Source: Lactiplantibacillus mudanjiangensis (GTDB lineage Bacteria; Bacillota; Bacilli; Lactobacillales; Lactobacillaceae). Taken from it: DNA of 64,000 bases. Position 1 is the stretch's first letter, and each line of letters starts with the position of its first letter. Below, one piece after another: positions 1 to 64,000 of the stretch. Both the position numbers and the translations under genes were made by a program. Location: NCBI RefSeq assembly GCF_005405385.1, contig NZ_BJDY01000005.1, forward strand, positions 124,001 to 188,000, read 5' to 3'. The notes under the pieces are model-generated. The model worked only from the letters and a program-made list of their open reading frames with translations. It was not told where the DNA came from and searched no databases.

Positions 1-364
1 CGATCGCACAACCACCAGGCATCGCAACTTTAGCATGTCCCAAACGTGCCAACAACGGTCCCATCACAACGATTGAGGCCCGCATCTTTGACACATATTG
101 AAACGGTGCTTCAGAAGATAACTCATGGCTAGCATCGATACTAACTTCTTTATTGATTTCATCAAAATTAACTTTTGCATTCAAAAAACGTAAGACATTA
201 TTCATGGTAAACACGTCGGACAAAACCGGCACATTGGTCAGATTGGTTGTGCCACTACTAGCTAACAGTCCTGCTGCTAAAATGGGCAAAACCGCATTTT
301 TGGCACCTTCAATATGCACATGACCTGCTAAACGCCGACCGCCATGAACCAAAATTTCTTCCAT
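1..364 (-). CDS. murA: UDP-N-acetylglucosamine 1-carboxyvinyltransferase, N-terminal part
   Basis: First committed step of peptidoglycan synthesis in the cytoplasm: transfers enolpyruvate from PEP to UDP-GlcNAc. The window holds only the first ~121 residues; the gene runs off the left edge. Reading leftward from ATG at 364 the protein begins [20 protein letters not shown], followed by the [10 protein letters not shown] segment that contains the family's conserved Lys-Asn substrate-binding pair. GGAGGG sits 7-8 bases upstream of the ATG. It lies downstream of the atp operon in the same direction, separated by a terminator and a ~360 bp AT-rich gap, so it probably has its own promoter. Firmicutes often carry two MurA paralogues; the copy next to atp is usually the main one (family knowledge). 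Confidence 0.93.
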
Positions 365-433
365 GGATAAACCCTCCATACACTAACGATTATTAACATA
401 CCAGCTACACTAGTTTTTGGATTGCATCAAGAA

Positions 434-453
434 TTGACTAGTTGGCTAGTCAA
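434..453. promoter_or_regulatory. Inverted repeat upstream of murA
   Basis: Arms TTGACTAG and CTAGTCAA flank a 4-base spacer, giving a perfect 8 bp dyad about 70 bp upstream of the murA start. It could be an operator for a dimeric regulator or a small hairpin in the murA leader. No regulator is assigned. Confidence 0.4.
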
Positions 454-730
454 TAATCATTGGTCATTACATTTACGATTTGGGTCATATTGACACACTA
501 TCTATAAAATAAACCACAATAGTTGCCATACCCAAAAAGCAATCCAAATAAAGAAAAACAGCCTAACAAGTTTTGATCACGTTTAAACACTTATCTCGTG
601 CCTTAGCCTGTTGGTTTCCTAATCATCATAACATAGGAAGGCCGCCGCAAATATTACATTTTACAATTTCGTTACATTTTTGGGTTAGCCGGTATTAACC
701 ATAGTTAGTTAATCGAATATGACGGCACAA

Positions 731-768
731 AAAAAGTACCAACAACCAACTTGGTTGTGGTACTTTTT
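731..768 (-). terminator. Terminator of the atp operon
   Basis: Hairpin with arms around GTACCA-CAACCA and TGGTTG-TGGTAC (one bulge), followed on the minus strand by a long T run, just after the atpC stop. Confidence 0.85.
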
Positions 769-779
769 GGTGACCGACA

Positions 780-1208
780 TTAACGCCGAGCCACATTCAA
801 TCGGTTCATAGCCCGTCGCAAGGCAACTTGGGCGCGAGACAACTCAGCATCATCATGCTTTTGTTGTGCCGCTTGAATCCGACTTTCAGCACGTTTCCGT
901 GCATTTTCCGCCCGCGCAACATCAATATCATTTTGACGTTCAGCACTATCAGCGACAATGGTTGCCGTGTTATTACTGAATTCTACGAAACCACCGTTAA
1001 CGGCAATTTCATCGTCTTCTTGATCTGATTCGAGTTGTTTGATACGGACCTCGTCAATTGCCAACGATGCAATAACTGGAATATGGTTTGGTAAAATCCC
1101 CAATTCCCCGTTAATCGTCCGAACAATCAACATCGGTGTTTTATTTTCGTAGACCTGACCGTCGGGAGTTACGATGCTAACGGTTAATGAGTTTGCATTG
1201 TCAGCCAT
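780..1208 (-). CDS. atpC: F1 ATP synthase epsilon subunit
   Basis: Part of the F1 central stalk, coupling rotation to catalysis and acting as an intrinsic inhibitor. The 142 residues follow the family layout: N-terminal beta-sandwich (SLTVSIVTPDGQVYENK, then GELGILPNHIPVIASL) and a C-terminal two-helix region rich in Ala, Arg and Gln. Normal family length. GGAGGGG lies before the ATG. It is the last gene of the atpBEFHAGDC operon, 11 bp after atpD and directly before the operon terminator. In lactobacilli this enzyme mostly runs as an ATP-driven proton pump for acid tolerance (established knowledge). Confidence 0.97.
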   Translation of the reverse strand: MADNANSLTVSIVTPDGQVYENKTPMLIVRTINGELGILPNHIPVIASLAIDEVRIKQLESDQEDDEIAVNGGFVEFSNNTATIVADSAERQNDIDVARAENARKRAESRIQAAQQKHDDAELSRAQVALRRAMNRLNVARR

Positions 1209-1219
1209 ATTAACCCCTC

Positions 1220-2629
<1,410 letters not shown>

Positions 2630-2647
2630 TTAATTCCTCCCAATTCG

Positions 2648-3592
2648 TTATTCTTGCGCGACCAAGCCACCAGTGATTTCGGTAATTTCAGTGGTAATTG
2701 CGGCTTGACGAGCGCGGTTATATTTCAGATTTAGCTTATCAATTAACTCGCCAGCATTATCTGATGCCGCCTTCATCGCCGTTGACGATGAGGCGTGTTC
2801 AGCGGTCTTGGCATCCAAAACGGCGCCATACACTAAACTTTCAGCATATTGTGGTAATACGGCTGATAAAATCGCTTCTTCCGATGGTTCCATTTCGTAT
2901 TCCGGACCAACATCGACCCGGCTGTCTTTGGCTTTACGATTATCTTCTTCACTTTGTTCAAACGTTTCTTCAGAAATCGGCAGCATTTTAACTGTCCGAA
3001 AACCTGAAGATAACCGGTTGATAAAGTGATTATAGAAGACGTAAAGTTCATCAAACACTTCGTTATGGTACATCGACGTCACGGTTTTAACGATTTCACG
3101 AACTTCTTTGAAGGTTGGGACGTCAGAAACGCCGCGGTATTCATAAGCCACGTTTAACCCGTTCTTCTTATAGAAGTCAGCACCCGTACCACCAACCGCC
3201 AAAACAACCGAATTATCAGCGTTTAGTTGGTGTTCTTGCATAAAAGCGTTGGTCTGTTTCAAGACACTACTGTTATAACTCCCAACTAACCCCCGGTCGG
3301 AGGTAATCACTAATAAACCGGTATGTTTAACGGGGCGTTGCGCCAACAATTCACTTACCGAAATGGTATTAGAATTACTGTTGGGTACGCCGGCACTAGC
3401 TGACATCAGATGAGCTTTGGCAAGATGTGAAACGATACTTTCAACCTTAGAAGCATACACTTGATACGTGCCCGTATGCTTTTGAATCTGGCTCAACTTA
3501 GATGTTGACACCATTTGCATTGCGGACGTGATCTGGTGGGTCTTCTTGGTTGAGTCGATCCGGCGCTTGACATCCATTAATGATTCTGCCAT
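2648..3592 (-). CDS. atpG: F1 ATP synthase gamma subunit
   Basis: Rotor shaft of F1. The N-terminal coiled coil ([20 protein letters not shown]) and the C-terminal helix ([16 protein letters not shown], then [12 protein letters not shown]) are the conserved halves. 314 residues, about 25-30 longer than typical gamma subunits; the excess is an acidic stretch near residues 215-240 ([20 protein letters not shown]). Such an insertion is, to my knowledge, usual in lactobacilli. Part of the atp operon. Confidence 0.97.
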
Positions 3593-3622
3593 GCACTACT
3601 CACCATCCTTTTCAGCGCTTAA

Positions 3623-5173
<1,551 letters not shown>

Positions 5174-5719
5174 TTAATTGTTGATGAGTGCTCGTTTTAA
5201 ATTCATTAGTTGTAACGCCACGCTACCGTCAAACGTTTGATTGTTTGATTTCACAATAACGCCACCAATGATTTCGGGGTCAACTTTTTGAGTCAGTTGA
5301 ACCTGTTTGGCCCCGACACGTTTAGCAAACGCTGCTGCGATGGCTTTAGCTTGCTCATCGGACAACTTGACCGCTGACGTGACTTCGGCATGCACAATTT
5401 GTTGTGCATCATCGTAACGTTGTTCAAACGCATCGATAATCGCTACCAAGTTCCGCATACGGCCGTAATCATACAACATTTGAATAAAATTCTTAATATA
5501 TTCTGACGCTTGGTCAGTCAAAGTACGCAGGGTCGTCTGCTTTTGATCAACCGTTAGCAATGATCCTGCTAGGACCTCTGCCAATTGAGGGTTGTCGATA
5601 AAGACTTGCCGCAATTGCTTCAATTCAGTCAGGAATGCTTCGGTCTGATCTTTTTCGGCTGCCAATTCAAAGAGTGCCTTTGAATAACGATTGGCAATTG
5701 TAAGATTATCAAGACTCAT
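5174..5719 (-). CDS. atpH: F1 ATP synthase delta subunit
   Basis: Peripheral stalk subunit that holds F1 to the b subunits. 181 residues from the chosen ATG (MSLDNLTIANRYSKALFELA). An upstream in-frame ATG at 5737 would add MKGWES, but it has no ribosome site; the later ATG has GAAGGGTTGGGA upstream and gives the usual family start. The gene overlaps the end of atpF by 11 bp, so translational coupling is likely. The C-terminal VDPEIIGGVIVKSNNQTFDG is the conserved delta signature. Confidence 0.96.
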   Translation of the reverse strand: MSLDNLTIANRYSKALFELAAEKDQTEAFLTELKQLRQVFIDNPQLAEVLAGSLLTVDQKQTTLRTLTDQASEYIKNFIQMLYDYGRMRNLVAIIDAFEQRYDDAQQIVHAEVTSAVKLSDEQAKAIAAAFAKRVGAKQVQLTQKVDPEIIGGVIVKSNNQTFDGSVALQLMNLKRALINN

Positions 5720-6224
5720 GCTTTCCCAACCCTTCAATATATGAATTAATTAATGCTTGTTGGCCTTCAGGGTCTAATTGCTTCTTGATAATCTTTGAAG
5801 CAATTTGTACAGAAATGTCAGCAACGTCGGATTGGACGTTCTTTAAGGCATCCTGACGCTCCTGTTCAATATCTTTACGCGCGTTTTGTTTATACTGCGT
5901 TGCTTCGTTTTGAGCATCAGCCACAATGGTTGCCCGTTGTTTTTCACCACTTTGCTTAGCATCAGCCACAATGTCGCTGGCTTCGCTCCGTGAATGTGAT
6001 AAGGCTTCACGCCGTTGATCAGCTAAGTCGCTGGCTTCTTGCCGTGACTTTTCAGCCGTATCAATGTCGTTAGCGATTTTGTTAGCCCGTTCACCCATCA
6101 TTTTCGTGATTGGATTCCATGCAACTAACGCAATCAAGGCCATCAAAACTAAGAAACTAATTGCAATAAATAGCATATCGCCCAGATATAGACCGGATGC
6201 ACCGATAATTAAATGCGAGAGCAT
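5709..6224 (-). CDS. atpF: Fo ATP synthase subunit b
   Basis: Peripheral stalk, dimeric. 171 residues: a single N-terminal membrane helix (about residues 15-36, LFIAISFLVLMALIALVAW) followed by a long charged coiled coil rich in Ala, Arg, Gln and Asp. Normal size. AGGAGGTG is placed before the ATG. Overlaps atpH at its 3' end. Confidence 0.96.
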   Translation of the reverse strand: MLSHLIIGASGLYLGDMLFIAISFLVLMALIALVAWNPITKMMGERANKIANDIDTAEKSRQEASDLADQRREALSHSRSEASDIVADAKQSGEKQRATIVADAQNEATQYKQNARKDIEQERQDALKNVQSDVADISVQIASKIIKKQLDPEGQQALINSYIEGLGKHES

Positions 6225-6277
6225 CTAATGACACCTCCTTCTTCCATTTTTATCAAAATGAATACGTTAACCAATGA

Positions 6278-6520
<243 letters not shown>

Positions 6521-6532
6521 CTAAAAATTTCT

Positions 6533-7246
6533 TTATTCCTCAGGCGAAAGCTGTTGAGAAATATAAACTGAAGTCAAGGTGACAAACACGAATGCTTGCA
6601 CACTACCGATAAAGACTGAGAATCCTTGCCAAGCTAACTCAACTGGGAATGAATAAATATAACTGATCCAATTATCACTACTGGTTAACCCACTGATCAA
6701 AGTCAGTAACATTTCACCAGCAAAGATATTCCCAAACAACCGCAAACCTAATGTTAAGAAGTTTGTAAATTGTTCAAAAATGTTTAGTGGCAGGAACAAC
6801 GTAAATGGCGCTAAATAACCTTTAAAATAGGCCTTGGCACCATTCTTCGCAATTCCGGCGTAATGTGCTAACGCAATCGTCATCAACGATAACGTTAAAG
6901 TCACCACTGGATCGGCAGTAGGACTTTTGACGTACGTATACTCCCCAACTTGGATATGAATAAATAATCCAATTTGGTTAGCAACGAAAATGAAGAGGAA
7001 TAACGTAAACGCATATAAACCGAAATGTGATGCGTCGTTCCCCTTAATCGAACCTTTGACAATGCCATTCGTGAACTCAACGAGCCACTCCAGCACATTT
7101 TGCCCACCTTTTGGTTTCATCGCAATGTGCCGTGACAGCGCAAAGACGACCACGAAAACGATCAGACAAGTAATTAAAACTGACAGATCATTCGCCACGT
7201 TAAACGTTAAACCAAGGAACTTGACGGTAGGAACTGGATCATTCAC
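6533..7246 (-). CDS. atpB: Fo ATP synthase subunit a
   Basis: Stator subunit with the proton half-channels, about five to six membrane helices. 237 residues. The key Arg is in LTLGLRLFGNIFAGEML near residue 170, and the C-terminal FVFVTLTSVYISQ is conserved. Starts with GTG at 7246 (MNDPVPTVKFLG), preceded by AGAGGTGATATTCT. First gene of the operon. No atpI is seen upstream. Confidence 0.97.
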   Translation of the reverse strand: MNDPVPTVKFLGLTFNVANDLSVLITCLIVFVVVFALSRHIAMKPKGGQNVLEWLVEFTNGIVKGSIKGNDASHFGLYAFTLFLFIFVANQIGLFIHIQVGEYTYVKSPTADPVVTLTLSLMTIALAHYAGIAKNGAKAYFKGYLAPFTLFLPLNIFEQFTNFLTLGLRLFGNIFAGEMLLTLISGLTSSDNWISYIYSFPVELAWQGFSVFIGSVQAFVFVTLTSVYISQQLSPEE

Positions 7247-7285
7247 AGAATATCACCTCTTTCCTTAATTTCGGTGTTCACGATA

Positions 7286-7314
7286 ACCATAACGTGTGTA
7301 CTACATAACGTCAA
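7286..7314 (-). promoter_or_regulatory. Promoter of the atp operon
   Basis: On the minus strand TTGACG (7314-7309), a 17 bp spacer and TATGGT (7291-7286), about 40 bp upstream of the atpB GTG. Good match to a sigma-A promoter. Confidence 0.7.
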
Positions 7315-7428
7315 TTGTATCGAAACATGAAATAGTAAATTAGAGTTACCCCTAATTAAAATACAATGGTAATAATACCACCACAACCATAAAATTTCAA
7401 AATAATTTCAACTTTTCGATAAATGGCA

Positions 7429-7479
7429 AAAATCCTACGGCGCCAAGCTTTCATGTCGCTTTCACACCGTAGGATTTTC
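7429..7479 (-). terminator. Terminator after the uracil permease gene
   Basis: Twelve-base perfect stem AAAATCCTACGG / CCGTAGGATTTT with a 27-base loop, downstream of the minus-strand permease gene; it ends in T's. Confidence 0.85.
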
Positions 7480-7524
7480 ATTTTGTCATCGAAGTTTTCA
7501 ACTTTCACTCATACTTGTTAGCGG

Positions 7525-8805
7525 TTACTGTTCGTTTACAGCCGCCTTTGGTAAAATTAAATTCATTAAAATTCCTAACACAGTTGCCACGGCTAACCCA
7601 CTAAATTGGAAGGTGCCTAATTGTAAATACGCATTCCCAATCCCGATAACCAAAACAGCTGATGCAATCATTAAATTACGCTTTTGATTAAAATCTATCT
7701 GATTATCGATCAAGATCCGCATCCCACTAGAAGCAATTACCCCAAACAGTAAGAAACTAACACCACCAATAACAGGTGACGGAATACTCTGAATCAACGC
7801 AGAAAGCTTGCCAACAAAACTGAAGATAATGGCAAAGAGTGCCGCACCACCAAGAACATAAATACTGTGCACACGTGTAATTGCTAGCACACCAATATTT
7901 TCACCATAAGACGTCACTGGCGGGCCACCAACAAAACCGGCAATAATTGACGCAGTCCCGTCACCGGCTAACGTGTGATTTAACCCAGGATCCTTAAAGA
8001 AGTTTCGTTTGGTTAACTTATTTAAAACCATAATATGACCCATGTGTTCTGACATCGTCACAAAGGCAATCGGCGCCATACTCAAGATAGCACCCCAGTA
8101 AATCCCCGGATGATACGTTAGGAATGGAATCTGAAAGTCTGGCATCGCAAACCAAGGTGCCGCAATCACCGGCGCAAAGTTAACAACCCCAAACAAGACC
8201 GCAATCAAGTAACCACAAACAATACCTAACAAGATTGGGACTAAACTCATAAATCCGCGCAAGTACATATTGAAGATAACCGTTAAAATCATGGTTAACA
8301 TGGCCACTGCAAAGAACCGTAAATCATAATGAGTCCCATTCATGGTTGCATCTTTAGCCGCCGTACTAGCTAGTGACAGTCCAATGACCATGACGATTGG
8401 CCCAACGACAATTGGCGGCAACGCTTTGTCAATCCAGCTTGAGCCAATCAAGGTGACCAACAGACTCACTAACAAGTACACACAACCAACCGCAATCGTT
8501 CCTTGCGCAATTGCCGGATATCCAGCCGTTTTCATCAATGATTGCATGACCACAATAAATGAAAAACTCGACCCCATATAAGCCGGAATCTTATGCCGTG
8601 TGATTAAAATGTACATCAAGGTTCCAACCCCAGAACTGAATAACGCAATCCCTGGATTTAACCCCACTAAAATTGGCACTAATACAGTTGATCCAAACAT
8701 CGAGAACAAATGTTGAATCGATAACCCTAGCCAGCTGCCAAGTTTTGGTCGATCGTGAATATCTAAGACGACGTCATCATTATGAAATGCCGTTTGCTTT
8801 GACAT
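7525..8805 (-). CDS. pyrP: Uracil permease (NCS2 family)
   Basis: Uracil:proton symporter of the nucleobase/ascorbate transporter family in the cytoplasmic membrane. About 426 residues and roughly 12-14 hydrophobic helices; the NCS2 signatures LGLSIQHLFSMFGSTVLVP (start) and SEHMGHIMVLNKLTK with the following GDGTAS and GGPPVTSYGEN are clear. The start is taken at ATG 8805 (MSKQTAFHND), which has AAGGGGTGCATT before it. A longer open frame to 8889 runs through the attenuator hairpin and is not coding. Expression is predicted to be controlled by PyrR through the leader at 8838-8937. It neighbours upp, which uses the imported uracil. Confidence 0.95.
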   Translation of the reverse strand: MSKQTAFHNDDVVLDIHDRPKLGSWLGLSIQHLFSMFGSTVLVPILVGLNPGIALFSSGVGTLMYILITRHKIPAYMGSSFSFIVVMQSLMKTAGYPAIAQGTIAVGCVYLLVSLLVTLIGSSWIDKALPPIVVGPIVMVIGLSLASTAAKDATMNGTHYDLRFFAVAMLTMILTVIFNMYLRGFMSLVPILLGIVCGYLIAVLFGVVNFAPVIAAPWFAMPDFQIPFLTYHPGIYWGAILSMAPIAFVTMSEHMGHIMVLNKLTKRNFFKDPGLNHTLAGDGTASIIAGFVGGPPVTSYGENIGVLAITRVHSIYVLGGAALFAIIFSFVGKLSALIQSIPSPVIGGVSFLLFGVIASSGMRILIDNQIDFNQKRNLMIASAVLVIGIGNAYLQLGTFQFSGLAVATVLGILMNLILPKAAVNEQ

Positions 8806-8837
8806 AATGCACCCCTTACTAAGACTTTTTGGTAAAA

Positions 8838-8937
8838 GAAAAGACAGCCCCCCACTCGAAAGCGGCTGGTCTGTCTGAATAGCGTTCACCTATCCTAGGT
8901 CAACGTCCGGTCATCCTTTTCAGCCTCTCTGAGCTAA
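8838..8937 (-). promoter_or_regulatory. PyrR-type attenuator leader of the uracil permease
   Basis: Going down the minus strand: a binding-loop-like segment CAGAGAGGCTGAAAAGG (about 8934-8915) resembling the PyrR consensus (AGAGAGGCU), its partner region GACCGGACGTTGACC, then a terminator hairpin with arms AGACAG/CTGTCT (8876-8842) and a following TTTTCTTTT. Established mechanism: UMP-bound PyrR binds the loop and lets the terminator form. The assignment here is from motif and context. Confidence 0.75.
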
Positions 8938-8966
8938 ATTAAAGGAACTATTTAAATGTTAAGTTT

Positions 8967-8995
8967 AGAATAGTCGTATTCTTGTTATTTGTCAA
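8967..8995 (-). promoter_or_regulatory. Promoter of the uracil permease
   Basis: Minus strand TTGACA (8995-8990), 17 bp, TATTCT (8972-8967), immediately upstream of the attenuator leader. Confidence 0.75.
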
Positions 8996-9018
8996 CCGTT
9001 CACCGTTACTAAACCTAA

Positions 9019-9254
9019 CTAAAAATATATCGGTAAGAAATTTACTCGAACTGTCTCGAGTCACCTCCATCAGCCAGCGATTCTGGTTATCTTGTGATCG
9101 TTAATTGATTCAGTAACCATCATAACCAAGAGTGAGTCCACATTGAATCCCTTGGCTCGAACAGTCCCAGCGTTTCGGCTCAAGGTGGGCAAACGACAGG
9201 TAGCAAGTCGAACCGATCAGTGATTATGGCTAAAAAGTCACTTGCAACCTTTAG
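9019..9254 (-). repeat. Dispersed hairpin repeat, copy A (degenerate)
   Basis: Inverted relative to the copy at 57246. Shared blocks, read on the minus strand, are GCCCACCTTGAGCCG near 9196-9182, CAATGTGGACTCACTCT near 9147-9131 and a GAATCGCTGGCTG-like block near 9084-9072. The end CTTGCAACCTTTAG at 9241-9254 matches the family's inverted end. It fills most of the pyrP-upp gap and has no coding potential. The left boundary is uncertain. Confidence 0.6.
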
Positions 9255-9261
9255 AGCCTAA

Positions 9262-9297
9262 CAAAAAAACACCCCACAACTTAATGTCGAGTGTTTT
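9262..9297 (-). terminator. Terminator of upp
   Basis: AAAACACTC...GGGTGTTTT stem followed by a T run on the minus strand, just past the upp stop. Confidence 0.7.
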
Positions 9298-9307
9298 GAG
9301 CGTTCAC

Positions 9308-9937
9308 TTATTTAGTACCGAATAACCGATCACCGGCATCGCCCAAACCAGGTACGATGTAGCCATCTTCGTTCAAGCCTTCATCCAACGCCGCCGTGTA
9401 AATATCAATGTCTGGATGTGCTTCTTGTAAGGCTTTAACGCCTTCTGGTGCGGCAACTAAACACATAAACTTAATGTTGCTAGCGCCACGTTTTTTCAAC
9501 ATGTCCATTGCCATAATTGCTGAACCACCAGTAGCTAACATTGGATCAACGACAAATAATTGACGTTGTGAAATGTCACTTGGTAATTTAACAAAGTATT
9601 CAACGGGCTTCAATGTCTTTTCGTCCCGATACATCCCCACGTGACCCACTTTAGCAGCTGGAATCATGTTTAAAACACCATCAACCATACCAAGACCAGC
9701 CCGCAAGATTGGCACAATTGCCACTTTCTTACCAGCTAATGTCTTTTGCGTTGACTTGACGATTGGTGTTTCAATTTCAATATCTTTCAATGGCATGTCG
9801 CGTGAAACTTCATAGGCCATCAATGTCGAAATTTCATTGACCATTTCCCGAAATACTTTCGTTCCGCATTCTTTTTCCCGAATGATCGTTAACTTATGTT
9901 GAATGAGCGGATGATTCAAAACCTCAAACTTACCCAT
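9308..9937 (-). CDS. upp: Uracil phosphoribosyltransferase
   Basis: Salvage enzyme: uracil + PRPP to UMP, cytoplasmic. 209 residues from [15 protein letters not shown], the standard family N-terminus. An upstream GTG at 9949 would add MQRN but sits almost on the AAGGAG site and is rejected. PRPP-binding loop [13 protein letters not shown] near residue 130; the C-terminal uracil-binding [11 protein letters not shown] is present. Separated from pyrP by the repeat region; monocistronic with its own terminator. Confidence 0.96.
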
Positions 9938-10169
9938 GTTACGCTGCACGCTCCTTAGTGATTTCTTTCTATTGTAGCTAATTTAGGTCGAAAAAACTAG
10001 GCCTTAACTAGAAAAGCTGATAAAAAAAGCCGACCATCAACAATAAATCCCGAAGATTACAAAGAAGTCAACACCAAAAATGACCGACTTCACCACAATT
10101 ATTCAACCTTCGTCCAATTAATTTTCGTGATTACCCACAGTAAAACGCTTTTTTCATTAAAACTGTACG

Positions 10170-10208
10170 AAAAAACCAGCCTTGCCAAATAATTGACAAA
10201 GCTGGTTC
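10170..10208 (-). terminator. Terminator of glyA
   Basis: AACCAGC / GCTGGTT stem (minus strand) followed by TTTTTT, directly after the glyA stop. Confidence 0.85.
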
Positions 10209-10220
10209 AACTTTTAATCG

Positions 10221-11459
10221 TTAATCAACATCAATCGGATGTTTAGCGGTTAGTGCCATGGCTTGTTCTTTAACTGAAGCCAGGCTCTCTGCATCTTCTG
10301 GTGCTTGGAGCACTTGCAAGATTAATTTAGCCACTTGGGCTGCATCCGCTTCATCAAACCCACGAGTCGTAATCGCTGGCGTTCCCAAACGAATTCCAGA
10401 TGTCTTAAAGGCACCCAACGTTTCATTAGGGATGGCTTCCTTATTAACGGTAATGTAAACCGTATCCAATAAGTCTTGAACTTGACGGCCATTTAAACCG
10501 GATTTAGTCACATCTAAGGTCATCAAATGGTTATCCGTTCCGCCAGAGATAACTCGGACGATGTCAGATTCATTAAAGACTGCGGCCATCGCCTTGGCGT
10601 TCTTAATAATTTGTTGCGCATACGTTTTAAATTCTGGTTGTAAGTCTTCACCTAAAGCAACGGCTTTCCCCGCAATCACGTGATCCAATGGCCCTCCCTG
10701 GTTACCAGGGAAAACAGCGGAATTGATCTTCTTACCATATTCCGCTTTAGCTAAGATCAACCCACCACGAGGGCCTCGTAACGTTTTATGCGTCGTGGTC
10801 GTCACTACATCCGCATATGGCACTGGGCTTGGATGTAATCCAGCCGCCACTAACCCGGCAATATGTGCCATATCTACCATTAATAATGCCCCAACGGCAT
10901 CGGCAATTTCACGGAATTTTGCAAAGTCGATCACCCGACTATATGCAGAAGCCCCCGCCACAATTAGTTTAGGTTTAAAAGCTTGAGCTTGTGCCAAAAT
11001 GGCATCGTAATCTAATTCTTCCGTTTCAGGATTCAAACCATAATCATTAAACTCATAGAGTTTCCCTGAAAAGTTGACGCTGGCACCATGCGTTAAATGT
11101 CCCCCTGCATCCAAAGACATCCCCATGACACGGTCACCAGGTTGGATCAACGCCATATAGGCGGCTGCGTTGGCTTGTGAGCCTGAATGAGGTTGAACAT
11201 TCGCATATTCTGCGCCAAATAATTCTTTAGCCCGATCAATGGCTAATGTTTCAACTTGATCAATAAATTCATTACCACCATAAAAACGATGACTTGGGTA
11301 ACCTTCCGAATACTTGTTAGTGAGAACACTGCCTTGAGCGGCGCGGACGCCCTTCGAGACAATATTTTCCGAAGCGATTAATTCAATATTGTGTTGTTGC
11401 CGAGCAGCTTCTTTACTAATTGCAGCCCAAACAGCTGGATCTTGTTCCTGGTAATTCAT
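10221..11459 (-). CDS. glyA: Serine hydroxymethyltransferase
   Basis: PLP enzyme converting serine + tetrahydrofolate to glycine + 5,10-methylene-THF. 412 residues. Schiff-base Lys is in [16 protein letters not shown] near residue 227; [10 protein letters not shown]-type substrate loop is seen as [16 protein letters not shown] near residue 120. The start is ATG 11459 ([13 protein letters not shown]), nine bases after GGAGG; the longer frame to 11513 crosses the ribosome site. Probably the last gene of the tdk-prfA-prmC-ywlC-glyA run, 56 bp after the ywlC stop. Confidence 0.97.
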
Positions 11460-11515
11460 GAATATTATCCTCCATTTCGCAAGTGACAACTTTCGGGTTT
11501 TCCCGATAGCCATTA

Positions 11516-12535
11516 TTATACACTAAAATGAGTCTGACCGGCAGATTTATTTAATCGATTCATGTAAGCCGCGCCCAGTCCGGTATTATCAAAGGCTTGG
11601 CAAAGAATATCTTTAATTTCAGTTTCAGTATCGAAATGACGTAGCCCAGCAAATAGTTCGCGACTAGCCGACTCTACGTCTTCTCCTAGCGAAAATTGTT
11701 CGCAATTAGCTGGTAACTGATTGGTCGTAAATACGTCGTCAGTTGCCATTACCCCGACCGAAACATCCTGCTTAGCCGCCCATGCTAAGGCAGCCGGCCA
11801 ATCTTTAACATGATCGACAATATAAACCTGCGCTGCAGGGGCATAATGCTTATACTTCATCCCAGGCGCTTTTGGCACTTCTGTCGCGCCCACATGATGT
11901 TGTTCCGTTAAAACGGGTTCACCAATCACAGCTTCAATCTGAGCAGCGGTCACCGCCCCAGGTCGTAAAATAGCTGGCTGAGTGCCAGATAAATCTAGAA
12001 CAGTCGACTCAACCCCAACTTGGGTCGCACCATCATCCAAGATACCTGCAATCTTACCATCTAAATCATGTAACACATGTTGGGCTAATGTCGGGCTAGG
12101 CTTGCCAGACGTATTAGCTGACGGTCCCACAATTGGGGTCTGCGCTGACCGAATTAACGCTAACGTTGCGGCGTTATTTGGGTTCCGAAAAGCAGCGGTC
12201 GTCAGGCCACCGGTCACTTCAGGGGCCAAGGCATTAGGCTTTAAGTTAAAAATCATGGTCAATGGTCCTGGCCAAAAGGCTTTAATCAACTTTTTAGCTG
12301 ACACCGACAACGGTTTGGCAAAACGCTCAACCGTTTCGACATCGGCAACATGGACAATCAATGGATTATCACTTGGACGCCCTTTAGCTTGATAAACTTG
12401 TTTAACGGCGGCCACATTTGTGGCATCGGCACCAAGACCATAGACGGTTTCAGTCGGAAAAGCCACTAGTTGCCCTGCTTTAATAAGGGCGGCTGCTTGA
12501 TCAACGGTTGTGGCATTAAAAATTTTTGTTTCCAT
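11516..12535 (-). CDS. ywlC: Threonylcarbamoyl-AMP synthase (Sua5/YwlC type)
   Basis: Makes threonylcarbamoyl-AMP from Thr, bicarbonate and ATP for the t6A modification of ANN-decoding tRNAs. 339 residues, the long Sua5 form: YrdC domain at about 10-200 ([38 protein letters not shown]) plus a C-terminal Sua5 domain from about 235. The linker [11 protein letters not shown] is characteristic of Sua5. Follows prmC by 9 bp, a common Firmicute order (prfA-prmC-ywlC). Confidence 0.95.
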
Positions 12536-12544
12536 ATTATATTC

Positions 12545-13411
12545 TCAATCCTTCTTCGTATTAATAACCCTTAACATTCGGTCGTGACCGGCCATATCTT
12601 GACGCAAAGTCACCTCTGCTTGTGGTAGGGCCTGTTCAAATAACTGTTGGACTGCAGGTCCTTGGTGATAGCCAAATTCTAAATATAAGCGGCCATTGGG
12701 GGACAAATGGTCAGCCACTGTTGCGGCCAACCGTTCATAAATCGCCAAACCATCATGCGCCGCAAACAACGCTGTTTGGGGTTCATAGTCACGAACACTC
12801 GCATCCATAACGGTTGTCTCACTCGTCGCAATATATGGGGGATTGCTGACAATCACATCATACTTAGTCGCTGGCAGTGTCGCAAACAAATCACTTTGCA
12901 TAAATGTGACCGATAACTTCAAAGCGGCCGCATTTTGTTGTGCAACGGTTAACGCTGCGGTTGAAATGTCACTGGCTGACACTGACCAAGTCGGTTGATT
13001 TTGCTTTAAAGCTAACGCAATTGCACCAGAACCAGTCCCAATATCTAGGACATTAGCCGTGGTCGTCGTCGCCAAATCCGTTAAGATCCAATCGACTAAC
13101 TCTTCAGTTTCCACTCGTGGAATTAAGACCGCCGGATTGACTGACAATTCCAACCCATAGAATGGCGCAGTCCCTAGTACGTATTGCGCCGGCTCGCCAG
13201 CGACAACCCGATCAATCGCTACTTGAAAAGCGGTCCAAGTGGTTGCTGGAACCTGTTCTTGATACCGAACCAACAGTTGGGTTTGATCGAACTTAGTTAA
13301 ACCTAATAATAAAAATCGTGCTGCATCGGTGGGTAATTGAGCCGTTTTTAGACAAAAAGAAGCCCATTGCTGGGCTTCAAAATAAGTCGGTTGGCTTGGC
13401 CGCTTAGTCAT
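12545..13411 (-). CDS. prmC: Release factor glutamine methyltransferase
   Basis: SAM-dependent N5-methylation of the GGQ glutamine of RF1/RF2. 288 residues: N-terminal helical domain and C-terminal Rossmann methyltransferase with [15 protein letters not shown] (about 120-134) and the catalytic NPPY in VSNPPYIAT (about 188). Overlaps prfA by 8 bp, so enzyme and substrate are translationally coupled. Confidence 0.96.
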
Positions 13412-14486
13412 TAGCCAATTGCTCGATTTTCTTCGTTTGATCCGCTAAAATCAACGCATCAATCACTTCATCTAATTCACCATTCATCACACGATCAAGC
13501 TTGTTCAACGTCAATCCGATTCGATGATCAGTAACCCGGTTTTGTGGGAAGTTGTAAGTCCGAATCCGTTCTGAACGATCCCCGGTCCCAACGGCCGATT
13601 TCCGTTCTGCATCGTATTGGTTTTGTTCCCGTGATTGGTAGTAATCATAAACCCGTGCCCGCAAAATTTCCATTGCTTTGGCCCGGTTTTGTTGTTGTGA
13701 CCGTTGATCTTGCATCGAGACAACGATTCCAGTTGGTAAGTGGGTCATCCGAACAGCAGATGACGTCTTGTTAATATGCTGACCACCGGCACCAGAAGAA
13801 CGGAACACATCGACCCGAATATCTTTTTGATCAATATCGATATCGACATCTTGTGCTTCAGGCATAATCCCCACCGTCGCAGTCGAGGTATGCACCCGAC
13901 CAGCTGATTCCGTCACTGGAACCCGTTGAACCCGATGTGCACCACTTTCATACTTCAGTTTGGAATAAACTTTATTCCCAGAAATAATCAAGACGATTTC
14001 CTTGAACCCACCAACTTCAGTTTCATTCCGATCGGCAACTTCAATACTCCAGCCTTGGCGTTCCGCGTATTTCGCATACATGTTGAATAAATCAGCGGCA
14101 AACAAGCTGGCTTCATCCCCACCGGCGGCCCCATGAATTTCCATGATGATATTTTTATCATCGTTAGGGTCTTGTGGCAACATCAATAAGGTGATGTCAT
14201 GTTCAAGTTGATCTTTATCAGCGTTTAATTGCTTTAAATCATCCTTAACCATGGCGCTCATGTCATCGTCCAATTTTTCCCGTAACAATTCGTTATTTTC
14301 GGTAATTTGGTCAGTCACATCTTTATATTGGTTATATTTTTCAACCGTTTCACGTAAACTGGCTTCTTCTTTAGATAACTTCAAAAAGCGTTGCGTATCC
14401 GCAATGACTTCAGGATCACTCAATAATTCGCCGAGTTCTTCATAACGGTCGGCCACCGCTTGCAACTTATCAAAAAACTTATCCAT
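13404..14486 (-). CDS. prfA: Peptide chain release factor 1
   Basis: Terminates translation at UAA and UAG. 360 residues, normal length. GGQ motif in [16 protein letters not shown] near residue 230; the stop-codon tripeptide appears as PVT in [15 protein letters not shown]. Lies 14 bp after the tdk stop and is coupled to prmC. Confidence 0.97.
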
Positions 14487-14500
14487 ACTCGCTTAATTCC

Positions 14501-15079
14501 TCACTTTGTTAATTTCGGGGGACAAAAATAATGTCGACGGCAAACGGGGTAATACATTGAATTACCACCAACTAGGACTTGTTCGCCTTCATAGACCGGT
14601 TCGCCATCGTTAAACCGTAAGTTCATAATCGCCTTCTTGCGACAGAACCAACAGATCGTCTTCATTTCTTCAATCTTGTCCGCATACAACAATAAATATT
14701 TACTACCTTCGAACAACTCATTTTGGAAATCATTCTTCAAGCCAAACGTCATGACTGGAATATTCAAGTCATCGACAATGTGGGCTAATTCTAGCACGTG
14801 GTGTTTTTGTAAAAACTGTGCTTCATCAATTAAGACGCAAGCCGCGTCAGTATTGAGGGCCTTCACCGTTTCTAACACATTGGTGTCATCAAAAATCGGG
14901 GTGGCATCTCGCGATAATCCAATCCGACTCTTGACATGCCCGATACCTGCGCGCGTGTCAACGCCACTCGTCATAATGATGACGGACTTATTTTGTTCTT
15001 CATAGTTATGGGCGACTTTTAAAATCTCAATCGTTTTACCACTATTCATGGCTCCATATCGGAAAAATAATTGTGCCAA
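14501..15079 (-). CDS. tdk: Thymidine kinase
   Basis: Type II thymidine kinase of the salvage pathway. 192 residues with the proposed TTG start at 15079 ([16 protein letters not shown] after initiation), which has AGGGGA nine bases upstream. An ATG at 15106 in the same frame would add a basic MRKKRGPSK and place the ribosome site inside the gene, so TTG is preferred. P-loop GAMNSGKT; Walker B-like VLIDEAQFL; Zn-binding Cys pairs in CWFC and a later Cys/His set ending CRRHYFC. Confidence 0.94.
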
Positions 15080-15293
15080 CTTACTCGGTCCCCTTTTTTT
15101 ACGCATTTCTAATTAATTATAGCCGATTTAAGCTGGAATTTCAGCAATCCGCAATGAAAACTCATTAATGATTTCATAAACCACGGTTAGAAGCGGTAGT
15201 ATCGCTTTTCTTTTCGTTAAGTTCAGTATAAAATATTTGGAAGTAGCGTAAACGTAAACACGCTTGAATTTAAAAGTTAGGGGCAACAACACG

Positions 15294-16640
15294 ATGTCAA
15301 TTAATAGTCTGCTAGCAACTTGGACGGGTAAGTCAGCTTACTGGTTCTTGCATACTTTCCGTGGCGGTGGGAGTTCTTTACCCGGAAAACTAGCGTTGAA
15401 GCTAGATCCAGCCATTTTAAAACACTTGGCCCGCAATTACGAGGTCATTGTGATTACCGGGACCAATGGAAAAACGTTAACGACCGCTTTGACGGTCAAA
15501 GTGCTCCGTGAACAATATCCTGACATTTTAACGAATCCAACTGGTTCCAATATGAAACAAGGCATCGTCACGACCTTTTTGACCGCACCGAAGGCACATC
15601 AAAAACCTTTAGCCGTGTTAGAGGTCGATGAAGCCAATGTCATTATGGTCACCAAGTACATTACGCCTAAAGCGTTCGTCTTCACTAATATCTTCCGTGA
15701 CCAAATGGATCGCTATGGCGAAATTTACACCACTTATCAAAAAATATTAGACGGGGTCGCTTTGGCCCCCGATGCAACCATCATTGCCAATGGTGATTTG
15801 CCATTATTTAATTCAAAAAAATTACCGAACCCAATCTTATATTACGGATTCGATTATCAAGCTGCTGGCGATGAACACGCCCCCGCTAACACGGATGGCC
15901 TACTTTGTCCTAACTGCCAACACATTTTGCATTACCGTAGCCGCACATACAGTAACATGGGTGACTACTTCTGCCCACACTGTGGCTTTGAACGGCCACA
16001 ATTAACCTATAAACTAAACGCCTTAACCGAAATGACGCCAACGTCATCTGACTTTGAAATCAACGGCCAAGCTTTACATTTAAATATTGGGGGTCAATAC
16101 AATATTTATAATGCGTTAGCGGCCTTTGCCGTTGGTCGTTTCATGGATGTTCGACCAGCTAAAATTGCGCATGCCTTGAGCGACAACGACGAACAAGTCT
16201 TTGGTCGCCAAGAAATCTTTCATGTTGGCGATAAAGATGTCACCTTAATCTTAGTTAAAAATCCGGTTGGGTTAAACCAAGTCTTACAAATGATCAGCAC
16301 CGATGAACGGCCATTCTCATTTGCGGCCCTGCTCAACGCTAATTATGCCGATGGGATTGATACCAGTTGGATTTGGGATGGTGACTTTGAAAAATTGCCT
16401 GAGCTCAATATTCCAGCCTTTATTAGTGGTGGTGAACGGTACCGTGATATCACCTTCCGTTTGAAAGTAGCCGGCGTCTCAGAAGATCAATTGACGGTCA
16501 TTCCAGATCTCACCAACATGACTGCGGCAATTCAAAACTTGCCAACTAAACAAGTCTACGTTGTTGCCACTTATACGGCGATGTTGCAATTACGGAAACA
16601 ACTTGCTAGTCAAGGAATTATCGATGGAGGGATGGCTTAA
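15294..16640 (+). CDS. murT: Lipid II isoglutaminyl synthase, MurT subunit
   Basis: With GatD amidates the alpha-carboxyl of D-Glu in lipid II at the inner face of the membrane. 448 residues: Mur ligase centre with TGTNGKTLTTAL near residue 65, a Cys4 zinc ribbon (CPNC ... CPHC, about 205-230) and a C-terminal DUF1727 domain. ATG 15294 (MSINSLLATW) follows AGGGG; the frame open to 15264 has no site. Two bases separate it from gatD. Confidence 0.96.
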   Translation: MSINSLLATWTGKSAYWFLHTFRGGGSSLPGKLALKLDPAILKHLARNYEVIVITGTNGKTLTTALTVKVLREQYPDILTNPTGSNMKQGIVTTFLTAPKAHQKPLAVLEVDEANVIMVTKYITPKAFVFTNIFRDQMDRYGEIYTTYQKILDGVALAPDATIIANGDLPLFNSKKLPNPILYYGFDYQAAGDEHAPANTDGLLCPNCQHILHYRSRTYSNMGDYFCPHCGFERPQLTYKLNALTEMTPTSSDFEINGQALHLNIGGQYNIYNALAAFAVGRFMDVRPAKIAHALSDNDEQVFGRQEIFHVGDKDVTLILVKNPVGLNQVLQMISTDERPFSFAALLNANYADGIDTSWIWDGDFEKLPELNIPAFISGGERYRDITFRLKVAGVSEDQLTVIPDLTNMTAAIQNLPTKQVYVVATYTAMLQLRKQLASQGIIDGGMA

Positions 16641-16642
16641 TC

Positions 16643-17365
16643 ATGACTTATACTTTAAATGCCGCCCACTTGTACGGCGACTTGATGAATACGTACGGTG
16701 ATATTGGTAATATTTTAGCGATGCGCTATTACGCCAAGGCCGTCGACGCCACTATTAACGTCGACTTAGTCAGTCTTGATGACGAATTTGATCCTGACAC
16801 TTATGATTTTGCCTTATTCGGTGGCGGTCAAGATTATGAACAAACCATCGTTTCGAAAGACCTACAGACTAAAAAAGCAGCGCTTACCGCTTATATTGAA
16901 GCAGGCGGTCCCTGCTTAGCTATTTGTGGTGGCTTTCAAATGCTTGGCCACTACTATATTGGTGCCAACGGTGAAAAGATTGCCGGCATTGGCGCCCTTG
17001 ATCATTACACGCTCAGTCAAGACAATCACCGTTTTATTGGGAACATTACGATTAAAAATGCGGAAACTGGTCAAACTTATTATGGCTTTGAAAACCATAA
17101 CGGCACCACGTTCCTTGGTAAAGGCGAACGCCCACTAGGCGAAGTGCTTCAAGGAAACGGGAATAATGGTCAAGATAAATCCGAAGGGGTCATTTACAAA
17201 AATACTTTTGGCTCGTATTTCCATGGCCCAATCCTAGCGCGTAACGAAGCCTTGGCCAAACGAATCTTGAAGCTGGCCTTACAACGCAAGTATCCTGACG
17301 CCGACTTTAGCGCTTTAGATGAACTTCACGAAGATCTGACTAAAAATGTGGTTATCAAACCTTAA
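16643..17365 (+). CDS. gatD: Lipid II isoglutaminyl synthase, GatD glutaminase subunit
   Basis: CobB/CobQ-type glutamine amidotransferase supplying ammonia to MurT. 240 residues. Catalytic Cys in LAICGGFQMLG near residue 93 and His in SYFHGPILARNE near residue 190. Starts immediately after murT (ATG at 16643) and ends at a terminator, forming a two-gene operon. Confidence 0.96.
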   Translation: MTYTLNAAHLYGDLMNTYGDIGNILAMRYYAKAVDATINVDLVSLDDEFDPDTYDFALFGGGQDYEQTIVSKDLQTKKAALTAYIEAGGPCLAICGGFQMLGHYYIGANGEKIAGIGALDHYTLSQDNHRFIGNITIKNAETGQTYYGFENHNGTTFLGKGERPLGEVLQGNGNNGQDKSEGVIYKNTFGSYFHGPILARNEALAKRILKLALQRKYPDADFSALDELHEDLTKNVVIKP

Positions 17366-17372
17366 TTTAGCT

Positions 17373-17404
17373 AAAAACACTCACTTTGGTGGGTGTTTTT
17401 TTAT
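17373..17404 (+). terminator. Terminator of murT-gatD
   Basis: AAAACAC(T)CAC TTTG GTG(G)GTGTTTT hairpin with T tail right after gatD. Confidence 0.85.
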
Positions 17405-17532
17405 CAACCAACACGATCAATCAGTGGGACGTTTTTTGTCCCCTAGCCGGTTTTGCTCATTAGTAAACCCGTTTAAGTTATAAATATTATTTATACTAGC
17501 TATTTTCCCTAGTTATCAGCAACCCTAGCTAA

Positions 17533-17574
17533 CAAAAAAAGATTGATGATCAGTTAAACCTGATCATCAATCTT
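17533..17574 (-). terminator. Terminator of manA
   Basis: Long perfect stem AAGATTGATGATCAG / CTGATCATCAATCTT followed on the minus strand by TTTTT. Confidence 0.85.
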
Positions 17575-17592
17575 ACTTATAACTTAAACCCG

Positions 17593-18558
17593 TTAAGCTT
17601 TTTCACCGGGTTCTGAGGCGATGAGTTGTAAATCACCTTTAATCGTCCATTGTTTAACATCAAATGGCAAGATAAAGTGAACACCCTTAGCCAATGGATA
17701 ATCTTTCCCATCAACGGTGATGCTACCTTGACCGTCCAAAACAGAAACTAACGTATATGGTGCCTTTTCTCGATTGAAGGTCGCTTGTCCATCGGTGATC
17801 CGCCATTGCCAAACACCGAAGAATGGTGATTGCACGTACTTCGTGACCGTGGCATCACCAACTTGCGTTTCCGTTATATCCAATTTAGGATCCACATGCG
17901 GCACAATCGTCGTATCGATAGATTGTTGCAAGTGCAATTCACGTTTTTGACCAGTTGTCTTGTCCACGCGATCCCAATCATATAAGCGATAAGTAGTATC
18001 AGAACTTTGTTGGGTTTCTAAAACCATGATCCCTTTACCAACCGCATGAATCGTGCCAGATGGAACATACAAAAAGTCCCCTGGTTTAACGGGTACTCGC
18101 CGGAATAATTTGTCCCATTCGCCATTATGAATCCATTCAGCTAATTGTTCACGAGTTTTGGCGTAATGACCATAGACCATGGAAGCGCCTGGTTCAGCGG
18201 CAATGACATACCAGCATTCAGTCTTGCCAAGTTCGTGTTCATGTTCAGCCGCATAAGCATCATCTGGATGTACTTGCACGGATAAATCTTCACTAGCATC
18301 CAAAATTTTCGTTAACAATGGGAAGACGTCGCCTTTGGCATTACCAAACACGTCACGATGTTGTTCCCAGACCTTGTCCAAAGTCATCCCAGCATAAGGG
18401 CCATTTTCAACCGTTGCTGGGCCATGTGGATGGGCCGAAATTGCCCAACATTCACCGGTATGATCGCTTGGAATTTCATAACCAAAGTCAGACTTTAGCC
18501 GCGTTCCACCCCAGATTTTTTCATGGAAAACGGGTTTTAAGAAATAAGGTTCACTCAT
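17593..18558 (-). CDS. manA: Mannose-6-phosphate isomerase, class I
   Basis: Zinc enzyme interconverting mannose-6-P and fructose-6-P, linking mannose PTS uptake to glycolysis and to GDP-mannose. 321 residues, the short Firmicute form. Cupin metal ligands in SVQVHPDDAYAAEHE and the Glu of GKTECWYV. ATG 18558 (MSEPYFLKPVFHEKIWGG) follows GGAGTG. A partial cre-like sequence (TGTAAGCGGTTGTG, about 11 of 14 consensus positions) lies ~50 bp upstream; catabolite control is possible but weakly supported. Confidence 0.94.
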   Translation of the reverse strand: MSEPYFLKPVFHEKIWGGTRLKSDFGYEIPSDHTGECWAISAHPHGPATVENGPYAGMTLDKVWEQHRDVFGNAKGDVFPLLTKILDASEDLSVQVHPDDAYAAEHEHELGKTECWYVIAAEPGASMVYGHYAKTREQLAEWIHNGEWDKLFRRVPVKPGDFLYVPSGTIHAVGKGIMVLETQQSSDTTYRLYDWDRVDKTTGQKRELHLQQSIDTTIVPHVDPKLDITETQVGDATVTKYVQSPFFGVWQWRITDGQATFNREKAPYTLVSVLDGQGSITVDGKDYPLAKGVHFILPFDVKQWTIKGDLQLIASEPGEKA

Positions 18559-18623
18559 GACAACACACTCCATTGCTCTTTTTTGATACGTCTAGCATAG
18601 CATAACTGTAAGCGGTTGTGAAA

Positions 18624-19649
18624 CTAATCCAACAAGAATGTAACCGTATCCGCTAACCAGGCCGCAATCAACCGTCTGCGGGCCGGTAAAAAGGCCGCAT
18701 TATTAGCTATTGGATGCACTCGATTCGACAAAAAGACTAAGGCCGATTGGGTTGTCCGATCTAACATTAATAAGGTTCCCGTATACCCGGTATGAAAAAT
18801 AACCGGGGGTAAATCGGCGGTTAAATGCCATAGATTCCAACCAAAACTGCGCCGTAATTGATGATTGGGCGTCCAGTCCTGATATAAACTTTGAATCGTT
18901 ACTTGATCCAACACGTCATCATGCGGCCGCTGCCCTAACATAAACTGGGCAAATTGTACTAAATCGGTCACACTAGCAAACATGCCGGCCGATCCACACT
19001 GCGCACCCAATACTTGTGCTTTAGGATCATGGACAACACCTTGCAATAAGCCACGCTGTCGCGAATAAGTCGTCGGTATACATTGAGCTGGGTCCGGTTG
19101 AAAAGTCGCAGACGGCAAGTTTAGCGGGACTAACACCCGTTCAGTAACAGCGGTTTGAATTGGCATACCGAGTATCTTTTCAATCACTAACCCCACTAAA
19201 ATCAATCCTAAATCCGTGTAGACGACTCGATGATTCCGGTTTATTTGGCTCACTGGTAATTTTTGAATCGCCGCTAACAACTCGGCTGCTGGTAAAGCAT
19301 TTCGATTGGGAATATAACCACTTAACCCACTCGTGTGCGTCATAAGATTTAAGACCGTAACTTGTCGATCTTGAAAGGTTGGTAAATAGTCGTGTACCGG
19401 ACGATGAATATCTAAATCACCACTCGCCATTAATTGTGCAGCAACGGTGGTCGTCCCAATGACTTTGGTCACTGATGCTAAATCATATAATGCGTTTGGC
19501 CAGATTGGTTGCGTCTCTGGTTGGGTCTGGGCAACACCAACCTGCCCCGTTTCAACCTGCGACCCATGAATTAAGGCGTAACTTGCACCTGGAATCAATG
19601 CTTGATCAAGCATGTGCTGAATTTGTTGTTTGGTTTGTGTAAATGCCAT
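18624..19649 (-). CDS. Beta-lactamase-fold serine hydrolase
   Basis: Class C beta-lactamase / DD-peptidase family. 341 residues. SxxK nucleophile in LYDLASVTKV near residue 59, family stretch MTHTSGLSGYIPN, YTD at the Tyr motif, and a C-terminal HTGYTG (HTG motif). No signal peptide is seen at the chosen start (ATG 19649, AGGAGA upstream), so the protein is likely cytoplasmic, like many esterase-type members. Substrate not known; annotation as a penicillin-binding protein would be premature. Confidence 0.85.
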   Translation of the reverse strand: MAFTQTKQQIQHMLDQALIPGASYALIHGSQVETGQVGVAQTQPETQPIWPNALYDLASVTKVIGTTTVAAQLMASGDLDIHRPVHDYLPTFQDRQVTVLNLMTHTSGLSGYIPNRNALPAAELLAAIQKLPVSQINRNHRVVYTDLGLILVGLVIEKILGMPIQTAVTERVLVPLNLPSATFQPDPAQCIPTTYSRQRGLLQGVVHDPKAQVLGAQCGSAGMFASVTDLVQFAQFMLGQRPHDDVLDQVTIQSLYQDWTPNHQLRRSFGWNLWHLTADLPPVIFHTGYTGTLLMLDRTTQSALVFLSNRVHPIANNAAFLPARRRLIAAWLADTVTFLLD

Positions 19650-19737
19650 TATTGTTCTCCTGTCCTCACTAAATGTCTTTCTCCAGTGTAGTCGTTTGCT
19701 GGATAACCGACCACCGCTTAATGGAAAAATAACCAAA

Positions 19738-19770
19738 TAAAAAAGTTTGGATTTTCATCCAAACTTTTTT
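19738..19770 (-). terminator. Terminator of ilvE
   Basis: AAAAAAGTTTGGAT GAA ATCCAAACTTTTTT hairpin (one base mismatch in the loop region) just past the ilvE stop. Confidence 0.85.
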
Positions 19771-19778
19771 CATATTGA

Positions 19779-20807
19779 TTAATCTAAGTCAACCTTTTGA
19801 ACCCAACCTTCAGGGGCTTCACGGTCCCCGAATTGAATCCCGGTCAATTCATCATATAATTTCTTGGTTACTGGACCAACTTCAGTTTCACTGTAGAAGA
19901 CATGTAACTTACCGTTGTGTTCCAAACCACCGATTGGTGAGATAACAGCAGCAGTCCCACAGGCACCCGCTTCAGCAAAGCGATCTAAATCATCAACGTA
20001 AACGTCGCCTTCTTCAACTTCCATGCCAAATTTATGTTCAGCTAAGTATAATAATGAGTACTTCGTCACTGATGGCAAGATTGATGGTGATTTTGGTGTC
20101 ACAAACTTACCGTCTTTGGTAATCCCGAAGAAGTTAGCCGAACCCACTTCTTCAATCTTCTTGTGTTCAACTGGATCTAAGTAAACACAGTCAGAGAAGC
20201 CATCTTGATGTGCCGCTTGGCCTGGGAATAGGCTGGCTGCATAGTTCCCACCAACTTTATAAGCCCCAGTCCCCTTGTGAGCGGCCCGGTCATATTCAGA
20301 CGTGGTGAAGTTGGTTGGCGTCATACCACCCTTGAAGTAACTCCCAACCGGCATCGCAAAGACCGTGAAAATATATTCTTCAGCAGGATGAACCCCGATG
20401 TTACCACCAACCCCGATCATTAATGGCCGTAAATATAAAGTGGCCCCAGTCCCATATGGTGGCACAAAATCCTGGTTTGCTTTAACCACTTGCTTAACCG
20501 CATCCACAAACATGTCCGTTGGCACTTGTGGCATTAAGAGCCGTTCACAACTCGTTTGCATCCGCGCCGCATTGCGGTCAGGACGGAACAATTGCACACT
20601 GCCATCTTTCGTCCGATAAGCTTTTAACCCTTCAAAATCTTGTTGACCATAATGCAAGGCAGTTGACCCTTCACTAATATGTAACGTGGCATCTTCACTT
20701 AATTCCTTTTTGTACCAGGCCCCATCTTTCCAATACGCCCGATAACGATACGGAAGATTACGATAGTTAAACCCTAAATTATTCCAATCTAATTGTACGT
20801 CTGCCAT
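19779..20807 (-). CDS. ilvE: Branched-chain amino acid aminotransferase
   Basis: PLP class IV aminotransferase for Leu, Ile and Val. 342 residues. PLP Lys in HKGTGAYKVGGNYAAS near residue 195; fold-type IV motif EAGACGTAAVISPIGG in the C-terminal part. ATG 20807 (MADVQLDWNN) has AAGGAAG nine bases upstream; a TTG at 20816 overlaps that site. Monocistronic. An AT-rich upstream region shows no clear leader RNA. Confidence 0.95.
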   Translation of the reverse strand: MADVQLDWNNLGFNYRNLPYRYRAYWKDGAWYKKELSEDATLHISEGSTALHYGQQDFEGLKAYRTKDGSVQLFRPDRNAARMQTSCERLLMPQVPTDMFVDAVKQVVKANQDFVPPYGTGATLYLRPLMIGVGGNIGVHPAEEYIFTVFAMPVGSYFKGGMTPTNFTTSEYDRAAHKGTGAYKVGGNYAASLFPGQAAHQDGFSDCVYLDPVEHKKIEEVGSANFFGITKDGKFVTPKSPSILPSVTKYSLLYLAEHKFGMEVEEGDVYVDDLDRFAEAGACGTAAVISPIGGLEHNGKLHVFYSETEVGPVTKKLYDELTGIQFGDREAPEGWVQKVDLD

Positions 20808-20977
20808 GTGCGTCAACTTCCTTTATATGTAATTAATTCCATTTATTTAATTGGAATTTAATTAAAAGATTAATAGAGTCTGTGAAATTTGTCAAGCGCT
20901 TTTCAATTCCCAGTCCCGCTTTTCGTCAAATTTTGGTATAATAGCCGTAAATTCATCAAACAAAGGACGGCCTTGTC

Positions 20978-21307
20978 GTGGCAAGTAATTCAGATTCAAT
21001 TTATAATGTAATGTTCTATATCGTTCATCACCCAGCTGAGATCACCTTCACCACTCCGGAATACACCAATGTGGTTCGCATGGCGATTCCTGACCATATC
21101 AAGGTGGCCAATCCGGACATTTATTTTCCGGATAACAAACTCTTGGTGAATCGTTTCCAAGAAGACTTCGTTGCTAAAAATGGAAATCTGTTAGACTTCT
21201 TTTTTGATTATACAGAAAAGAAAGTCCCAAACTATCATGAAGTTTGGGTCTCAACCGCCCATTTAACGAGTAAACAGCTTTATTTTATGGAATTATCGTT
21301 TGAGTAA
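20978..21307 (+). CDS. Small protein of unknown function
   Basis: 109 residues, starting at GTG 20978 (MASNSDSIYNVMFYIVHHPAEI), with AAAGGA upstream. No signal peptide, membrane helix or recognisable motif. The content is acidic and aromatic-rich, ending HLTSKQLYFMELSFE. It is divergent from ilvE, with a short ~170 bp shared upstream region, and ends at its own terminator. Codon use looks like its neighbours, so it is probably a genuine lineage-specific cytoplasmic protein. Confidence 0.75.
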   Translation: MASNSDSIYNVMFYIVHHPAEITFTTPEYTNVVRMAIPDHIKVANPDIYFPDNKLLVNRFQEDFVAKNGNLLDFFFDYTEKKVPNYHEVWVSTAHLTSKQLYFMELSFE

Positions 21308-21327
21308 GCGTGGGGCAAAAGACGGGT

Positions 21328-21365
21328 TGGGACTGAGCATAGCCTAGGAAGTCCCAGTCTTTTAT
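21328..21365 (+). terminator. Terminator of the 109-aa gene
   Basis: TGGGACT ... AGTCCCA stem followed by GTCTTTT. Confidence 0.65.
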
Positions 21366-21383
21366 CGACAAACTACAACGACA

Positions 21384-21425
21384 CACCAAAAAAGTCACCG
21401 CCGAATTGGGCAGTGACTTTTTTGG
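21384..21425. terminator. Bidirectional terminator, mainly for the exporter operon
   Basis: ACCAAAAAAGTCAC and GTGACTTTTTTGGT arms around a 16-base loop; poly-A/poly-T on both sides lets it act on both strands. Confidence 0.75.
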
Positions 21426-21436
21426 TGTTGCCAGAT

Positions 21437-22405
21437 TTACTTGGTAATAAAGATATACAAATCAGAAGTCGAAACCCCGATGGTGAACTTCACATGCTTC
21501 GAGTAAATCGGATCAATAGTCGTGGTACTACTATTGTTACTCTTAGTTTTTTTCGCGAACTTCTTCATGACTTGCTTGGTGTTAGCGCCACTAACGCTAC
21601 TCATCAACGCAAAGGCCGTTCCAAAGTTCTTCTTCCGGGTCGTGTTCTTCATTGCTTTAACCGGCACAATCAAGGCCGTCCCCATGACATCACCAGATTG
21701 GACGTTCATCCGAATCTTGTAATCCTTGGTGGTTAAGACGTTTGTTAACCCTTTAGGTGCCTTAGTTGGTAGCAATTGGTCTTTAACCTTGGCTTTGGCC
21801 GTCTTCATGGCCGCCGCGACCGATTTTTGACTGGCTTGTAAACTAGCCGCTTCGGTTTGTAGCTTAGCAGCAGCAGTTTGTTGCGCTTGTAAGACTTTCG
21901 CCCCAGCCACTGCAGCCGTACCGCCCTTAGCAACTTGGGCCTTGCCAGCTTTAACTTTAGCTTGGATCGTGGCTTGTTGCTTTTTCAAACTCGCTGCTTG
22001 AGCTTGTAACTTTTTAGCAGCAGTTTGTTGTTTCTTCGTCATCTTCGATGCAATTAAAGCTTGATTATAACTAGTTGATAGTGTTTTGTAACTCGCAACC
22101 CGTTTAGCCGCTTTAACATGGACCGTCTTACTTTGACTACCAGCCGTCAACTTGATTGTTTGGCGGGTTGTCTTGGTTGGCACCTGAATCACAAAGGTGT
22201 TGTTGTGAACCTTTTGCTTTTTCGTTTTACCGCCGTCAAGCTTGTAACTAACCGTCTTGGTATTGGCGTGACCTTTGACAGCCGCAACCAAGCCATTACG
22301 TGTATAAGTTGACTTCGTTGTCGATAATGTGGACGTTCCACAGCCAGCTAATACTAAGGCTAGTAAGCCAGCTGAAACCGCGACCAATGTCATTTTTCGA
22401 AACAC
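21437..22405 (-). CDS. Lipoprotein with internally duplicated coiled coil
   Basis: 322 residues, GTG start at 22405 with AAAGGAGG upstream. Signal peptide with lipobox VLAGC (Cys22), so anchored to the outer membrane face. Residues ~30-95 look like a small all-beta domain. Residues ~115-205 are Ala/Lys/Gln-rich and contain a duplicated unit: QQTAAKKLQAQAASLKKQQ and QQTAAAKLQTEAASLQASQ about 55 residues apart. The C-terminal ~115 residues have no recognised family. It is 14 bp downstream of an ABC exporter gene, so probably co-transcribed with it. Function unknown. Confidence 0.8.
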   Translation of the reverse strand: MFRKMTLVAVSAGLLALVLAGCGTSTLSTTKSTYTRNGLVAAVKGHANTKTVSYKLDGGKTKKQKVHNNTFVIQVPTKTTRQTIKLTAGSQSKTVHVKAAKRVASYKTLSTSYNQALIASKMTKKQQTAAKKLQAQAASLKKQQATIQAKVKAGKAQVAKGGTAAVAGAKVLQAQQTAAAKLQTEAASLQASQKSVAAAMKTAKAKVKDQLLPTKAPKGLTNVLTTKDYKIRMNVQSGDVMGTALIVPVKAMKNTTRKKNFGTAFALMSSVSGANTKQVMKKFAKKTKSNNSSTTTIDPIYSKHVKFTIGVSTSDLYIFITK

Positions 22406-22419
22406 GTGACACCCCTCCT

Positions 22420-24306
22420 TTAATCCAGGCTGATATTCCCAGTGAATTGACTATTGTATAAGTCGGCATAGAAGCCATTTTGAGCCATTAATTGTTCATG
22501 GTTCCCGGTTTCAACTACTGATCCATGGTTCATCACAATAATATTGTCGGCACCTTGAATTGTTGATAACCGGTGCGCCACTACGAAACTCGTCCGGTTC
22601 TTCAATAAGCGTTCCATAGCATGTTGGATATGAACTTCAGTCCGTGTATCAACCGAACTTGTCGCTTCATCCAAAATCAAGATTTCAGGATCAGCAACGA
22701 AGGCCCGCGCAATGGTTAAGAGTTGTCGTTGCCCTTGCGAGATATTGGAGGCTTCTTCATTCAAGATCGTGTCATAACCATCTGGCAACTTCCGTACAAA
22801 GTCATCCACATGGGCCGCTTTAGCTGCCGCATAGATTTCTTCTTCAGTCGCTTCTTCACGACCATACTTCAAGTTATCATAGATTGTACCAGTGAATAAC
22901 CAAGTATCTTGTAAGACCATCGCAAAGTGTGACCGCAAGTCTTCTCGTGACATATCGCGAGTATCGGTCCCATTCAAGCGAATTGACCCGCCTTTGACGT
23001 CGTAAAAACGTTCCAACAAGTTAATGATGGTCGTCTTTCCGGCCCCAGTCGGTCCAACAATGGCGACTTGTTGCCCACGTTTAACATCTAAGTTATAGTC
23101 GGTCATCAACAAATCACTACCATCATAACCGAATTGCACGTGATCTAACTTGATAAAGTTATCATCGTCAGGCGTTGCTGGTAAGTTAGACTTAGTTTGC
23201 TTCATTTCTTCTTCGTCTAAGACTTCAAAGACCCGTTCAGCAGAGGCCACTGTTGATTGAATTGTGTTCATCAAGTTGGCAATCTGAGAGATTGGTTGTG
23301 AAAATTGTTGCGTGTATTGTAAGAAGGCTTGGATATTCCCTAAAGAGACATGCCCATTAGCAACATCAATCCCACCAATAATCGCCACAAACACATAGCC
23401 GATGTTATTCAAGAACATCATTAATGGCATGATAATCCCAGAAATGAATTGAGCTTTCCAAGCAGATTGATAGTAGTTATCATTTTGTTCTTCAAAGGCA
23501 TCAATCGTATCTTGTTCCTTATTAAAACTCTTGATAACCACGTGACCAGCATAGTTTTCTTCAACTTGATCATTCAATAGCCCTAAACTCTTTTGTTGTG
23601 TGCCAAAGAACTTTTGTGATTTAGGTGCAATAACGCCAACAACAACCACACTCAACGGAATCGTCACTAAGGCGATTAAGGTTAACTTCCAACTAATCGT
23701 CAACATCATCCACAAAGTCCCAATAAAGGTCATAATACTGGTAATCCCTTGGGTCAGATTTTGTTGCAACGTATTAGCAATATTATCCATATCATTGACA
23801 GCCCGACTCATAATGTCCCCATTAGAATGGGTATCATAATAAGAAATCGGCACATCGCGCATCTTTCCCTTAAACGACCGTCGCATTTTATAAACGGTTC
23901 GTTGAGAGATCCGCGTCATGATGAATTGTTGAATAAAGTTGAACAAAGCAGACAACAGATACATCACAATGACAATCATGATGATTTGGAAGATTTTTTC
24001 AAAATTAATCGGATAACCTGACTGGCTAATCCCAGCCTTTTGTTGCGCGGCACCCTTCATAATTCCTTTGTAAATTTCAGTCGTGGCTTTCCCTAAAATT
24101 TTAGGTGTCCGAATTTGGAAGATTACCGAAGCAATCGCGAAAATCAGGACGACAGATAGGCCTAACCAACGATCAGACATATACCGCATCAATCGACCAG
24201 CAGTTTTCCAGAAACTCTTTGGCTTTTCAACTAACCCTTGTGAACCAGGTCCATGACGTGGGCCAGCTGGGCGTGGTTGAACAGCACTACTCTTCTTTTC
24301 GCTCAT
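22420..24306 (-). CDS. ABC multidrug-type exporter subunit (canonical NBD partner)
   Basis: 628-residue half-transporter: a ~45-residue basic N-terminal tail, six membrane helices (about 45-350) and an ATPase domain with Walker A GPTGAGKTT, Walker B LILDEATSSVD and H-loop AHRLST. Its signature reads ISQGQRQ, not SGGQ. In heterodimeric exporters such as LmrCD or TM287/288 the good ATP site is formed by the Walker motifs of one chain and the SGGQ of the other; this chain supplies the good Walker B and His. It shares one base with the upstream partner gene. Likely drug, lipid or peptide export; substrate unknown. Confidence 0.93.
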   Translation of the reverse strand: MSEKKSSAVQPRPAGPRHGPGSQGLVEKPKSFWKTAGRLMRYMSDRWLGLSVVLIFAIASVIFQIRTPKILGKATTEIYKGIMKGAAQQKAGISQSGYPINFEKIFQIIMIVIVMYLLSALFNFIQQFIMTRISQRTVYKMRRSFKGKMRDVPISYYDTHSNGDIMSRAVNDMDNIANTLQQNLTQGITSIMTFIGTLWMMLTISWKLTLIALVTIPLSVVVVGVIAPKSQKFFGTQQKSLGLLNDQVEENYAGHVVIKSFNKEQDTIDAFEEQNDNYYQSAWKAQFISGIIMPLMMFLNNIGYVFVAIIGGIDVANGHVSLGNIQAFLQYTQQFSQPISQIANLMNTIQSTVASAERVFEVLDEEEMKQTKSNLPATPDDDNFIKLDHVQFGYDGSDLLMTDYNLDVKRGQQVAIVGPTGAGKTTIINLLERFYDVKGGSIRLNGTDTRDMSREDLRSHFAMVLQDTWLFTGTIYDNLKYGREEATEEEIYAAAKAAHVDDFVRKLPDGYDTILNEEASNISQGQRQLLTIARAFVADPEILILDEATSSVDTRTEVHIQHAMERLLKNRTSFVVAHRLSTIQGADNIIVMNHGSVVETGNHEQLMAQNGFYADLYNSQFTGNISLD

Positions 24307-26036
24307 TAGATGTCATCCTCCTCTCGTAATTGTGACTTCATAATTTCTTGATAAACTTCATTTTCAGCTTTAAGTTCAGCATGGGTCCCTTTACCAACTA
24401 ACTTCCCGTTATCTAACACGAGGATTAAATCAGCATCGGCAACCGTGGCAATCCGTTGGGCCACAATGACCACGACCCCTTGTTGCACGGTTTTATCTTG
24501 ACGTAATTCCGCCCGTAATTCCGCATCGGTCTTAAAGTCCAAGGCTGAGAACGAGTCATCGAAGACATACACAGCGGCCTTCTTAACTAATGCCCGCGCA
24601 ATCGCTAAACGTTGACGTTGACCACCAGAGAAGTTACCCCCACCTTGTTCAACGTGCGCATCTAGGCCACCTTCTTCTTTAACGAAGTCCGTTGACCGCG
24701 CAATTTCTAAGGCATGCCAGATTTCATCATCGGTCGCCTTTTCGTTCCCAAATCGCATATTATCACGAATTGAGCCGGTAAACAGTGTCGCCGTTTGTGG
24801 GACAAACGAAATCGCCGCATGTAAGTCCGTGGTCTTCAATGACCGGACATCGGTTCCATCTAAGTTCACATGCCCACTTTCAATATCGTAAAAACGTGGA
24901 ATCAGGTTAACTAAAGTGGTTTTCCCAGAACCAGTCCCACCAATAATCGCCACGGTTTCACCAGATTTGGCCTTAAAGTCAATATCGGTTAACGCTAACT
25001 GCTCAGCGCTTTGATAACGATAGTTCACATGGTCAAAGTCTAAACTGTGGGTCGTTGTTGCAGGTAAGGTTTCTGGTGATTCTGGATCATTAATTTTAGG
25101 TTCAATATCTAAGACTTCTTGAATCCGTGATGCTGAAGCGGCTGCCCGAGGAATCAAGGCAAAAACCATCGCCAACATCATAAAACTCATTAAGACTTGC
25201 ATCGCGTAAGTCATAAACGCGATCATGTTCCCAACTTGCATCGTTTGACTACTGATCAATTGACCACCAAACCAAACAATCGCCACGTTGGTCCCACTCA
25301 TGATTAACGTCATGACCGGATAAGCCAAGGCAACAATCGTGTTAACTTTGATCGCATTTTGCGTATAATCTTGGTTGGCATCTTCAAAACGATCTTGTTC
25401 AAACTTGTCTTGCCGGAACGCCCGAATAACCCGAACCCCGGTTAACCCTTCCCGGAAAACTAAGTTTATCCGGTCGGTCTTGGTTTGCATGGCCCGGAAT
25501 AATGGAATGGCAAACGCCATAATTAACCCAATAAAGATCAATAAAACAGGAATAGAAACCACGAAGATCCATGTTAATTCATGACTCTTGGTATATGCCA
25601 AGAAACTCGCGCCGATTAACATGATTGGCGCCATGATCATCATCCGTAACGCCATCATGGCCACGTTTTGAATCTGGACCACATCATTGGTCGTTCGAGT
25701 AATTAACGAAGAGGTTTCAACTTGATCAAATTCATCATTTGAAAAATGAATGACCTTCTTATAAATATCTGAACGTAAGTTTTTCCCTAACTTTTGTGAT
25801 GACCGTGCGGCGAGAAAGACATTCCCAAACGCAGCAACCACAGATAACAATGAAAAACCAATCATTTCAAAACCAATCTTCCATATATAACTAATGTCAC
25901 CAGTGGCAACCCCGTTATTCACAATATCGGACGTTAAACTGGGTAAATTCAAATTCGCAACAACTTGCACGATCATAAATAAGACCGCACCCAAAACGGC
26001 CCAATATGAGATCCGGCCTTTCGCTATTTTAAGCAT
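24306..26036 (-). CDS. ABC multidrug-type exporter subunit (degenerate NBD partner)
   Basis: 576-residue half-transporter from ATG 26036 (MLKIAKGRISYW; GGGGAG upstream). Six membrane helices, then an ATPase domain with Walker A GGTGSGKTT, a proper signature FSGGQRQR, but Walker B FDDSFSALD (Asp in place of the catalytic Glu) and a Gln in the H-loop position (VAQRIAT). This asymmetry complements the downstream partner exactly, so the two form one heterodimer with one active ATP site. First gene of a three-gene operon with the 22420 gene and the lipoprotein. Confidence 0.93.
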   Translation of the reverse strand: MLKIAKGRISYWAVLGAVLFMIVQVVANLNLPSLTSDIVNNGVATGDISYIWKIGFEMIGFSLLSVVAAFGNVFLAARSSQKLGKNLRSDIYKKVIHFSNDEFDQVETSSLITRTTNDVVQIQNVAMMALRMMIMAPIMLIGASFLAYTKSHELTWIFVVSIPVLLIFIGLIMAFAIPLFRAMQTKTDRINLVFREGLTGVRVIRAFRQDKFEQDRFEDANQDYTQNAIKVNTIVALAYPVMTLIMSGTNVAIVWFGGQLISSQTMQVGNMIAFMTYAMQVLMSFMMLAMVFALIPRAAASASRIQEVLDIEPKINDPESPETLPATTTHSLDFDHVNYRYQSAEQLALTDIDFKAKSGETVAIIGGTGSGKTTLVNLIPRFYDIESGHVNLDGTDVRSLKTTDLHAAISFVPQTATLFTGSIRDNMRFGNEKATDDEIWHALEIARSTDFVKEEGGLDAHVEQGGGNFSGGQRQRLAIARALVKKAAVYVFDDSFSALDFKTDAELRAELRQDKTVQQGVVVIVAQRIATVADADLILVLDNGKLVGKGTHAELKAENEVYQEIMKSQLREEDDI

Positions 26037-26236
26037 TAACACGCTCCCCTTCATTTGGTTATTCCTGCTTTTAACAGGCAGTATTCTAATCTAACTAAAA
26101 ACGGTCTGCTTGTCAACCATCTTTACAAGATTCACGCAAACTATTGTAACTCAGCCACACCAATTTGACAGCTAAAAGGTCTTAAGATTTACTTAACATT
26201 CTAAATTTTTAAGAAACAAAACAATGTCGGACAATC

Positions 26237-26272
26237 AAAAAAAGGTCGAGACTTTTATCCCGACCTTGACCT
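26237..26272 (-). terminator. Terminator-like hairpin
   Basis: AAGGTCG ... CGACCTT stem with poly-A on the left, hence a T tail on the minus strand. Downstream of the YxeA-like gene, with copy B of the repeat lying between the two. Confidence 0.7.
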
Positions 26273-26284
26273 TAAGTTAAACTC

Positions 26285-26393
26285 ATTATGCTGCTTGCCA
26301 CCTGACCTAAAACGCTGTGGCTGGACTTACTCTCGATTATATTCGTGATCACAAACTTACTGCGATATAACCGGAACCAGCCAGTGCTACCGC
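26285..26393 (+). repeat. Dispersed hairpin repeat, copy B (fragment)
   Basis: Contains GCTTGCCACCT, AACGCTGTGG, GGACTTACTCTCG and AACCGGAACCAGCCAGTG in the same order as the copy at 57246, with the intervening parts missing. Neither inverted end is recognisable. Confidence 0.6.
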
Positions 26394-26405
26394 CATATTT
26401 ATCTT

Positions 26406-26798
26406 TCAATTTTTAATTAACTGCTTTAAAACCGACGTGGGGACTTCAGTTGCAGGAACTGCTGACCATGATTCAACATTTTGCCCTTTGGTTTCAATCT
26501 TCAAATAGCGTTGCACCTTCAAGCGCTTTTGCGCATCAAATGTTAGCAAACGCTGACGACCAGTATCATCAATTGTTTTGATCCGATAAGTGTATTCATC
26601 TTCGCCAGCACCACCAATTCGATGACCGATTGGCCGATTAGTCACGCCATAAACGGTCGTCACTTTGACCAACGGATTAACATTGTCCAGCGCCATTGCC
26701 AATTCACCGCTTTGATTCTTCGTCATCGCCGCTGAGCCAAATAGTAGACCAGCACCAATTCCCACAATCGCTAATAAACTAATCATCCCTTTTTTCAT
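26406..26798 (-). CDS. YxeA-like secreted or membrane-anchored protein (DUF1093)
   Basis: 130 residues from ATG 26798 (MKKGMISLLAIVGIGAGLLFG), with GAGGGGG upstream. The N-terminal hydrophobic helix is either a signal peptide or an anchor. The body carries VYGVTNRPIGHRIGGAGEDE and the YLKIETKGQNVESW stretch, which resemble the DUF1093/YxeA family of ~110-residue exported proteins with an OB-like fold. Function unknown. Divergent from the deacetylase gene at 27028. Confidence 0.75.
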   Translation of the reverse strand: MKKGMISLLAIVGIGAGLLFGSAAMTKNQSGELAMALDNVNPLVKVTTVYGVTNRPIGHRIGGAGEDEYTYRIKTIDDTGRQRLLTFDAQKRLKVQRYLKIETKGQNVESWSAVPATEVPTSVLKQLIKN

Positions 26799-26958
26799 CG
26801 TAATTCCCCCTCGTATAGCCCTTTTCCTTAACGTAGGCCTTAGCATACCAAGCCAGGAAAACCTTGGCTAGTCTCACTAACAGATTCTTAATCATCTTAG
26901 TAAAGGGCTAACGATCTTAAGTTCGGCTTAAAAGTCTGTTTAGTGACCTTATCAAAGC

Positions 26959-26987
26959 TTCAAATTAAGTGTTATTCACAGTACAAT
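26959..26987 (+). promoter_or_regulatory. Promoter of the lipoprotein deacetylase
   Basis: TTCAAA (26959-26964), 17 bp spacer, TACAAT (26982-26987), ~40 bp before the ATG at 27028. Confidence 0.55.
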
Positions 26988-27027
26988 ATCTTTAAAGCTC
27001 ATAAAATCAATTTGGGGGGAATTTTAT

Positions 27028-27873
27028 ATGGCTTTCATCACTCATCGTAGCTGCTTATTGGGGAGCAGTCTACTATTATTAGTTCTAGCAACCGGTTGTA
27101 CTCAAGCAACTAGTACCAAAACGACGGCCAGTCAACCTGAATCAAAGCAGACTAGTCGCATCAAAACAGTCTCATCAACACGCAAAAAAACGCAGCCTTA
27201 TGCCAATTGGCATACTGTTAAGTCCGTTAAACTACCAATTTTAATGTACCACAGCATCGCTCACGGAAATACCTTACGTGTTCCTGCTAAGCAATTCAAA
27301 GCTGAACTCAACTATTTAAAGCAACACCATTATTATTGTTTAACTGCCGACGAAACTGTGCACGTTTTAAAAACCCGGCAAGTCCCACAGAAAAAACTGG
27401 TTTGGATTACTTTAGATGATGGCTATCAAGATAATTACACCAAAGCTTGGCCTTTGTTAAAGCAAACTCACAGTCATGCAACCATTAACTTTATCACCAG
27501 CTTCGCACATAAACGCCATCATTTAACTTTAGCCACGGCTAAAACCATGAAGGCTTCTGGTGTCGTTGACTTTCAAAGTCATACAGTGCATCATTTGGAT
27601 TTAAATCGACTCACCTACCGTCAACAGTTCGCTGAAATGTCCGGTTCTAAAACCTGGCTTGATCAACACTTAAGTCAACATACACAAGTCGTCTGTTACC
27701 CAGCTGGTCGTGCCAACGCCCAAACTAGCCGTGCCGCCAAACTGGCCGGCTATCAAATTGCCCTATCTACTACTCCAGGCATCGCCACGAATCACAGTCC
27801 ACGCTACAATTTACCACGTCAGCGCGTAACACCTGGTATGTCACTGGAGAGTTTTCAAAGTCTATTGCATTAA
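27028..27873 (+). CDS. Polysaccharide deacetylase lipoprotein (CE4/NodB)
   Basis: 281 residues. N-terminal signal with a lipobox-like LATGC (Cys24), then a Ser/Thr/Lys linker and a NodB domain from about residue 70: ILMYHSI, WITLDDGYQDNYTKAW with the catalytic Asp pair, FQSHTVHHLDL with the metal-binding HxxxH, and CYPAGRANA. The MYHSI-first layout is that of IcaB/PgaB-type poly-N-acetylglucosamine deacetylases rather than PgdA. Acts outside the membrane on a surface polysaccharide or peptidoglycan; substrate not determined. GGGGGGA precedes the ATG. Confidence 0.9.
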   Translation: MAFITHRSCLLGSSLLLLVLATGCTQATSTKTTASQPESKQTSRIKTVSSTRKKTQPYANWHTVKSVKLPILMYHSIAHGNTLRVPAKQFKAELNYLKQHHYYCLTADETVHVLKTRQVPQKKLVWITLDDGYQDNYTKAWPLLKQTHSHATINFITSFAHKRHHLTLATAKTMKASGVVDFQSHTVHHLDLNRLTYRQQFAEMSGSKTWLDQHLSQHTQVVCYPAGRANAQTSRAAKLAGYQIALSTTPGIATNHSPRYNLPRQRVTPGMSLESFQSLLH

Positions 27874-27876
27874 ATA

Positions 27877-28377
27877 CTAAAGGAGGTCATGCTAAATTGA
27901 TCACCTACGCCAGCCAGTGATTCTGCCGGCTGTGGGGACCGGCTCCAGCCAAAGAACGGGCTGCCACCTCACTTTTGAGCCTAGCCAAAACCACTAGTCT
28001 CAAAAGTCGTCCACATCGTAAAGTCCGGGAAAATCACCCGGACTAACGATGTTGTCACGGCCGGCGCCATCACTGACTGGCTCCGGTTAGATGTTAATCA
28101 AGTTTGTAGTCACTAACATAGCCGAGAATGAATCCACATTGAGCCCAACCGTGGGGGCTCTTAGCGATTTATCGCTTAGAGCTTGGCGCTTTTGAAACAT
28201 GGGTTAGGTGGTTCAAAACGACGGTTCAGAACGCTGTGGCTGAACCGGCCCGTCCACAGCTTTTCGGCTCAAGGTGGGCGAACGGTAGGTGGCAAGTATG
28301 ACTAGTTTTGATCAGCAATATTCTTCTTATCAACGATTTCAACGATTATTGCTAAATAAGTAGCTTTCAATCTTTCG
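27877..28377 (-). repeat. Dispersed hairpin repeat, copy C (near full length, inverted)
   Basis: About 500 bp starting three bases after the deacetylase stop. Collinear over most of its length with the reverse complement of 57246-57766. End motifs CTAAAGG (27877-27883) and CTTTCAATCTTTCG (28364-28377) are degenerate forms of the family ends. Contains perfect hairpins such as GTCCGGG/CCCGGAC and GCTCT.AGCGAT/ATCGCT.AGAGC. No conserved ORF. The flanks (27869-27876 and 28378-28385) are AT-rich without a clean duplication. Confidence 0.8.
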
Positions 28378-28440
28378 TAAAAAAATAGTTTCTTACTATA
28401 TTTTAACGTGACTTTCTGCTTACCAGTTCAACTTTTCAGG

Positions 28441-28469
28441 TTGACAGTTGTAAATCATCGTGCTAGTTT
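28441..28469 (+). promoter_or_regulatory. Promoter of the T-box-controlled transporter operon
   Basis: TTGACA (28441-28446), 17 bp, TAGTTT (28464-28469), about 40 bp upstream of stem I of the T-box. Confidence 0.65.
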
Positions 28470-28507
28470 ATTAGATAATGATTTGCTTTTTAATTTAATT
28501 TTAATCT

Positions 28508-28762
28508 AAACAACGTTGATGAGAAGAGTAAGCACAATAGTAACCGACTAAGCGACCACCGACAGTGTAAGGGTGGCGGTAAACTTGTGCTGAAGATGAG
28601 CTCGGAGTTATGGTTACGGTGCAAGCTAGTAACCCGTCAGGATACGATATCATCCCCGACATTCTTAACTGGATGTTTTTGAGGTTAGCCATGGCTAACA
28701 AACTTGGGTGGTACCACGATACGTTCGTCCCTGTATTTTAATACAGGACGAGCGTTTTTTTA
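28508..28762 (+). ncRNA. T-box leader RNA, predicted Asp-specific
   Basis: Stem I contains the GATGAG..AGTA elements (28517-28530) and the pair AGCACAA / TTGTGCT. On the 3' side of the specifier loop GAA is followed by GAT, read here as an Asp specifier codon. The T-box proper, AACTTGGGTGGTACCACG, is at 28701-28718, followed by a terminator (arms CGTTCGTCC / GGACGAGCG with TTTTTTT, 28722-28762). Uncharged tRNA would prevent termination and switch on the transporter genes. The specifier assignment is by alignment with the usual GAA-NNN-purine context and has moderate confidence. Confidence 0.88.
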
Positions 28763-28798
28763 TTGAGCAAATCAAATCTGAAAGGAAGTGACCGGAAC

Positions 28799-29458
28799 AT
28801 GAGCTGGGCAATTATCCAACAAAGTTTGCCATTATTTGCCAAAGGGTTTGTCCTGACCTTAAAGTTAGCAACCTTAGGTATTATCGGCGCCATCATCGTT
28901 GGCTTAATTTGTAGTTTGATTTACTACTTCAAACTGCCAATCTTAACACCAATCGTCACCATTTATACTGAAGTGGCTCGCAACACCCCACTGTTGATCC
29001 AGTTGTTCTTCTTATACTATGCTTTTCCGATTCTGGGTTGGCGCCTGACGGCCAGTCAATGCGGCATCATTGGCCTAATCTTCTTAGGCGGAAGTTACAT
29101 GGCAGCCGGATTTACAGGTGGTTTTGACGGCATTACCAAATCACAAATTGAGGCCGGTCAAGCCATTGGATTCACTCGCTGGCAACTTGCACGTTATGTC
29201 ATTTTACCCCAAGGGCTTGCCTTAAGCGTCCCAGCATTAGCTGCCAATGTTATTTTTCTGATTAAAGAAACCTCTATTTTTACAGTTATTGCTATTCCAG
29301 AACTAACAAACACCGCTTTGGATCTAATCGGGATGTACTACCACACTAATGAGTATCTCTTCGTGCTAGTCATCGCCTACGCCATCATTTTGATCCCATT
29401 ATCGTTAATTTTAACTTATTTAGAAAGGCGGGTACGCTATGGCACATTCGGGCATTGA
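28799..29458 (+). CDS. Amino acid ABC importer permease 1
   Basis: 219 residues from ATG 28799 (MSWAIIQQSLPLFAKG; GGAAGTGA upstream). HisM/GlnP-type permease with about five membrane helices. Carries EVARNTPLLIQLFFLYYAFP and the EAA loop EAGQAIGFTRWQLARYVILPQG that contacts the ATPase. First gene after the T-box. Substrate is predicted to be an acidic amino acid or amide from the T-box and the binding-protein type. Confidence 0.92.
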   Translation: MSWAIIQQSLPLFAKGFVLTLKLATLGIIGAIIVGLICSLIYYFKLPILTPIVTIYTEVARNTPLLIQLFFLYYAFPILGWRLTASQCGIIGLIFLGGSYMAAGFTGGFDGITKSQIEAGQAIGFTRWQLARYVILPQGLALSVPALAANVIFLIKETSIFTVIAIPELTNTALDLIGMYYHTNEYLFVLVIAYAIILIPLSLILTYLERRVRYGTFGH

Positions 29459-30128
29459 CGTTTTAACCATGGGTAGTAATTTTTGGCGCTTACTTGGTGG
29501 TTTGTGGATCACAATTAGAATTGCCCTAGTCGCGAGCATCATCGGAATCCTATTGGGCAGCTTGCTAGGGATCTTACGCACCTTGCCTAATCGACCGTTA
29601 CGAGTCGTACTCCGATTATATTTGGAATTCTTTCGGATTGTCCCAACGGTAGTGCTGCTCTTCTTGTTCTATTATATTTTACCTAAACAATTTAATTTAA
29701 ACTTGCCCGCTAACCAGGTCGCCACACTAGTTTTCGCGCTGTGGGTCGCTGCCGAAATGAGCGACATTGTTCGTGGTGCGTTGCAATCAGTATCAACTCA
29801 TCAGCGTGAAGCCGGCCAAGCAATTGGTCTTAATTATTGGCAACTCCAGCGCTATGTCCTCATACCACAGGCCTGGCCATTGTGTTTACCTGCGACCGTT
29901 AACTTGCTGACTCGCGTCGTTAAAACCACGTCACTACTCATGCTCATCAGTGTGATGGACGTCATCAATATCGGCCAGCAAATTATTGAAGCCAACAATA
30001 AGACCGACCCCAACGGTGTCTTTTGGATTTACGGCATCATCTTCTTATTCTATTTCTTAATTAATTATCCCTTGTCGCGCTGGGCAAAGCATTTAACTCA
30101 ACATCAATTGGAGGCGACACATCTATGA
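29439..30128 (+). CDS. Amino acid ABC importer permease 2
   Basis: 229 residues, second HisM/GlnP-type permease. EFFRIVPTVVLLFLFYY and EAA loop EAGQAIGLNYWQLQRYVLIPQA. Overlaps permease 1 by 20 bp and the ATPase gene by 4 bp, so the four genes form a tightly coupled operon. Confidence 0.92.
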   Translation: MAHSGIDVLTMGSNFWRLLGGLWITIRIALVASIIGILLGSLLGILRTLPNRPLRVVLRLYLEFFRIVPTVVLLFLFYYILPKQFNLNLPANQVATLVFALWVAAEMSDIVRGALQSVSTHQREAGQAIGLNYWQLQRYVLIPQAWPLCLPATVNLLTRVVKTTSLLMLISVMDVINIGQQIIEANNKTDPNGVFWIYGIIFLFYFLINYPLSRWAKHLTQHQLEATHL

Positions 30129-30865
30129 GCACCCCGCTATTAACCGTTAGCCATTTAGAAAAGTCCTATCAGAAGACTCATATTTTGCATGACATCAGTT
30201 TCGATTTAGATGCAGGTGAAGTCTTGACCTTACTTGGACCCTCAGGCTCAGGTAAAAGCACCCTGTTGCGTTGTTTGAACGGCCTAGAAGCCTTTCAAGC
30301 CGGCACGCTAACTTTTGCCGGTGAAGTCATTACTCAAAAAGCCAAACAGTGGCAACAGCTGCGTCAACAAATCGGGATGGTCTTTCAAAGTTATGACCTT
30401 TTCCCTAACCGAACAGTCTTAGAAAACATTTTGTTAGGGCCCTTAAAAGTTCAAAAGCGCTCACGCGAGACCGTCTTACCAGAGGTCGAAAAATTACTCC
30501 AACAGGTCGGAATGCGTGACTATCGCGATGCTTACCCACGACAACTTTCTGGTGGGCAAAAGCAACGTATCGCCATTGTCCGTGCCTTAGCGCTGAAACC
30601 ACGATTAATGTTATTTGATGAAGTCACTGCCTCACTGGACCCGGAAATGGTTCGCGACGTTTTAACCATCATCCGTCAATTAGCCGATACCCATCAAATG
30701 ACCATGTTAGTCGTCACTCATGAAATGGACTTCGCACAACAAATTTCAGATCAAGTGCTATTTTTAGCGGATGGTCGGATTCAAGAACAAACACCGGGAC
30801 CGCAATTCTTCAAGCGACCACAAACTAGTCGAGCACAAAACTTTTTAGCTAGTATGGATTTTTAA
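30125..30865 (+). CDS. Amino acid ABC importer ATP-binding protein
   Basis: 246 residues, GlnQ/HisP type. Walker A GPSGSGKST (about 38-46), Q-loop VFQSYDLFPN, signature LSGGQKQR, Walker B LMLFDEVTASLDP, H-loop VTHEMDFA. Its ATG overlaps the previous stop (ATGA). Confidence 0.96.
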   Translation: MSTPLLTVSHLEKSYQKTHILHDISFDLDAGEVLTLLGPSGSGKSTLLRCLNGLEAFQAGTLTFAGEVITQKAKQWQQLRQQIGMVFQSYDLFPNRTVLENILLGPLKVQKRSRETVLPEVEKLLQQVGMRDYRDAYPRQLSGGQKQRIAIVRALALKPRLMLFDEVTASLDPEMVRDVLTIIRQLADTHQMTMLVVTHEMDFAQQISDQVLFLADGRIQEQTPGPQFFKRPQTSRAQNFLASMDF

Positions 30866-30890
30866 TCAACACTATTTGGAGGTATTTAAG

Positions 30891-31736
30891 ATGAAGAAAT
30901 TAGGAAAAGTTATTACTTTATTGGGGGCACTTGCCCTATTGATTGGCGGTCTGGCTGGCTGTGGTAAAAGTAGCAGCAACAGCAGCGGTGCTAGCGATAA
31001 TCAAAGTACTGTTGCCAAGATCAAAAAACGGGGAACCTTGCGTGTCGCTGTCTTTGGGGATTTGCCACCGTATGGTTGGGTCAATAAATCTGGTAAACGC
31101 GTTGGTTATGATATTACCTTAGCACGCCGCGTCGCCAAAGACTTAAGTGTCAAAATTAAATTCGTCCAAGTTAACGCCAACAATCGTGTCGATGCTTTAA
31201 ATGCCAACAAAGTCGATATCGTATTAGCCAACTTCACCGTGACTAGCGAACGTAAGCAAGTCGTTAGTTTCGCTAAGCCTTACATGAAAGTTTCCGTTGG
31301 CGTGGTGTCACCAAAGCGCGCCCCAATCACTAAAGTGAGTCAACTAAAGGGTAAAAATCTGATTGTGACAAAAGGAACCACCGCTGAAAACTACTTCACA
31401 GCTAAACAAAGTAGCGTTAACTTATTAAAGTTTGATTCCAAAACGCAACAATTTAACGCGTTGAAGAACAGTCGTGGTGTGGCGTTGGCCGATGACAATT
31501 CTTATTTGTATGCTTGGGTGAAGAACAATCCAAAATATACCGTTGGCATTAAGGGAATTGGGCCTAAACAATACATCTCACCGGCTGTCAAGAAAGGCAA
31601 CACGTCGCTATTAAACTGGACCAACAAAGAAATCACTAAGTTAACCAAAGCCGGCTTCTTCAAAACTGACTACCAGAAACAACTCAAACCCTACTTCGGT
31701 AAAGAGGTTAAAGCGAGTGATATTATTATCAACTAA
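30891..31736 (+). CDS. Amino acid ABC importer substrate-binding lipoprotein
   Basis: 281 residues from ATG 30891, after TTGGAGG. Signal peptide with lipobox LAGC (Cys24), a Ser/Asn linker, and a family-3 solute-binding domain: TLRVAVFGDLPPYGWVN, GYDITLARRVAKDL, IVLANFTVTSERKQVVSF. This resembles GlnH/PEB1-type acidic amino acid/glutamine binders. Last gene of the operon. Confidence 0.92.
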   Translation: MKKLGKVITLLGALALLIGGLAGCGKSSSNSSGASDNQSTVAKIKKRGTLRVAVFGDLPPYGWVNKSGKRVGYDITLARRVAKDLSVKIKFVQVNANNRVDALNANKVDIVLANFTVTSERKQVVSFAKPYMKVSVGVVSPKRAPITKVSQLKGKNLIVTKGTTAENYFTAKQSSVNLLKFDSKTQQFNALKNSRGVALADDNSYLYAWVKNNPKYTVGIKGIGPKQYISPAVKKGNTSLLNWTNKEITKLTKAGFFKTDYQKQLKPYFGKEVKASDIIIN

Positions 31737-31807
31737 TTGACAATCAAGCGTTTGAGACAAGATCCGAAAAACTGATGACCAAATTTATAACATCCAAGTC
31801 TGAAACT

Positions 31808-31843
31808 GAAAAGGCGTCCCCCAATTTTGGGAGACGCCTTTTC
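31808..31843. terminator. Shared terminator of the importer operon and the M20 gene
   Basis: GAAAAGGCGTC.CCC / GGG.GACGCCTTTTC stem with A's and T's on both sides, between convergent genes. Confidence 0.85.
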
Positions 31844-31853
31844 ACTATATTGC

Positions 31854-33080
31854 TTATTTTGTGGCTAAGTAAGCGGGGAACAAAGCTTCATACATCTTAA
31901 TAAAATCAAGATACATTGCTTGATCCAAATACTCATTTGGTTGGTGTGAAGACAAGTTACCGGGTCCAAAGACCGTATAATCTGCCCCATTTAAGTGATC
32001 AATTAAGAATCGCCGCGCATCAGTTCCACCTGGTGTACCCAAGGTTGGAATTGTCTTTTGATCAGCTGGCAAACCCAATTGTTTCATCACTTGTTGGTTC
32101 TGCTGTTGTTCAGCCGCCGTATACGTTGCTCGTTCAGCGTACGGCTGCGCAACTTGCTTGATCAGTTGTATCATGCGACTGTTGCCATCTCCGATCACCG
32201 GATCAACGACCATCTCAGCCTTTAAACTGATTTGTGCGTTATAAGTCTGATTAAATGTCGCGACCGTTTCATCGAAAACTTTTAATAGTTCGGCATTGCT
32301 GACTTCGGGGATCGTCCGTAAGTTCACTTGCGCGGTTGCCTGTCCCGGAATCGTATTGACCTGATTGCCACCGTGGACAACATCGATATTAAACAACGTT
32401 TCTGTATTCAACACGGGGTTAGTCTTGCCAGCAATTAATTGGGTGATATTGGTCTGCAACTGATAGAGTACATTAACCAAGTCAGCCAAGGCATTATGTC
32501 CTAAGCTTGGCATCGAACTGTGGGCGCTTTGACCAGCTGCATTAATCGTCATGTCAATCGACCCTGCTTGCCCATAACAAATTCGATAGCCCGTTGGTTC
32601 AGCAATCATTAACGCCGCGACATCCTGCATATAACCAGCAGCCGTTAAATCCGCGGCCCCTTGTTCTGCAAACTCTTCACCATATGTCGCTAACAATCGA
32701 ATCGTGCCGTTTAGCGGTACTTGACGCTGTTTTAGCTCAATCATCGCAATCACTAACGCCGCTAAACCGCCCTTCATATCGTTAACACCGCGACCAATTA
32801 AATGACCATCAACCTTAGTTAACGTAAACGGATCTTGATCCCAGTCGTCAGGATTAACGGCGACCGTATCCATATGGCCAGAAATGGCTAGTACCGGTTT
32901 ACCGCTGCCGATTTCTGCAACCAAATTAGCACGCCCATCTTTGGTCGGTAAGACTTCGCAAGTTATCTCGTTTTCCTTAAACAAATTGGCTAAATAAGTT
33001 GCCACTTCCAGTTCGTTACCATTAACTGACTGGATGTGAACCAAATCCTTTAAAATTTTGATTTTTGCTGTAGTTTCCAT
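31854..33080 (-). CDS. M20 family metallopeptidase/deacylase (ArgE/DapE type)
   Basis: 408 residues, cytoplasmic di-zinc hydrolase. Metal and catalytic residues in SGHMDTVAVN, GVNDMKGGLAALV, ATYGEEFAEQGA, MIAEPTG and the C-terminal FGPGNLSSHQPNEYLD His. Often labelled succinyl-diaminopimelate desuccinylase, but family members also act on acetylated amino acids and dipeptides, so the substrate is left open. GGGGGT precedes the ATG. Single gene, convergent with the importer operon. Confidence 0.85.
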   Translation of the reverse strand: METTAKIKILKDLVHIQSVNGNELEVATYLANLFKENEITCEVLPTKDGRANLVAEIGSGKPVLAISGHMDTVAVNPDDWDQDPFTLTKVDGHLIGRGVNDMKGGLAALVIAMIELKQRQVPLNGTIRLLATYGEEFAEQGAADLTAAGYMQDVAALMIAEPTGYRICYGQAGSIDMTINAAGQSAHSSMPSLGHNALADLVNVLYQLQTNITQLIAGKTNPVLNTETLFNIDVVHGGNQVNTIPGQATAQVNLRTIPEVSNAELLKVFDETVATFNQTYNAQISLKAEMVVDPVIGDGNSRMIQLIKQVAQPYAERATYTAAEQQQNQQVMKQLGLPADQKTIPTLGTPGGTDARRFLIDHLNGADYTVFGPGNLSSHQPNEYLDQAMYLDFIKMYEALFPAYLATK

Positions 33081-33253
33081 ACATTTACCCCCATTTTTGC
33101 TAATAACTCAAAACTGCCTTCATTATGGCACCAATTTTACCAAATGGGAAGTATTTGCCATTTGCTTTTATGTCAACTGAACTTATTGTCTGCATTTTTT
33201 GTTTTCACGTGTAAACCATTCATTGAGATTCTTATTGACTAAAAATATCGAAC

Positions 33254-33299
33254 AAAAAAAGTGGTTCAACCGCTGTATACTCAACGTTTGAACCACTTC
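33254..33299 (-). terminator. Terminator of the tRNA-Glu gene
   Basis: AAGTGGTTCAA and TTGAACCACTT arms with a 21-22 base loop; T run on the minus strand, 25-30 bases past the tRNA 3' end. Confidence 0.75.
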
Positions 33300-33323
33300 T
33301 ATTTACCACGATAACTGCGTTTA

Positions 33324-33396
33324 TCACCCGCATGGGGATCGAACCCATAATTCCGCCTTGAGAGGGCGACGTCTTAACCAATTTGACCAGCGGGCA
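33324..33396 (-). tRNA. tRNA-Glu with CTC anticodon, no encoded CCA
   Basis: Cloverleaf folded by eye on the minus strand: acceptor TGCCCGC/GCGGGTG with two G-U pairs at the end, D-arm GTC..GAC with GG in the loop, anticodon stem TCGCC/GGCGG with loop CTCTCAA (anticodon CTC, codon GAG), T-arm ATGGG TTCGATC CCCAT, discriminator A. Body resembles bacterial tRNA-Glu. CTC is unusual because GAG is normally read by the TTC anticodon. Stand-alone gene with its own terminator. Confidence 0.8.
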
Positions 33397-33441
33397 AATT
33401 CAATATTAATCTTACAAAAAGATAAGTAACTTGTCAATCGT

Positions 33442-33648
33442 TCATTTAGCACGCAGCCGCATAATCGTCACGATAACGAGCGCGATAAACAACAATAAAC
33501 AGTATACTACGCTGCCCCAAAAGACCCAAGTAAGTAATTGCGGTAAGATAAATGTCCGCATCACGGCTAGACCTACCGCAGTCACTGCCCACACAATGAG
33601 CTGCTGTCGCAAATAATTAAACGTTCGTGTTAATTCCGCCGATGACAT
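33442..33648 (-). CDS. Small two-helix membrane protein, unknown
   Basis: 68 residues from ATG 33648 (MSSAELTRTFNYLRQQ; AAGGGGTG upstream). Two hydrophobic helices (about 18-37 and 42-62) and a basic C-terminus (MRLRAK). The frame continues upstream to 33732 without a ribosome site. No family recognised. Lies between the two tRNA genes on the tRNA-Glu strand. Confidence 0.65.
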   Translation of the reverse strand: MSSAELTRTFNYLRQQLIVWAVTAVGLAVMRTFILPQLLTWVFWGSVVYCLLLFIALVIVTIMRLRAK

Positions 33649-33761
33649 TTTAATCACACCCCTTAGTCTTAGTGTGCCTGTCTCGCACAATAAATTCAAG
33701 TAATTTCCGAGCGGTGCTTGACATGGTTTCACCTTAAAGCTAAAATTAAATAGTTGTTTAT

Positions 33762-33834
33762 TGGGTATTCGCCAAATTGGTAAGGCAGCGGACTCTGAAT
33801 CCGTAATTTACTGGTTCGAGCCCAGTATACCCAA
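33762..33834 (+). tRNA. tRNA-Gln with CTG anticodon, no encoded CCA
   Basis: Acceptor TGGGTAT/ATACCCA, anticodon stem GCGGA/TCCGT with loop CTCTGAA (anticodon CTG, codon CAG), T-arm ACTGG TTCGAGC CCAGT, discriminator A, then TTGG with no CCA. U1-A72 fits bacterial tRNA-Gln. In organisms of this group tRNA-Gln is normally charged with Glu by GluRS and amidated by GatCAB (established knowledge). Followed by its own terminator. Confidence 0.88.
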
Positions 33835-33849
33835 TTGGAACCATTCGAT

Positions 33850-33893
33850 AGCGATCAATATGGCTTAGACGCTTGTGTTGATCGCTTTTTTGA
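33850..33893 (+). terminator. Terminator of tRNA-Gln
   Basis: AGCGATCAA / TTGATCGCT stem followed by TTTTTT. Confidence 0.85.
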
Positions 33894-33991
33894 TACTTTC
33901 AAACATAGTTATTCACGGACTGGTTGGACCGCAGGCGAGACAAGTAGCGGGCAACAGCTGACCTCACCCGTTTGATCTTACATAAACGTAT

Positions 33992-34058
33992 AAAAAAGCC
34001 CTCGACTACTGCAATAGTCGAGGGCTTTGGTGAAACATTGTGTTTCAGATCATTTATG
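33992..34058 (-). ncRNA. Candidate small RNA (about 65-70 nt)
   Basis: On the minus strand a promoter (34091-34064) is followed by a short transcript with two stem-loops only: TGAAACA TTG-type loop TGTTTCA (34047-34031, 7 bp) and a 14 bp terminator stem AAAGCCCTCGACTA / TAGTCGAGGGCTTT (34028-33995) with TTTTTT. No ORF and no gene between promoter and terminator. Predicted purely from sequence. Confidence 0.6.
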
Positions 34059-34063
34059 CCTTC

Positions 34064-34091
34064 ATTATAACAGGCCTTCACTCTAAGTGAA
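34064..34091 (-). promoter_or_regulatory. Promoter of the candidate small RNA
   Basis: TTCACT (34091-34086), 16 bp spacer, perfect TATAAT (34069-34064). Confidence 0.55.
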
Positions 34092-34102
34092 AGTATATTA
34101 TA

Positions 34103-34311
34103 TAACATATCTAAAGGTTGAAAGCTAGGTTTTAGCAATAATCGCTGATATGATAAGCATTCATCGATCAAAGGTAATCATACTTGCCACCTACCGTTCG
34201 CCCACAGCCGGCAGAATCGCTGGCTGGCGTAGGTGACAATTTAATCCAACTTAAGTCAATGTTGGTAAGGTTTCGACCAATACATTTAACTTTTAACCTT
34301 TAGTAACATAT
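34103..34311 (+). mobile_element. Short deletion derivative of the dispersed repeat, copy D, with 8 bp flanking duplication
   Basis: The element spans 34111-34303 (193 bp). Ends CTAAAGGTTGAAAG and, inverted, CTTTTAACCTTTAG. It matches copy E for its first ~100 and last ~100 bp but lacks the ~330 bp middle; the junction is at CCGTTCGCCCAC/AGCCGGCA. Both sides carry the direct repeat TAACATAT (34103-34110 and 34304-34311), as expected of a target duplication. Non-coding. Confidence 0.8.
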
Positions 34312-34386
34312 TTAAAAAAAAGTGCCAGATTCCTATCATACCGGCGATTGCCGGCCCCTTTTCCGCTATTTTTCAAGCAATATCAC

Positions 34387-34414
34387 TTTACGACTTGCGT
34401 GACGGGTCTATAAT
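34387..34414 (+). promoter_or_regulatory. Promoter of the 34504-35027 gene pair
   Basis: TTTACG (34387-34392), 16 bp, TATAAT (34409-34414), leaving a ~85 nt leader. An upstream hairpin CCGGC/GCCGG with following CCCCTTTT (34340-34362) could insulate it from read-through. Confidence 0.6.
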
Positions 34415-34503
34415 AGAAGTGTAGATTGGTTAGTAACGGGCCGTTAACCGACTCGTTTTAGTAAACTTTAACTGTTGCAAACCGGAAAAAGGAGATCCTA
34501 TTA

Positions 34504-34731
34504 TTGGTATACAAAGATGTATTTGGTATTAATCATGATGATTGTCATATTGTTCAAACTCGTCATGAATTCAATCGTATCTTTATTGTTGAAAACGAAG
34601 TCGGGTCACGCTTTACTTGTATTAAGGACAATGCCCCATTAGAAAAGAAAATGTCGGGTCATTGGAAATACGCTAAAGCTAGTGACGCGCCTAAAAACTA
34701 CGCAGTTCCTTATAAAGCTCAAAAACGCTAA
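34504..34731 (+). CDS. Small protein of unknown function
   Basis: 75 residues beginning at TTG 34504 (MVYKDVFGINHDDCHIVQTR), nine bases after AAAGGAG. Two Cys (near 14 and 39), no membrane helix, basic C-terminus (KAQKR). No recognised family. Cotranscribed with the next gene, 23 bp downstream. Confidence 0.7.
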   Translation: MVYKDVFGINHDDCHIVQTRHEFNRIFIVENEVGSRFTCIKDNAPLEKKMSGHWKYAKASDAPKNYAVPYKAQKR

Positions 34732-34754
34732 CTTAAGCTGAAAAGAGGATCAAG

Positions 34755-35027
34755 ATGCACCTTTATAAACCTGTAACTAAGACTGACGGGCGCGCTAATC
34801 GCGCCGACAATCGTCACATTAATCCCTACTACGGCCAACATGGCGCTGCTTGGGTCAAAAACGGTAACGCCTCGCTATACAATGCCGAACATGAGCACTC
34901 CCAAGCCAAGTTACACTTACAACATCGGTTTGGTAAGGCAATGTATAACGTTTTATGGGCCGTTATCGCCATTATTTTGATGCTCGTTGGTGGCTTGATT
35001 ATCTACTCTCTAGCAATTAACTTTTAA
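34755..35027 (+). CDS. Small C-terminally membrane-anchored protein, unknown
   Basis: 90 residues: a polar, His/Asn-rich N-terminal ~62 residues (including HINPYYGQHGAAWVKNGNAS) and one C-terminal membrane helix (about 68-88, WAVIAIILMLVGGLIIYSLA). AAGAGGA precedes the ATG. Tail-anchored layout puts the polar part probably in the cytoplasm. Ends at a strong terminator. Confidence 0.72.
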   Translation: MHLYKPVTKTDGRANRADNRHINPYYGQHGAAWVKNGNASLYNAEHEHSQAKLHLQHRFGKAMYNVLWAVIAIILMLVGGLIIYSLAINF

Positions 35028-35070
35028 AAAATGGACGTTAAACCAAATCTGGTTTAACGTCCATTTTTTT
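35027..35070 (+). terminator. Terminator of the 34504-35027 gene pair
   Basis: Near-perfect 20 bp hairpin, ATGGACGTTAAACCA / TGGTTTAACGTCCAT, with T tail. Confidence 0.9.
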
Positions 35071-35072
35071 AA

Positions 35073-35112
35073 ATCCAACCAATGATTCTGCCGGCCATGG
35101 GGAACGTCCCTT
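35073..35112 (-). repeat. Possible fragment of the dispersed repeat (copy F)
   Basis: CCAACCAATGATTCTGCCGG and the following CATGGGGA resemble the CCAGCCAGTGATTCTGCCGG...GTGGGGA segment of copy C. Only ~40 bp, so weak. Confidence 0.35.
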
Positions 35113-35126
35113 AGCAAGCAGCCCAA

Positions 35127-35318
35127 CTATTTCAAAAATGATTTCCGCGTCACCAAGCGATAGATCGCATCACTCAACCCAACCACAAAGACCAGTCCTA
35201 AACCGGCGATTTTTAACCACGGCCAGGCTTGGTTAATGCTATCGATTTTGCTTCCAATCCCGAAAACAAGTAACCCAATTAAAATCAAGATACTTTCGAT
35301 GATATTTAAGTTTTTCAC
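35127..35318 (-). CDS. Small two-helix membrane protein, unknown
   Basis: 63 residues from GTG 35318 (MKNLNIIESILILIGLLVFG), GAGGTGG upstream. Two hydrophobic helices (7-23 and 37-50) with a basic C-terminus. No family recognised. Sits between a convergent terminator and pgi, on the pgi strand but downstream of the pgi terminator's direction, so separately transcribed. Confidence 0.6.
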   Translation of the reverse strand: MKNLNIIESILILIGLLVFGIGSKIDSINQAWPWLKIAGLGLVFVVGLSDAIYRLVTRKSFLK

Positions 35319-35355
35319 CTTGCCACCTCGTTTCTATCCTACTCATTATACTAAA

Positions 35356-35396
35356 AAACGTGATTAAAATCGGCCTTAACCAATTTTAATCACGTT
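35356..35396 (-). terminator. Terminator of pgi
   Basis: ACGTGATTAAAAT / ATTTTAATCACGT stem, T run on the minus strand. Confidence 0.85.
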
Positions 35397-35415
35397 TCAA
35401 GTTAAATTTTAAGGC

Positions 35416-36768
35416 TTATTTGTCTAAACGAGCCGTTAATTTAGCAGTTAATTCTTCATAGCCAGGTTTGCCAAGTAAAGCGAACATGTTGTTCTTGTAA
35501 GCTTCAACCCCTGGTTGGTTGAATGGGTTGATCCCGTTCAAGTAACCAGAAACAGCAACAGCTGATTCGAAGAAGTAAACCATGTAACCTAAGGTGTAGG
35601 CATCTTGGTTAGGAATATTAACGACCATGTTAGGCACACCACCGTCGACATGGGCCATAATAACCCCTTCGAAAGCTTTAGTGTTAACTTGAGCCATTGT
35701 CTTACCTTCAAGATACTTCAAACCATCAAGGTTTTCAGCTTCTTTAGGAATGTCAACGTCAGTAGTGGCGTTTTCAACTTTGATGACCGTTTCCATCAAG
35801 TTACGACGACCTTCTTGGATATATTGACCCAATGAATGTAAGTCAGTCGTAAAGTTAGCTGATGATGGGTAGATCCCCTTTTGGTCTTTCCCTTCGGATT
35901 CGCCCATTAATTGCTTCCACCATTCTGAGAACATCGCCATATTTGGTTCGTAGTTTTCAAGAATTTCAGTGGTGTAGCCCTTCCGGTATAAGATGTTCCG
36001 GTAAGCAGCATATTGATAAGCTTCGTTCTTCGTTAAGTCAGCGTCGCTGTAAACGTCCATGGCGTCAGCAGCACCCTTCATTAATGAATCGATGTCTCCA
36101 CCAGAAACGGCAATCGGTAACAAACCAACTGGCGTTAAGACAGTGAAACGACCACCAACGTCATCAGGAATAACGAAAGTTTCGTAGCCTTCAGCATCGG
36201 ATTCTTGCTTCAACGCACCGCGTTTGCGATCAGTTGTGGCATAGATCCGGCCCTTAGCGCCTTCTTCACCATACTTTTCAATTAACTTTTCTTTGAAGAC
36301 CCGGAAAGCGATTGATGGTTCAGTCGTCGTCCCAGATTTTGAAATAATGTTAACAGAAAAGTCGCGGTCGCCGATTAAGTGAACTAAATCGTTGACGTAT
36401 GATGATGAAATTGAGTTCCCAGCAAAGACAACTTGTGGGAATTTACGGTCTTCACGTGAAAGTGATGACCAGAAAGTTTCATGTAAGAATTCAATGGCTG
36501 CCCGTGCACCGAGGTATGAACCACCGATCCCGATTACGACTAAGACGTCAGAATCAGATTGAATCTTCTTTGCCGCCGTTTTGATGCGTGCAAATTCTTC
36601 CTTATCGTAATCTTTTGGTAAATCTAACCAGCCGCGGAAATCATTCCCGGCGCCAGTACCTTCACGCAGCTCCTTATCAGCAGCTGTGACCATAGCTTGC
36701 AATTCACCAAGTTCGTTATCATGAACGAAGTTAGTTAAATTAGAGCTGTCAAATGAAATGTGTGCCAT
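35416..36768 (-). CDS. pgi: Glucose-6-phosphate isomerase
   Basis: Interconverts glucose-6-P and fructose-6-P. 450 residues, the Firmicute length. Signatures [16 protein letters not shown] (near 80), [20 protein letters not shown] (near 137-156) and the C-terminal [20 protein letters not shown] lies before the ATG. Monocistronic. Confidence 0.97.
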
Positions 36769-36897
36769 TTATTATTACCTCTTTCTATACATATTTAACA
36801 ACTCACATTATACAATACGAGTCGCTGGAATGAAAAGCGCTTCCGCCTGCTTTTTCTTAAATTTTCGCAATTTATGTAAAAAACAAGCATTTTTATG

Positions 36898-36945
36898 AAA
36901 AAAAGACCTGCTCAGCAACAGTTAATTACCAAGTCGGGTCTACTT
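36898..36945 (-). terminator. Terminator of the sugar uptake gene
   Basis: AGACC / GGTCT ends of an imperfect stem with a T run on the minus strand. Confidence 0.5.
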
Positions 36946-36992
36946 TTGAATCGTTTTCAAATAATTTATTTAATTTAATAGTAAAAGTTTTA

Positions 36993-37850
36993 CTAAGCCT
37001 TCATTAAGGATAAGGCAACCCCACCAACGATGACTAAAATCGAACCAATGATGACATAAATCATTTCGCGATGCGTCTTCCGTTCACCTAGCAGGTAAAT
37101 ACTCCCGAAAGTTGAGATAACGATCCCCATCTGTGATAAAGAGTAGGCAATAGCTTGACCAATTTGGGCCATCGCCATGAACATGAATAAGTTCCCGATA
37201 CCCCAGACTAACCCGGTCACAATATTGCGATAGGTTGCTGTTTCTTTCCATGGACGATCTTTGAATGACCAGATCAAGGCCCCGATTAACATCCCGACCG
37301 CTTGTGGCATCACCACAGCTTGGGCATTCACGTTACCATAATGCACGACAATCGTGTAACCGGCATAGCCGACGGTGGATAAGATTAACGCCCGAATCCC
37401 AACTGACCAGTTTTCTGATCGTTGCACGTTAGGGTCAGTTTTATCAGTTAATGACGTTAAGACGGCCCCAAAGATTAAGACGATCACTGAGATCGAACCA
37501 ATCCAATACATCCGGCCATGCCATTCGTTGAAGAGTAAAACCCCAGCCAACGCGTTGGCAACTAATTGCATCCCAGTTGAAATTGGCGTCGTCCGCGAAA
37601 TCCCGACAGCTTTCATTGACGTAAATTGTTGACCTTGACCAACACTCCAGAAGAGTCCGGAGATAATCCCCGTTGCCCAAACCGCCGAGTTTAAAACAGG
37701 CTGTTTAAAGAGCCACAATACAATCCCAAATACCAAGGCACCCATGGTCATCCCGAGGGTCTGTTGCCGCGCAGAACCACCCATGTGACCGCTAATTAAG
37801 CCGATACTACCCCACGCAATCGCAGGAATCAGTGCAATTAGAATTCCCAT
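36993..37850 (-). CDS. GRP-family sugar uptake protein (GlcU/RbsU type)
   Basis: 285 residues with about ten membrane helices. MGILIALIPAIAWGSIGLIS and GQGQQFTSMKAVGISRTTPIS are the family's conserved parts. Members transport glucose or ribose by a proton-coupled, PTS-independent route. Glucose is the likely substrate from its position beside pgi, but ribose cannot be excluded. No ribose genes nearby. Confidence 0.85.
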   Translation of the reverse strand: MGILIALIPAIAWGSIGLISGHMGGSARQQTLGMTMGALVFGIVLWLFKQPVLNSAVWATGIISGLFWSVGQGQQFTSMKAVGISRTTPISTGMQLVANALAGVLLFNEWHGRMYWIGSISVIVLIFGAVLTSLTDKTDPNVQRSENWSVGIRALILSTVGYAGYTIVVHYGNVNAQAVVMPQAVGMLIGALIWSFKDRPWKETATYRNIVTGLVWGIGNLFMFMAMAQIGQAIAYSLSQMGIVISTFGSIYLLGERKTHREMIYVIIGSILVIVGGVALSLMKA

Positions 37851-38006
37851 TAATCTAAATCCTCATTTCTCTATGTTTTTTCTCTTATGTCTAGCGACAG
37901 AAAATAAGTTTAACAGGAAAGTAACCGTTTTACCAGTCATAATCAGCCTTACAGCGCGAAATATAAATATATTTATATTTTCATGAATTCGTTTTCTTTA
38001 GTGATA

Positions 38007-38042
38007 GATACCGTTTTCATCTTATGAAAACGGCCTCTTTTT
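38007..38042 (+). terminator. Orphan terminator-like hairpin, plus orientation
   Basis: CCGTTTTCAT CTT ATGAAAACGG followed by CCTCTTTTTT on the plus strand, yet both flanking genes are on the minus strand. It could end an unannotated plus-strand RNA or block read-through. Confidence 0.5.
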
Positions 38043-38093
38043 TGACTAATAAATTTTTTTAATTTTACTGATAAAAGCAGCAAATTTTACCAA

Positions 38094-39275
38094 TTATTTA
38101 TCTAACGTCAACACTAAAACCTTGAGATAGTTGCTGGCAAGATAAGCCTTCTTGGTGACGAAGTCAGCTGGCAAACGGAACGTTTCCGTAATCGTATAAG
38201 ACCGGTCACTACCGACAAACGCGGCTTCAACTGCCGCCTTAAACTTCTTCATTGAGAAGTTATTGGCCGTCGTTGCAACCACTAATTGTCCATCACGACG
38301 AACCGTTGGCAGCGCATCCGTCAATAAGTCGGTCAAATCAACTGCTACTTGGAATTTTTGCTTCTTAACACGTGCAAAGGTTGGCGCCGTCACAACGACC
38401 ACATCATAACTCAAATGATGTTTAGCGGTGTAATCAAGATAACGATTAACTTCAATGGCCCGAATTTCATGCTTATCAGGATCAATATTATTAATCGCTA
38501 ATTGTTCAGCCGTAGCGGTGGCACCCTTTTTGTTGGTTTCAATCGAAATAGTCTTAGCAGCACCAGCGACTGCCGCTGCAGCGGTAATCCCGTTTTCTTG
38601 GCTAAACAAATTCAAGACCGTCTTACCTTGTAATTCGGCACTTGCCAACCACTGACGGATGGGACGCATGTCTAACAACAAGCCGGTTGTTAAGTCATCT
38701 TCCAAATGTACGGGATAAGTCACTTCACCTTCAGTAACCAATAATGGTTCTGGCGCTGCCGTCCCCGTAACCAGACGACTCTTCAAGCTGCCCGCTTCAA
38801 CATTAAAGCGCAACTTGGCGTAGAGGCCTTTGAATTGATGATCTGCGGCCGCTTCAAAGGCGGCATAAATCATTTCACGTTGTTTATAAACCCCTTCGGC
38901 ATACCATGTGAAGACGTAATAATCGGTGTAATGGTCAATAGTGACACCACCTAGGCCATCACCTTCTGCGTTAAACACGCGTTGTGGTAGCGATGGGTCC
39001 ATGGTCGTTGACCGCCGAACTAAAGCTTGTTTAAATAACTTCCGGAAATAATCCGTCGTCGGCGTTTCACTTTCATCTTGGCTTAACACCCAACCTAATT
39101 GGCGACGATGCTTCGCCACTAAGGCATAGCCCATAAATTGAGAACTTGCCATTAAAGCGACAAACGACCCATCGGTTAATTTCAAGCTAGGATCTTTTAA
39201 GTCATCTTGAACTAATAATGGATAACCATCCTTAACCTTCCGTTGAGAATTACCCGTAATTTGTACTCTTTGCAT
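38094..39275 (-). CDS. RlmI-like rRNA methyltransferase family protein, motifs degenerate
   Basis: 393 residues from ATG 39275 (MQRVQITGNSQRKVKDGYP; AGGAGA upstream). N-terminal PUA-like domain (about 1-75), central domain, C-terminal Rossmann fold as in 23S rRNA m5C1962 methyltransferase RlmI. Key motifs depart from the family: motif I reads NLFSQENGITAA where TGGF is usual, the DPPxF motif reads TAPTFAR, and the Ser-Cys-Ser of the active site reads ATTANN. The fold is preserved but catalysis is doubtful. Frame intact. Confidence 0.8.
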   Translation of the reverse strand: MQRVQITGNSQRKVKDGYPLLVQDDLKDPSLKLTDGSFVALMASSQFMGYALVAKHRRQLGWVLSQDESETPTTDYFRKLFKQALVRRSTTMDPSLPQRVFNAEGDGLGGVTIDHYTDYYVFTWYAEGVYKQREMIYAAFEAAADHQFKGLYAKLRFNVEAGSLKSRLVTGTAAPEPLLVTEGEVTYPVHLEDDLTTGLLLDMRPIRQWLASAELQGKTVLNLFSQENGITAAAAVAGAAKTISIETNKKGATATAEQLAINNIDPDKHEIRAIEVNRYLDYTAKHHLSYDVVVVTAPTFARVKKQKFQVAVDLTDLLTDALPTVRRDGQLVVATTANNFSMKKFKAAVEAAFVGSDRSYTITETFRLPADFVTKKAYLASNYLKVLVLTLDK

Positions 39276-39408
39276 ATTGTATCTCCTATTCATTCTTTCA
39301 GTTCTTATCTAAAGTAGCGGTAAATCGCTGTTCACAGCCGTTTTAAGTGTAACATATCCTGTCACTCAACCGTTAGTTATTACTGATGTCTCATCAGAAT
39401 CTGTAGCA

Positions 39409-39437
39409 AAAAAACAGCCCCCTGTCGGCGACTGTTT
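39409..39437 (-). terminator. Terminator of the two-component operon
   Basis: AAACAG / CTGTTT stem with T run on the minus strand, just past the kinase stop. Confidence 0.7.
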
Positions 39438-39442
39438 TATCG

Positions 39443-40960
39443 TTAATCTTCAATAATTGGCTTGTCAAACCCTTCATCTGGGAACGTAACTGTAAAGCAA
39501 GTCCCCTGATTAGCTTCACTCGCGACATCAATCGTCCCACCATGTTGTTGAACCAATTGATGTGAAATGGCTAAGCCTAAACCAGATTCCCCATACTTGG
39601 TATTCTTACGTGATGGATCGGCCTTGTAATACCGTTCCCAAATATTTTTCACTTGATCGGGGGTCATCCCAATCCCGTGATCTTGGACTGCAATCACGGC
39701 CGCGTGTTCTGTCCGCTTAGCCGTTACTTCAATCACACTGTCTTGAGAGAACTGAATCGCATTTTGCATAATGTTAAATAGCACTTGCACAAAACGATCA
39801 TAATCTGCCCAAACTGGCAATTGATCTGGCGCCGTCAGCTTAAAGGTATCCTTGGCAGCGGCCGCCTTTTTTGTGAGTTGTTCAACTAAGTTGTTTAAGA
39901 CTTCCGTACCATCGAAATTGGTCTTGTTTAACGCAATCTGTCCAGTCCGAATCTTTTCATAGTCCAAGTTCTCATTCACTAAGCGAATAAGCCGCTTGGT
40001 TTCATTTTGCATTAACTCAATGGAATGACCTTTGTCTTCTTCAGGGATCACATCGTAGGCTAACCCTTCCAAAATACCGTTGATGGTCGTCAATGGTGTC
40101 CGCATTTCATGAGCAGCATCAGCCATAAATTCACGTCGGCGTTTTTCCTGGCGCTTGATCTCTTCATCTGAAGCCCGTAAAGAGCCCACCATGCCGTTGA
40201 AATCATCAGCTAAATCATCAATCTCGTCTTTGTGATTACTATCCACTTGAATATCAAAGTCTCCACTCGCAACAGAATGGGTGGCATACCGCAGACGATT
40301 GATCCGTCGAACCGAATAACGTGCGAGAATGAAACTCAATAGTAACGCCGCAATTCCAGAAACTAGCAAAGCAATAAAGAGATTATTTTCAATTTGTTGC
40401 TCATTGGCTTGCAAGGTCTGTTCAAACGATCCAATTGAGATTGCCCCAACGAATTTCTTCGTACTCCCACTCTTATAGAAGAGCGGAACTAGCACATCGA
40501 TGGTCTTCAAAGACGGTTTGTTCACTGGTCGATCTTGACTGCGTGATTTAAAACTCACGTGTGGTGACTTGGTAATCGTCTTGTTGTTCTTTAACTTTTT
40601 CCAATCACTACTCGAAATACTCGGCGCATAAAAAGAACCCGTTGGCATGTTGCTTAACCCTAAGCTATTTGGATAAACGATCTTCTTGTTGGCATCATAC
40701 ACTGAAAAATGAATGTGTTGATCTCGCAAAATAGCCGTACTATCATTTAAAAATTGCTGGTTAAATCCCACGACTTTATGCGTACGGGTATTATACCGAA
40801 TGGCTTCCTTTTCAATACTCGTTGCGTATTGTTGTAGTTGCTGCCACGAGTTTTGATAGATCATCGTTTTGGTCGTGCGGATAAAAGCAAATCCCAGCAC
40901 CACAATCACCGTAATGATCACTGCAAAAAAGGACAACATTTGTTGATAGATCAGCTTCAT
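39443..40960 (-). CDS. Sensor histidine kinase
   Basis: 505 residues. Two membrane helices (about 8-28 and 190-212) around a ~160-residue extracellular sensor; HAMP (about 213-266); HisKA with phospho-acceptor His in DAAHEMRTPLTT (near 286); ATPase with N-box NIMQNAIQFS, DHGIGM and GLGLAI. The extracellular part is rich in Lys/Ser/Arg with no known sensor fold seen. Its ATG overlaps the regulator's stop by four bases (ATGA). Confidence 0.94.
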   Translation of the reverse strand: MKLIYQQMLSFFAVIITVIVVLGFAFIRTTKTMIYQNSWQQLQQYATSIEKEAIRYNTRTHKVVGFNQQFLNDSTAILRDQHIHFSVYDANKKIVYPNSLGLSNMPTGSFYAPSISSSDWKKLKNNKTITKSPHVSFKSRSQDRPVNKPSLKTIDVLVPLFYKSGSTKKFVGAISIGSFEQTLQANEQQIENNLFIALLVSGIAALLLSFILARYSVRRINRLRYATHSVASGDFDIQVDSNHKDEIDDLADDFNGMVGSLRASDEEIKRQEKRRREFMADAAHEMRTPLTTINGILEGLAYDVIPEEDKGHSIELMQNETKRLIRLVNENLDYEKIRTGQIALNKTNFDGTEVLNNLVEQLTKKAAAAKDTFKLTAPDQLPVWADYDRFVQVLFNIMQNAIQFSQDSVIEVTAKRTEHAAVIAVQDHGIGMTPDQVKNIWERYYKADPSRKNTKYGESGLGLAISHQLVQQHGGTIDVASEANQGTCFTVTFPDEGFDKPIIED

Positions 40961-41685
40961 TTAGCTTCAACTCCACTATCGTCGAACTTGTAGCCAACCC
41001 CCCAAACCGTTTGGATAATTTGTGGACCGGCCTTTTCGATCTTCTGACGTAACTTCTTAATGTGCGCATCAACCGTGCGTTCATCACCATAGTATTCATA
41101 GTCCCAAACCAACTGTAGCAATTGTTCACGTGAGAACACTTGGCGAGGCTTTTGGGCCAAGGTCTTCAATAAATCAAATTCCTTTGGCGTCAAATCTTGA
41201 ATTGGCGTCCCCGCTAAGTAAGCTTCACGGGTCTTCGTATTCAACTTAAAGTGATCTGTTTGAACATCAAAATCACTAATCGCATCATCAGTTGGTTCAC
41301 TAGGCGCCGTCTTACTAAAATCAGCCCGACGATGTAACGCTTTGATTCGCGCAATCAAGGTAATGGGTGAAAATGGCTTGGTGACATAATCATCCGCCCC
41401 CATTTCAAGTCCCAGCACTTGATCGCTTTCAGAATCGCGAGCCGTTAGCATGATGATTGGTACAGTTGGCGAAACTTTGCGAATATCTGCACTAACTTGC
41501 ATGCCGTCTTTGCCTGGTAAGTTCAAGTCTAACGTGACCATATCCCAGCTATCCGCTTCGGCCTTAAACATGTCAACGGCTTCGTTACCATCATAGGCAA
41601 AGTGAGCGTCCCACTTTTCTTTCTTAAAAAACATCGCCATCATTTCTGAGACGGATTTATTATCTTCAATCATTAATAATTTCAT
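40957..41685 (-). CDS. OmpR/PhoB-family response regulator
   Basis: 242 residues from ATG 41685 (MKLLMIEDNKSVSEMM; GGAGG upstream). Receiver domain with acidic pocket IED and phosphorylated Asp in VTLDLNLPGKDGM (near 53), Lys in VTKPFSP; winged helix with LTPKEFDLLKTLAQ and DERTVDAHIKKLRQK. Forms an operon with the kinase 39443-40960. Target genes unknown. Confidence 0.95.
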   Translation of the reverse strand: MKLLMIEDNKSVSEMMAMFFKKEKWDAHFAYDGNEAVDMFKAEADSWDMVTLDLNLPGKDGMQVSADIRKVSPTVPIIMLTARDSESDQVLGLEMGADDYVTKPFSPITLIARIKALHRRADFSKTAPSEPTDDAISDFDVQTDHFKLNTKTREAYLAGTPIQDLTPKEFDLLKTLAQKPRQVFSREQLLQLVWDYEYYGDERTVDAHIKKLRQKIEKAGPQIIQTVWGVGYKFDDSGVEAK

Positions 41686-41893
41686 TAACGGATTCCTCCA
41701 AATTACGCATTTTAATGTTTTAGTCAAGCCCGTAATCACTGACACACTAACAAGTCAGTGCCTGCTTCCAAGTATCATCATACCCCACTTGTGACTAATT
41801 ATCAGTCTTAGTATATCAACAAATTACTAACAATGCGTGGTCGGTTTGTGAAAAAAGTATGGCGAAAACTCGATAGCCATGGGTTCAACTGAC

Positions 41894-43237
41894 CTAATTT
41901 TTGAAGGAATGAATTGGTGCTGGAATGTGCCCACCACGTTGAATGAACGCTTGTGGTTGACTCGGATTAACTGCCATCACTGGCGCACGACCGAATAGGC
42001 CACCAAATTCAACACTGTCACCAACCTTTTTACCAGTTGCCGGAATTACGCGAACAGCCGTTGTCTTATTATTAATCATCCCGATAGCCGCTTCATCAGC
42101 AATCATCCCACTGATTGACGCCGCCGAGGTCTCACCTGGCACCGCAATCATATCTAGACCAACGGAACAAACCGCCGTCATCGCTTCCAATTTTTCAACA
42201 CCTAAATGACCGGCTTCAACCGCGCGAATCATTTCAGCATCTTCAGAAACTGGGATAAACGCACCAGACAAGCCCCCGACATGTTCACAAGCCATCACGC
42301 CACCTTTTTTAACGGCATCATTTAGTAACGCTAAAGCCGCGGTGGTTCCGGGCGCCCCAACTTGTTCTAACCCGATTTCTTCTAAAATCTCTGCAACCGA
42401 GTCACCTTCGTTCGGTGTTGGTGCTAAAGATAAATCGACAATGCCAAATGGGACGTTTAAGCGTTCAGCCGCAATTGACCCGACTAATTGGCCCATCCGT
42501 GTTACTTTAAAGGCCGTCTTCTTAATTTGTTCAGAAACCACATCAATAGACTGGCCGCGGACTTGCTCTAAGGCCCGTTTGACGACGCCGGGACCACTAA
42601 TCCCCACGTTGATCACACGATCGGCTTCACCAACCCCATGAAACGCACCGGCCATAAATGGATTATCATCGACCGCATTAGCAAAGACCACTAAACTCAT
42701 ACAGTTTACCGGATCATCAGTGGCAATTTGCTTGATCACACGGCCCATTTCGCCAACAGCATCCAAGTTAATTCCGGCCCGTGTCGACCCAACATTCACG
42801 GAACTGCAAACTCGTGTAGTTTCAGCTAAGGCTTGTGGAATTGAGGCAATTAAGGTTCGATCGCCATTTTGATACCCTTTTTGTACGAGCGCTGAAAAGC
42901 CCCCGATCAAATCAACCCCTAAAGCCACCGCGGCACGTTCCATTGTTTGGGCATAGGCAACATAATCGTGATCACCACTGGCCGCCGCGATTAGGGCAAT
43001 TGGCGTCACCGCGATCCGTTTGTTAATAATCGGCACACCATATTCAGTTTGAATCTGATCCGCGACAGTGACTAGATCACGAGCACTAGTCGTAATTTTA
43101 TCGTAGATTTTTTGTCGCGCCTTAACGCCATCACTGTCAATACAATCAAACAGCGAGATGCCCATCGTGATTGTCCGAATATCTAGATTCTCTTCGGCAA
43201 TCATTTGAATTGTTTCTAAAATTGATCGACTTTCCAT
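41894..43237 (-). CDS. PFL family protein (DUF711/UPF0210)
   Basis: 447 residues from ATG 43237 ([19 protein letters not shown]), AGGAGG upstream. Whole-length member of a conserved family with [18 protein letters not shown] and [17 protein letters not shown] motifs; structurally related to the glycyl-radical enzyme fold but without the radical Gly motif. Biochemical function unknown. Nine bases downstream of its constant partner, the ACT-domain protein. Confidence 0.92.
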
Positions 43238-43246
43238 CACGGCCTC

Positions 43247-43516
43247 CTATAATTTTTGAATTGCATCAAACAACGCTTGCCGTTGAATCCGAATCGTCAA
43301 GCCAGATTGTTCACCTAACTTATCCAAAGCCGCTTTTACGGCCGCAAAGCTCAAGACTTGATCATCCCACTCACCAGAGAGCATCATCGTAAAATTGTGA
43401 TCCATTAAGGTTTGAGACATATCCACAATATTAATTTTTAATTGGGCCAGTTCGTTAGCGACCGTAGCAACAATCCCAACTTGATCCTGACCCACAACCG
43501 TAATAATTGCTTTCAT
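43247..43516 (-). CDS. ACT domain protein (UPF0237)
   Basis: 89 residues: [25 protein letters not shown] is the ACT fold start, residue 5-80 domain. Probably a small-molecule (amino acid) sensor. Always paired with the PFL-family gene that follows it here, so the two most likely work together. Confidence 0.92.
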
Positions 43517-43644
43517 GAAAAATCCTCCAGATTAAAATTTAATAAGAGCACTTGTTGCCCATATCATAGCATGGGCTCACCCTAAAAGTCAGCCCTTTTC
43601 AAATCTAAGTCGAGATTTCTCATCTCATCACTGGTGAGCGTTTT

Positions 43645-43658
43645 ATTAAGCGGTTACA
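43645..43658. promoter_or_regulatory. Possible cre (CcpA) site
   Basis: ATTAAGCGGTTACA matches 12 of 14 positions of TGWAANCGNTNWCA. In the gap between the divergent ACT and DMT genes. Weak on its own. Confidence 0.35.
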
Positions 43659-43801
43659 ATTATAATCACATGAAGAATCGCTGAAAACGCCGGGTTGTCA
43701 GGCAGAGCTTTGCTATAATAATCAACATTGACTTTATAATTGGGACTAAGAATAAAGGGGTTGGCTAATTTGAGTTTGAAGACATTTGGGGTGTGGGTTC
43801 G

Positions 43802-44728
43802 ATGACACAACAACATCATTTAAAAGGCGTGTTACTAGCAAGTGTTGCGTGTATTTTATGGGGAATTTCAGGCGTTGCTGCGAGTACGCTCTTCCAATTA
43901 AATCCACATATGACAGCGCTCTGGTTGACCCAAGTCCGGATGATTATTGCCGGGATTATTCTCATTATTATGGGACAACTTACCGGCGCAAAACCATTTA
44001 GGATTTGGCGCCATCGTCGTGACAGCATCCAACTTGTAAGTTACGGCTTGTTGGGCTTAGTTCCCGTGCAGCTCTGCTACTTTGAAGCGGTCCGCTTTGG
44101 GAATGCACCAATTGCAACGATTATTCAATTTTTAGGACCATTCATCATTAGTATTTATTTCTTCCTATTTAAGCATGTGACGCCACGTCGCTCTGAAGCC
44201 GTTGGAATGCTCATGGCTTTTATCGGAACCTTGCTCATTGTTACCCATGGTCATTTAGGGAGCTTAGCCATTTCACCAGTGGTCTTATTTTGGGGCGGAT
44301 TATCAGCGATTGGGGTCGCTACTAATACGTTGATTCCGCGACGCATTTTAACTAAGTACGGTGCCCAAACAGTGACTGGCTGGGGATTACTAGTCGCCGG
44401 TATTTGTTTAAATGTTTTTCAACCACTCTGGCAAGTCCATGTCAGTTTGACCGGATCAGCGATTAGTTTGCTCGTGGTGATCATTATTTTAGGAACTGTT
44501 TGTCCGTTCTTAATGTTTGCCAACAGTTTGAGTTACATTTTACCGACAACTGCTAGTTTAATGGATGCATTTGAGCCTTTGGCGGCGACCATCTTTTCAA
44601 TCGCCTTTTTGAATGTTCAATTGACGAGTTTTGATCTCATTGGCGGACTTTTAATTATTTTAGCCGTTATGGCTTTATCGCTCAATGTGCGCAAGATGAT
44701 GGGCTTTTTGCATCGGCGGACGGAATAG
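43802..44728 (+). CDS. DMT-superfamily transporter (EamA, two repeats)
   Basis: 308 residues from ATG 43802 (MTQQHHLKGVLLASVACILWGISG). About ten membrane helices in two EamA repeats (10-140, 150-295), as in LicB/RhaT-like metabolite exporters. Substrate unknown. The start codon is uncertain: a GTG nine bases upstream is also possible. Single gene with a downstream terminator. Confidence 0.87.
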   Translation: MTQQHHLKGVLLASVACILWGISGVAASTLFQLNPHMTALWLTQVRMIIAGIILIIMGQLTGAKPFRIWRHRRDSIQLVSYGLLGLVPVQLCYFEAVRFGNAPIATIIQFLGPFIISIYFFLFKHVTPRRSEAVGMLMAFIGTLLIVTHGHLGSLAISPVVLFWGGLSAIGVATNTLIPRRILTKYGAQTVTGWGLLVAGICLNVFQPLWQVHVSLTGSAISLLVVIIILGTVCPFLMFANSLSYILPTTASLMDAFEPLAATIFSIAFLNVQLTSFDLIGGLLIILAVMALSLNVRKMMGFLHRRTE

Positions 44729-44762
44729 AAAATACTGATTCAAAACCACTTTATTTACTCTA

Positions 44763-44826
44763 GTTCCCCTTAAGATCGACAGATGAACAACAATAATTCA
44801 TCTGTCAATTTTAAGGGGATTTTATT
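44763..44826 (+). terminator. Terminator of the DMT transporter
   Basis: Stem CCCCTTAA..GACAGATGAA / TTCATCTGTC..TTAAGGGG with a T-rich tail. Confidence 0.8.
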
Positions 44827-44882
44827 ATATTCAGAATTAGATTTGAACAATATCTTCGTTACTTCACAATCCGGTAACACAC

Positions 44883-44929
44883 AAAAAGCAGCTTTACTAT
44901 GGTAGTAATACCACGGCAAAGCTGCTTAC
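44883..44929 (-). terminator. Terminator of the beta-glucoside operon
   Basis: AGCAGCTTT / AAAGCTGCT with internal TGGT/ACCA pairing and a T tail on the minus strand, ~45 bp past the GH1 stop. Confidence 0.85.
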
Positions 44930-44975
44930 AAAGAACTTAACAAAAACTGGCACACTCAGTTTATTTTTGAGGCCA

Positions 44976-46364
44976 CTATTCTAAGCTGTGCGTTGTACTC
45001 AGTTGATAATACCATTGGCCTGATTTCTTTAATGTTTTAACTTGAGTATGAATATCATCGCGAATCAATCCATAGCGATTATGATAAGCATTCTTCCAAG
45101 ACCAACAATCAATAGCCGTCCAAACAAAGTATCCCAAACAATTACTACCAGCCATTATCCCTTTATTCAAAGCTGTAAGGTGATCTTTAATGAACTTGAT
45201 TCGATAGTCATCTTGAATAACCCCATTGGCATCCATAAAGCGTTCTTCATTCGCAACGCCCATGCCGTTTTCTGAAACAAACCAAGGAATATTATGATAA
45301 TTATCACGAATATTTATCGCAATGTCATAAAGTGCATCTGGGTAAATCTCCCAATCTTTATCAACATTCATCACTCGGCCAGGCATATCATAATCATCAA
45401 AATAAATATCCGGCATCCAATCTGTTAAACTCAATGGCGAAATATCTGGTTGCTTGACCCGAAATGGATGGTAATAATTGACACCCACTAAATCAACGGT
45501 ATTTTGTGCAATGAGCTCTAATTCAGTAGGAGTTGCATCCCACAAAACATTATCATGTGATAAAACATCCGTTAATCGTTTTGGAAAAGTCCCTAAGATT
45601 GCTGGGTCAAGAAACATATTATTTGACCAATCCTCAGCAAATTCAGCAGCCTTTATGTCCGCTGGATCATTGGAGGCTGGATACGCTGGGGTTAAGTTAA
45701 GTATAGTCCCAATCTTATCATCCGTATCACCTAAAATCTTACGGAATTCTGCAACAGCTTTAGCAGAGGCTAGATTCAAGTTGAACGCAACCTGAACTGC
45801 CTTAGAGCCGTCTTTTAATAATGGATAATGAAATTGATATAAATATTCACCATCAAGAATCACTTTAGGCTCATTAAAAGTGAACCAATACTTAACCCGA
45901 TCACCAAAAAGTTGAAAACATTGAGCAGCATATTTAGCAAACAGATCGACAACATGTTTTGACTCCCAACCACCGTACTTTTGATACAGTTCAACTGGGA
46001 GATCAAAATGGAATAAATTAATATAAGGTTCTACACCGTTATCAAGCATTGCATCGATGATATGATTATAAAAATCTACCCCAGCTTGATTGACTTCAGC
46101 CGTCTCAAAATCTTTGATAAGTCGTGACCATTGAATAGAAGTCCGTAAGGCTTGAATACCAGCATGTTTCATTAACGGGAGATCACTTTGATAGCTATTA
46201 TAAAAATTAGAAGCCGTATCTGGGCCAACCGATTGATAAAAGGCCTCCGGATCCTTCGCATACCAATAATCAAAAACATTCTGGTGAAGTTTATCAAAGT
46301 TACCCTCACTTTGTGGTCCTGAAGTAGCCGCCCCAAATGTGAAATTATCTGGGAATTTAATCAT
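44976..46364 (-). CDS. GH1 beta-glucosidase / 6-phospho-beta-glucosidase
   Basis: 462 residues from ATG 46364 (MIKFPDNFTFGAATSG), AGGAGG upstream; the frame to 46445 lies inside the kinase gene. Acid/base Glu in TFNEPK, nucleophile in VSENGMG. In the C-terminal substrate loop DCWSWKNAYHNRYG a Ser sits where free-sugar enzymes have Glu (phospho-type), but the usual phosphate-binding Lys is Asn. Coming after a PTS, a 6-phospho-substrate is expected. Last gene of the operon; overlaps the ROK gene by 8 bp. Confidence 0.92.
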   Translation of the reverse strand: MIKFPDNFTFGAATSGPQSEGNFDKLHQNVFDYWYAKDPEAFYQSVGPDTASNFYNSYQSDLPLMKHAGIQALRTSIQWSRLIKDFETAEVNQAGVDFYNHIIDAMLDNGVEPYINLFHFDLPVELYQKYGGWESKHVVDLFAKYAAQCFQLFGDRVKYWFTFNEPKVILDGEYLYQFHYPLLKDGSKAVQVAFNLNLASAKAVAEFRKILGDTDDKIGTILNLTPAYPASNDPADIKAAEFAEDWSNNMFLDPAILGTFPKRLTDVLSHDNVLWDATPTELELIAQNTVDLVGVNYYHPFRVKQPDISPLSLTDWMPDIYFDDYDMPGRVMNVDKDWEIYPDALYDIAINIRDNYHNIPWFVSENGMGVANEERFMDANGVIQDDYRIKFIKDHLTALNKGIMAGSNCLGYFVWTAIDCWSWKNAYHNRYGLIRDDIHTQVKTLKKSGQWYYQLSTTHSLE

Positions 46365-47250
46365 TTTGTTTAGCCTCCTGATGTTCTTGTATAAAGTCAA
46401 ACGCTGCTCCTCGCAAATTAGCCTCATCGGTAAAATGACATGCAACTACGGTTGGCTTAATCGATGCAATTTCAACAACTTTACGTATCTTTTCAATTTC
46501 TTGATTAACTGCTGATACTAGTTGTGGATTATTTGAAACGGCACCGCCTAAAACTATCATTTCTGGATCAAAACTATATTGTAAATTGTAAATAGCCTTG
46601 GCTAGCGTATGATACATTACTTGCACTTCCGCTTGGGCCGAAACACATCCCTGATCAGCTAAATCAAAAACTTGTTTACCAGTAAGGGGGGCTTGTTCAG
46701 GGTGATTAGCATTGTACCGATTAGCCACTGCTACCGAAGTTCCTAGATTGCTTAAAGTCGATCGATCATCAACAAGTGTAAAGCCAAACTCACCACCAAA
46801 TAGATGAGCACCATGCCAAATTTGATGATTCATAATAACTGCCCCACCGACACCAGTACCGATAATCAAAAAACAAAGGCTATTAACATTTCGACCAGCA
46901 CCACCTGCTAATTCCGCTAAAGCAGCACAGTTGGCATCATTTTCCATACTAATTGGCAAATCAAAATATTTTTCTAGTACTGATTGGATCTTAAAATTAT
47001 GGATGTATGGTAATGCACTGGCTCCTTCAATGATGCCAGTCCGTTTATTGACTGCTCCGGGTGAACTGATACCAACACCAACAATTTTATAATCTTGTTT
47101 CATCTGATTGATTTGGATAGTCAGTTGTTCATAAAAACTATTTAAATCTTTTGGTGTCGCAATCCTAGTCCGTGAAACAAGCTGACCATCTTGCCAGACG
47201 GCAAATTTAATGGTTGTACCCCCAATATCAATTAATCCAATTGGTTGCAT
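46357..47250 (-). CDS. ROK-family sugar kinase
   Basis: 297 residues from ATG 47250 (MQPIGLIDIGGTTIKFAVW); GAGGGG is ten bases upstream, and earlier ATGs at 47259 and 47268 lie on or before it. Phosphate-binding DIGGTTIKFAV, then ENDANCAALAELAGG with the catalytic Asp, and GTGVGGA. The Cys-rich zinc motif of glucokinase-type ROK proteins (CxCGxxGC) is absent, as in beta-glucoside kinases. No DNA-binding domain, so an enzyme, not a repressor. Overlaps both neighbours. Confidence 0.9.
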   Translation of the reverse strand: MQPIGLIDIGGTTIKFAVWQDGQLVSRTRIATPKDLNSFYEQLTIQINQMKQDYKIVGVGISSPGAVNKRTGIIEGASALPYIHNFKIQSVLEKYFDLPISMENDANCAALAELAGGAGRNVNSLCFLIIGTGVGGAVIMNHQIWHGAHLFGGEFGFTLVDDRSTLSNLGTSVAVANRYNANHPEQAPLTGKQVFDLADQGCVSAQAEVQVMYHTLAKAIYNLQYSFDPEMIVLGGAVSNNPQLVSAVNQEIEKIRKVVEIASIKPTVVACHFTDEANLRGAAFDFIQEHQEAKQND

Positions 47251-48748
47251 TACTTTCATTCCCCTCAATCTGATAACTAAATGGTGTCAGCGGGTCACCC
47301 AATTCGTTAAAAATCGTCAGTTGTGTATAGTTCTCATATTGATAGCGAACCGCCGTTACTTCAGCACAATCATGTAACACAATGCGTTGATCATCTATCT
47401 TTCGAACAATTCTCTGAACCCACTTATGCCCAACCTTTACTTGCATGGTCGTATTCGGTCTAACTTCTAACTGATGAACTTGGCTAATATTAAACACAAC
47501 ATCATTACCAATTCGCTGTATATCAATGACCACTGGCGTCTGATGATAGTCTTGACCACTCAGCAAACGACCAATTCGTTCGCCTAACTGACGTTTAGAC
47601 GTTGGATGAATATTATGTCGTTCCCCAGTGTCGCTACCCGATATCAAGTTCACATTTGGCTGCAGATTAGCAACTGTTAATTGTGCTTGCCGAATCTTAG
47701 GCCAAGCCTCAAAAGGTTCATCCTCATAACCAGGTAGTTGAATAATATTAAATACTAGCGATGTATCCGCTAACATTTTTCGCCAACTCTGAATTAATTT
47801 TGTCAACATCACTTGATAGATATCAGGCTGTGACGCATCGTTTTCACCTTGATACCAGACTACCTGATTGAACGTATAATGCTGTACTTGGCACACCATC
47901 GTATGATATAAACCGCATGGCCGTAGGAAGCTGGTTGGTGACAGTGGTGGTGGCCAAGGTGTATGTCCTACATGGTTTTTAGCATCACTTAGTGATATTT
48001 TTGGATTAGCCGCTTGAAAGGCCGCCAAGTCCGTATTATGTTGATTAACCGCTCGCTGATAACTTTGCATTTCTTGTGCATAGTCTGCAACTGTTTTCCC
48101 CGTAGTTGCAGCTTCAAACGGCGTCAAAAATGTTTTTATTAAAGTCGTATCACTTCTCAAGACATCTTCCGAAACCCACGAAGAAATTGATGTTCCTCCC
48201 TTATAACAGTCAACAATGCCAATCGCAGTCTGTGGTAGTCGTCGTTGTAGCTCTTGACTTAGCCAATAGCCAATAGCTGACATTTCAGCCATGTTATCAC
48301 CACATAACTGATTCCAAGTTGGCTTTCGCAAATTTTGAGGTGTAACGGTACCATCCTGAGAGACATATTCAATTTTTGGAACGTTATAGTAATAAACATT
48401 AGCTAATGGCGTTTGTTGCCGTATTTGCGCATATTCATGATCATTTTGAATTTCGTACTCAATATTAGATTGACCGGCCATCAAAAAAACCAGGCCAAAA
48501 CGTAATTCATGTATAATAACCGACTCATAACCATCATCAACTTGGATCGTATACACACCACGACCATCATTAATTGGTTGAAAAACAGCATTCCACCGAC
48601 CATTAGCTGTACTCATTACTTTTCTAATTTGTTGACCAATCGTGACTTGAATTTGAATTTCAGCCGCTGACCAGCCACTAATTTGGAAAGTCTTACCAAG
48701 TGGCAAAACTAGCTTGTCACTAAATATCGTGTCTAGTCCTAATGCCAT
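47228..48748 (-). CDS. SGNH-type carbohydrate acetylesterase (sialate O-acetylesterase-like)
   Basis: 506 residues, no signal peptide, so probably cytoplasmic. N-terminal beta domain (about 1-85), then an SGNH hydrolase: nucleophile Ser in FLMAGQSNIEYE (near 95), VWYQGENDASQPD in the middle, and the Asp/His part in SDTGERHNIHPTSKRQ (near 365-380). C-terminal beta domain follows. Removing acetyl groups from imported sugars is the likely role given its place between PTS IIA and the ROK kinase. Confidence 0.88.
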   Translation of the reverse strand: MALGLDTIFSDKLVLPLGKTFQISGWSAAEIQIQVTIGQQIRKVMSTANGRWNAVFQPINDGRGVYTIQVDDGYESVIIHELRFGLVFLMAGQSNIEYEIQNDHEYAQIRQQTPLANVYYYNVPKIEYVSQDGTVTPQNLRKPTWNQLCGDNMAEMSAIGYWLSQELQRRLPQTAIGIVDCYKGGTSISSWVSEDVLRSDTTLIKTFLTPFEAATTGKTVADYAQEMQSYQRAVNQHNTDLAAFQAANPKISLSDAKNHVGHTPWPPPLSPTSFLRPCGLYHTMVCQVQHYTFNQVVWYQGENDASQPDIYQVMLTKLIQSWRKMLADTSLVFNIIQLPGYEDEPFEAWPKIRQAQLTVANLQPNVNLISGSDTGERHNIHPTSKRQLGERIGRLLSGQDYHQTPVVIDIQRIGNDVVFNISQVHQLEVRPNTTMQVKVGHKWVQRIVRKIDDQRIVLHDCAEVTAVRYQYENYTQLTIFNELGDPLTPFSYQIEGNESNATNWIN

Positions 48749-48752
48749 TTAG

Positions 48753-49085
48753 CTACCCCTTTGCTACTTTCAGCTGCACAATTTCTTTCTGTAAATTAAT
48801 GACTTTTTCAGCCATGGTCATCATAATGTCTGCCGCCATGAAATGATCTTGAGAATGAATCAACATAATCGTTTTTTCCACTTTTTCACCATTCATTTCA
48901 TCAGTCATCCACTTGGTCTGAATATTATGTGCTTCATGTAAAGTTTTGCGAGCTTCATTTAACTGTGCTTGTGCCGCATTAATCTCACCGCTCTCAGCCT
49001 TTTGCATGGCTTCAATACACAACGATTTAGCATTACCAGCAACCGAAATCAGCTGCATTGCCCGTTCTAATTGTTTTTCATCCAT
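48753..49085 (-). CDS. PTS lactose/cellobiose-family IIA
   Basis: 110 residues, three-helix bundle. Phosphorylated His is probably His77 in MLIHSQDHFM. Passes phosphate from HPr to the IIB at 50514. Lies 4 bp before the acetylesterase and 22 bp after IIC. Confidence 0.95.
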   Translation of the reverse strand: MDEKQLERAMQLISVAGNAKSLCIEAMQKAESGEINAAQAQLNEARKTLHEAHNIQTKWMTDEMNGEKVEKTIMLIHSQDHFMAADIMMTMAEKVINLQKEIVQLKVAKG

Positions 49086-49107
49086 TTAAAGTTCACCTCT
49101 TAAAATA

Positions 49108-50514
49108 CTATTCGGCTAATTTAGGATCAGCCTTAGTTGCCGAAATCTTTTTATCAATATCAGGATTCAATTTATTGTCCACTTGAATAAATGGGATATA
49201 AATTGCCGTTGTAGCAACCACAATAATTGCCTGAACGATCAGTCCTTTAATCGATCCTGTATATAGCAATCCTGAAATTAAAGTTGGGACTGTCCAAGGA
49301 ACATTGTTGACAATAGGTGCAATAAAACCGATTTTTATGAAGAAGTAACCGATATAAAAGGCTAATGGTTGTGCGACCACCCACGGAATAAAGTAAAGCG
49401 GGTTCAGAATAATCGGTAAACCAAAAGTGATTGGTTCCGAAATGTTGAAAATTGCTGGCATAATTGCAATTTTTGAAATCTTCTTTGCAGCCACTCGCTT
49501 TGAGAACAACATCAGCGCCAAGACTGGTGAAACTGAGCATGATCCTGCGGCAATGGTTGAGAAGTTCATGAAAAGCGATGAATAGATGTGATGGGCTTGT
49601 CCTAACATATTTTGAGTATCATTGATATTCCAAGTCAGCCCAAAAATAGGTCCCCAAATTGAGGTTGGATGAATCCCAAACCACTGCAATAAACTCCAGG
49701 TTGTTTGTGAAACAAAAGCAAATAATCCAGTACCAGAAATAGCCAACGCTGGTTTTTGTAGTAAAGTTAATAATAATTCCGGCATGGTTTCGCTCGTGAA
49801 AGTAGTACTAATCCCTGTCAAAATGATAAACACACCCATGGTACAAACACCAGGAATTAATGATTCAAAACTACGTGCAACTGCAGGTGGCACTGAATCA
49901 GGCATTTTAATCGTAATATTACGTTCCAAAATTTTATTATAAATCCAAACCGCAAAACCACTAATTAGTAGTGCCGCAAAAACCCCCTTAGTTCCAAAGA
50001 AACTAGTATCCATATAATTTAAAACATCAATAGCTTTTTTGGAATCAGTTGGTGTGTATTGGAACTTCCATGGCATACAGATAAAGAAGGCCCCTAGAGC
50101 ATACAATACAGAAGTCATATGTTCTTTTGATTTTGGAAAATATTTGCGGGAAAACGTATGTGAAAAAATAACAACTAACAAAACCGCAAATGTATTCAAA
50201 GAACCATTTGAAACTAAACCAATCAAATTACCGGTCGAAGTCAACCCATTGAATAGTCCTGACTTTTCCCATGCTGACCAAGAACCAGCAATCATCTTAC
50301 CTAAGCCAAACCCTTGTTTTCCAAAAACCAAACCATTTGTCGGGTCAACAAAGACGTTTTGAATCATGATTGCAAAACCAGCAATCATTGAAGTTGCTGC
50401 CACAATAATAAATGAATCACGTAATGTTAATAGCAATTTATTAGCGGCAATTTTACCAGCATATTTCGTAAAGTTGGCTTGAAAATTTTGCCAACGCCCC
50501 CCGTTTGTGTTCAT
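49108..50514 (-). CDS. PTS lactose/cellobiose-family IIC
   Basis: 468 residues, about ten membrane helices. N-terminal NKLLLTLRDSFIIVAATSMIAG; ISEPITFGLPIILNPLYFIPWVV carries the conserved Glu/His-region substrate motif. Shares one base with the IIB stop (TGATG). Translocates and phosphorylates a beta-glucoside or related sugar. Confidence 0.95.
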   Translation of the reverse strand: MNTNGGRWQNFQANFTKYAGKIAANKLLLTLRDSFIIVAATSMIAGFAIMIQNVFVDPTNGLVFGKQGFGLGKMIAGSWSAWEKSGLFNGLTSTGNLIGLVSNGSLNTFAVLLVVIFSHTFSRKYFPKSKEHMTSVLYALGAFFICMPWKFQYTPTDSKKAIDVLNYMDTSFFGTKGVFAALLISGFAVWIYNKILERNITIKMPDSVPPAVARSFESLIPGVCTMGVFIILTGISTTFTSETMPELLLTLLQKPALAISGTGLFAFVSQTTWSLLQWFGIHPTSIWGPIFGLTWNINDTQNMLGQAHHIYSSLFMNFSTIAAGSCSVSPVLALMLFSKRVAAKKISKIAIMPAIFNISEPITFGLPIILNPLYFIPWVVAQPLAFYIGYFFIKIGFIAPIVNNVPWTVPTLISGLLYTGSIKGLIVQAIIVVATTAIYIPFIQVDNKLNPDIDKKISATKADPKLAE

Positions 50515-50825
50515 CAGCCTTCAATCCCTTCTTGAGCTAACCGATCAACTAACACTTGACCATTCATACTCCCGAATTCTTGCATCGTTAATTTGATAAT
50601 CTTAGTATCCGGATAACTCTGTTTCACTTGGTCATATGCCCAACCAATTTGTGGTGCTAGCATGATAACATCAACACCACCACCAACTTCATCGACCATC
50701 CCAAGATCGTAAGCATCGACTTGAACATCTTTATGTTCCGAATCATAAACTTTCTGCATCTTTGAACCAACCAAACTAGTTGACATCCCACCACTACAGA
50801 ATAAAGCAATTTTCAATTGAGCCAT
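50514..50825 (-). CDS. PTS lactose/cellobiose-family IIB
   Basis: 103 residues. Phosphocysteine Cys10 in IALFCSGGMSTSLV; AYDLGMVDEVG and MLAPQIGWAYDQVK match the family. First gene of the operon IIB-IIC-IIA-esterase-kinase-GH1. AGGAGG before the ATG. Confidence 0.95.
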   Translation of the reverse strand: MAQLKIALFCSGGMSTSLVGSKMQKVYDSEHKDVQVDAYDLGMVDEVGGGVDVIMLAPQIGWAYDQVKQSYPDTKIIKLTMQEFGSMNGQVLVDRLAQEGIEG

Positions 50826-50847
50826 TACGACTACCTCCTAAATATTT

Positions 50848-50861
50848 TGTTATCGCTTACA
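50848..50861 (-). promoter_or_regulatory. cre site (CcpA) in the PTS operon leader
   Basis: Minus strand TGTAAGCGATAACA matches all 14 positions of TGWAANCGNTNWCA. It lies 7-20 bases after the -10 box, the usual place for catabolite repression. Confidence 0.85.
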
Positions 50862-50867
50862 ACCATG

Positions 50868-50896
50868 AGTATAGACGTATCGCTTTTGAAAAACAA
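50868..50896 (-). promoter_or_regulatory. Promoter of the PTS operon
   Basis: TTGTTT (50896-50891), 17 bp, TATACT (50873-50868). Confidence 0.65.
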
Positions 50897-50900
50897 TACC

Positions 50901-50932
50901 TTTTTAAAATTTGTTATAACAAATTTTAAAAA
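50901..50932. promoter_or_regulatory. Perfect 32 bp palindrome, likely GntR operator
   Basis: Half-site TTTTTAAAATTTGTTA with its exact complement; core ATTTGTTATAACAAAT. Directly upstream of the -35 box of the PTS operon. A variant of the core, with ATTTGTTATAA intact, lies over the -10 of the regulator gene (51714-51729), which supports binding by that GntR protein. Confidence 0.75.
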
Positions 50933-50936
50933 TAAA

Positions 50937-50963
50937 AAAACTACCAGCTACAAACGCTGGTAG
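50937..50963 (-). terminator. Terminator of the GntR gene
   Basis: ACTACCAGC / GCTGGTAGT stem followed by TTTTTTT on the minus strand. Confidence 0.9.
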
Positions 50964-50964
50964 T

Positions 50965-51678
50965 CTAAGCTTTTACATTAATCGATTCATGTAATGAGAA
51001 TTCAGTTGGTCGTAAATATGTGTACGCGTACTCAAAAATTTGACCATTTTCTAAAAATGACCGTTGTTCCATTGTTAACAACGGTTCAGTTTTAGATAGC
51101 TTCAATTTTTCCATTAATTTAAGGTCTGCCAATTCACTCGAAATTGTTCGAATTGCTGACCCTAATACCAATCCTAAATCAGCTTCTAAAAAATCATAAA
51201 TCGATCCTTTTAGAACATCCATCCGCATACCTTGAATTACTTTGGCTGGCATATAGATCCGTTGCAGTCCGATCACTTCGTCACTATCTTGTTGAACAAT
51301 CAGTCTTTCTACTTCATACGTAAAGTCAAACTGCGTTACATTCAACTGATTGCTGATAGATTCTTCAGGCTTCACGACTGCAAAGTTAAGCAGTTCCACT
51401 TTGTAATGATTAAAATCAAATATTTCAAGTGAACTCTTCTGAGTTGAATTTTCTGTTGGCTGGTTATCTTTGACATAAGTTCCCGAACCTTGAATTCGAT
51501 AAATCAGACCCTCTTCAACTAGCCCATCTAAGGCTTTCCGAACGGTAATTCGACTGACATTATAAGCCTTTGCGATAGCATTTTCTTGTGGTAACTGATC
51601 ATTGACAGCATAACGGCCTTCAAGAATCTCCTGCCGCAACTGCCCCGCAACCACTACATATTTAGGTGCTTCTTTCAT
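50965..51678 (-). CDS. GntR/HutC-family transcriptional regulator
   Basis: 237 residues. Winged helix at 5-72 (NAIAKAYNVSRITVRKALDG, then IQGSGTYV) and a UTRA ligand domain at about 90-232. Transcribed in the same direction as the PTS operon but ends at its own terminator. Likely senses the phosphorylated sugar and controls the operon through the 50901 palindrome. It may autoregulate through the copy at 51714. Confidence 0.94.
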   Translation of the reverse strand: MKEAPKYVVVAGQLRQEILEGRYAVNDQLPQENAIAKAYNVSRITVRKALDGLVEEGLIYRIQGSGTYVKDNQPTENSTQKSSLEIFDFNHYKVELLNFAVVKPEESISNQLNVTQFDFTYEVERLIVQQDSDEVIGLQRIYMPAKVIQGMRMDVLKGSIYDFLEADLGLVLGSAIRTISSELADLKLMEKLKLSKTEPLLTMEQRSFLENGQIFEYAYTYLRPTEFSLHESINVKA

Positions 51679-52090
51679 TGGATTTGTCTGTTAGCCCTCC
51701 TATCACGTAAAAAATTCATTATAACAAATACAAACTAGTAATGCACTTACCAGCACTATTTGTATTTCAACTCATTCATCACTTTATGATACTGCTACTC
51801 CTTAATTATACAATTTTAATGACACGAAAATCCAAAAAGTTAAGCTTTATCATTCTTATATAAAATCGATCTCTCGATTTAAATTGTTGGCGTTCATGGA
51901 ACTGAAATTATTTAAAATGACTTTGATAAAGTAGCCCTCACAAAAAAATATTAATATATAAGTCCTCATTAGCGGCATCGATAACATGTACGCTAATAAG
52001 ATCAGATCTTTTAACTCATGCAACATGCCACTTATAATTCCATCTAGTACGACTAACCCCTATCACTTTAGTTTTTAGTAAACAGATTAG
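51679..52090. other. Intergenic region between gntR and ssrA
   Basis: Holds the gntR promoter region: a perfect TATAAT (minus, 51723-51718) inside an operator-like ATTTGTTATAATGAAT, and an inverted repeat AAATACAAA / TTTGTATTT (about 51727-51768). From 51780 to 52090 it is AT-rich and nothing else was seen. Confidence 0.5.
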
Positions 52091-52119
52091 TTGGCAACAC
52101 CCACCCTGTATGCTAAACT
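52091..52119 (+). promoter_or_regulatory. Promoter of ssrA
   Basis: TTGGCA (52091-52096), 17 bp, TAAACT (52114-52119), ~18 bp before the mature 5' end. Confidence 0.7.
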
Positions 52120-52136
52120 ACTATTGTATCGAATTT

Positions 52137-52503
52137 GGGGGTGTTCTGGATTCGACAGGTATAGTTTGAGTTCGGATTGCGTTTCGTGCTTGCCTCACGT
52201 AAAAAGGTTCAGTTTATATTATAACTGCAAAAAATAATAACAATTCTTACGCTTTAGCTGCCTAATAAGCGCTTAACGTAGATCCTCCTAAGATCGTCCA
52301 TGTCTTAGATCTGGGTCCTAAATTTAGTGGACTTACGCTCAATGCTTCCACCTGGAGCAACGAGAAGAGATTAATCAGGTTAGTGATTGCTGAGTGCCCT
52401 GACATGCGGCGTTTGTAATCGCGAAATTTAAATAGTCTGTCTATGAGCGTAGATATCCGAGGGGCAATATGCTTGGACGCGAGTTCGACTCTCGCCACCT
52501 CCA
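52137..52503 (+). ncRNA. ssrA: Transfer-messenger RNA (tmRNA)
   Basis: 367 nt. The tRNA-like ends are GGGGGTGTTCTGGATTCGACAGG at the 5' side (first seven bases pair with CACCTCC at 52496-52502) and the TTCGACTC T-loop at the 3' side. The tag frame reads KNNNNSYALAA then TAA (about 52229-52266), preceded by the resume alanine. Rescues stalled ribosomes with SmpB. CCA is not encoded after the discriminator A. Terminator follows at 52514. Confidence 0.97.
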
Positions 52504-52513
52504 TAAAGCACCA

Positions 52514-52548
52514 AAACGACCACTTACCAGAGAGTGGTCGTTTTTTAT
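52514..52548 (+). terminator. Terminator of ssrA
   Basis: AACGACCACT / AGTGGTCGTT stem followed by T's. Confidence 0.9.
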
Positions 52549-52570
52549 TTGACTAAATTTATTCATAAAA

Positions 52571-52598
52571 TACCGCCAGCTGCTAATTAATGCTGGCG
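52571..52598 (-). terminator. Terminator of the ECF S-component gene
   Basis: CCGCCAGC / GCTGGCGG stem with TATTTT on the minus strand. Confidence 0.75.
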
Positions 52599-52616
52599 GC
52601 ACTCAATTTTTTTATA

Positions 52617-53174
52617 TTAACCGTTAAATCGATCCCGTGTGAAGCCCATCTTTACCAACAACATATACAACAACGGTACCACTAAAAAACTGACCACTGA
52701 GTTTATTAACGCCGACAATAGGCTGGCAAACGAACTAATCATTGCCACATTCACCGAGGTTCCCGCCATCAACGCCACAATCACGCCATTCCCCCACGAC
52801 GTCATTAGTTTGGTCACCCCAGCCAAACTAGACACTACGTACAACTTGGCCAAGTGATGTTCATCGTAACCAATTGCTTTAAACGCAATGTTCACCACAG
52901 CCGCTAAAATAATAGCTTCTAAAATCGTTAACCAAGCGGTAGCGGCATAGCCATTCAAGATATCAAACAACCCTAGGCCGACTGCTCCAGCGGTTGCGCC
53001 ATAGCCAAAGCCTAGCCACATCACGGCCAAAATAGTAAGCGTGTTGCCAAAATGTACAAATGGCCGCCCAACTAGTGCAGGTAACGGAATTCGTAATACA
53101 CTAATCCCGACAAAAATAATTGCCGCCATTAAACTCGCAAAAATCAGTTTTCTTAATTGCTTTGTCTGCCCCAT
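52617..53174 (-). CDS. ECF transporter S component, substrate unknown
   Basis: 185 residues, about six membrane helices. The LIFASLMAAIIFVGISVLRIPLP start and GRPFVHFGNTLTILAVMWLGFGYGATAG match ECF-type vitamin-uptake S components (COG4720-like). It would share the EcfAA'T module encoded elsewhere. No vitamin pathway gene or riboswitch is visible nearby to suggest a substrate. Confidence 0.85.
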   Translation of the reverse strand: MGQTKQLRKLIFASLMAAIIFVGISVLRIPLPALVGRPFVHFGNTLTILAVMWLGFGYGATAGAVGLGLFDILNGYAATAWLTILEAIILAAVVNIAFKAIGYDEHHLAKLYVVSSLAGVTKLMTSWGNGVIVALMAGTSVNVAMISSFASLLSALINSVVSFLVVPLLYMLLVKMGFTRDRFNG

Positions 53175-53263
53175 CTGATTGACTCCTTTAAATTAAAATA
53201 TAATTAGAATACTTTGTATCGTACCGTGATAATTGGCTGGGCGCAAGTCTTTAATTCACCAAA

Positions 53264-53314
53264 AACGGCAAAATGCATCCAAAATCAGCTTAACCGCTGA
53301 ACTTCAGATGCATT
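53264..53314 (-). terminator. Terminator-like hairpin after the 170-aa secreted protein gene
   Basis: AAATGCATC / GATGCATTT outer stem with TCAGC/GCTGA inside, T's on the minus strand. Confidence 0.6.
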
Positions 53315-53335
53315 TATCATTTCAATTATTCATTT

Positions 53336-53848
53336 TTAATAATCAGCCATCAAATCAGTAAGATCTAATGTCTTATCCCAACGATGACTCTTAGTTGGTT
53401 GCCGGAATGCGTACACTTTGCCGACACCATCGATTTTTTCACGTAAAGCCGTTACTTGATGATGGTTCACGTTTACTTTAACCAAACTAAGCGTTGCAAA
53501 GTTAGCTTCCGCTAATTTTGACCCTAGCCGATAGGTAACTTTCTTGGTTTTAGTATTTACCTTTTTAGTTACCGTCACTGGCACTTTAAAACTCATTGCC
53601 CAAGTCAATGGTTTAAGATTCGCCTTGGTCGTGTAATAAACCCCATAGTTCATCTTCTTACCGGACAATGTCATCTTAGCAAACGCCCGTGTCGTTGTTT
53701 TTCCAGTCTTTTCAGACGAAACATAACCATACCAACTTCCTTGGTAACTCTTTGGTAAGTTAGTTGTCTTGGCACCCGCCACCATTGGGACGGTACTTGC
53801 TAATAACCCGATCCCAGCACTCAATAAAATTCCCCGCATTTTATGCAT
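53336..53848 (-). CDS. Secreted protein of unknown function
   Basis: 170 residues with a signal peptide (MHKMRGILLSAGIGLLASTV, cleavage probably after VAGA near residue 26). Mature part is Lys/Thr-rich and probably beta-structured, starting LPKSYQGSWYGYVS, a pattern shared by several small exported Lactobacillus proteins. No catalytic motif. GGGG is eight bases before the ATG. Confidence 0.78.
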   Translation of the reverse strand: MHKMRGILLSAGIGLLASTVPMVAGAKTTNLPKSYQGSWYGYVSSEKTGKTTTRAFAKMTLSGKKMNYGVYYTTKANLKPLTWAMSFKVPVTVTKKVNTKTKKVTYRLGSKLAEANFATLSLVKVNVNHHQVTALREKIDGVGKVYAFRQPTKSHRWDKTLDLTDLMADY

Positions 53849-53954
53849 GTTAAAACCCCATTCCTTTTTGAATTACCTTAATCATTAAGGTACCATCATC
53901 AATATAACTGAATTTATAATTATTAACAAGCATTTTTTTATTAAGCAATAAGCG

Positions 53955-54248
53955 CTATAACATGGGAACAATCGGCGTATCCGGTACCTGTATTGTTTGG
54001 GCCACTGCCAACAACTCATAAGCTGCTCGTGGCATGGTGTAGTGGTGACAAAATAGATAATAACCTAAATCGCGAGCCACTTGCTCAGCAGTTACAACTG
54101 CGTTACCAGATGCTTGTAATCGCCGTAATCCCCGTTGAACCAGTCGCTTTAGGGCAATATCAGCTTGAATATCTGGCTTTGTCGCCGTCAAAACCAATTG
54201 TGCGCGCAGTTGGCGCTGTTGCTGTAACTTGATTCGTCGGTTCACCAT
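53955..54248 (-). CDS. Small protein of unknown function
   Basis: 97 residues from ATG 54248 (MVNRRIKLQQQRQLRAQ), with GGGAG upstream. Basic, Gln/Arg-rich N-terminus, helical, no membrane segment or motif recognised. The overlapping plus-strand frame (53993-54232) has no ribosome site. Moderately likely to be real. Confidence 0.55.
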   Translation of the reverse strand: MVNRRIKLQQQRQLRAQLVLTATKPDIQADIALKRLVQRGLRRLQASGNAVVTAEQVARDLGYYLFCHHYTMPRAAYELLAVAQTIQVPDTPIVPML

Positions 54249-54701
54249 TTCAATCCACTCCCATCCTACTAATCGGCCTCATCATAGATGACTTTCAGTA
54301 ATAACACAACTTAATACACCTCGTTATCCCTGCCATTACAGCATTTAAACTTAAATTATAAATTTCTTTATGTCACATCAGATGGTCAACATCAATCGAC
54401 CCTAGACTGGGCAAGCACTCACCCAAGTCACGAGTTTGACAACCGGTATTGGCTAACAAGTTAGACCAATATATTTATAATTAATTAAGACGCAAAAAGG
54501 CTCGATAAATAAACACTTTTGACGTCACATTTTTAATATTACGTTCCCATCAATACCGTAATGATTCGACAACTACAACAAACATCAAGCACAGATTTTG
54601 CTATTCAAACGTCAATTCACTAAAACTTCCACTTGCATTGCAGCTAGCGAAAGCTTAGGTTAGAAATAGTGCTTATTTTTAGATTAGGGAGTTTTTGTCT
54701 G
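54249..54701. other. Intergenic region, nothing recognised
   Basis: About 450 bp, AT-rich, divergent between the 97-aa gene and the MATE gene. No ORF, repeat family member or clear hairpin terminator found. Confidence 0.5.
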
Positions 54702-56030
54702 ATGGAGGAATTATTCGTAAAAAAACCAATCCCGCAAGCCTACTTTCAATTAGCCTTGCCAGTTGTTTTTGGGATGTTAGCCAGTATGGTTTATAACTTG
54801 GCTGACACCTTTTTTGTTGCTCAAACTCAAAACACTGATTTAGTGGCAGGTGTCGCCTTATGCACCCCCCTCTTCTCATTTATGTTAGCCGTTGGCGATA
54901 TCTTTGGTCTCGGCGGCAGTGCCTTAATGTCACGGCTGCTAGGGCAAAAAGATACCACTACCAGTCGGCGTGTTAGCAGCTTCTCAGCTTATGCCGGGAT
55001 TGCGACTGGTTTAGTCGTCACGATTTTGCTACTAGTCTTTGAAACACCCATTTTACATTTATTCGGTGCCACCAGTGCAACCTATGGTTATGCCGCTCGG
55101 TTTTATCGTATCATGGCTTGGGGCGCAATCTTTATCATTTTTTCATTAATACCTAGTAATATGATTCGGACAGAAGGTCTGGCCAAACAGTCTATGATTG
55201 CCACCATCGCCGGAACTGCATTAACGATTATCTTAGATCCCATTTTTATCTTTCCCTTACATGGTGGCGCTGCTGGTGCCGCGTTAGCCACGGTTACTGG
55301 TTATGCGCTCACCGACCTTATTTTAGTTTACTTTGTACTCAAACGGTGCCAGGTTAACAGCGTCAACTGGCATGAAGTTAAAATTGGCGGGCCGTTAATC
55401 AGAGGAATTTTAGTCATTGGGATTCCTGCGTCCATCACCAACCTCATGCAAAGTTTTGGCGTTGCCTTACTAAACAACTACTTGGCCCATTACGGCACGA
55501 CTCAAATCGCAGCCATCGGAATCGCCAACAAGATCTATATGGTCGTCATGCTCCTTATCGTTGGCTTCGCCTTTGGGGTCCAACCGTTAATCGGTTATAA
55601 TTTTGGTGCCAAAGCTTTCCCACGTTTGAAGAAGATCATTTATTTTGATTTATTCGTGGAAATGGGACTCGCTTTAGTCTTGGCTAGCATTTTGATGATT
55701 TTTGCCCCAACTTTAGTCAGCTGGTTTATGCCACAGGCGACTATTGTGAATGCTGGTAGCTTATTATTACGCAGTTTACTAAGTACGACGCCATTCATCG
55801 GTGCAATTTTGGTCTTCACAACACTCTTCCAATCAACTGGTCAAGCATTGGGGGCTTTCATTATGGCAATCTCTCGTCAAGGTGTCGTTTTTGTCATTGT
55901 CATCGTCCTTGCCAATCAATTATTCGGCTATTTAGGGGTCGTTTGGGCACAACCGATTGCGGATCTATTGACATTTGTAATTGGTCTAGCTTTTTATGTC
56001 TTCAAATTCCGACCATTAATCACCCGTTAA
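54702..56030 (+). CDS. MATE family efflux transporter
   Basis: 442 residues from ATG 54702 (MEELFVKKPIPQAYFQLALP), AGGGAG ten bases upstream. Twelve membrane helices in two bundles. MVYNLADTFFVAQ, GLGGSALMSRLLGQ and the second-half GFAFGVQPLIGYNFGAK are typical of NorM/MepA-like transporters. Exports cationic compounds using Na+ or H+; substrate unknown. Confidence 0.92.
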   Translation: MEELFVKKPIPQAYFQLALPVVFGMLASMVYNLADTFFVAQTQNTDLVAGVALCTPLFSFMLAVGDIFGLGGSALMSRLLGQKDTTTSRRVSSFSAYAGIATGLVVTILLLVFETPILHLFGATSATYGYAARFYRIMAWGAIFIIFSLIPSNMIRTEGLAKQSMIATIAGTALTIILDPIFIFPLHGGAAGAALATVTGYALTDLILVYFVLKRCQVNSVNWHEVKIGGPLIRGILVIGIPASITNLMQSFGVALLNNYLAHYGTTQIAAIGIANKIYMVVMLLIVGFAFGVQPLIGYNFGAKAFPRLKKIIYFDLFVEMGLALVLASILMIFAPTLVSWFMPQATIVNAGSLLLRSLLSTTPFIGAILVFTTLFQSTGQALGAFIMAISRQGVVFVIVIVLANQLFGYLGVVWAQPIADLLTFVIGLAFYVFKFRPLITR

Positions 56031-56110
56031 TTGCCCCAAGTCAGTCTGTTGGCACCAATTTAGTGGTATATTTAAAAGGATTTAAACACTACTTTTGGAG
56101 GCAAATACTT

Positions 56111-57232
56111 ATGAAAAACTGGCAACGGCAGCTCGGGACTGCCCTCGTCGTCACCCTTTGTGGCTTAGGTACAGTTACTGCGGCTTCCGCAGCGACTTAC
56201 AATCAAAAAGGTAACGCTTTGAAGTCATACAATGTTAAAAAATATCGGACCGTTAATAATAAAAATTATTATCAGTCGGCCTACAGCTATCAATCAGCTC
56301 CGGGTTATACTCAAGGTGGCCTGTATCAAACGACTCCCGGCACGATTCGCCGGACTGCGGGAACTGTTAAATCCTTAACGTTCACAACTAATGTCTATCT
56401 CCCCGTCACCTATGCAACTTCTGGTGATTGGGGTAATCCGCAAAGTGAAGTCTTATCAAAAGACGGCAACACCTTGTATACCTTAATCATGCTCAACAAG
56501 GGCACCGAAACTGGTCGAATTGTGAAATATGATTTGGGTAAATTGCGGCAACAATACCATATTAGTACGACTAATATGACCGCTTTACGGCGGGCCACTT
56601 ATGATAAGAGTGTTAATAAATTAACCGTAACTGACAAGGCCATCCTAAACTGCATGCAAGTTGGGCCAACATTCAAGGCTGGTCACGGTCAATCCTTAGC
56701 ACAAAATCCGAAAACCGGTGAACTCTGGTTTGTTGGTTCAGCAGCGGTTAAAGCCAATGTGCAACGTGTTAGCACCAAGACATTGAAACCTAACAAACGA
56801 ATTAACTTTACCTTGAAGTCAACGGTTGCCATGGGTGAAAACTTAACGTTTGACAAAAACGGCAACGCCTACTTCTACACTTACTCTTACGGTGGCTGGG
56901 CACCTAAAAACAGCCTTAAGCTTTACCAAGGTAAGATCAACAAGAAATCGGTTAAGTTCCATCTAGTCATGCAAGGCTTGCGCCATAATCCTGGTTGGAA
57001 ATCCCAATCAATTGCTTATAGTACCAAGCAAAATCGGTTGTACTTTGTTTCTAACAGTAGTATCTCCTCGATTCCAGTCAGCAAACTTGGCAAGTTAACC
57101 GCTAAAGACGTCAAGACCGTGAAATTATCCGGCCAACGCGAATTTGAAGGCTTACAATTTGATCAAAGTGGCGCTGGGTATTTGTTAGTCAACAAAGGCG
57201 CTGAACTTTTGAAGACAACCGGTAAATTTTAA
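56111..57232 (+). CDS. Secreted protein, possible beta-propeller
   Basis: 373 residues from ATG 56111 (MKNWQRQLGTALVVTL), GGAGG upstream; the frame open to 55943 overlaps the MATE gene. Signal peptide ends at TAASA-AT (near 29). Repeated LSKDGNTLYTL, AQNPKTGELWFVG, LTFDKNGNAYFYTYS, YSTKQNRLYFVSN segments suggest a bladed beta-propeller. No anchor or enzyme motif. Function unknown; likely extracellular. Confidence 0.82.
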   Translation: MKNWQRQLGTALVVTLCGLGTVTAASAATYNQKGNALKSYNVKKYRTVNNKNYYQSAYSYQSAPGYTQGGLYQTTPGTIRRTAGTVKSLTFTTNVYLPVTYATSGDWGNPQSEVLSKDGNTLYTLIMLNKGTETGRIVKYDLGKLRQQYHISTTNMTALRRATYDKSVNKLTVTDKAILNCMQVGPTFKAGHGQSLAQNPKTGELWFVGSAAVKANVQRVSTKTLKPNKRINFTLKSTVAMGENLTFDKNGNAYFYTYSYGGWAPKNSLKLYQGKINKKSVKFHLVMQGLRHNPGWKSQSIAYSTKQNRLYFVSNSSISSIPVSKLGKLTAKDVKTVKLSGQREFEGLQFDQSGAGYLLVNKGAELLKTTGKF

Positions 57233-57238
57233 GTTAGC

Positions 57239-57773
57239 CTGATATCTAAAGGTTGAAAGCTAGGTTTTAGCAATAATCGTTGATATGATAATCATTCATC
57301 GATCAAAACTAGTCGTGCTTGCCACCTACCGTTCGCCCACCTTGAGCCGGAACGCTGTGGGCGGACCGATTCAGCCAAAAGCGGTCTGAACCGTCGTTTT
57401 GAACCGCCTAACCCGCGTTTCAAAAGCGCCAAGAGCTCCCACGGCTGGGCTCAATGTGGACTCACTCTCGGTTTGATGGTGATTACGAAATTGATTGGTA
57501 GTCGCAATAAAACCGGAGCCAGCCAGTGATGGTGCCGGCCGTGAAAACATCGTTAGTCCGGGTGGTTTTACCGGACTTTACGATGTGGACGACTTTTGAG
57601 ACTAGTGGTTTTGGCTAGTCTCAAAAGCGAGGTGGCAGCCCGCACTTTGGCTGGAACCGGTCCCCACAGCCGGCAAAATCGCTGACTGGCGTAGGTGATC
57701 AATTTAGCATGACTTAAGTCAATTCTAGTAAAGTCTTTACCGTTAGACTTAACTTTCACCCTTTAGCTGATAT
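57239..57773 (+). mobile_element. Dispersed hairpin repeat, copy E (full length) with 7 bp flanking duplication
   Basis: Element 57246-57766, 521 bp. Ends CTAAAGGTTGAAAG and, inverted, CTTTCACCCTTTAG. Flanked by CTGATAT on both sides (57239-57245, 57767-57773). Interior is a chain of stems, e.g. CTTTTGAGACTAG/CTAGTCTCAAAAG (57593-57627) and GTCCGG/CCGGAC inside CATCGT..ACGATG (57548-57585). No ORF shared with copy C, so non-coding. A transposase acting in trans is inferred. Confidence 0.8.
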
Positions 57774-57777
57774 AACA

Positions 57778-57827
57778 AAAGTACGTATCACAATACTCAT
57801 CATGAGTGTTGTGATACGTACTTTTTT
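57778..57827 (-). terminator. Terminator of the polysaccharide operon
   Basis: Very strong ~24 bp stem, GTACGTATCACAA..ACTCAT / ATGAGT..TTGTGATACGTAC, directly after the GH8 stop. Confidence 0.9.
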
Positions 57828-57829
57828 AG

Positions 57830-58999
57830 TTACTTGCCAATCGATCCACTCATTAACAACATCAACATCTGAATGGTCGCTGGATAATAATCATGATTAT
57901 CAATTTTGACACTTAGCGCATTAGCGTAGCGCTTCGTGAGCACTTGATTTGATAAAGCTTGCGCAGAATAAACCACCGGCGTCGTAAACGCTTGATTGGT
58001 ATACGACGTTACCGCCTGCCCTTTCAACGTATAGATTGCCTTAATCTTTGATTGCTTGGTAAAGAACGTCAACATCTTTTTGGCAATTTTTTGACTCACT
58101 CGACTATGATTCAATTGATAGTCATACGTGACCCGCCAAGGAATCCGACAAGCATTATAGCCATACTGAGCATCATGACTAGACGCAACCTGTTTTGGTT
58201 GCACGGTGCCTAATGTCAACCCGGTCCCAGTCACCGTGACAAAGTCGGCCATTAATCCAGTTGACTGTGCCGCACTTAATTTCTGCAACGTTGTTTGACT
58301 GCGTTGCGCGACTTGGGTCCAACTGCCATCGCCAGTATAGCTCGCAAATTTCCGGAAATATGCCGTGATCAAGTCAGATGGACGGACAAGGTTTTTCGTA
58401 GATTTCGAGGTTGCCCAATCACCAACTAATGGTAACTTAGTCGTTGAATTCAATTCATACGTCTTAATTGCGCCAATTAATTTCTTAGCCAATTGCTGAT
58501 AATTATAGGTTCCTTTACTCCCCCACTGTTCATCAGCCAAGATTAGCGCATAAGCAATATCTAAATCGCCATCGGTCGCACTCGTTTTTTCAGCGGTTGT
58601 ACTTTGCATCTTACCTTGTCGTTGTGTTTGCCGCCAAGCCATCAATGGTTTCGTTGAACTGACCTGATGAGCCAGGTAATAACGAGTCAGCTGATTAAAT
58701 GTCTTTTGCGACTTCACGCCATGTTGCGCAACCATCGCCGTAATCAGCATCCCGTAACCTTGGCCTTCTGACAACGTCTGCTTAGCACCACTACTCGTTG
58801 TTAACACATACTTTTGCTGACCACCACGCAGATAATCCTTTTTCCACGTCCGATAATGTGAGACAATTTCAGATTTGGTCGTACTGGAAGTTGCCTGTGG
58901 CCGTTGTGTCTTATAGATTGCTGAGCCCAGCGCGATGGCCACTAAAATAATCAGTGCTCCAATCAACCATTGATATTTATGCCGTTTAAACGTCTTCAA
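57830..58999 (-). CDS. Membrane-anchored GH8 glycoside hydrolase
   Basis: 389 residues, TTG start at 58999 with TAAGGGGA upstream. One N-terminal membrane anchor (about 13-31), then a GH8 (alpha/alpha)6 domain outside: TLSEGQGYGMLITAMVA with the catalytic acid Glu (near 80), ATDGDLDIAYALILADEQWG with a catalytic Asp (near 145). GH8 enzymes cut beta-1,4-glucan or chitosan-like chains; in cellulose-type operons (BcsZ, Listeria PssZ) they trim or release the polymer. Last gene of the operon, 15 bp after GT2. Confidence 0.9.
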   Translation of the reverse strand: MKTFKRHKYQWLIGALIILVAIALGSAIYKTQRPQATSSTTKSEIVSHYRTWKKDYLRGGQQKYVLTTSSGAKQTLSEGQGYGMLITAMVAQHGVKSQKTFNQLTRYYLAHQVSSTKPLMAWRQTQRQGKMQSTTAEKTSATDGDLDIAYALILADEQWGSKGTYNYQQLAKKLIGAIKTYELNSTTKLPLVGDWATSKSTKNLVRPSDLITAYFRKFASYTGDGSWTQVAQRSQTTLQKLSAAQSTGLMADFVTVTGTGLTLGTVQPKQVASSHDAQYGYNACRIPWRVTYDYQLNHSRVSQKIAKKMLTFFTKQSKIKAIYTLKGQAVTSYTNQAFTTPVVYSAQALSNQVLTKRYANALSVKIDNHDYYPATIQMLMLLMSGSIGK

Positions 59000-59014
59000 C
59001 CTAAAATCCCCTTA

Positions 59015-60316
59015 CTAAAAGCGTTGTGTCTTATACCACTTTGTATGTCGTGTCCCAGTTATTTTATCACGAATAATATCATACATCGCCGCCACTGAAA
59101 CGATAATAAATAATTGGGCGTACGTAAAGTATGAAACAATCGCATAAATAAAGTTGGTAACTGTCGCCTGCCCATAATCACTCGCCAGGGCAATATTGAT
59201 TTGTAATAAATACAGATAAAACATCAAGATCCAATTAATCAAGAATAACGTTGAGAGCTCCCCGCTCAAAGAAACCAGCTGGTGCAAATGGGGGAAGAAC
59301 GTTTGTAAAGCTGCTAAATTAATGTTGATGATAAAAATGACATTAGAGATCACGATCGCGGCATTAAACCAGAAAAATGTACACATATAGTAAAAAACTT
59401 CCAACTTAATTCGCCAAGACGACCGGTCAAATAAATGTTTCGCATTTTCCATAATGACTTCATAATTACCACGCGCCCAACGTTTTCGCTGATTATAGTA
59501 AGCGAACAACGTTTCTGGTTCTTGTTGAAAGGCTTCCGCCCGATGTGCCAACGCGATCAATTTTCCTGCCCGCATCAAACTAAATGAAATCGCCGTGTCT
59601 TCAGTTAACGCCCCATTATTCCAGCCACCGATGGATTGCACGATCGCTTTGTTAATAATGAAGTTCGTGCCAGGAATTCGACCAATCTTGAAGAGTTGCC
59701 ACAGTCCGGTATGCTGAATCCGTTGGGTATTCACGATTTCCAAGTTGATACAACGCGTCAAAAAGTTCTGCTGATAATTCCGGGTTTTATTCCGACCGAA
59801 TGCAGCCGCATAGCGCGTGGGATTCTCCAAAACTTTCTGAACCAAGAAATATAAAGCATTAGTTTCGGGTGCTGCATCGGCATCATAAACGCCTAAATAT
59901 TCGCCAGCCGCAATCTTTAACGCATCGTTTAAAACGCCAGCTTTACCACCAGTCCCAGTCCGTTCGATCACTTGCAAATTACGCCCTTTAAACTCGGGCT
60001 GTTGCATCAATGCGCGTACTTCATTCGCTGTTCCATCGTTACAATTATCCGCATATAGTAAAACTTCCAATTTATCTTGCGGATAATTTAACCGCAAAAT
60101 CGCTTGAATCGTATCTTGAATCACCAATTCTTCATTATGTGCAGGCACCACCACCGTTACAATCGGATAACGTTTTAGCGGCGGTAAAGAATCGATATCT
60201 GTATGTTTTAGGTGTTTAAAAATAAACGTCACACCACCTAGTAGCGTGACAATCGTCATCACGATCGACAACCAAATCGTGATAATCGCAATCACGTATA
60301 AGCTATCGAGCATCAT
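59015..60316 (-). CDS. Processive GT2 polysaccharide synthase
   Basis: 433 residues. N-terminal membrane helix, cytoplasmic GT-A domain, and three to four C-terminal helices. UDP-sugar and catalytic motifs: YADNCNDG, YDADAAPE, LTEDTAIS and QRKRWARG (QxxRW), the set for processive beta-glycan synthases. No C-terminal PilZ domain, unlike BcsA. Product sugar not determinable. Start overlaps the 51-aa gene by 14 bp; AAAGGAAAAG precedes ATG. Confidence 0.92.
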   Translation of the reverse strand: MMLDSLYVIAIITIWLSIVMTIVTLLGGVTFIFKHLKHTDIDSLPPLKRYPIVTVVVPAHNEELVIQDTIQAILRLNYPQDKLEVLLYADNCNDGTANEVRALMQQPEFKGRNLQVIERTGTGGKAGVLNDALKIAAGEYLGVYDADAAPETNALYFLVQKVLENPTRYAAAFGRNKTRNYQQNFLTRCINLEIVNTQRIQHTGLWQLFKIGRIPGTNFIINKAIVQSIGGWNNGALTEDTAISFSLMRAGKLIALAHRAEAFQQEPETLFAYYNQRKRWARGNYEVIMENAKHLFDRSSWRIKLEVFYYMCTFFWFNAAIVISNVIFIININLAALQTFFPHLHQLVSLSGELSTLFLINWILMFYLYLLQINIALASDYGQATVTNFIYAIVSYFTYAQLFIIVSVAAMYDIIRDKITGTRHTKWYKTQRF

Positions 60317-60458
60317 CTTTTCCTTTCAAATTAAACCGCCGGACTGTCCGCTTAAAGATGAGCCACCAACAAACGGATAGCCCTAAAACAACGATACCAA
60401 AGCTAATCGTCACAATTAAACTAACCGGTAATAACCATGCTAAACTTCCTAGTACCAT
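60303..60458 (-). CDS. 51-residue single-helix membrane protein
   Basis: Found by reading the minus strand between the GGDEF-like gene and GT2: MVLGSLAWLLPVSLIVTISF, a helix to about residue 34, then a basic tail (FKRTVRRFNLKGKDDAR). GGGGG lies seven to eleven bases upstream of ATG 60458. It starts 11 bp after the upstream stop and overlaps GT2 by 14 bp, so it is coupled to both. Plausibly a small subunit of the synthase; unknown. Confidence 0.72.
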   Translation of the reverse strand: MVLGSLAWLLPVSLIVTISFGIVVLGLSVCWWLIFKRTVRRFNLKGKDDAR

Positions 60459-60469
60459 CCTCTAGCCCC

Positions 60470-61336
60470 CTATAAGTATTCCTTAGCGATATCAGTTTCA
60501 GCACTCCGTTCCAATTGTACCAGTGCATCTTCAACACTACGATTAACGACTTTATCTTGCGTCGAATATGATATTTGTCCTGTTCGCAGTACTAATGCGT
60601 TGCGGGCCAAACCAAATTCTTCCGCAATATCGTTAATGTGTTCTTTGATTTTCCGTTTCATAATTGGCGCGTTATTCGCACCGAGCATCGGCGACATGAT
60701 GACAAAATGCCCTTCGCCAATATAGTAGAGATGATCGACCGTAAACAACATTGATTCCAAGTTTCGCGTCGTTTCACGTAACAAATCATTAAATCGATCA
60801 TTCCCCAAAAAGTTCATCACATTTTCCAAAAAATCGATTTTGACCATCGTCAAAGTGAATCGATAATCTTGTTCATGATAAAAAACCAGTTTTAATTCCC
60901 GTTGGACATCGCGTTCCAGGGCTGATTCGTTCAACGCCCCAGTTAACACTTCCAAATCAGGCTTTTCTTTTTGCAACTTGGCAAGTTCTTGTGCCAACGC
61001 TTTTCGCTTCAATAACTGATGATCCAATAAGTACATTAGGTAAGTTGTCAACGGGGTAATTGTGAGTAATGCAATTGCCGACCAAAAATACAACTCACGT
61101 GTGTACGGCATAAGTAGCATGAGTGCCCCAGCACTCATACTGACAAAGGAAAGTACCCCACCTAAAATGATATAAATCGTTCGGCCTAAAAATAGTCCTA
61201 ATCCAAACGCCCCAGCGACAATTAAAAAATTCAACCACGAGCCACTAATGACACTCAAGTAGAGTAACGCGTATTGATAAATTAAAATTAAAATCATGCC
61301 CAAAAACACAAAATTATCAATCGATTTCTGCTTCAT
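60470..61336 (-). CDS. Membrane protein with degenerate GGDEF domain
   Basis: 288 residues from ATG 61336 (MKQKSIDNFVFLG); an earlier ATG at 61360 has no clear ribosome site. Four to six membrane helices (to ~115), a short coiled coil (RKALAQELAKLQKEKPD), then a GGDEF-like domain: LTGALNESALERDVQ matches the domain start, but the active-site loop reads YIGEGHFVIM where (R/Y)xGGDEFxxL is normal. It cannot be a conventional diguanylate cyclase. It may bind c-di-GMP or act as a structural regulator of the GT2. Confidence 0.82.
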   Translation of the reverse strand: MKQKSIDNFVFLGMILILIYQYALLYLSVISGSWLNFLIVAGAFGLGLFLGRTIYIILGGVLSFVSMSAGALMLLMPYTRELYFWSAIALLTITPLTTYLMYLLDHQLLKRKALAQELAKLQKEKPDLEVLTGALNESALERDVQRELKLVFYHEQDYRFTLTMVKIDFLENVMNFLGNDRFNDLLRETTRNLESMLFTVDHLYYIGEGHFVIMSPMLGANNAPIMKRKIKEHINDIAEEFGLARNALVLRTGQISYSTQDKVVNRSVEDALVQLERSAETDIAKEYL

Positions 61337-61522
61337 AATGTCCTGCCTAACTTCCTTCATTTTGCCATAATTGGTCTTTAGATTACCATAATCCCCAACA
61401 AATTACATGTTTTTTAGATTCATTACTAAAAATATTTTAATAGCTGTAATTATTGAAGTGATAACTATCAATCTTTATCATCATTTAACCACAACAATTT
61501 AATTAATTATAGCAAAATAAAA

Positions 61523-61562
61523 ACATCGATAATCACCACTTTTGGCAACTATCGATGTTAAA
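61523..61562 (-). terminator. Terminator of the LPXTG protein gene
   Basis: AACATCGATA / TATCGATGTT stem with a T-rich tail on the minus strand. Confidence 0.85.
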
Positions 61563-61570
61563 GTTACGAT

Positions 61571-64000
61571 TTAAAATTTACGTTGACGCTTCGTTGAAAA
61601 ACCTAATACCGTCATTAAACCGGTCATGAGTAAACCTAATCCGGTCCATGCTGCATTTTTATCTGATTGTTCATTAGTTTGTGGCAATTTCGCTGCTGTA
61701 TGAGTTGTTGGCGTTACCTTCACCGCCGTTACCACTGGTGTCCGCATCATTGTCGTGGTAGTCATCACTGGCGCTGACTGTAAGGTCGTTGATTTCGCCG
61801 TCATAACGGTTTTGCCTTTAGCCGGTTGCCCACTATCAACATCAGTTGGTTGATTGGTAACCTGAATCGTGTCAGCTTGACCATCATCAGTTAAGACACC
61901 GTCATCCTTTGGTGTGGATGTGGCTGGTACTTGGATGTTCAAGTGATCATCTTCAGCATCAGTTGTCGGCGTGGTTACCGTTGTCTCATTGTTATTTCCA
62001 TCATCCGGGACAGTTACGGTTGTCTCGCCGTTGTCTCCGTTATCCGGATCGGTCACTGTTGTACCACCGTTATTCCCGTTATCCGGATCAGTTACCGTTG
62101 CACCACCATTATTTCCGTTGTCTGGGTCAGTCACAGTTGACCCACCATTGTCTCCGCTATCCGGATCAGTTGGCTTTAGAGTATAGGTCACAACGTTTGT
62201 CACATCGGCACTCGTTGGCGTCACGGTCACTGCTGGCAACTGTGTTTGATCCGCAGTGTAACCCGTTATTGTTGGCACAGTTACCGCGGCAAACTGATCA
62301 TTGTCGGACTGCCAAGCACTATAAGTCACCAGTTGTGTGACAGTATCTAGTTGACCCGTCCGAGTAAAGATGACCGTTGACTGTTGGTCAGGCGCCAACG
62401 TCTTGCCAGCTTGATCAACAAACTGAATCGTCCGTGTCACAACTTTTTGTAATTGATCTGCCGCCGTTACAGCTTCCTGACCATGTTGTAAATGAACGAT
62501 ATAAGTCGTTGGCGTTGCGGTGTAGGTTGCCCCAGTAGTTGGCCAGTCATCTTGAACCAATTGATAACCTCCAGCTACATAAGCCGCAATTTTTTCAGCG
62601 GTCGTATAATCACTAGTCGTTCCCTGATCACCAGTTAACGTATCCGTTGCCAGCGTTTCGCCAGTTATATCATCTAAATAATTAACGATCACGCTGCCTT
62701 GAACAACCGGATCCTTCGTGTAAACATAAGTAACGACCCCATTTGCGGCGGTTAATGCTCCGTTGGCCGCCAAACCAGTTGGGTCCATGTGACTGTAGGT
62801 GTAGCCCGCAAACGTTTTAGCCGTAGTTTGATAGCTCAAGCCCACATATTGACCATTAGGATAAGTCGCTGTCGTCGTCCCTAACACTTTTTGATCGGTA
62901 TCCACATAGTTCACGGTCACCGCTCCAGCAGCCGTTTTAGGGAGCAACATAATATATAAAGTTTGCGGATCTTGACCGAAAGTCCCGGTTACTGGACCGT
63001 TAGTGGCATAGGTCAAGTAATTGTCCACATTTAAGTAACTACTCAAGTCAAAAGCATCGCCCAAATTCACACCATCAATCACTTGATCTGGCAAAGTCGC
63101 GATTGGTTGTGCATTCTGATCAACATATTTAACAGTGACCGTCGGATGTGCTTGGAAATTAACTTGTTGGTAGATCATGGCATCGGCCCGTAATTCGACA
63201 CCATTATTATAAGTGACGTCAATGTAACGATCTGCTTGCCAACCATCTGAATAAGGAACCCCTAAGTTACCATAAACAATGAAACCAGGCACATTGCTGA
63301 TTTGCTGAATATCACTAATTTGATATTGATTATTGCCTAACATCGTAATTTGTTGTTTTCGTTGCGCCACATTGTTAAACGAATAGCCAAAGGTATCGCC
63401 AATCGCCTCACCTTGTACCCCAGTAATAGTTGTTCCGGTAAACGTCGCCGTCTGATTCTCAACCACATTAATTGGATTAGCCGCATCACTACGCCGAACA
63501 ATCATTTGACCAACGGCCGCAATGAAAACACCAGACTTGGTAATGCCTGATAATGATGAAAAATCTGAAAGACTATTGTTGCTTAGACCAATATAGTTAT
63601 TCGAAAGATTATTATTGCCAATGGCCGTAATCCAAGGACTTAATTGGACCAATTGCGCATTTGTCATCCCAAATTGGTGACCTTGATACGAACCGGCATT
63701 ATCGTTTAAATCGATAAAACTAATCGAACTTGGATCAATTTCGGTTAATGGTTGTAAGTTAACATAGCTTAAAGCCGTTGCTTCCACCGTTAGCCGATAG
63801 AGGCTCAAACTTGCCAATGGACTCAAATCAATACTGGTCATCGCATTGTTAGCAATCCGCAGTGTTAAATCTAGCTTATATTTGCTAGGTAAATACTGCA
63901 ATCCTTCAATCCCAGTTAAAGTCGTAATTGGCGTGGTATCGGTGCTAATTTGGAGCCAATTTCCTAATTTATAGTTTCGAATAGCACCGACAGTAATCGG
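61571..64000 (-). CDS. LPXTG-anchored adhesin with LRR-like and MucBP domains, 5' part off the window
   Basis: The frame is open to the right edge (809 codons visible); the TTG at 63901 is internal, not the start. From the edge: internalin-like leucine-rich repeats (LTGIEGLQYLP, SIDLSPLASLSLYRL), a beta region, two MucBP repeats (VTVKYVDQNAQPI, VTVNYVDTDQKVLG) with a further related VIVNYLDDITGE unit, a Mub B2-like domain (RTIQFVDQAGKTL...GYTADQTQLPAV), five 13-residue DPDNGNNGG-type repeats, a Thr/Pro-rich wall-spanning part and a sorting signal: LPQTN, hydrophobic helix, KRQRKF. Sortase would attach it to the wall; a role in mucus or host adhesion is inferred. Confidence 0.93.
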   Translation of the reverse strand, partial: PITVGAIRNYKLGNWLQISTDTTPITTLTGIEGLQYLPSKYKLDLTLRIANNAMTSIDLSPLASLSLYRLTVEATALSYVNLQPLTEIDPSSISFIDLNDNAGSYQGHQFGMTNAQLVQLSPWITAIGNNNLSNNYIGLSNNSLSDFSSLSGITKSGVFIAAVGQMIVRRSDAANPINVVENQTATFTGTTITGVQGEAIGDTFGYSFNNVAQRKQQITMLGNNQYQISDIQQISNVPGFIVYGNLGVPYSDGWQADRYIDVTYNNGVELRADAMIYQQVNFQAHPTVTVKYVDQNAQPIATLPDQVIDGVNLGDAFDLSSYLNVDNYLTYATNGPVTGTFGQDPQTLYIMLLPKTAAGAVTVNYVDTDQKVLGTTTATYPNGQYVGLSYQTTAKTFAGYTYSHMDPTGLAANGALTAANGVVTYVYTKDPVVQGSVIVNYLDDITGETLATDTLTGDQGTTSDYTTAEKIAAYVAGGYQLVQDDWPTTGATYTATPTTYIVHLQHGQEAVTAADQLQKVVTRTIQFVDQAGKTLAPDQQSTVIFTRTGQLDTVTQLVTYSAWQSDNDQFAAVTVPTITGYTADQTQLPAVTVTPTSADVTNVVTYTLKPTDPDSGDNGGSTVTDPDNGNNGGATVTDPDNGNNGGTTVTDPDNGDNGETTVTVPDDGNNNETTVTTPTTDAEDDHLNIQVPATSTPKDDGVLTDDGQADTIQVTNQPTDVDSGQPAKGKTVMTAKSTTLQSAPVMTTTTMMRTPVVTAVKVTPTTHTAAKLPQTNEQSDKNAAWTGLGLLMTGLMTVLGFSTKRQRKF
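61973..62167 (-). repeat. Five 39 bp in-frame tandem repeats in the adhesin gene
   Basis: Encodes 13-residue units: DPDSGDNGGSTVT, DPDNGNNGGATVT, DPDNGNNGGTTVT, DPDNGDNGETTVT, VPDDGNNNETTVT. Middle units are most alike, consistent with expansion by slippage or recombination. Acts as a spacer through the cell wall. Confidence 0.88.

Follow-up and report, generated by a model that had tools for sequence, protein, structure and literature searches.

A probable MITE-like element with IS4-type ends and a conserved two-arm cargo in Lactiplantibacillus mudanjiangensis and its relatives

The element and its copies

The stretch of Lactiplantibacillus mudanjiangensis DNA analysed here (64 kb, hereafter the window) contains a 521-bp element at positions 57246-57766, which starts 13 bases past a stop codon and faces a terminator-like hairpin and a convergent gene on its 3' side. 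The heptamer CTGATAT lies directly outside both ends, on the left at 57239-57245 and as an exact repeat on the right at 57767-57773, and the hairpin that adjoins the insertion, identified from the sequence and a nearest-terminator scan, occupies 57774-57827, outside the element. The left terminal inverted repeat (CTAAAGGTTGAAAG, 57246-57259, plus strand) is matched at 13 of 14 positions by the right one (CTTTCACCCTTTAG, 57753-57766, minus strand). Direct reading of the sequence gave exactly the coordinates that the initial annotation had assigned to the inverted ends and the 7-bp repeat.

Inside the repeats, an AT-rich left end region (57260-57317, plus strand), which old copies keep poorly, and an AT-rich right end region (57700-57752, plus strand), assigned by copy comparison to type A of two right-end types, enclose a GC-rich core of two inverted arms and a spacer (57318-57699). 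The core is common to other species, and the match boundaries of copies with decayed ends cluster there. In a complete arm, a stem is topped by three hairpins, in the order GCTGTGGGGACC, hairpin 1 with AGCCAAARNRCGGTCT, CTCG, hairpin 2, CGTCC, hairpin 3 and TTCACGGC. Arm 2 has a complete inner three-hairpin unit on the minus strand (57538-57670; R1 match of 120.7 bits, E 2.1e-35, the arm itself being in the model seed) within an outer stem of about 57520-57690. The inner unit of arm 1 (57354-57445, plus strand; R1 match of 47.2 bits) has largely lost its third hairpin, which other copies have, in agreement with the earlier remark that whole stems differ between copies.

The element is non-coding: its longest stop-to-stop frame has 81 codons, and the whole element folds with z = -11.9 under DNA parameters and -11.4 under RNA parameters, with 0 of 100 shuffles as stable in each case, as expected from the initial description of stems rather than a reading frame. 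Arm 2 alone gives z values of -7.0 and -5.5 on its two strands, and the deleted arm 1 does not stand out from its shuffles (z -1.3, with 19 of 200 as stable).

The window contains five copies or pieces in plus and minus orientation, in line with the at least five copies in both orientations counted initially. A second copy, internally deleted with its ends kept, lies at 34111-34303 (plus strand) within an 8-bp duplication, TAACATAT. A third, with one end decayed, spans about 27886-28377 (minus strand) and has both arms (27929-28061, which is in the model seed, and 28148-28260). DNA matching together with the end search located a partial copy with one end, CTTGCAACCTTTAG, at about 9082-9254 (minus strand), and a weak short fragment with a degenerate end lies at about 26322-26416 (plus strand; E 9.6e-5). 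Ends with at most two mismatches number seven in the window and 0-4 in ten mononucleotide shuffles. Elsewhere in the window, 39-bp tandem repeats lie at 61973-62167 within a 776-codon frame on the minus strand.

The initial annotation had proposed a search of the genome and related species, and further copies are present in both. The window's genome (G000) has 132 single ends with at most one mismatch (63 + 69), compared with 0 + 0 for the reversed control. A DNA search that scored 40 of 222 candidates gave at least 41 matches there. A candidate long transposon between distant ends in the same genome (C5:242419-246094) turned out to be two separate elements. When 55 copies from this genome were compared with their consensus, the 33 with decayed ends had identities of 0.915 in the core and 0.806 in the ends, and the 22 with intact ends 0.933 and 0.912, where the end figure has a floor because even copies in which no end is visible, L022 among them, score about 0.71-0.72 there. 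Vestigial CTAAAGG ends are visible in many of the decayed copies.

Cross-tabulation of the right-end type with an arm-2 marker in 30 copies, 7 of them unclassifiable, gave 10 A/T, 7 B/T, 4 B/deltaT and 2 A/deltaT, the marker being one base that may have arisen twice. The occurrence of all four combinations suggests recombination among copies, so that homogenisation rather than selection may explain part of the conservation of the core.

Insertion sites and a partner insertion sequence

Duplications flank 29 of 33 copies in the window's genome (13 of 7 bp, 12 of 8 bp, 3 of 9 bp and 1 of 5 bp; 4 copies had none) and 12 of 14 in genome G001 (4 of 7 bp, 6 of 8 bp, 1 of 9 bp and 1 of 5 bp; 2 had none). 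Duplications of 7-9 bp are thus found at 39 of 47 insertions with good ends in the two genomes, counted on copies picked for recognisable ends, with one mismatch tolerated at 7-9 bp and an offset of at most two bases. An empty site was identified in L. daowaiensis (G003), where both flanks of the window copy are in synteny and the element is absent; in L. songbeiensis (G017), G004 and G006 the left flank alone aligned, and these genomes are not counted as empty sites.

Among the loci examined, insertion sites are mostly at gene 3' ends. Both neighbours could be called at 48 of 51 loci, of which 20 are convergent, 25 tandem and 3 divergent, the calls being longest open frames rather than annotations and the arrangement figures having no background. 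Under four strict settings, a terminator-like hairpin was found beside 16, 14, 22 and 18 of 47 sites (0.34, 0.30, 0.47 and 0.38), whereas the same settings gave 0.13-0.18 for positions shifted by 30-120 bp and 0.12-0.17 for randomly drawn intergenic positions in the window. These settings replaced a permissive scan, in which 41 of 47 sites scored but so did 62% of random intergenic positions, and give a lower share and a higher contrast. Neither of two insertion sites of the related insertion sequences (IS) described below passed the strict terminator test, one of them having an off-by-one boundary.

An IS with the same terminal bases, which the initial annotation had suggested looking for, was found in genome G004, and a related one in G001. 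The G004 copy (C61:3234-4798) is a 1565-bp end pair around a 451-aa transposase and looks intact; its ends are identical to the 14-bp ends of the element, including the left repeat of the window copy. The transposase matches NF049925 (IS4 family) with an E value of 2.1e-144, also matches PF13546, and has an exact YREK motif (YGRRWQIECYFKVAK) and the spacing D106D114E. The ISPepr1 subgroup is characterised by a length of 1500-1600 bp, the motif Y(2)R(3)E(6)K, the spacing D(60-110)D(100-150)E, ends of the form YT-AA-YTT---A and direct repeats of 7-8 bp (PMC2266710). The G004 end, CTAAAGGTTGAAA, agrees with seven of the eight fixed positions, position 7 being G and not Y, and the direct repeat at its ends is only 5 bp (TTTAA). 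Length, YREK motif, DDE spacing and seven of eight end bases would make the partner IS an ISPepr1-type member of the IS4 family.

The G001 protein is 56% identical to that of G004; its IS has ends at C1:64426 and 65992, one of them with one change, and a 7-bp duplication, ATAGGAG. This IS, with an open transposase frame, stands beside 14 elements fetched from G001, of which the full-length ones are 89-99% identical. IS and element have only about 14-18 terminal bases in common. Among 21 genomes of the genus, 17 have at least one match to the end sequence with at most one mismatch, and 9 of the 21 show a clear excess over the reversed control, the end numbers in about half of the 17 being no higher than that control. 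The transposase is found at E<=1e-20 in 5 of the 21 genomes. The window's own genome is not among them; it has at L066 (C2:537300-539400) a deleted IS relic with the same end, two pieces of which show 80% and 79% identity. L. plantarum and L. paracasei plasmids (NZ_CP035114.1, NZ_CP080339.1 and NC_021722.1) also contain pieces with 98-99.6% identity to the G004 IS, and such plasmid-borne pieces are a possible route of spread.

Taken together, these observations make a strong case for reading the element as a transposon. The initial annotation had taken it to be mobile and had named a lack of further copies, a lack of empty sites or homology to a decayed transposase gene as grounds against its reading. 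The mobility is borne out by the common ends of the copies, the duplicated targets, an IS bounded by those ends and one empty site; further copies exist, and no such homology was seen. The element is probably a MITE-like derivative of an ISPepr1-type IS4 element, mobilised in trans. As the best explanation overall, we consider it very likely that a MITE-like cut-and-paste transposon with IS4/ISPepr1-type ends carries a conserved two-arm cargo. An ISPepr1-type IS4 transposase would have moved the non-autonomous element in trans, as the same 14-bp ends suggest, and transposition would make the 7-9 bp duplications, with insertion mostly at the 3' ends of genes and in many cases next to an intrinsic terminator. 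The cargo between the ends would be two inverted arms whose fold was kept while the stem sequences changed.

Distribution of the arms and other vehicles

At a threshold of E<=1e-4, and with no more than 13 scored places in any genome, the arm covariance model matched 61 of 251 Lactobacillaceae genomes, in 11 of 40 genera; at least four of these 61 genomes had contributed seed arms. In the window's genome, all 150 scored of 868 candidates matched at E<=2e-16, so that the number of arms is at least 150. Some members of the genus (G016, G018 and G019) gave no matches to the arm model. The named relatives include L. daoliensis (G002), L. fabifermentans (G005), L. herbarum (G007) and L. xiangfangensis (G020) and, outside Lactiplantibacillus, Levilactobacillus fuyuanensis (G035) and Companilactobacillus hulinensis (G240). 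Of 123 stretches with a short motif, taken from the matches listed in a pattern scan of named genomes and from a viral scan, 37 fit the element profiles; all of these are labelled Lactobacillaceae, including metagenome-assembled genomes (MAGs) called Lactobacillus sp. Several motif-bearing Lactobacillaceae stretches (for example L191, L194, L237 and L262) had no match to the profiles, nor did any of 18 viral contigs with the motif. The window element had no match among plasmids and phages, and a MAG element none among plasmids.

The vehicle (the IS4-type ends) and the cargo (the arms) are separable. Six stretches from Levilactobacillus, Companilactobacillus and a MAG showed no CTAAAGG end even with three mismatches allowed, and because stretches from other genera carry the cargo without these ends, the cargo is wider and probably older than the vehicle. 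In L. fabifermentans, the element has 37 DNA matches, compared with only 1 + 1 CTAAAGG ends. Two genomes of the genus of L. fuyuanensis, G214 and G245, have the core within ends of its own, CTGGYCGCCTTACCGTTCG, present as 111 and 113 single ends with at most two mismatches and 0 in the controls. Inverted repeats of about 20 bp, CTGGYCGCCTTACCGTTCGC, were seen at the core ends in these genomes, for example at L294, L295 and L297. Five arms lie within 8 kb at L226 (L. fuyuanensis, 8 kb). One-arm-only matches occur beside two-arm elements at L149, L152 and L155 in L. herbarum, where a single arm may be a unit of its own.

The different ends, the six stretches without CTAAAGG and the imbalance in L. 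fabifermentans are the features expected if the core were a mobile unit with its own ends and mover that was captured by an IS4-type MITE in Lactiplantibacillus. That a third genome has 21 of the CTGGYCGCCTTACCGTTCG ends and a fourth, L. fuyuanensis G035 itself, has 0 (where the control gave 1), that no duplication is visible by eye at these ends in genomes of its genus, and that end-decayed copies in the window's genome often show vestigial CTAAAGG ends all count against such a unit, which we regard as conceivable but doubtful.

Fold of the arms, strand symmetry and known systems

From 52 arms chosen at loci of Lactiplantibacillus, Levilactobacillus, Companilactobacillus and MAGs, 46 had the bounding motifs and 42 were aligned (set A1), the truncated, deleted or overlong arms that were left aside being that at window positions 57354-57445 and one each of L091, L145 and L175. 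These 42 arms represent at least three genera. Two-sided changes affect 26 of their 30 base pairs, and 91.7% of cells pair compared with 71.7 after shuffling. There are 272 cells with two-sided changes, compared with 79.6 after shuffling (0 of 500 shuffles reach 272) and 29-65 with the partners slid; a count of further pair types separates more weakly (61 against 55.6, with 8 of 500 shuffles as high). These figures are not probabilities, since the sequences are related and the structure was derived from the same alignment.

Twelve distinct copies from L. herbarum, retained from 15 long copies after those with runs of N were dropped, contain 1343 Watson-Crick cells, compared with 1236 after permutation (sd 7.5, maximum 1258). 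The separation is weaker for the copies of the window's genome (3938 against 3882, maximum 3910); the figures are 1234 against 1224 (maximum 1231) for G001/2 and 836 against 821 (maximum 835) for the end-decayed cores of the window's genome. Divergence of the paired columns in the copies of this genome (0.088) is almost that of the unpaired ones (0.110), and in the end-decayed cores the paired columns are the more divergent (0.108 against 0.071). The junctions GGGACC, CTCG and CGTCC and a bulged base in hairpin 1, mostly T, are largely kept across genera although unpaired. In relatives from several genera it is the fold of the arms, rather than their sequence, that is conserved, and covariation across the 42 arms and the L. 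herbarum copies backs the conserved stems of the initial annotation more strongly than the comparison on which that claim was first made.

A role of the arms in an RNA of one strand should leave G-U replacing Watson-Crick pairs more often than A-C. A count over whole elements (193 to 219 in the window's genome and 20 to 20 in G001/2) was dropped in favour of counts per arm and in a common arm frame, because the inversion of the arms makes such a test cancel. In the common frame, 138 arms (set A2, the 138 distinct sequences among the best 150 of 192 matches, fitted to the model) gave 85 G-U and 78 A-C cells, with 7 pairs leaning to G-U and 12 to A-C, and the 42 arms gave 13 and 24. All pairs of the model structure together gave 113 and 160, of which 40 A-C cells come from one pair. 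Treated alike, tmRNA from 30 genomes of the same family gave 17 and 5 (9 pairs against 1), a small control in which, as in the arms, cells are not independent. Reading the opposite strand turns the arm counts into 78:85 and 160:113, so that the lean is at most 1.4, compared with 3.4 for tmRNA; the 160:113 is a mild lean against clean symmetry. Counted on the plus strand, arm 2 and arm 1 gave G-U to A-C ratios of 67 to 35 and 23 to 34 in the window's genome, 26 to 16 and 17 to 18 in L. herbarum, and 7 to 10 and 9 to 9 in G001/2.

That G-U is not above A-C in the common frame speaks against selection for an RNA of one strand, and fits folded DNA, a role on two strands or templated repair of palindromes; a role in transcripts of both strands would look equally symmetric. 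The hint of an RNA-level role in the initial annotation is unsupported as it was stated, given the 85 to 78 in the arms and the 17 to 5 in tmRNA. The arms could nevertheless be structured RNA in read-through transcripts, for example 3'-end barriers or insulators, which would be usable in either orientation because the arms are inverted. The preponderance of convergent and tandem neighbours over divergent ones, the strong covariation with its conserved junctions, and the G-U leans of arm 2 on the plus strand in the window's genome and of the opposite model frame are all in keeping with this. No frame comes near the tmRNA ratio, however, and no Rfam family scored above gathering on the elements examined: at gathering score the window yielded only tmRNA and two tRNAs, four loci of its genome at E<=1 yielded four matches, all below gathering, and in seven loci of relatives at E<=0.1 the T-box and the TPP riboswitch that were matched lie outside the elements, whereas the two matches that fall on an element, the same one in both cases, score below gathering. 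On this balance we judge a structured RNA to be unlikely.

We give a similarly low rating to the arms being a neutral passenger, functionless palindromes perfected by hairpin-templated replication repair, with copies homogenised by recombination. Covariation without wobble bias and the four combinations of right-end type and arm-2 marker are what this process would leave; compensatory changes could stem from template switching, and with recombination likely, selection on the arms is unproven. Templated repair would, on the other hand, be expected to erase or free the junctions and the hairpin-1 bulge, which persist across genera, and the cores of decayed copies are still at 0.915, compared with 0.933 in intact ones, while the ends drop from 0.912 to 0.806. 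A decayed transposase gene or other coding relic, which the size, like that of internally deleted IS copies, might suggest, is refuted at the sensitivity used and hardly deserves weight, since no frame exceeds 81 codons, a tblastn search of the element with the IS transposase gave no credible match (best E 0.16, to the family consensus), and a covarying fold is present instead.

The reading that we prefer, tentatively and short of calling it probable, is that the arms act in the form of folded DNA, or equally on both strands. A more specific version is rather unlikely as it stands: the mirrored three-hairpin cloverleaves would be a structured DNA module whose folded strands are recognised by a protein and which changes vehicles between genera. 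With the same reserve, the carriers of such a module would be IS4-type MITEs in Lactiplantibacillus and another carrier with ends of about 20 bp in Levilactobacillus.

Text searches of the literature gave no description of this element family. Like MITEs, it has no transposase frame, inverted ends shared with an IS, target duplications, a high copy number and an empty site; its interior differs in being a covarying two-arm structure rather than an IS remnant, shared across genera and found also outside these ends. REP/BIME, ERIC, BOX and RUP repeats are intergenic, palindromic and present in many copies, like the element, which differs from them in its length of about 520 bp, its two inverted three-hairpin arms and its IS4-type ends. 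The MIC231 and IS231 cassettes of the Bacillus cereus group (IS4 family), reportedly described by Chen in 1999 and De Palmenaer in 2004, likewise have IS4-family ends around a cargo without transposase; the element has far more copies than MIC231-type cassettes, its cargo is non-coding and its ends are ISPepr1-like rather than CAT ends. PMC2266710 gives CAT... ends and 10-12 bp repeats for the IS231 type, whereas the element has CTAAAGG ends and repeats of 5-9 bp. The ISPepr1 subgroup resembles the autonomous partner in size, YREK motif, DDE spacing, a 7-bp duplication in one of two copies and AT-rich targets; the element itself is without the gene, and one of the eight fixed end bases differs (PMC2266710). 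For the covarying STAXI motif, its authors weighed single-stranded DNA, yet saw features favouring RNA (PMC2864571); that motif consists of pseudoknot repeats beside DNA-handling genes, whereas the arms are the cargo of a transposon.

At least 150 folded arms in a single genome come from one kind of element, which lies mostly at gene 3' ends among the loci examined. It combines a transposon mechanism of a known kind with a non-coding structure that is conserved, and offers a test case for telling conservation of a fold at the RNA level from conservation at the DNA level. An influence of the arms on recombination, replication or transcript ends, should there be one, would help to shape how these genomes function and change, and if the folded-DNA module is true, the arms would represent a dispersed class of DNA structure that covaries without wobble bias and is not RNA.
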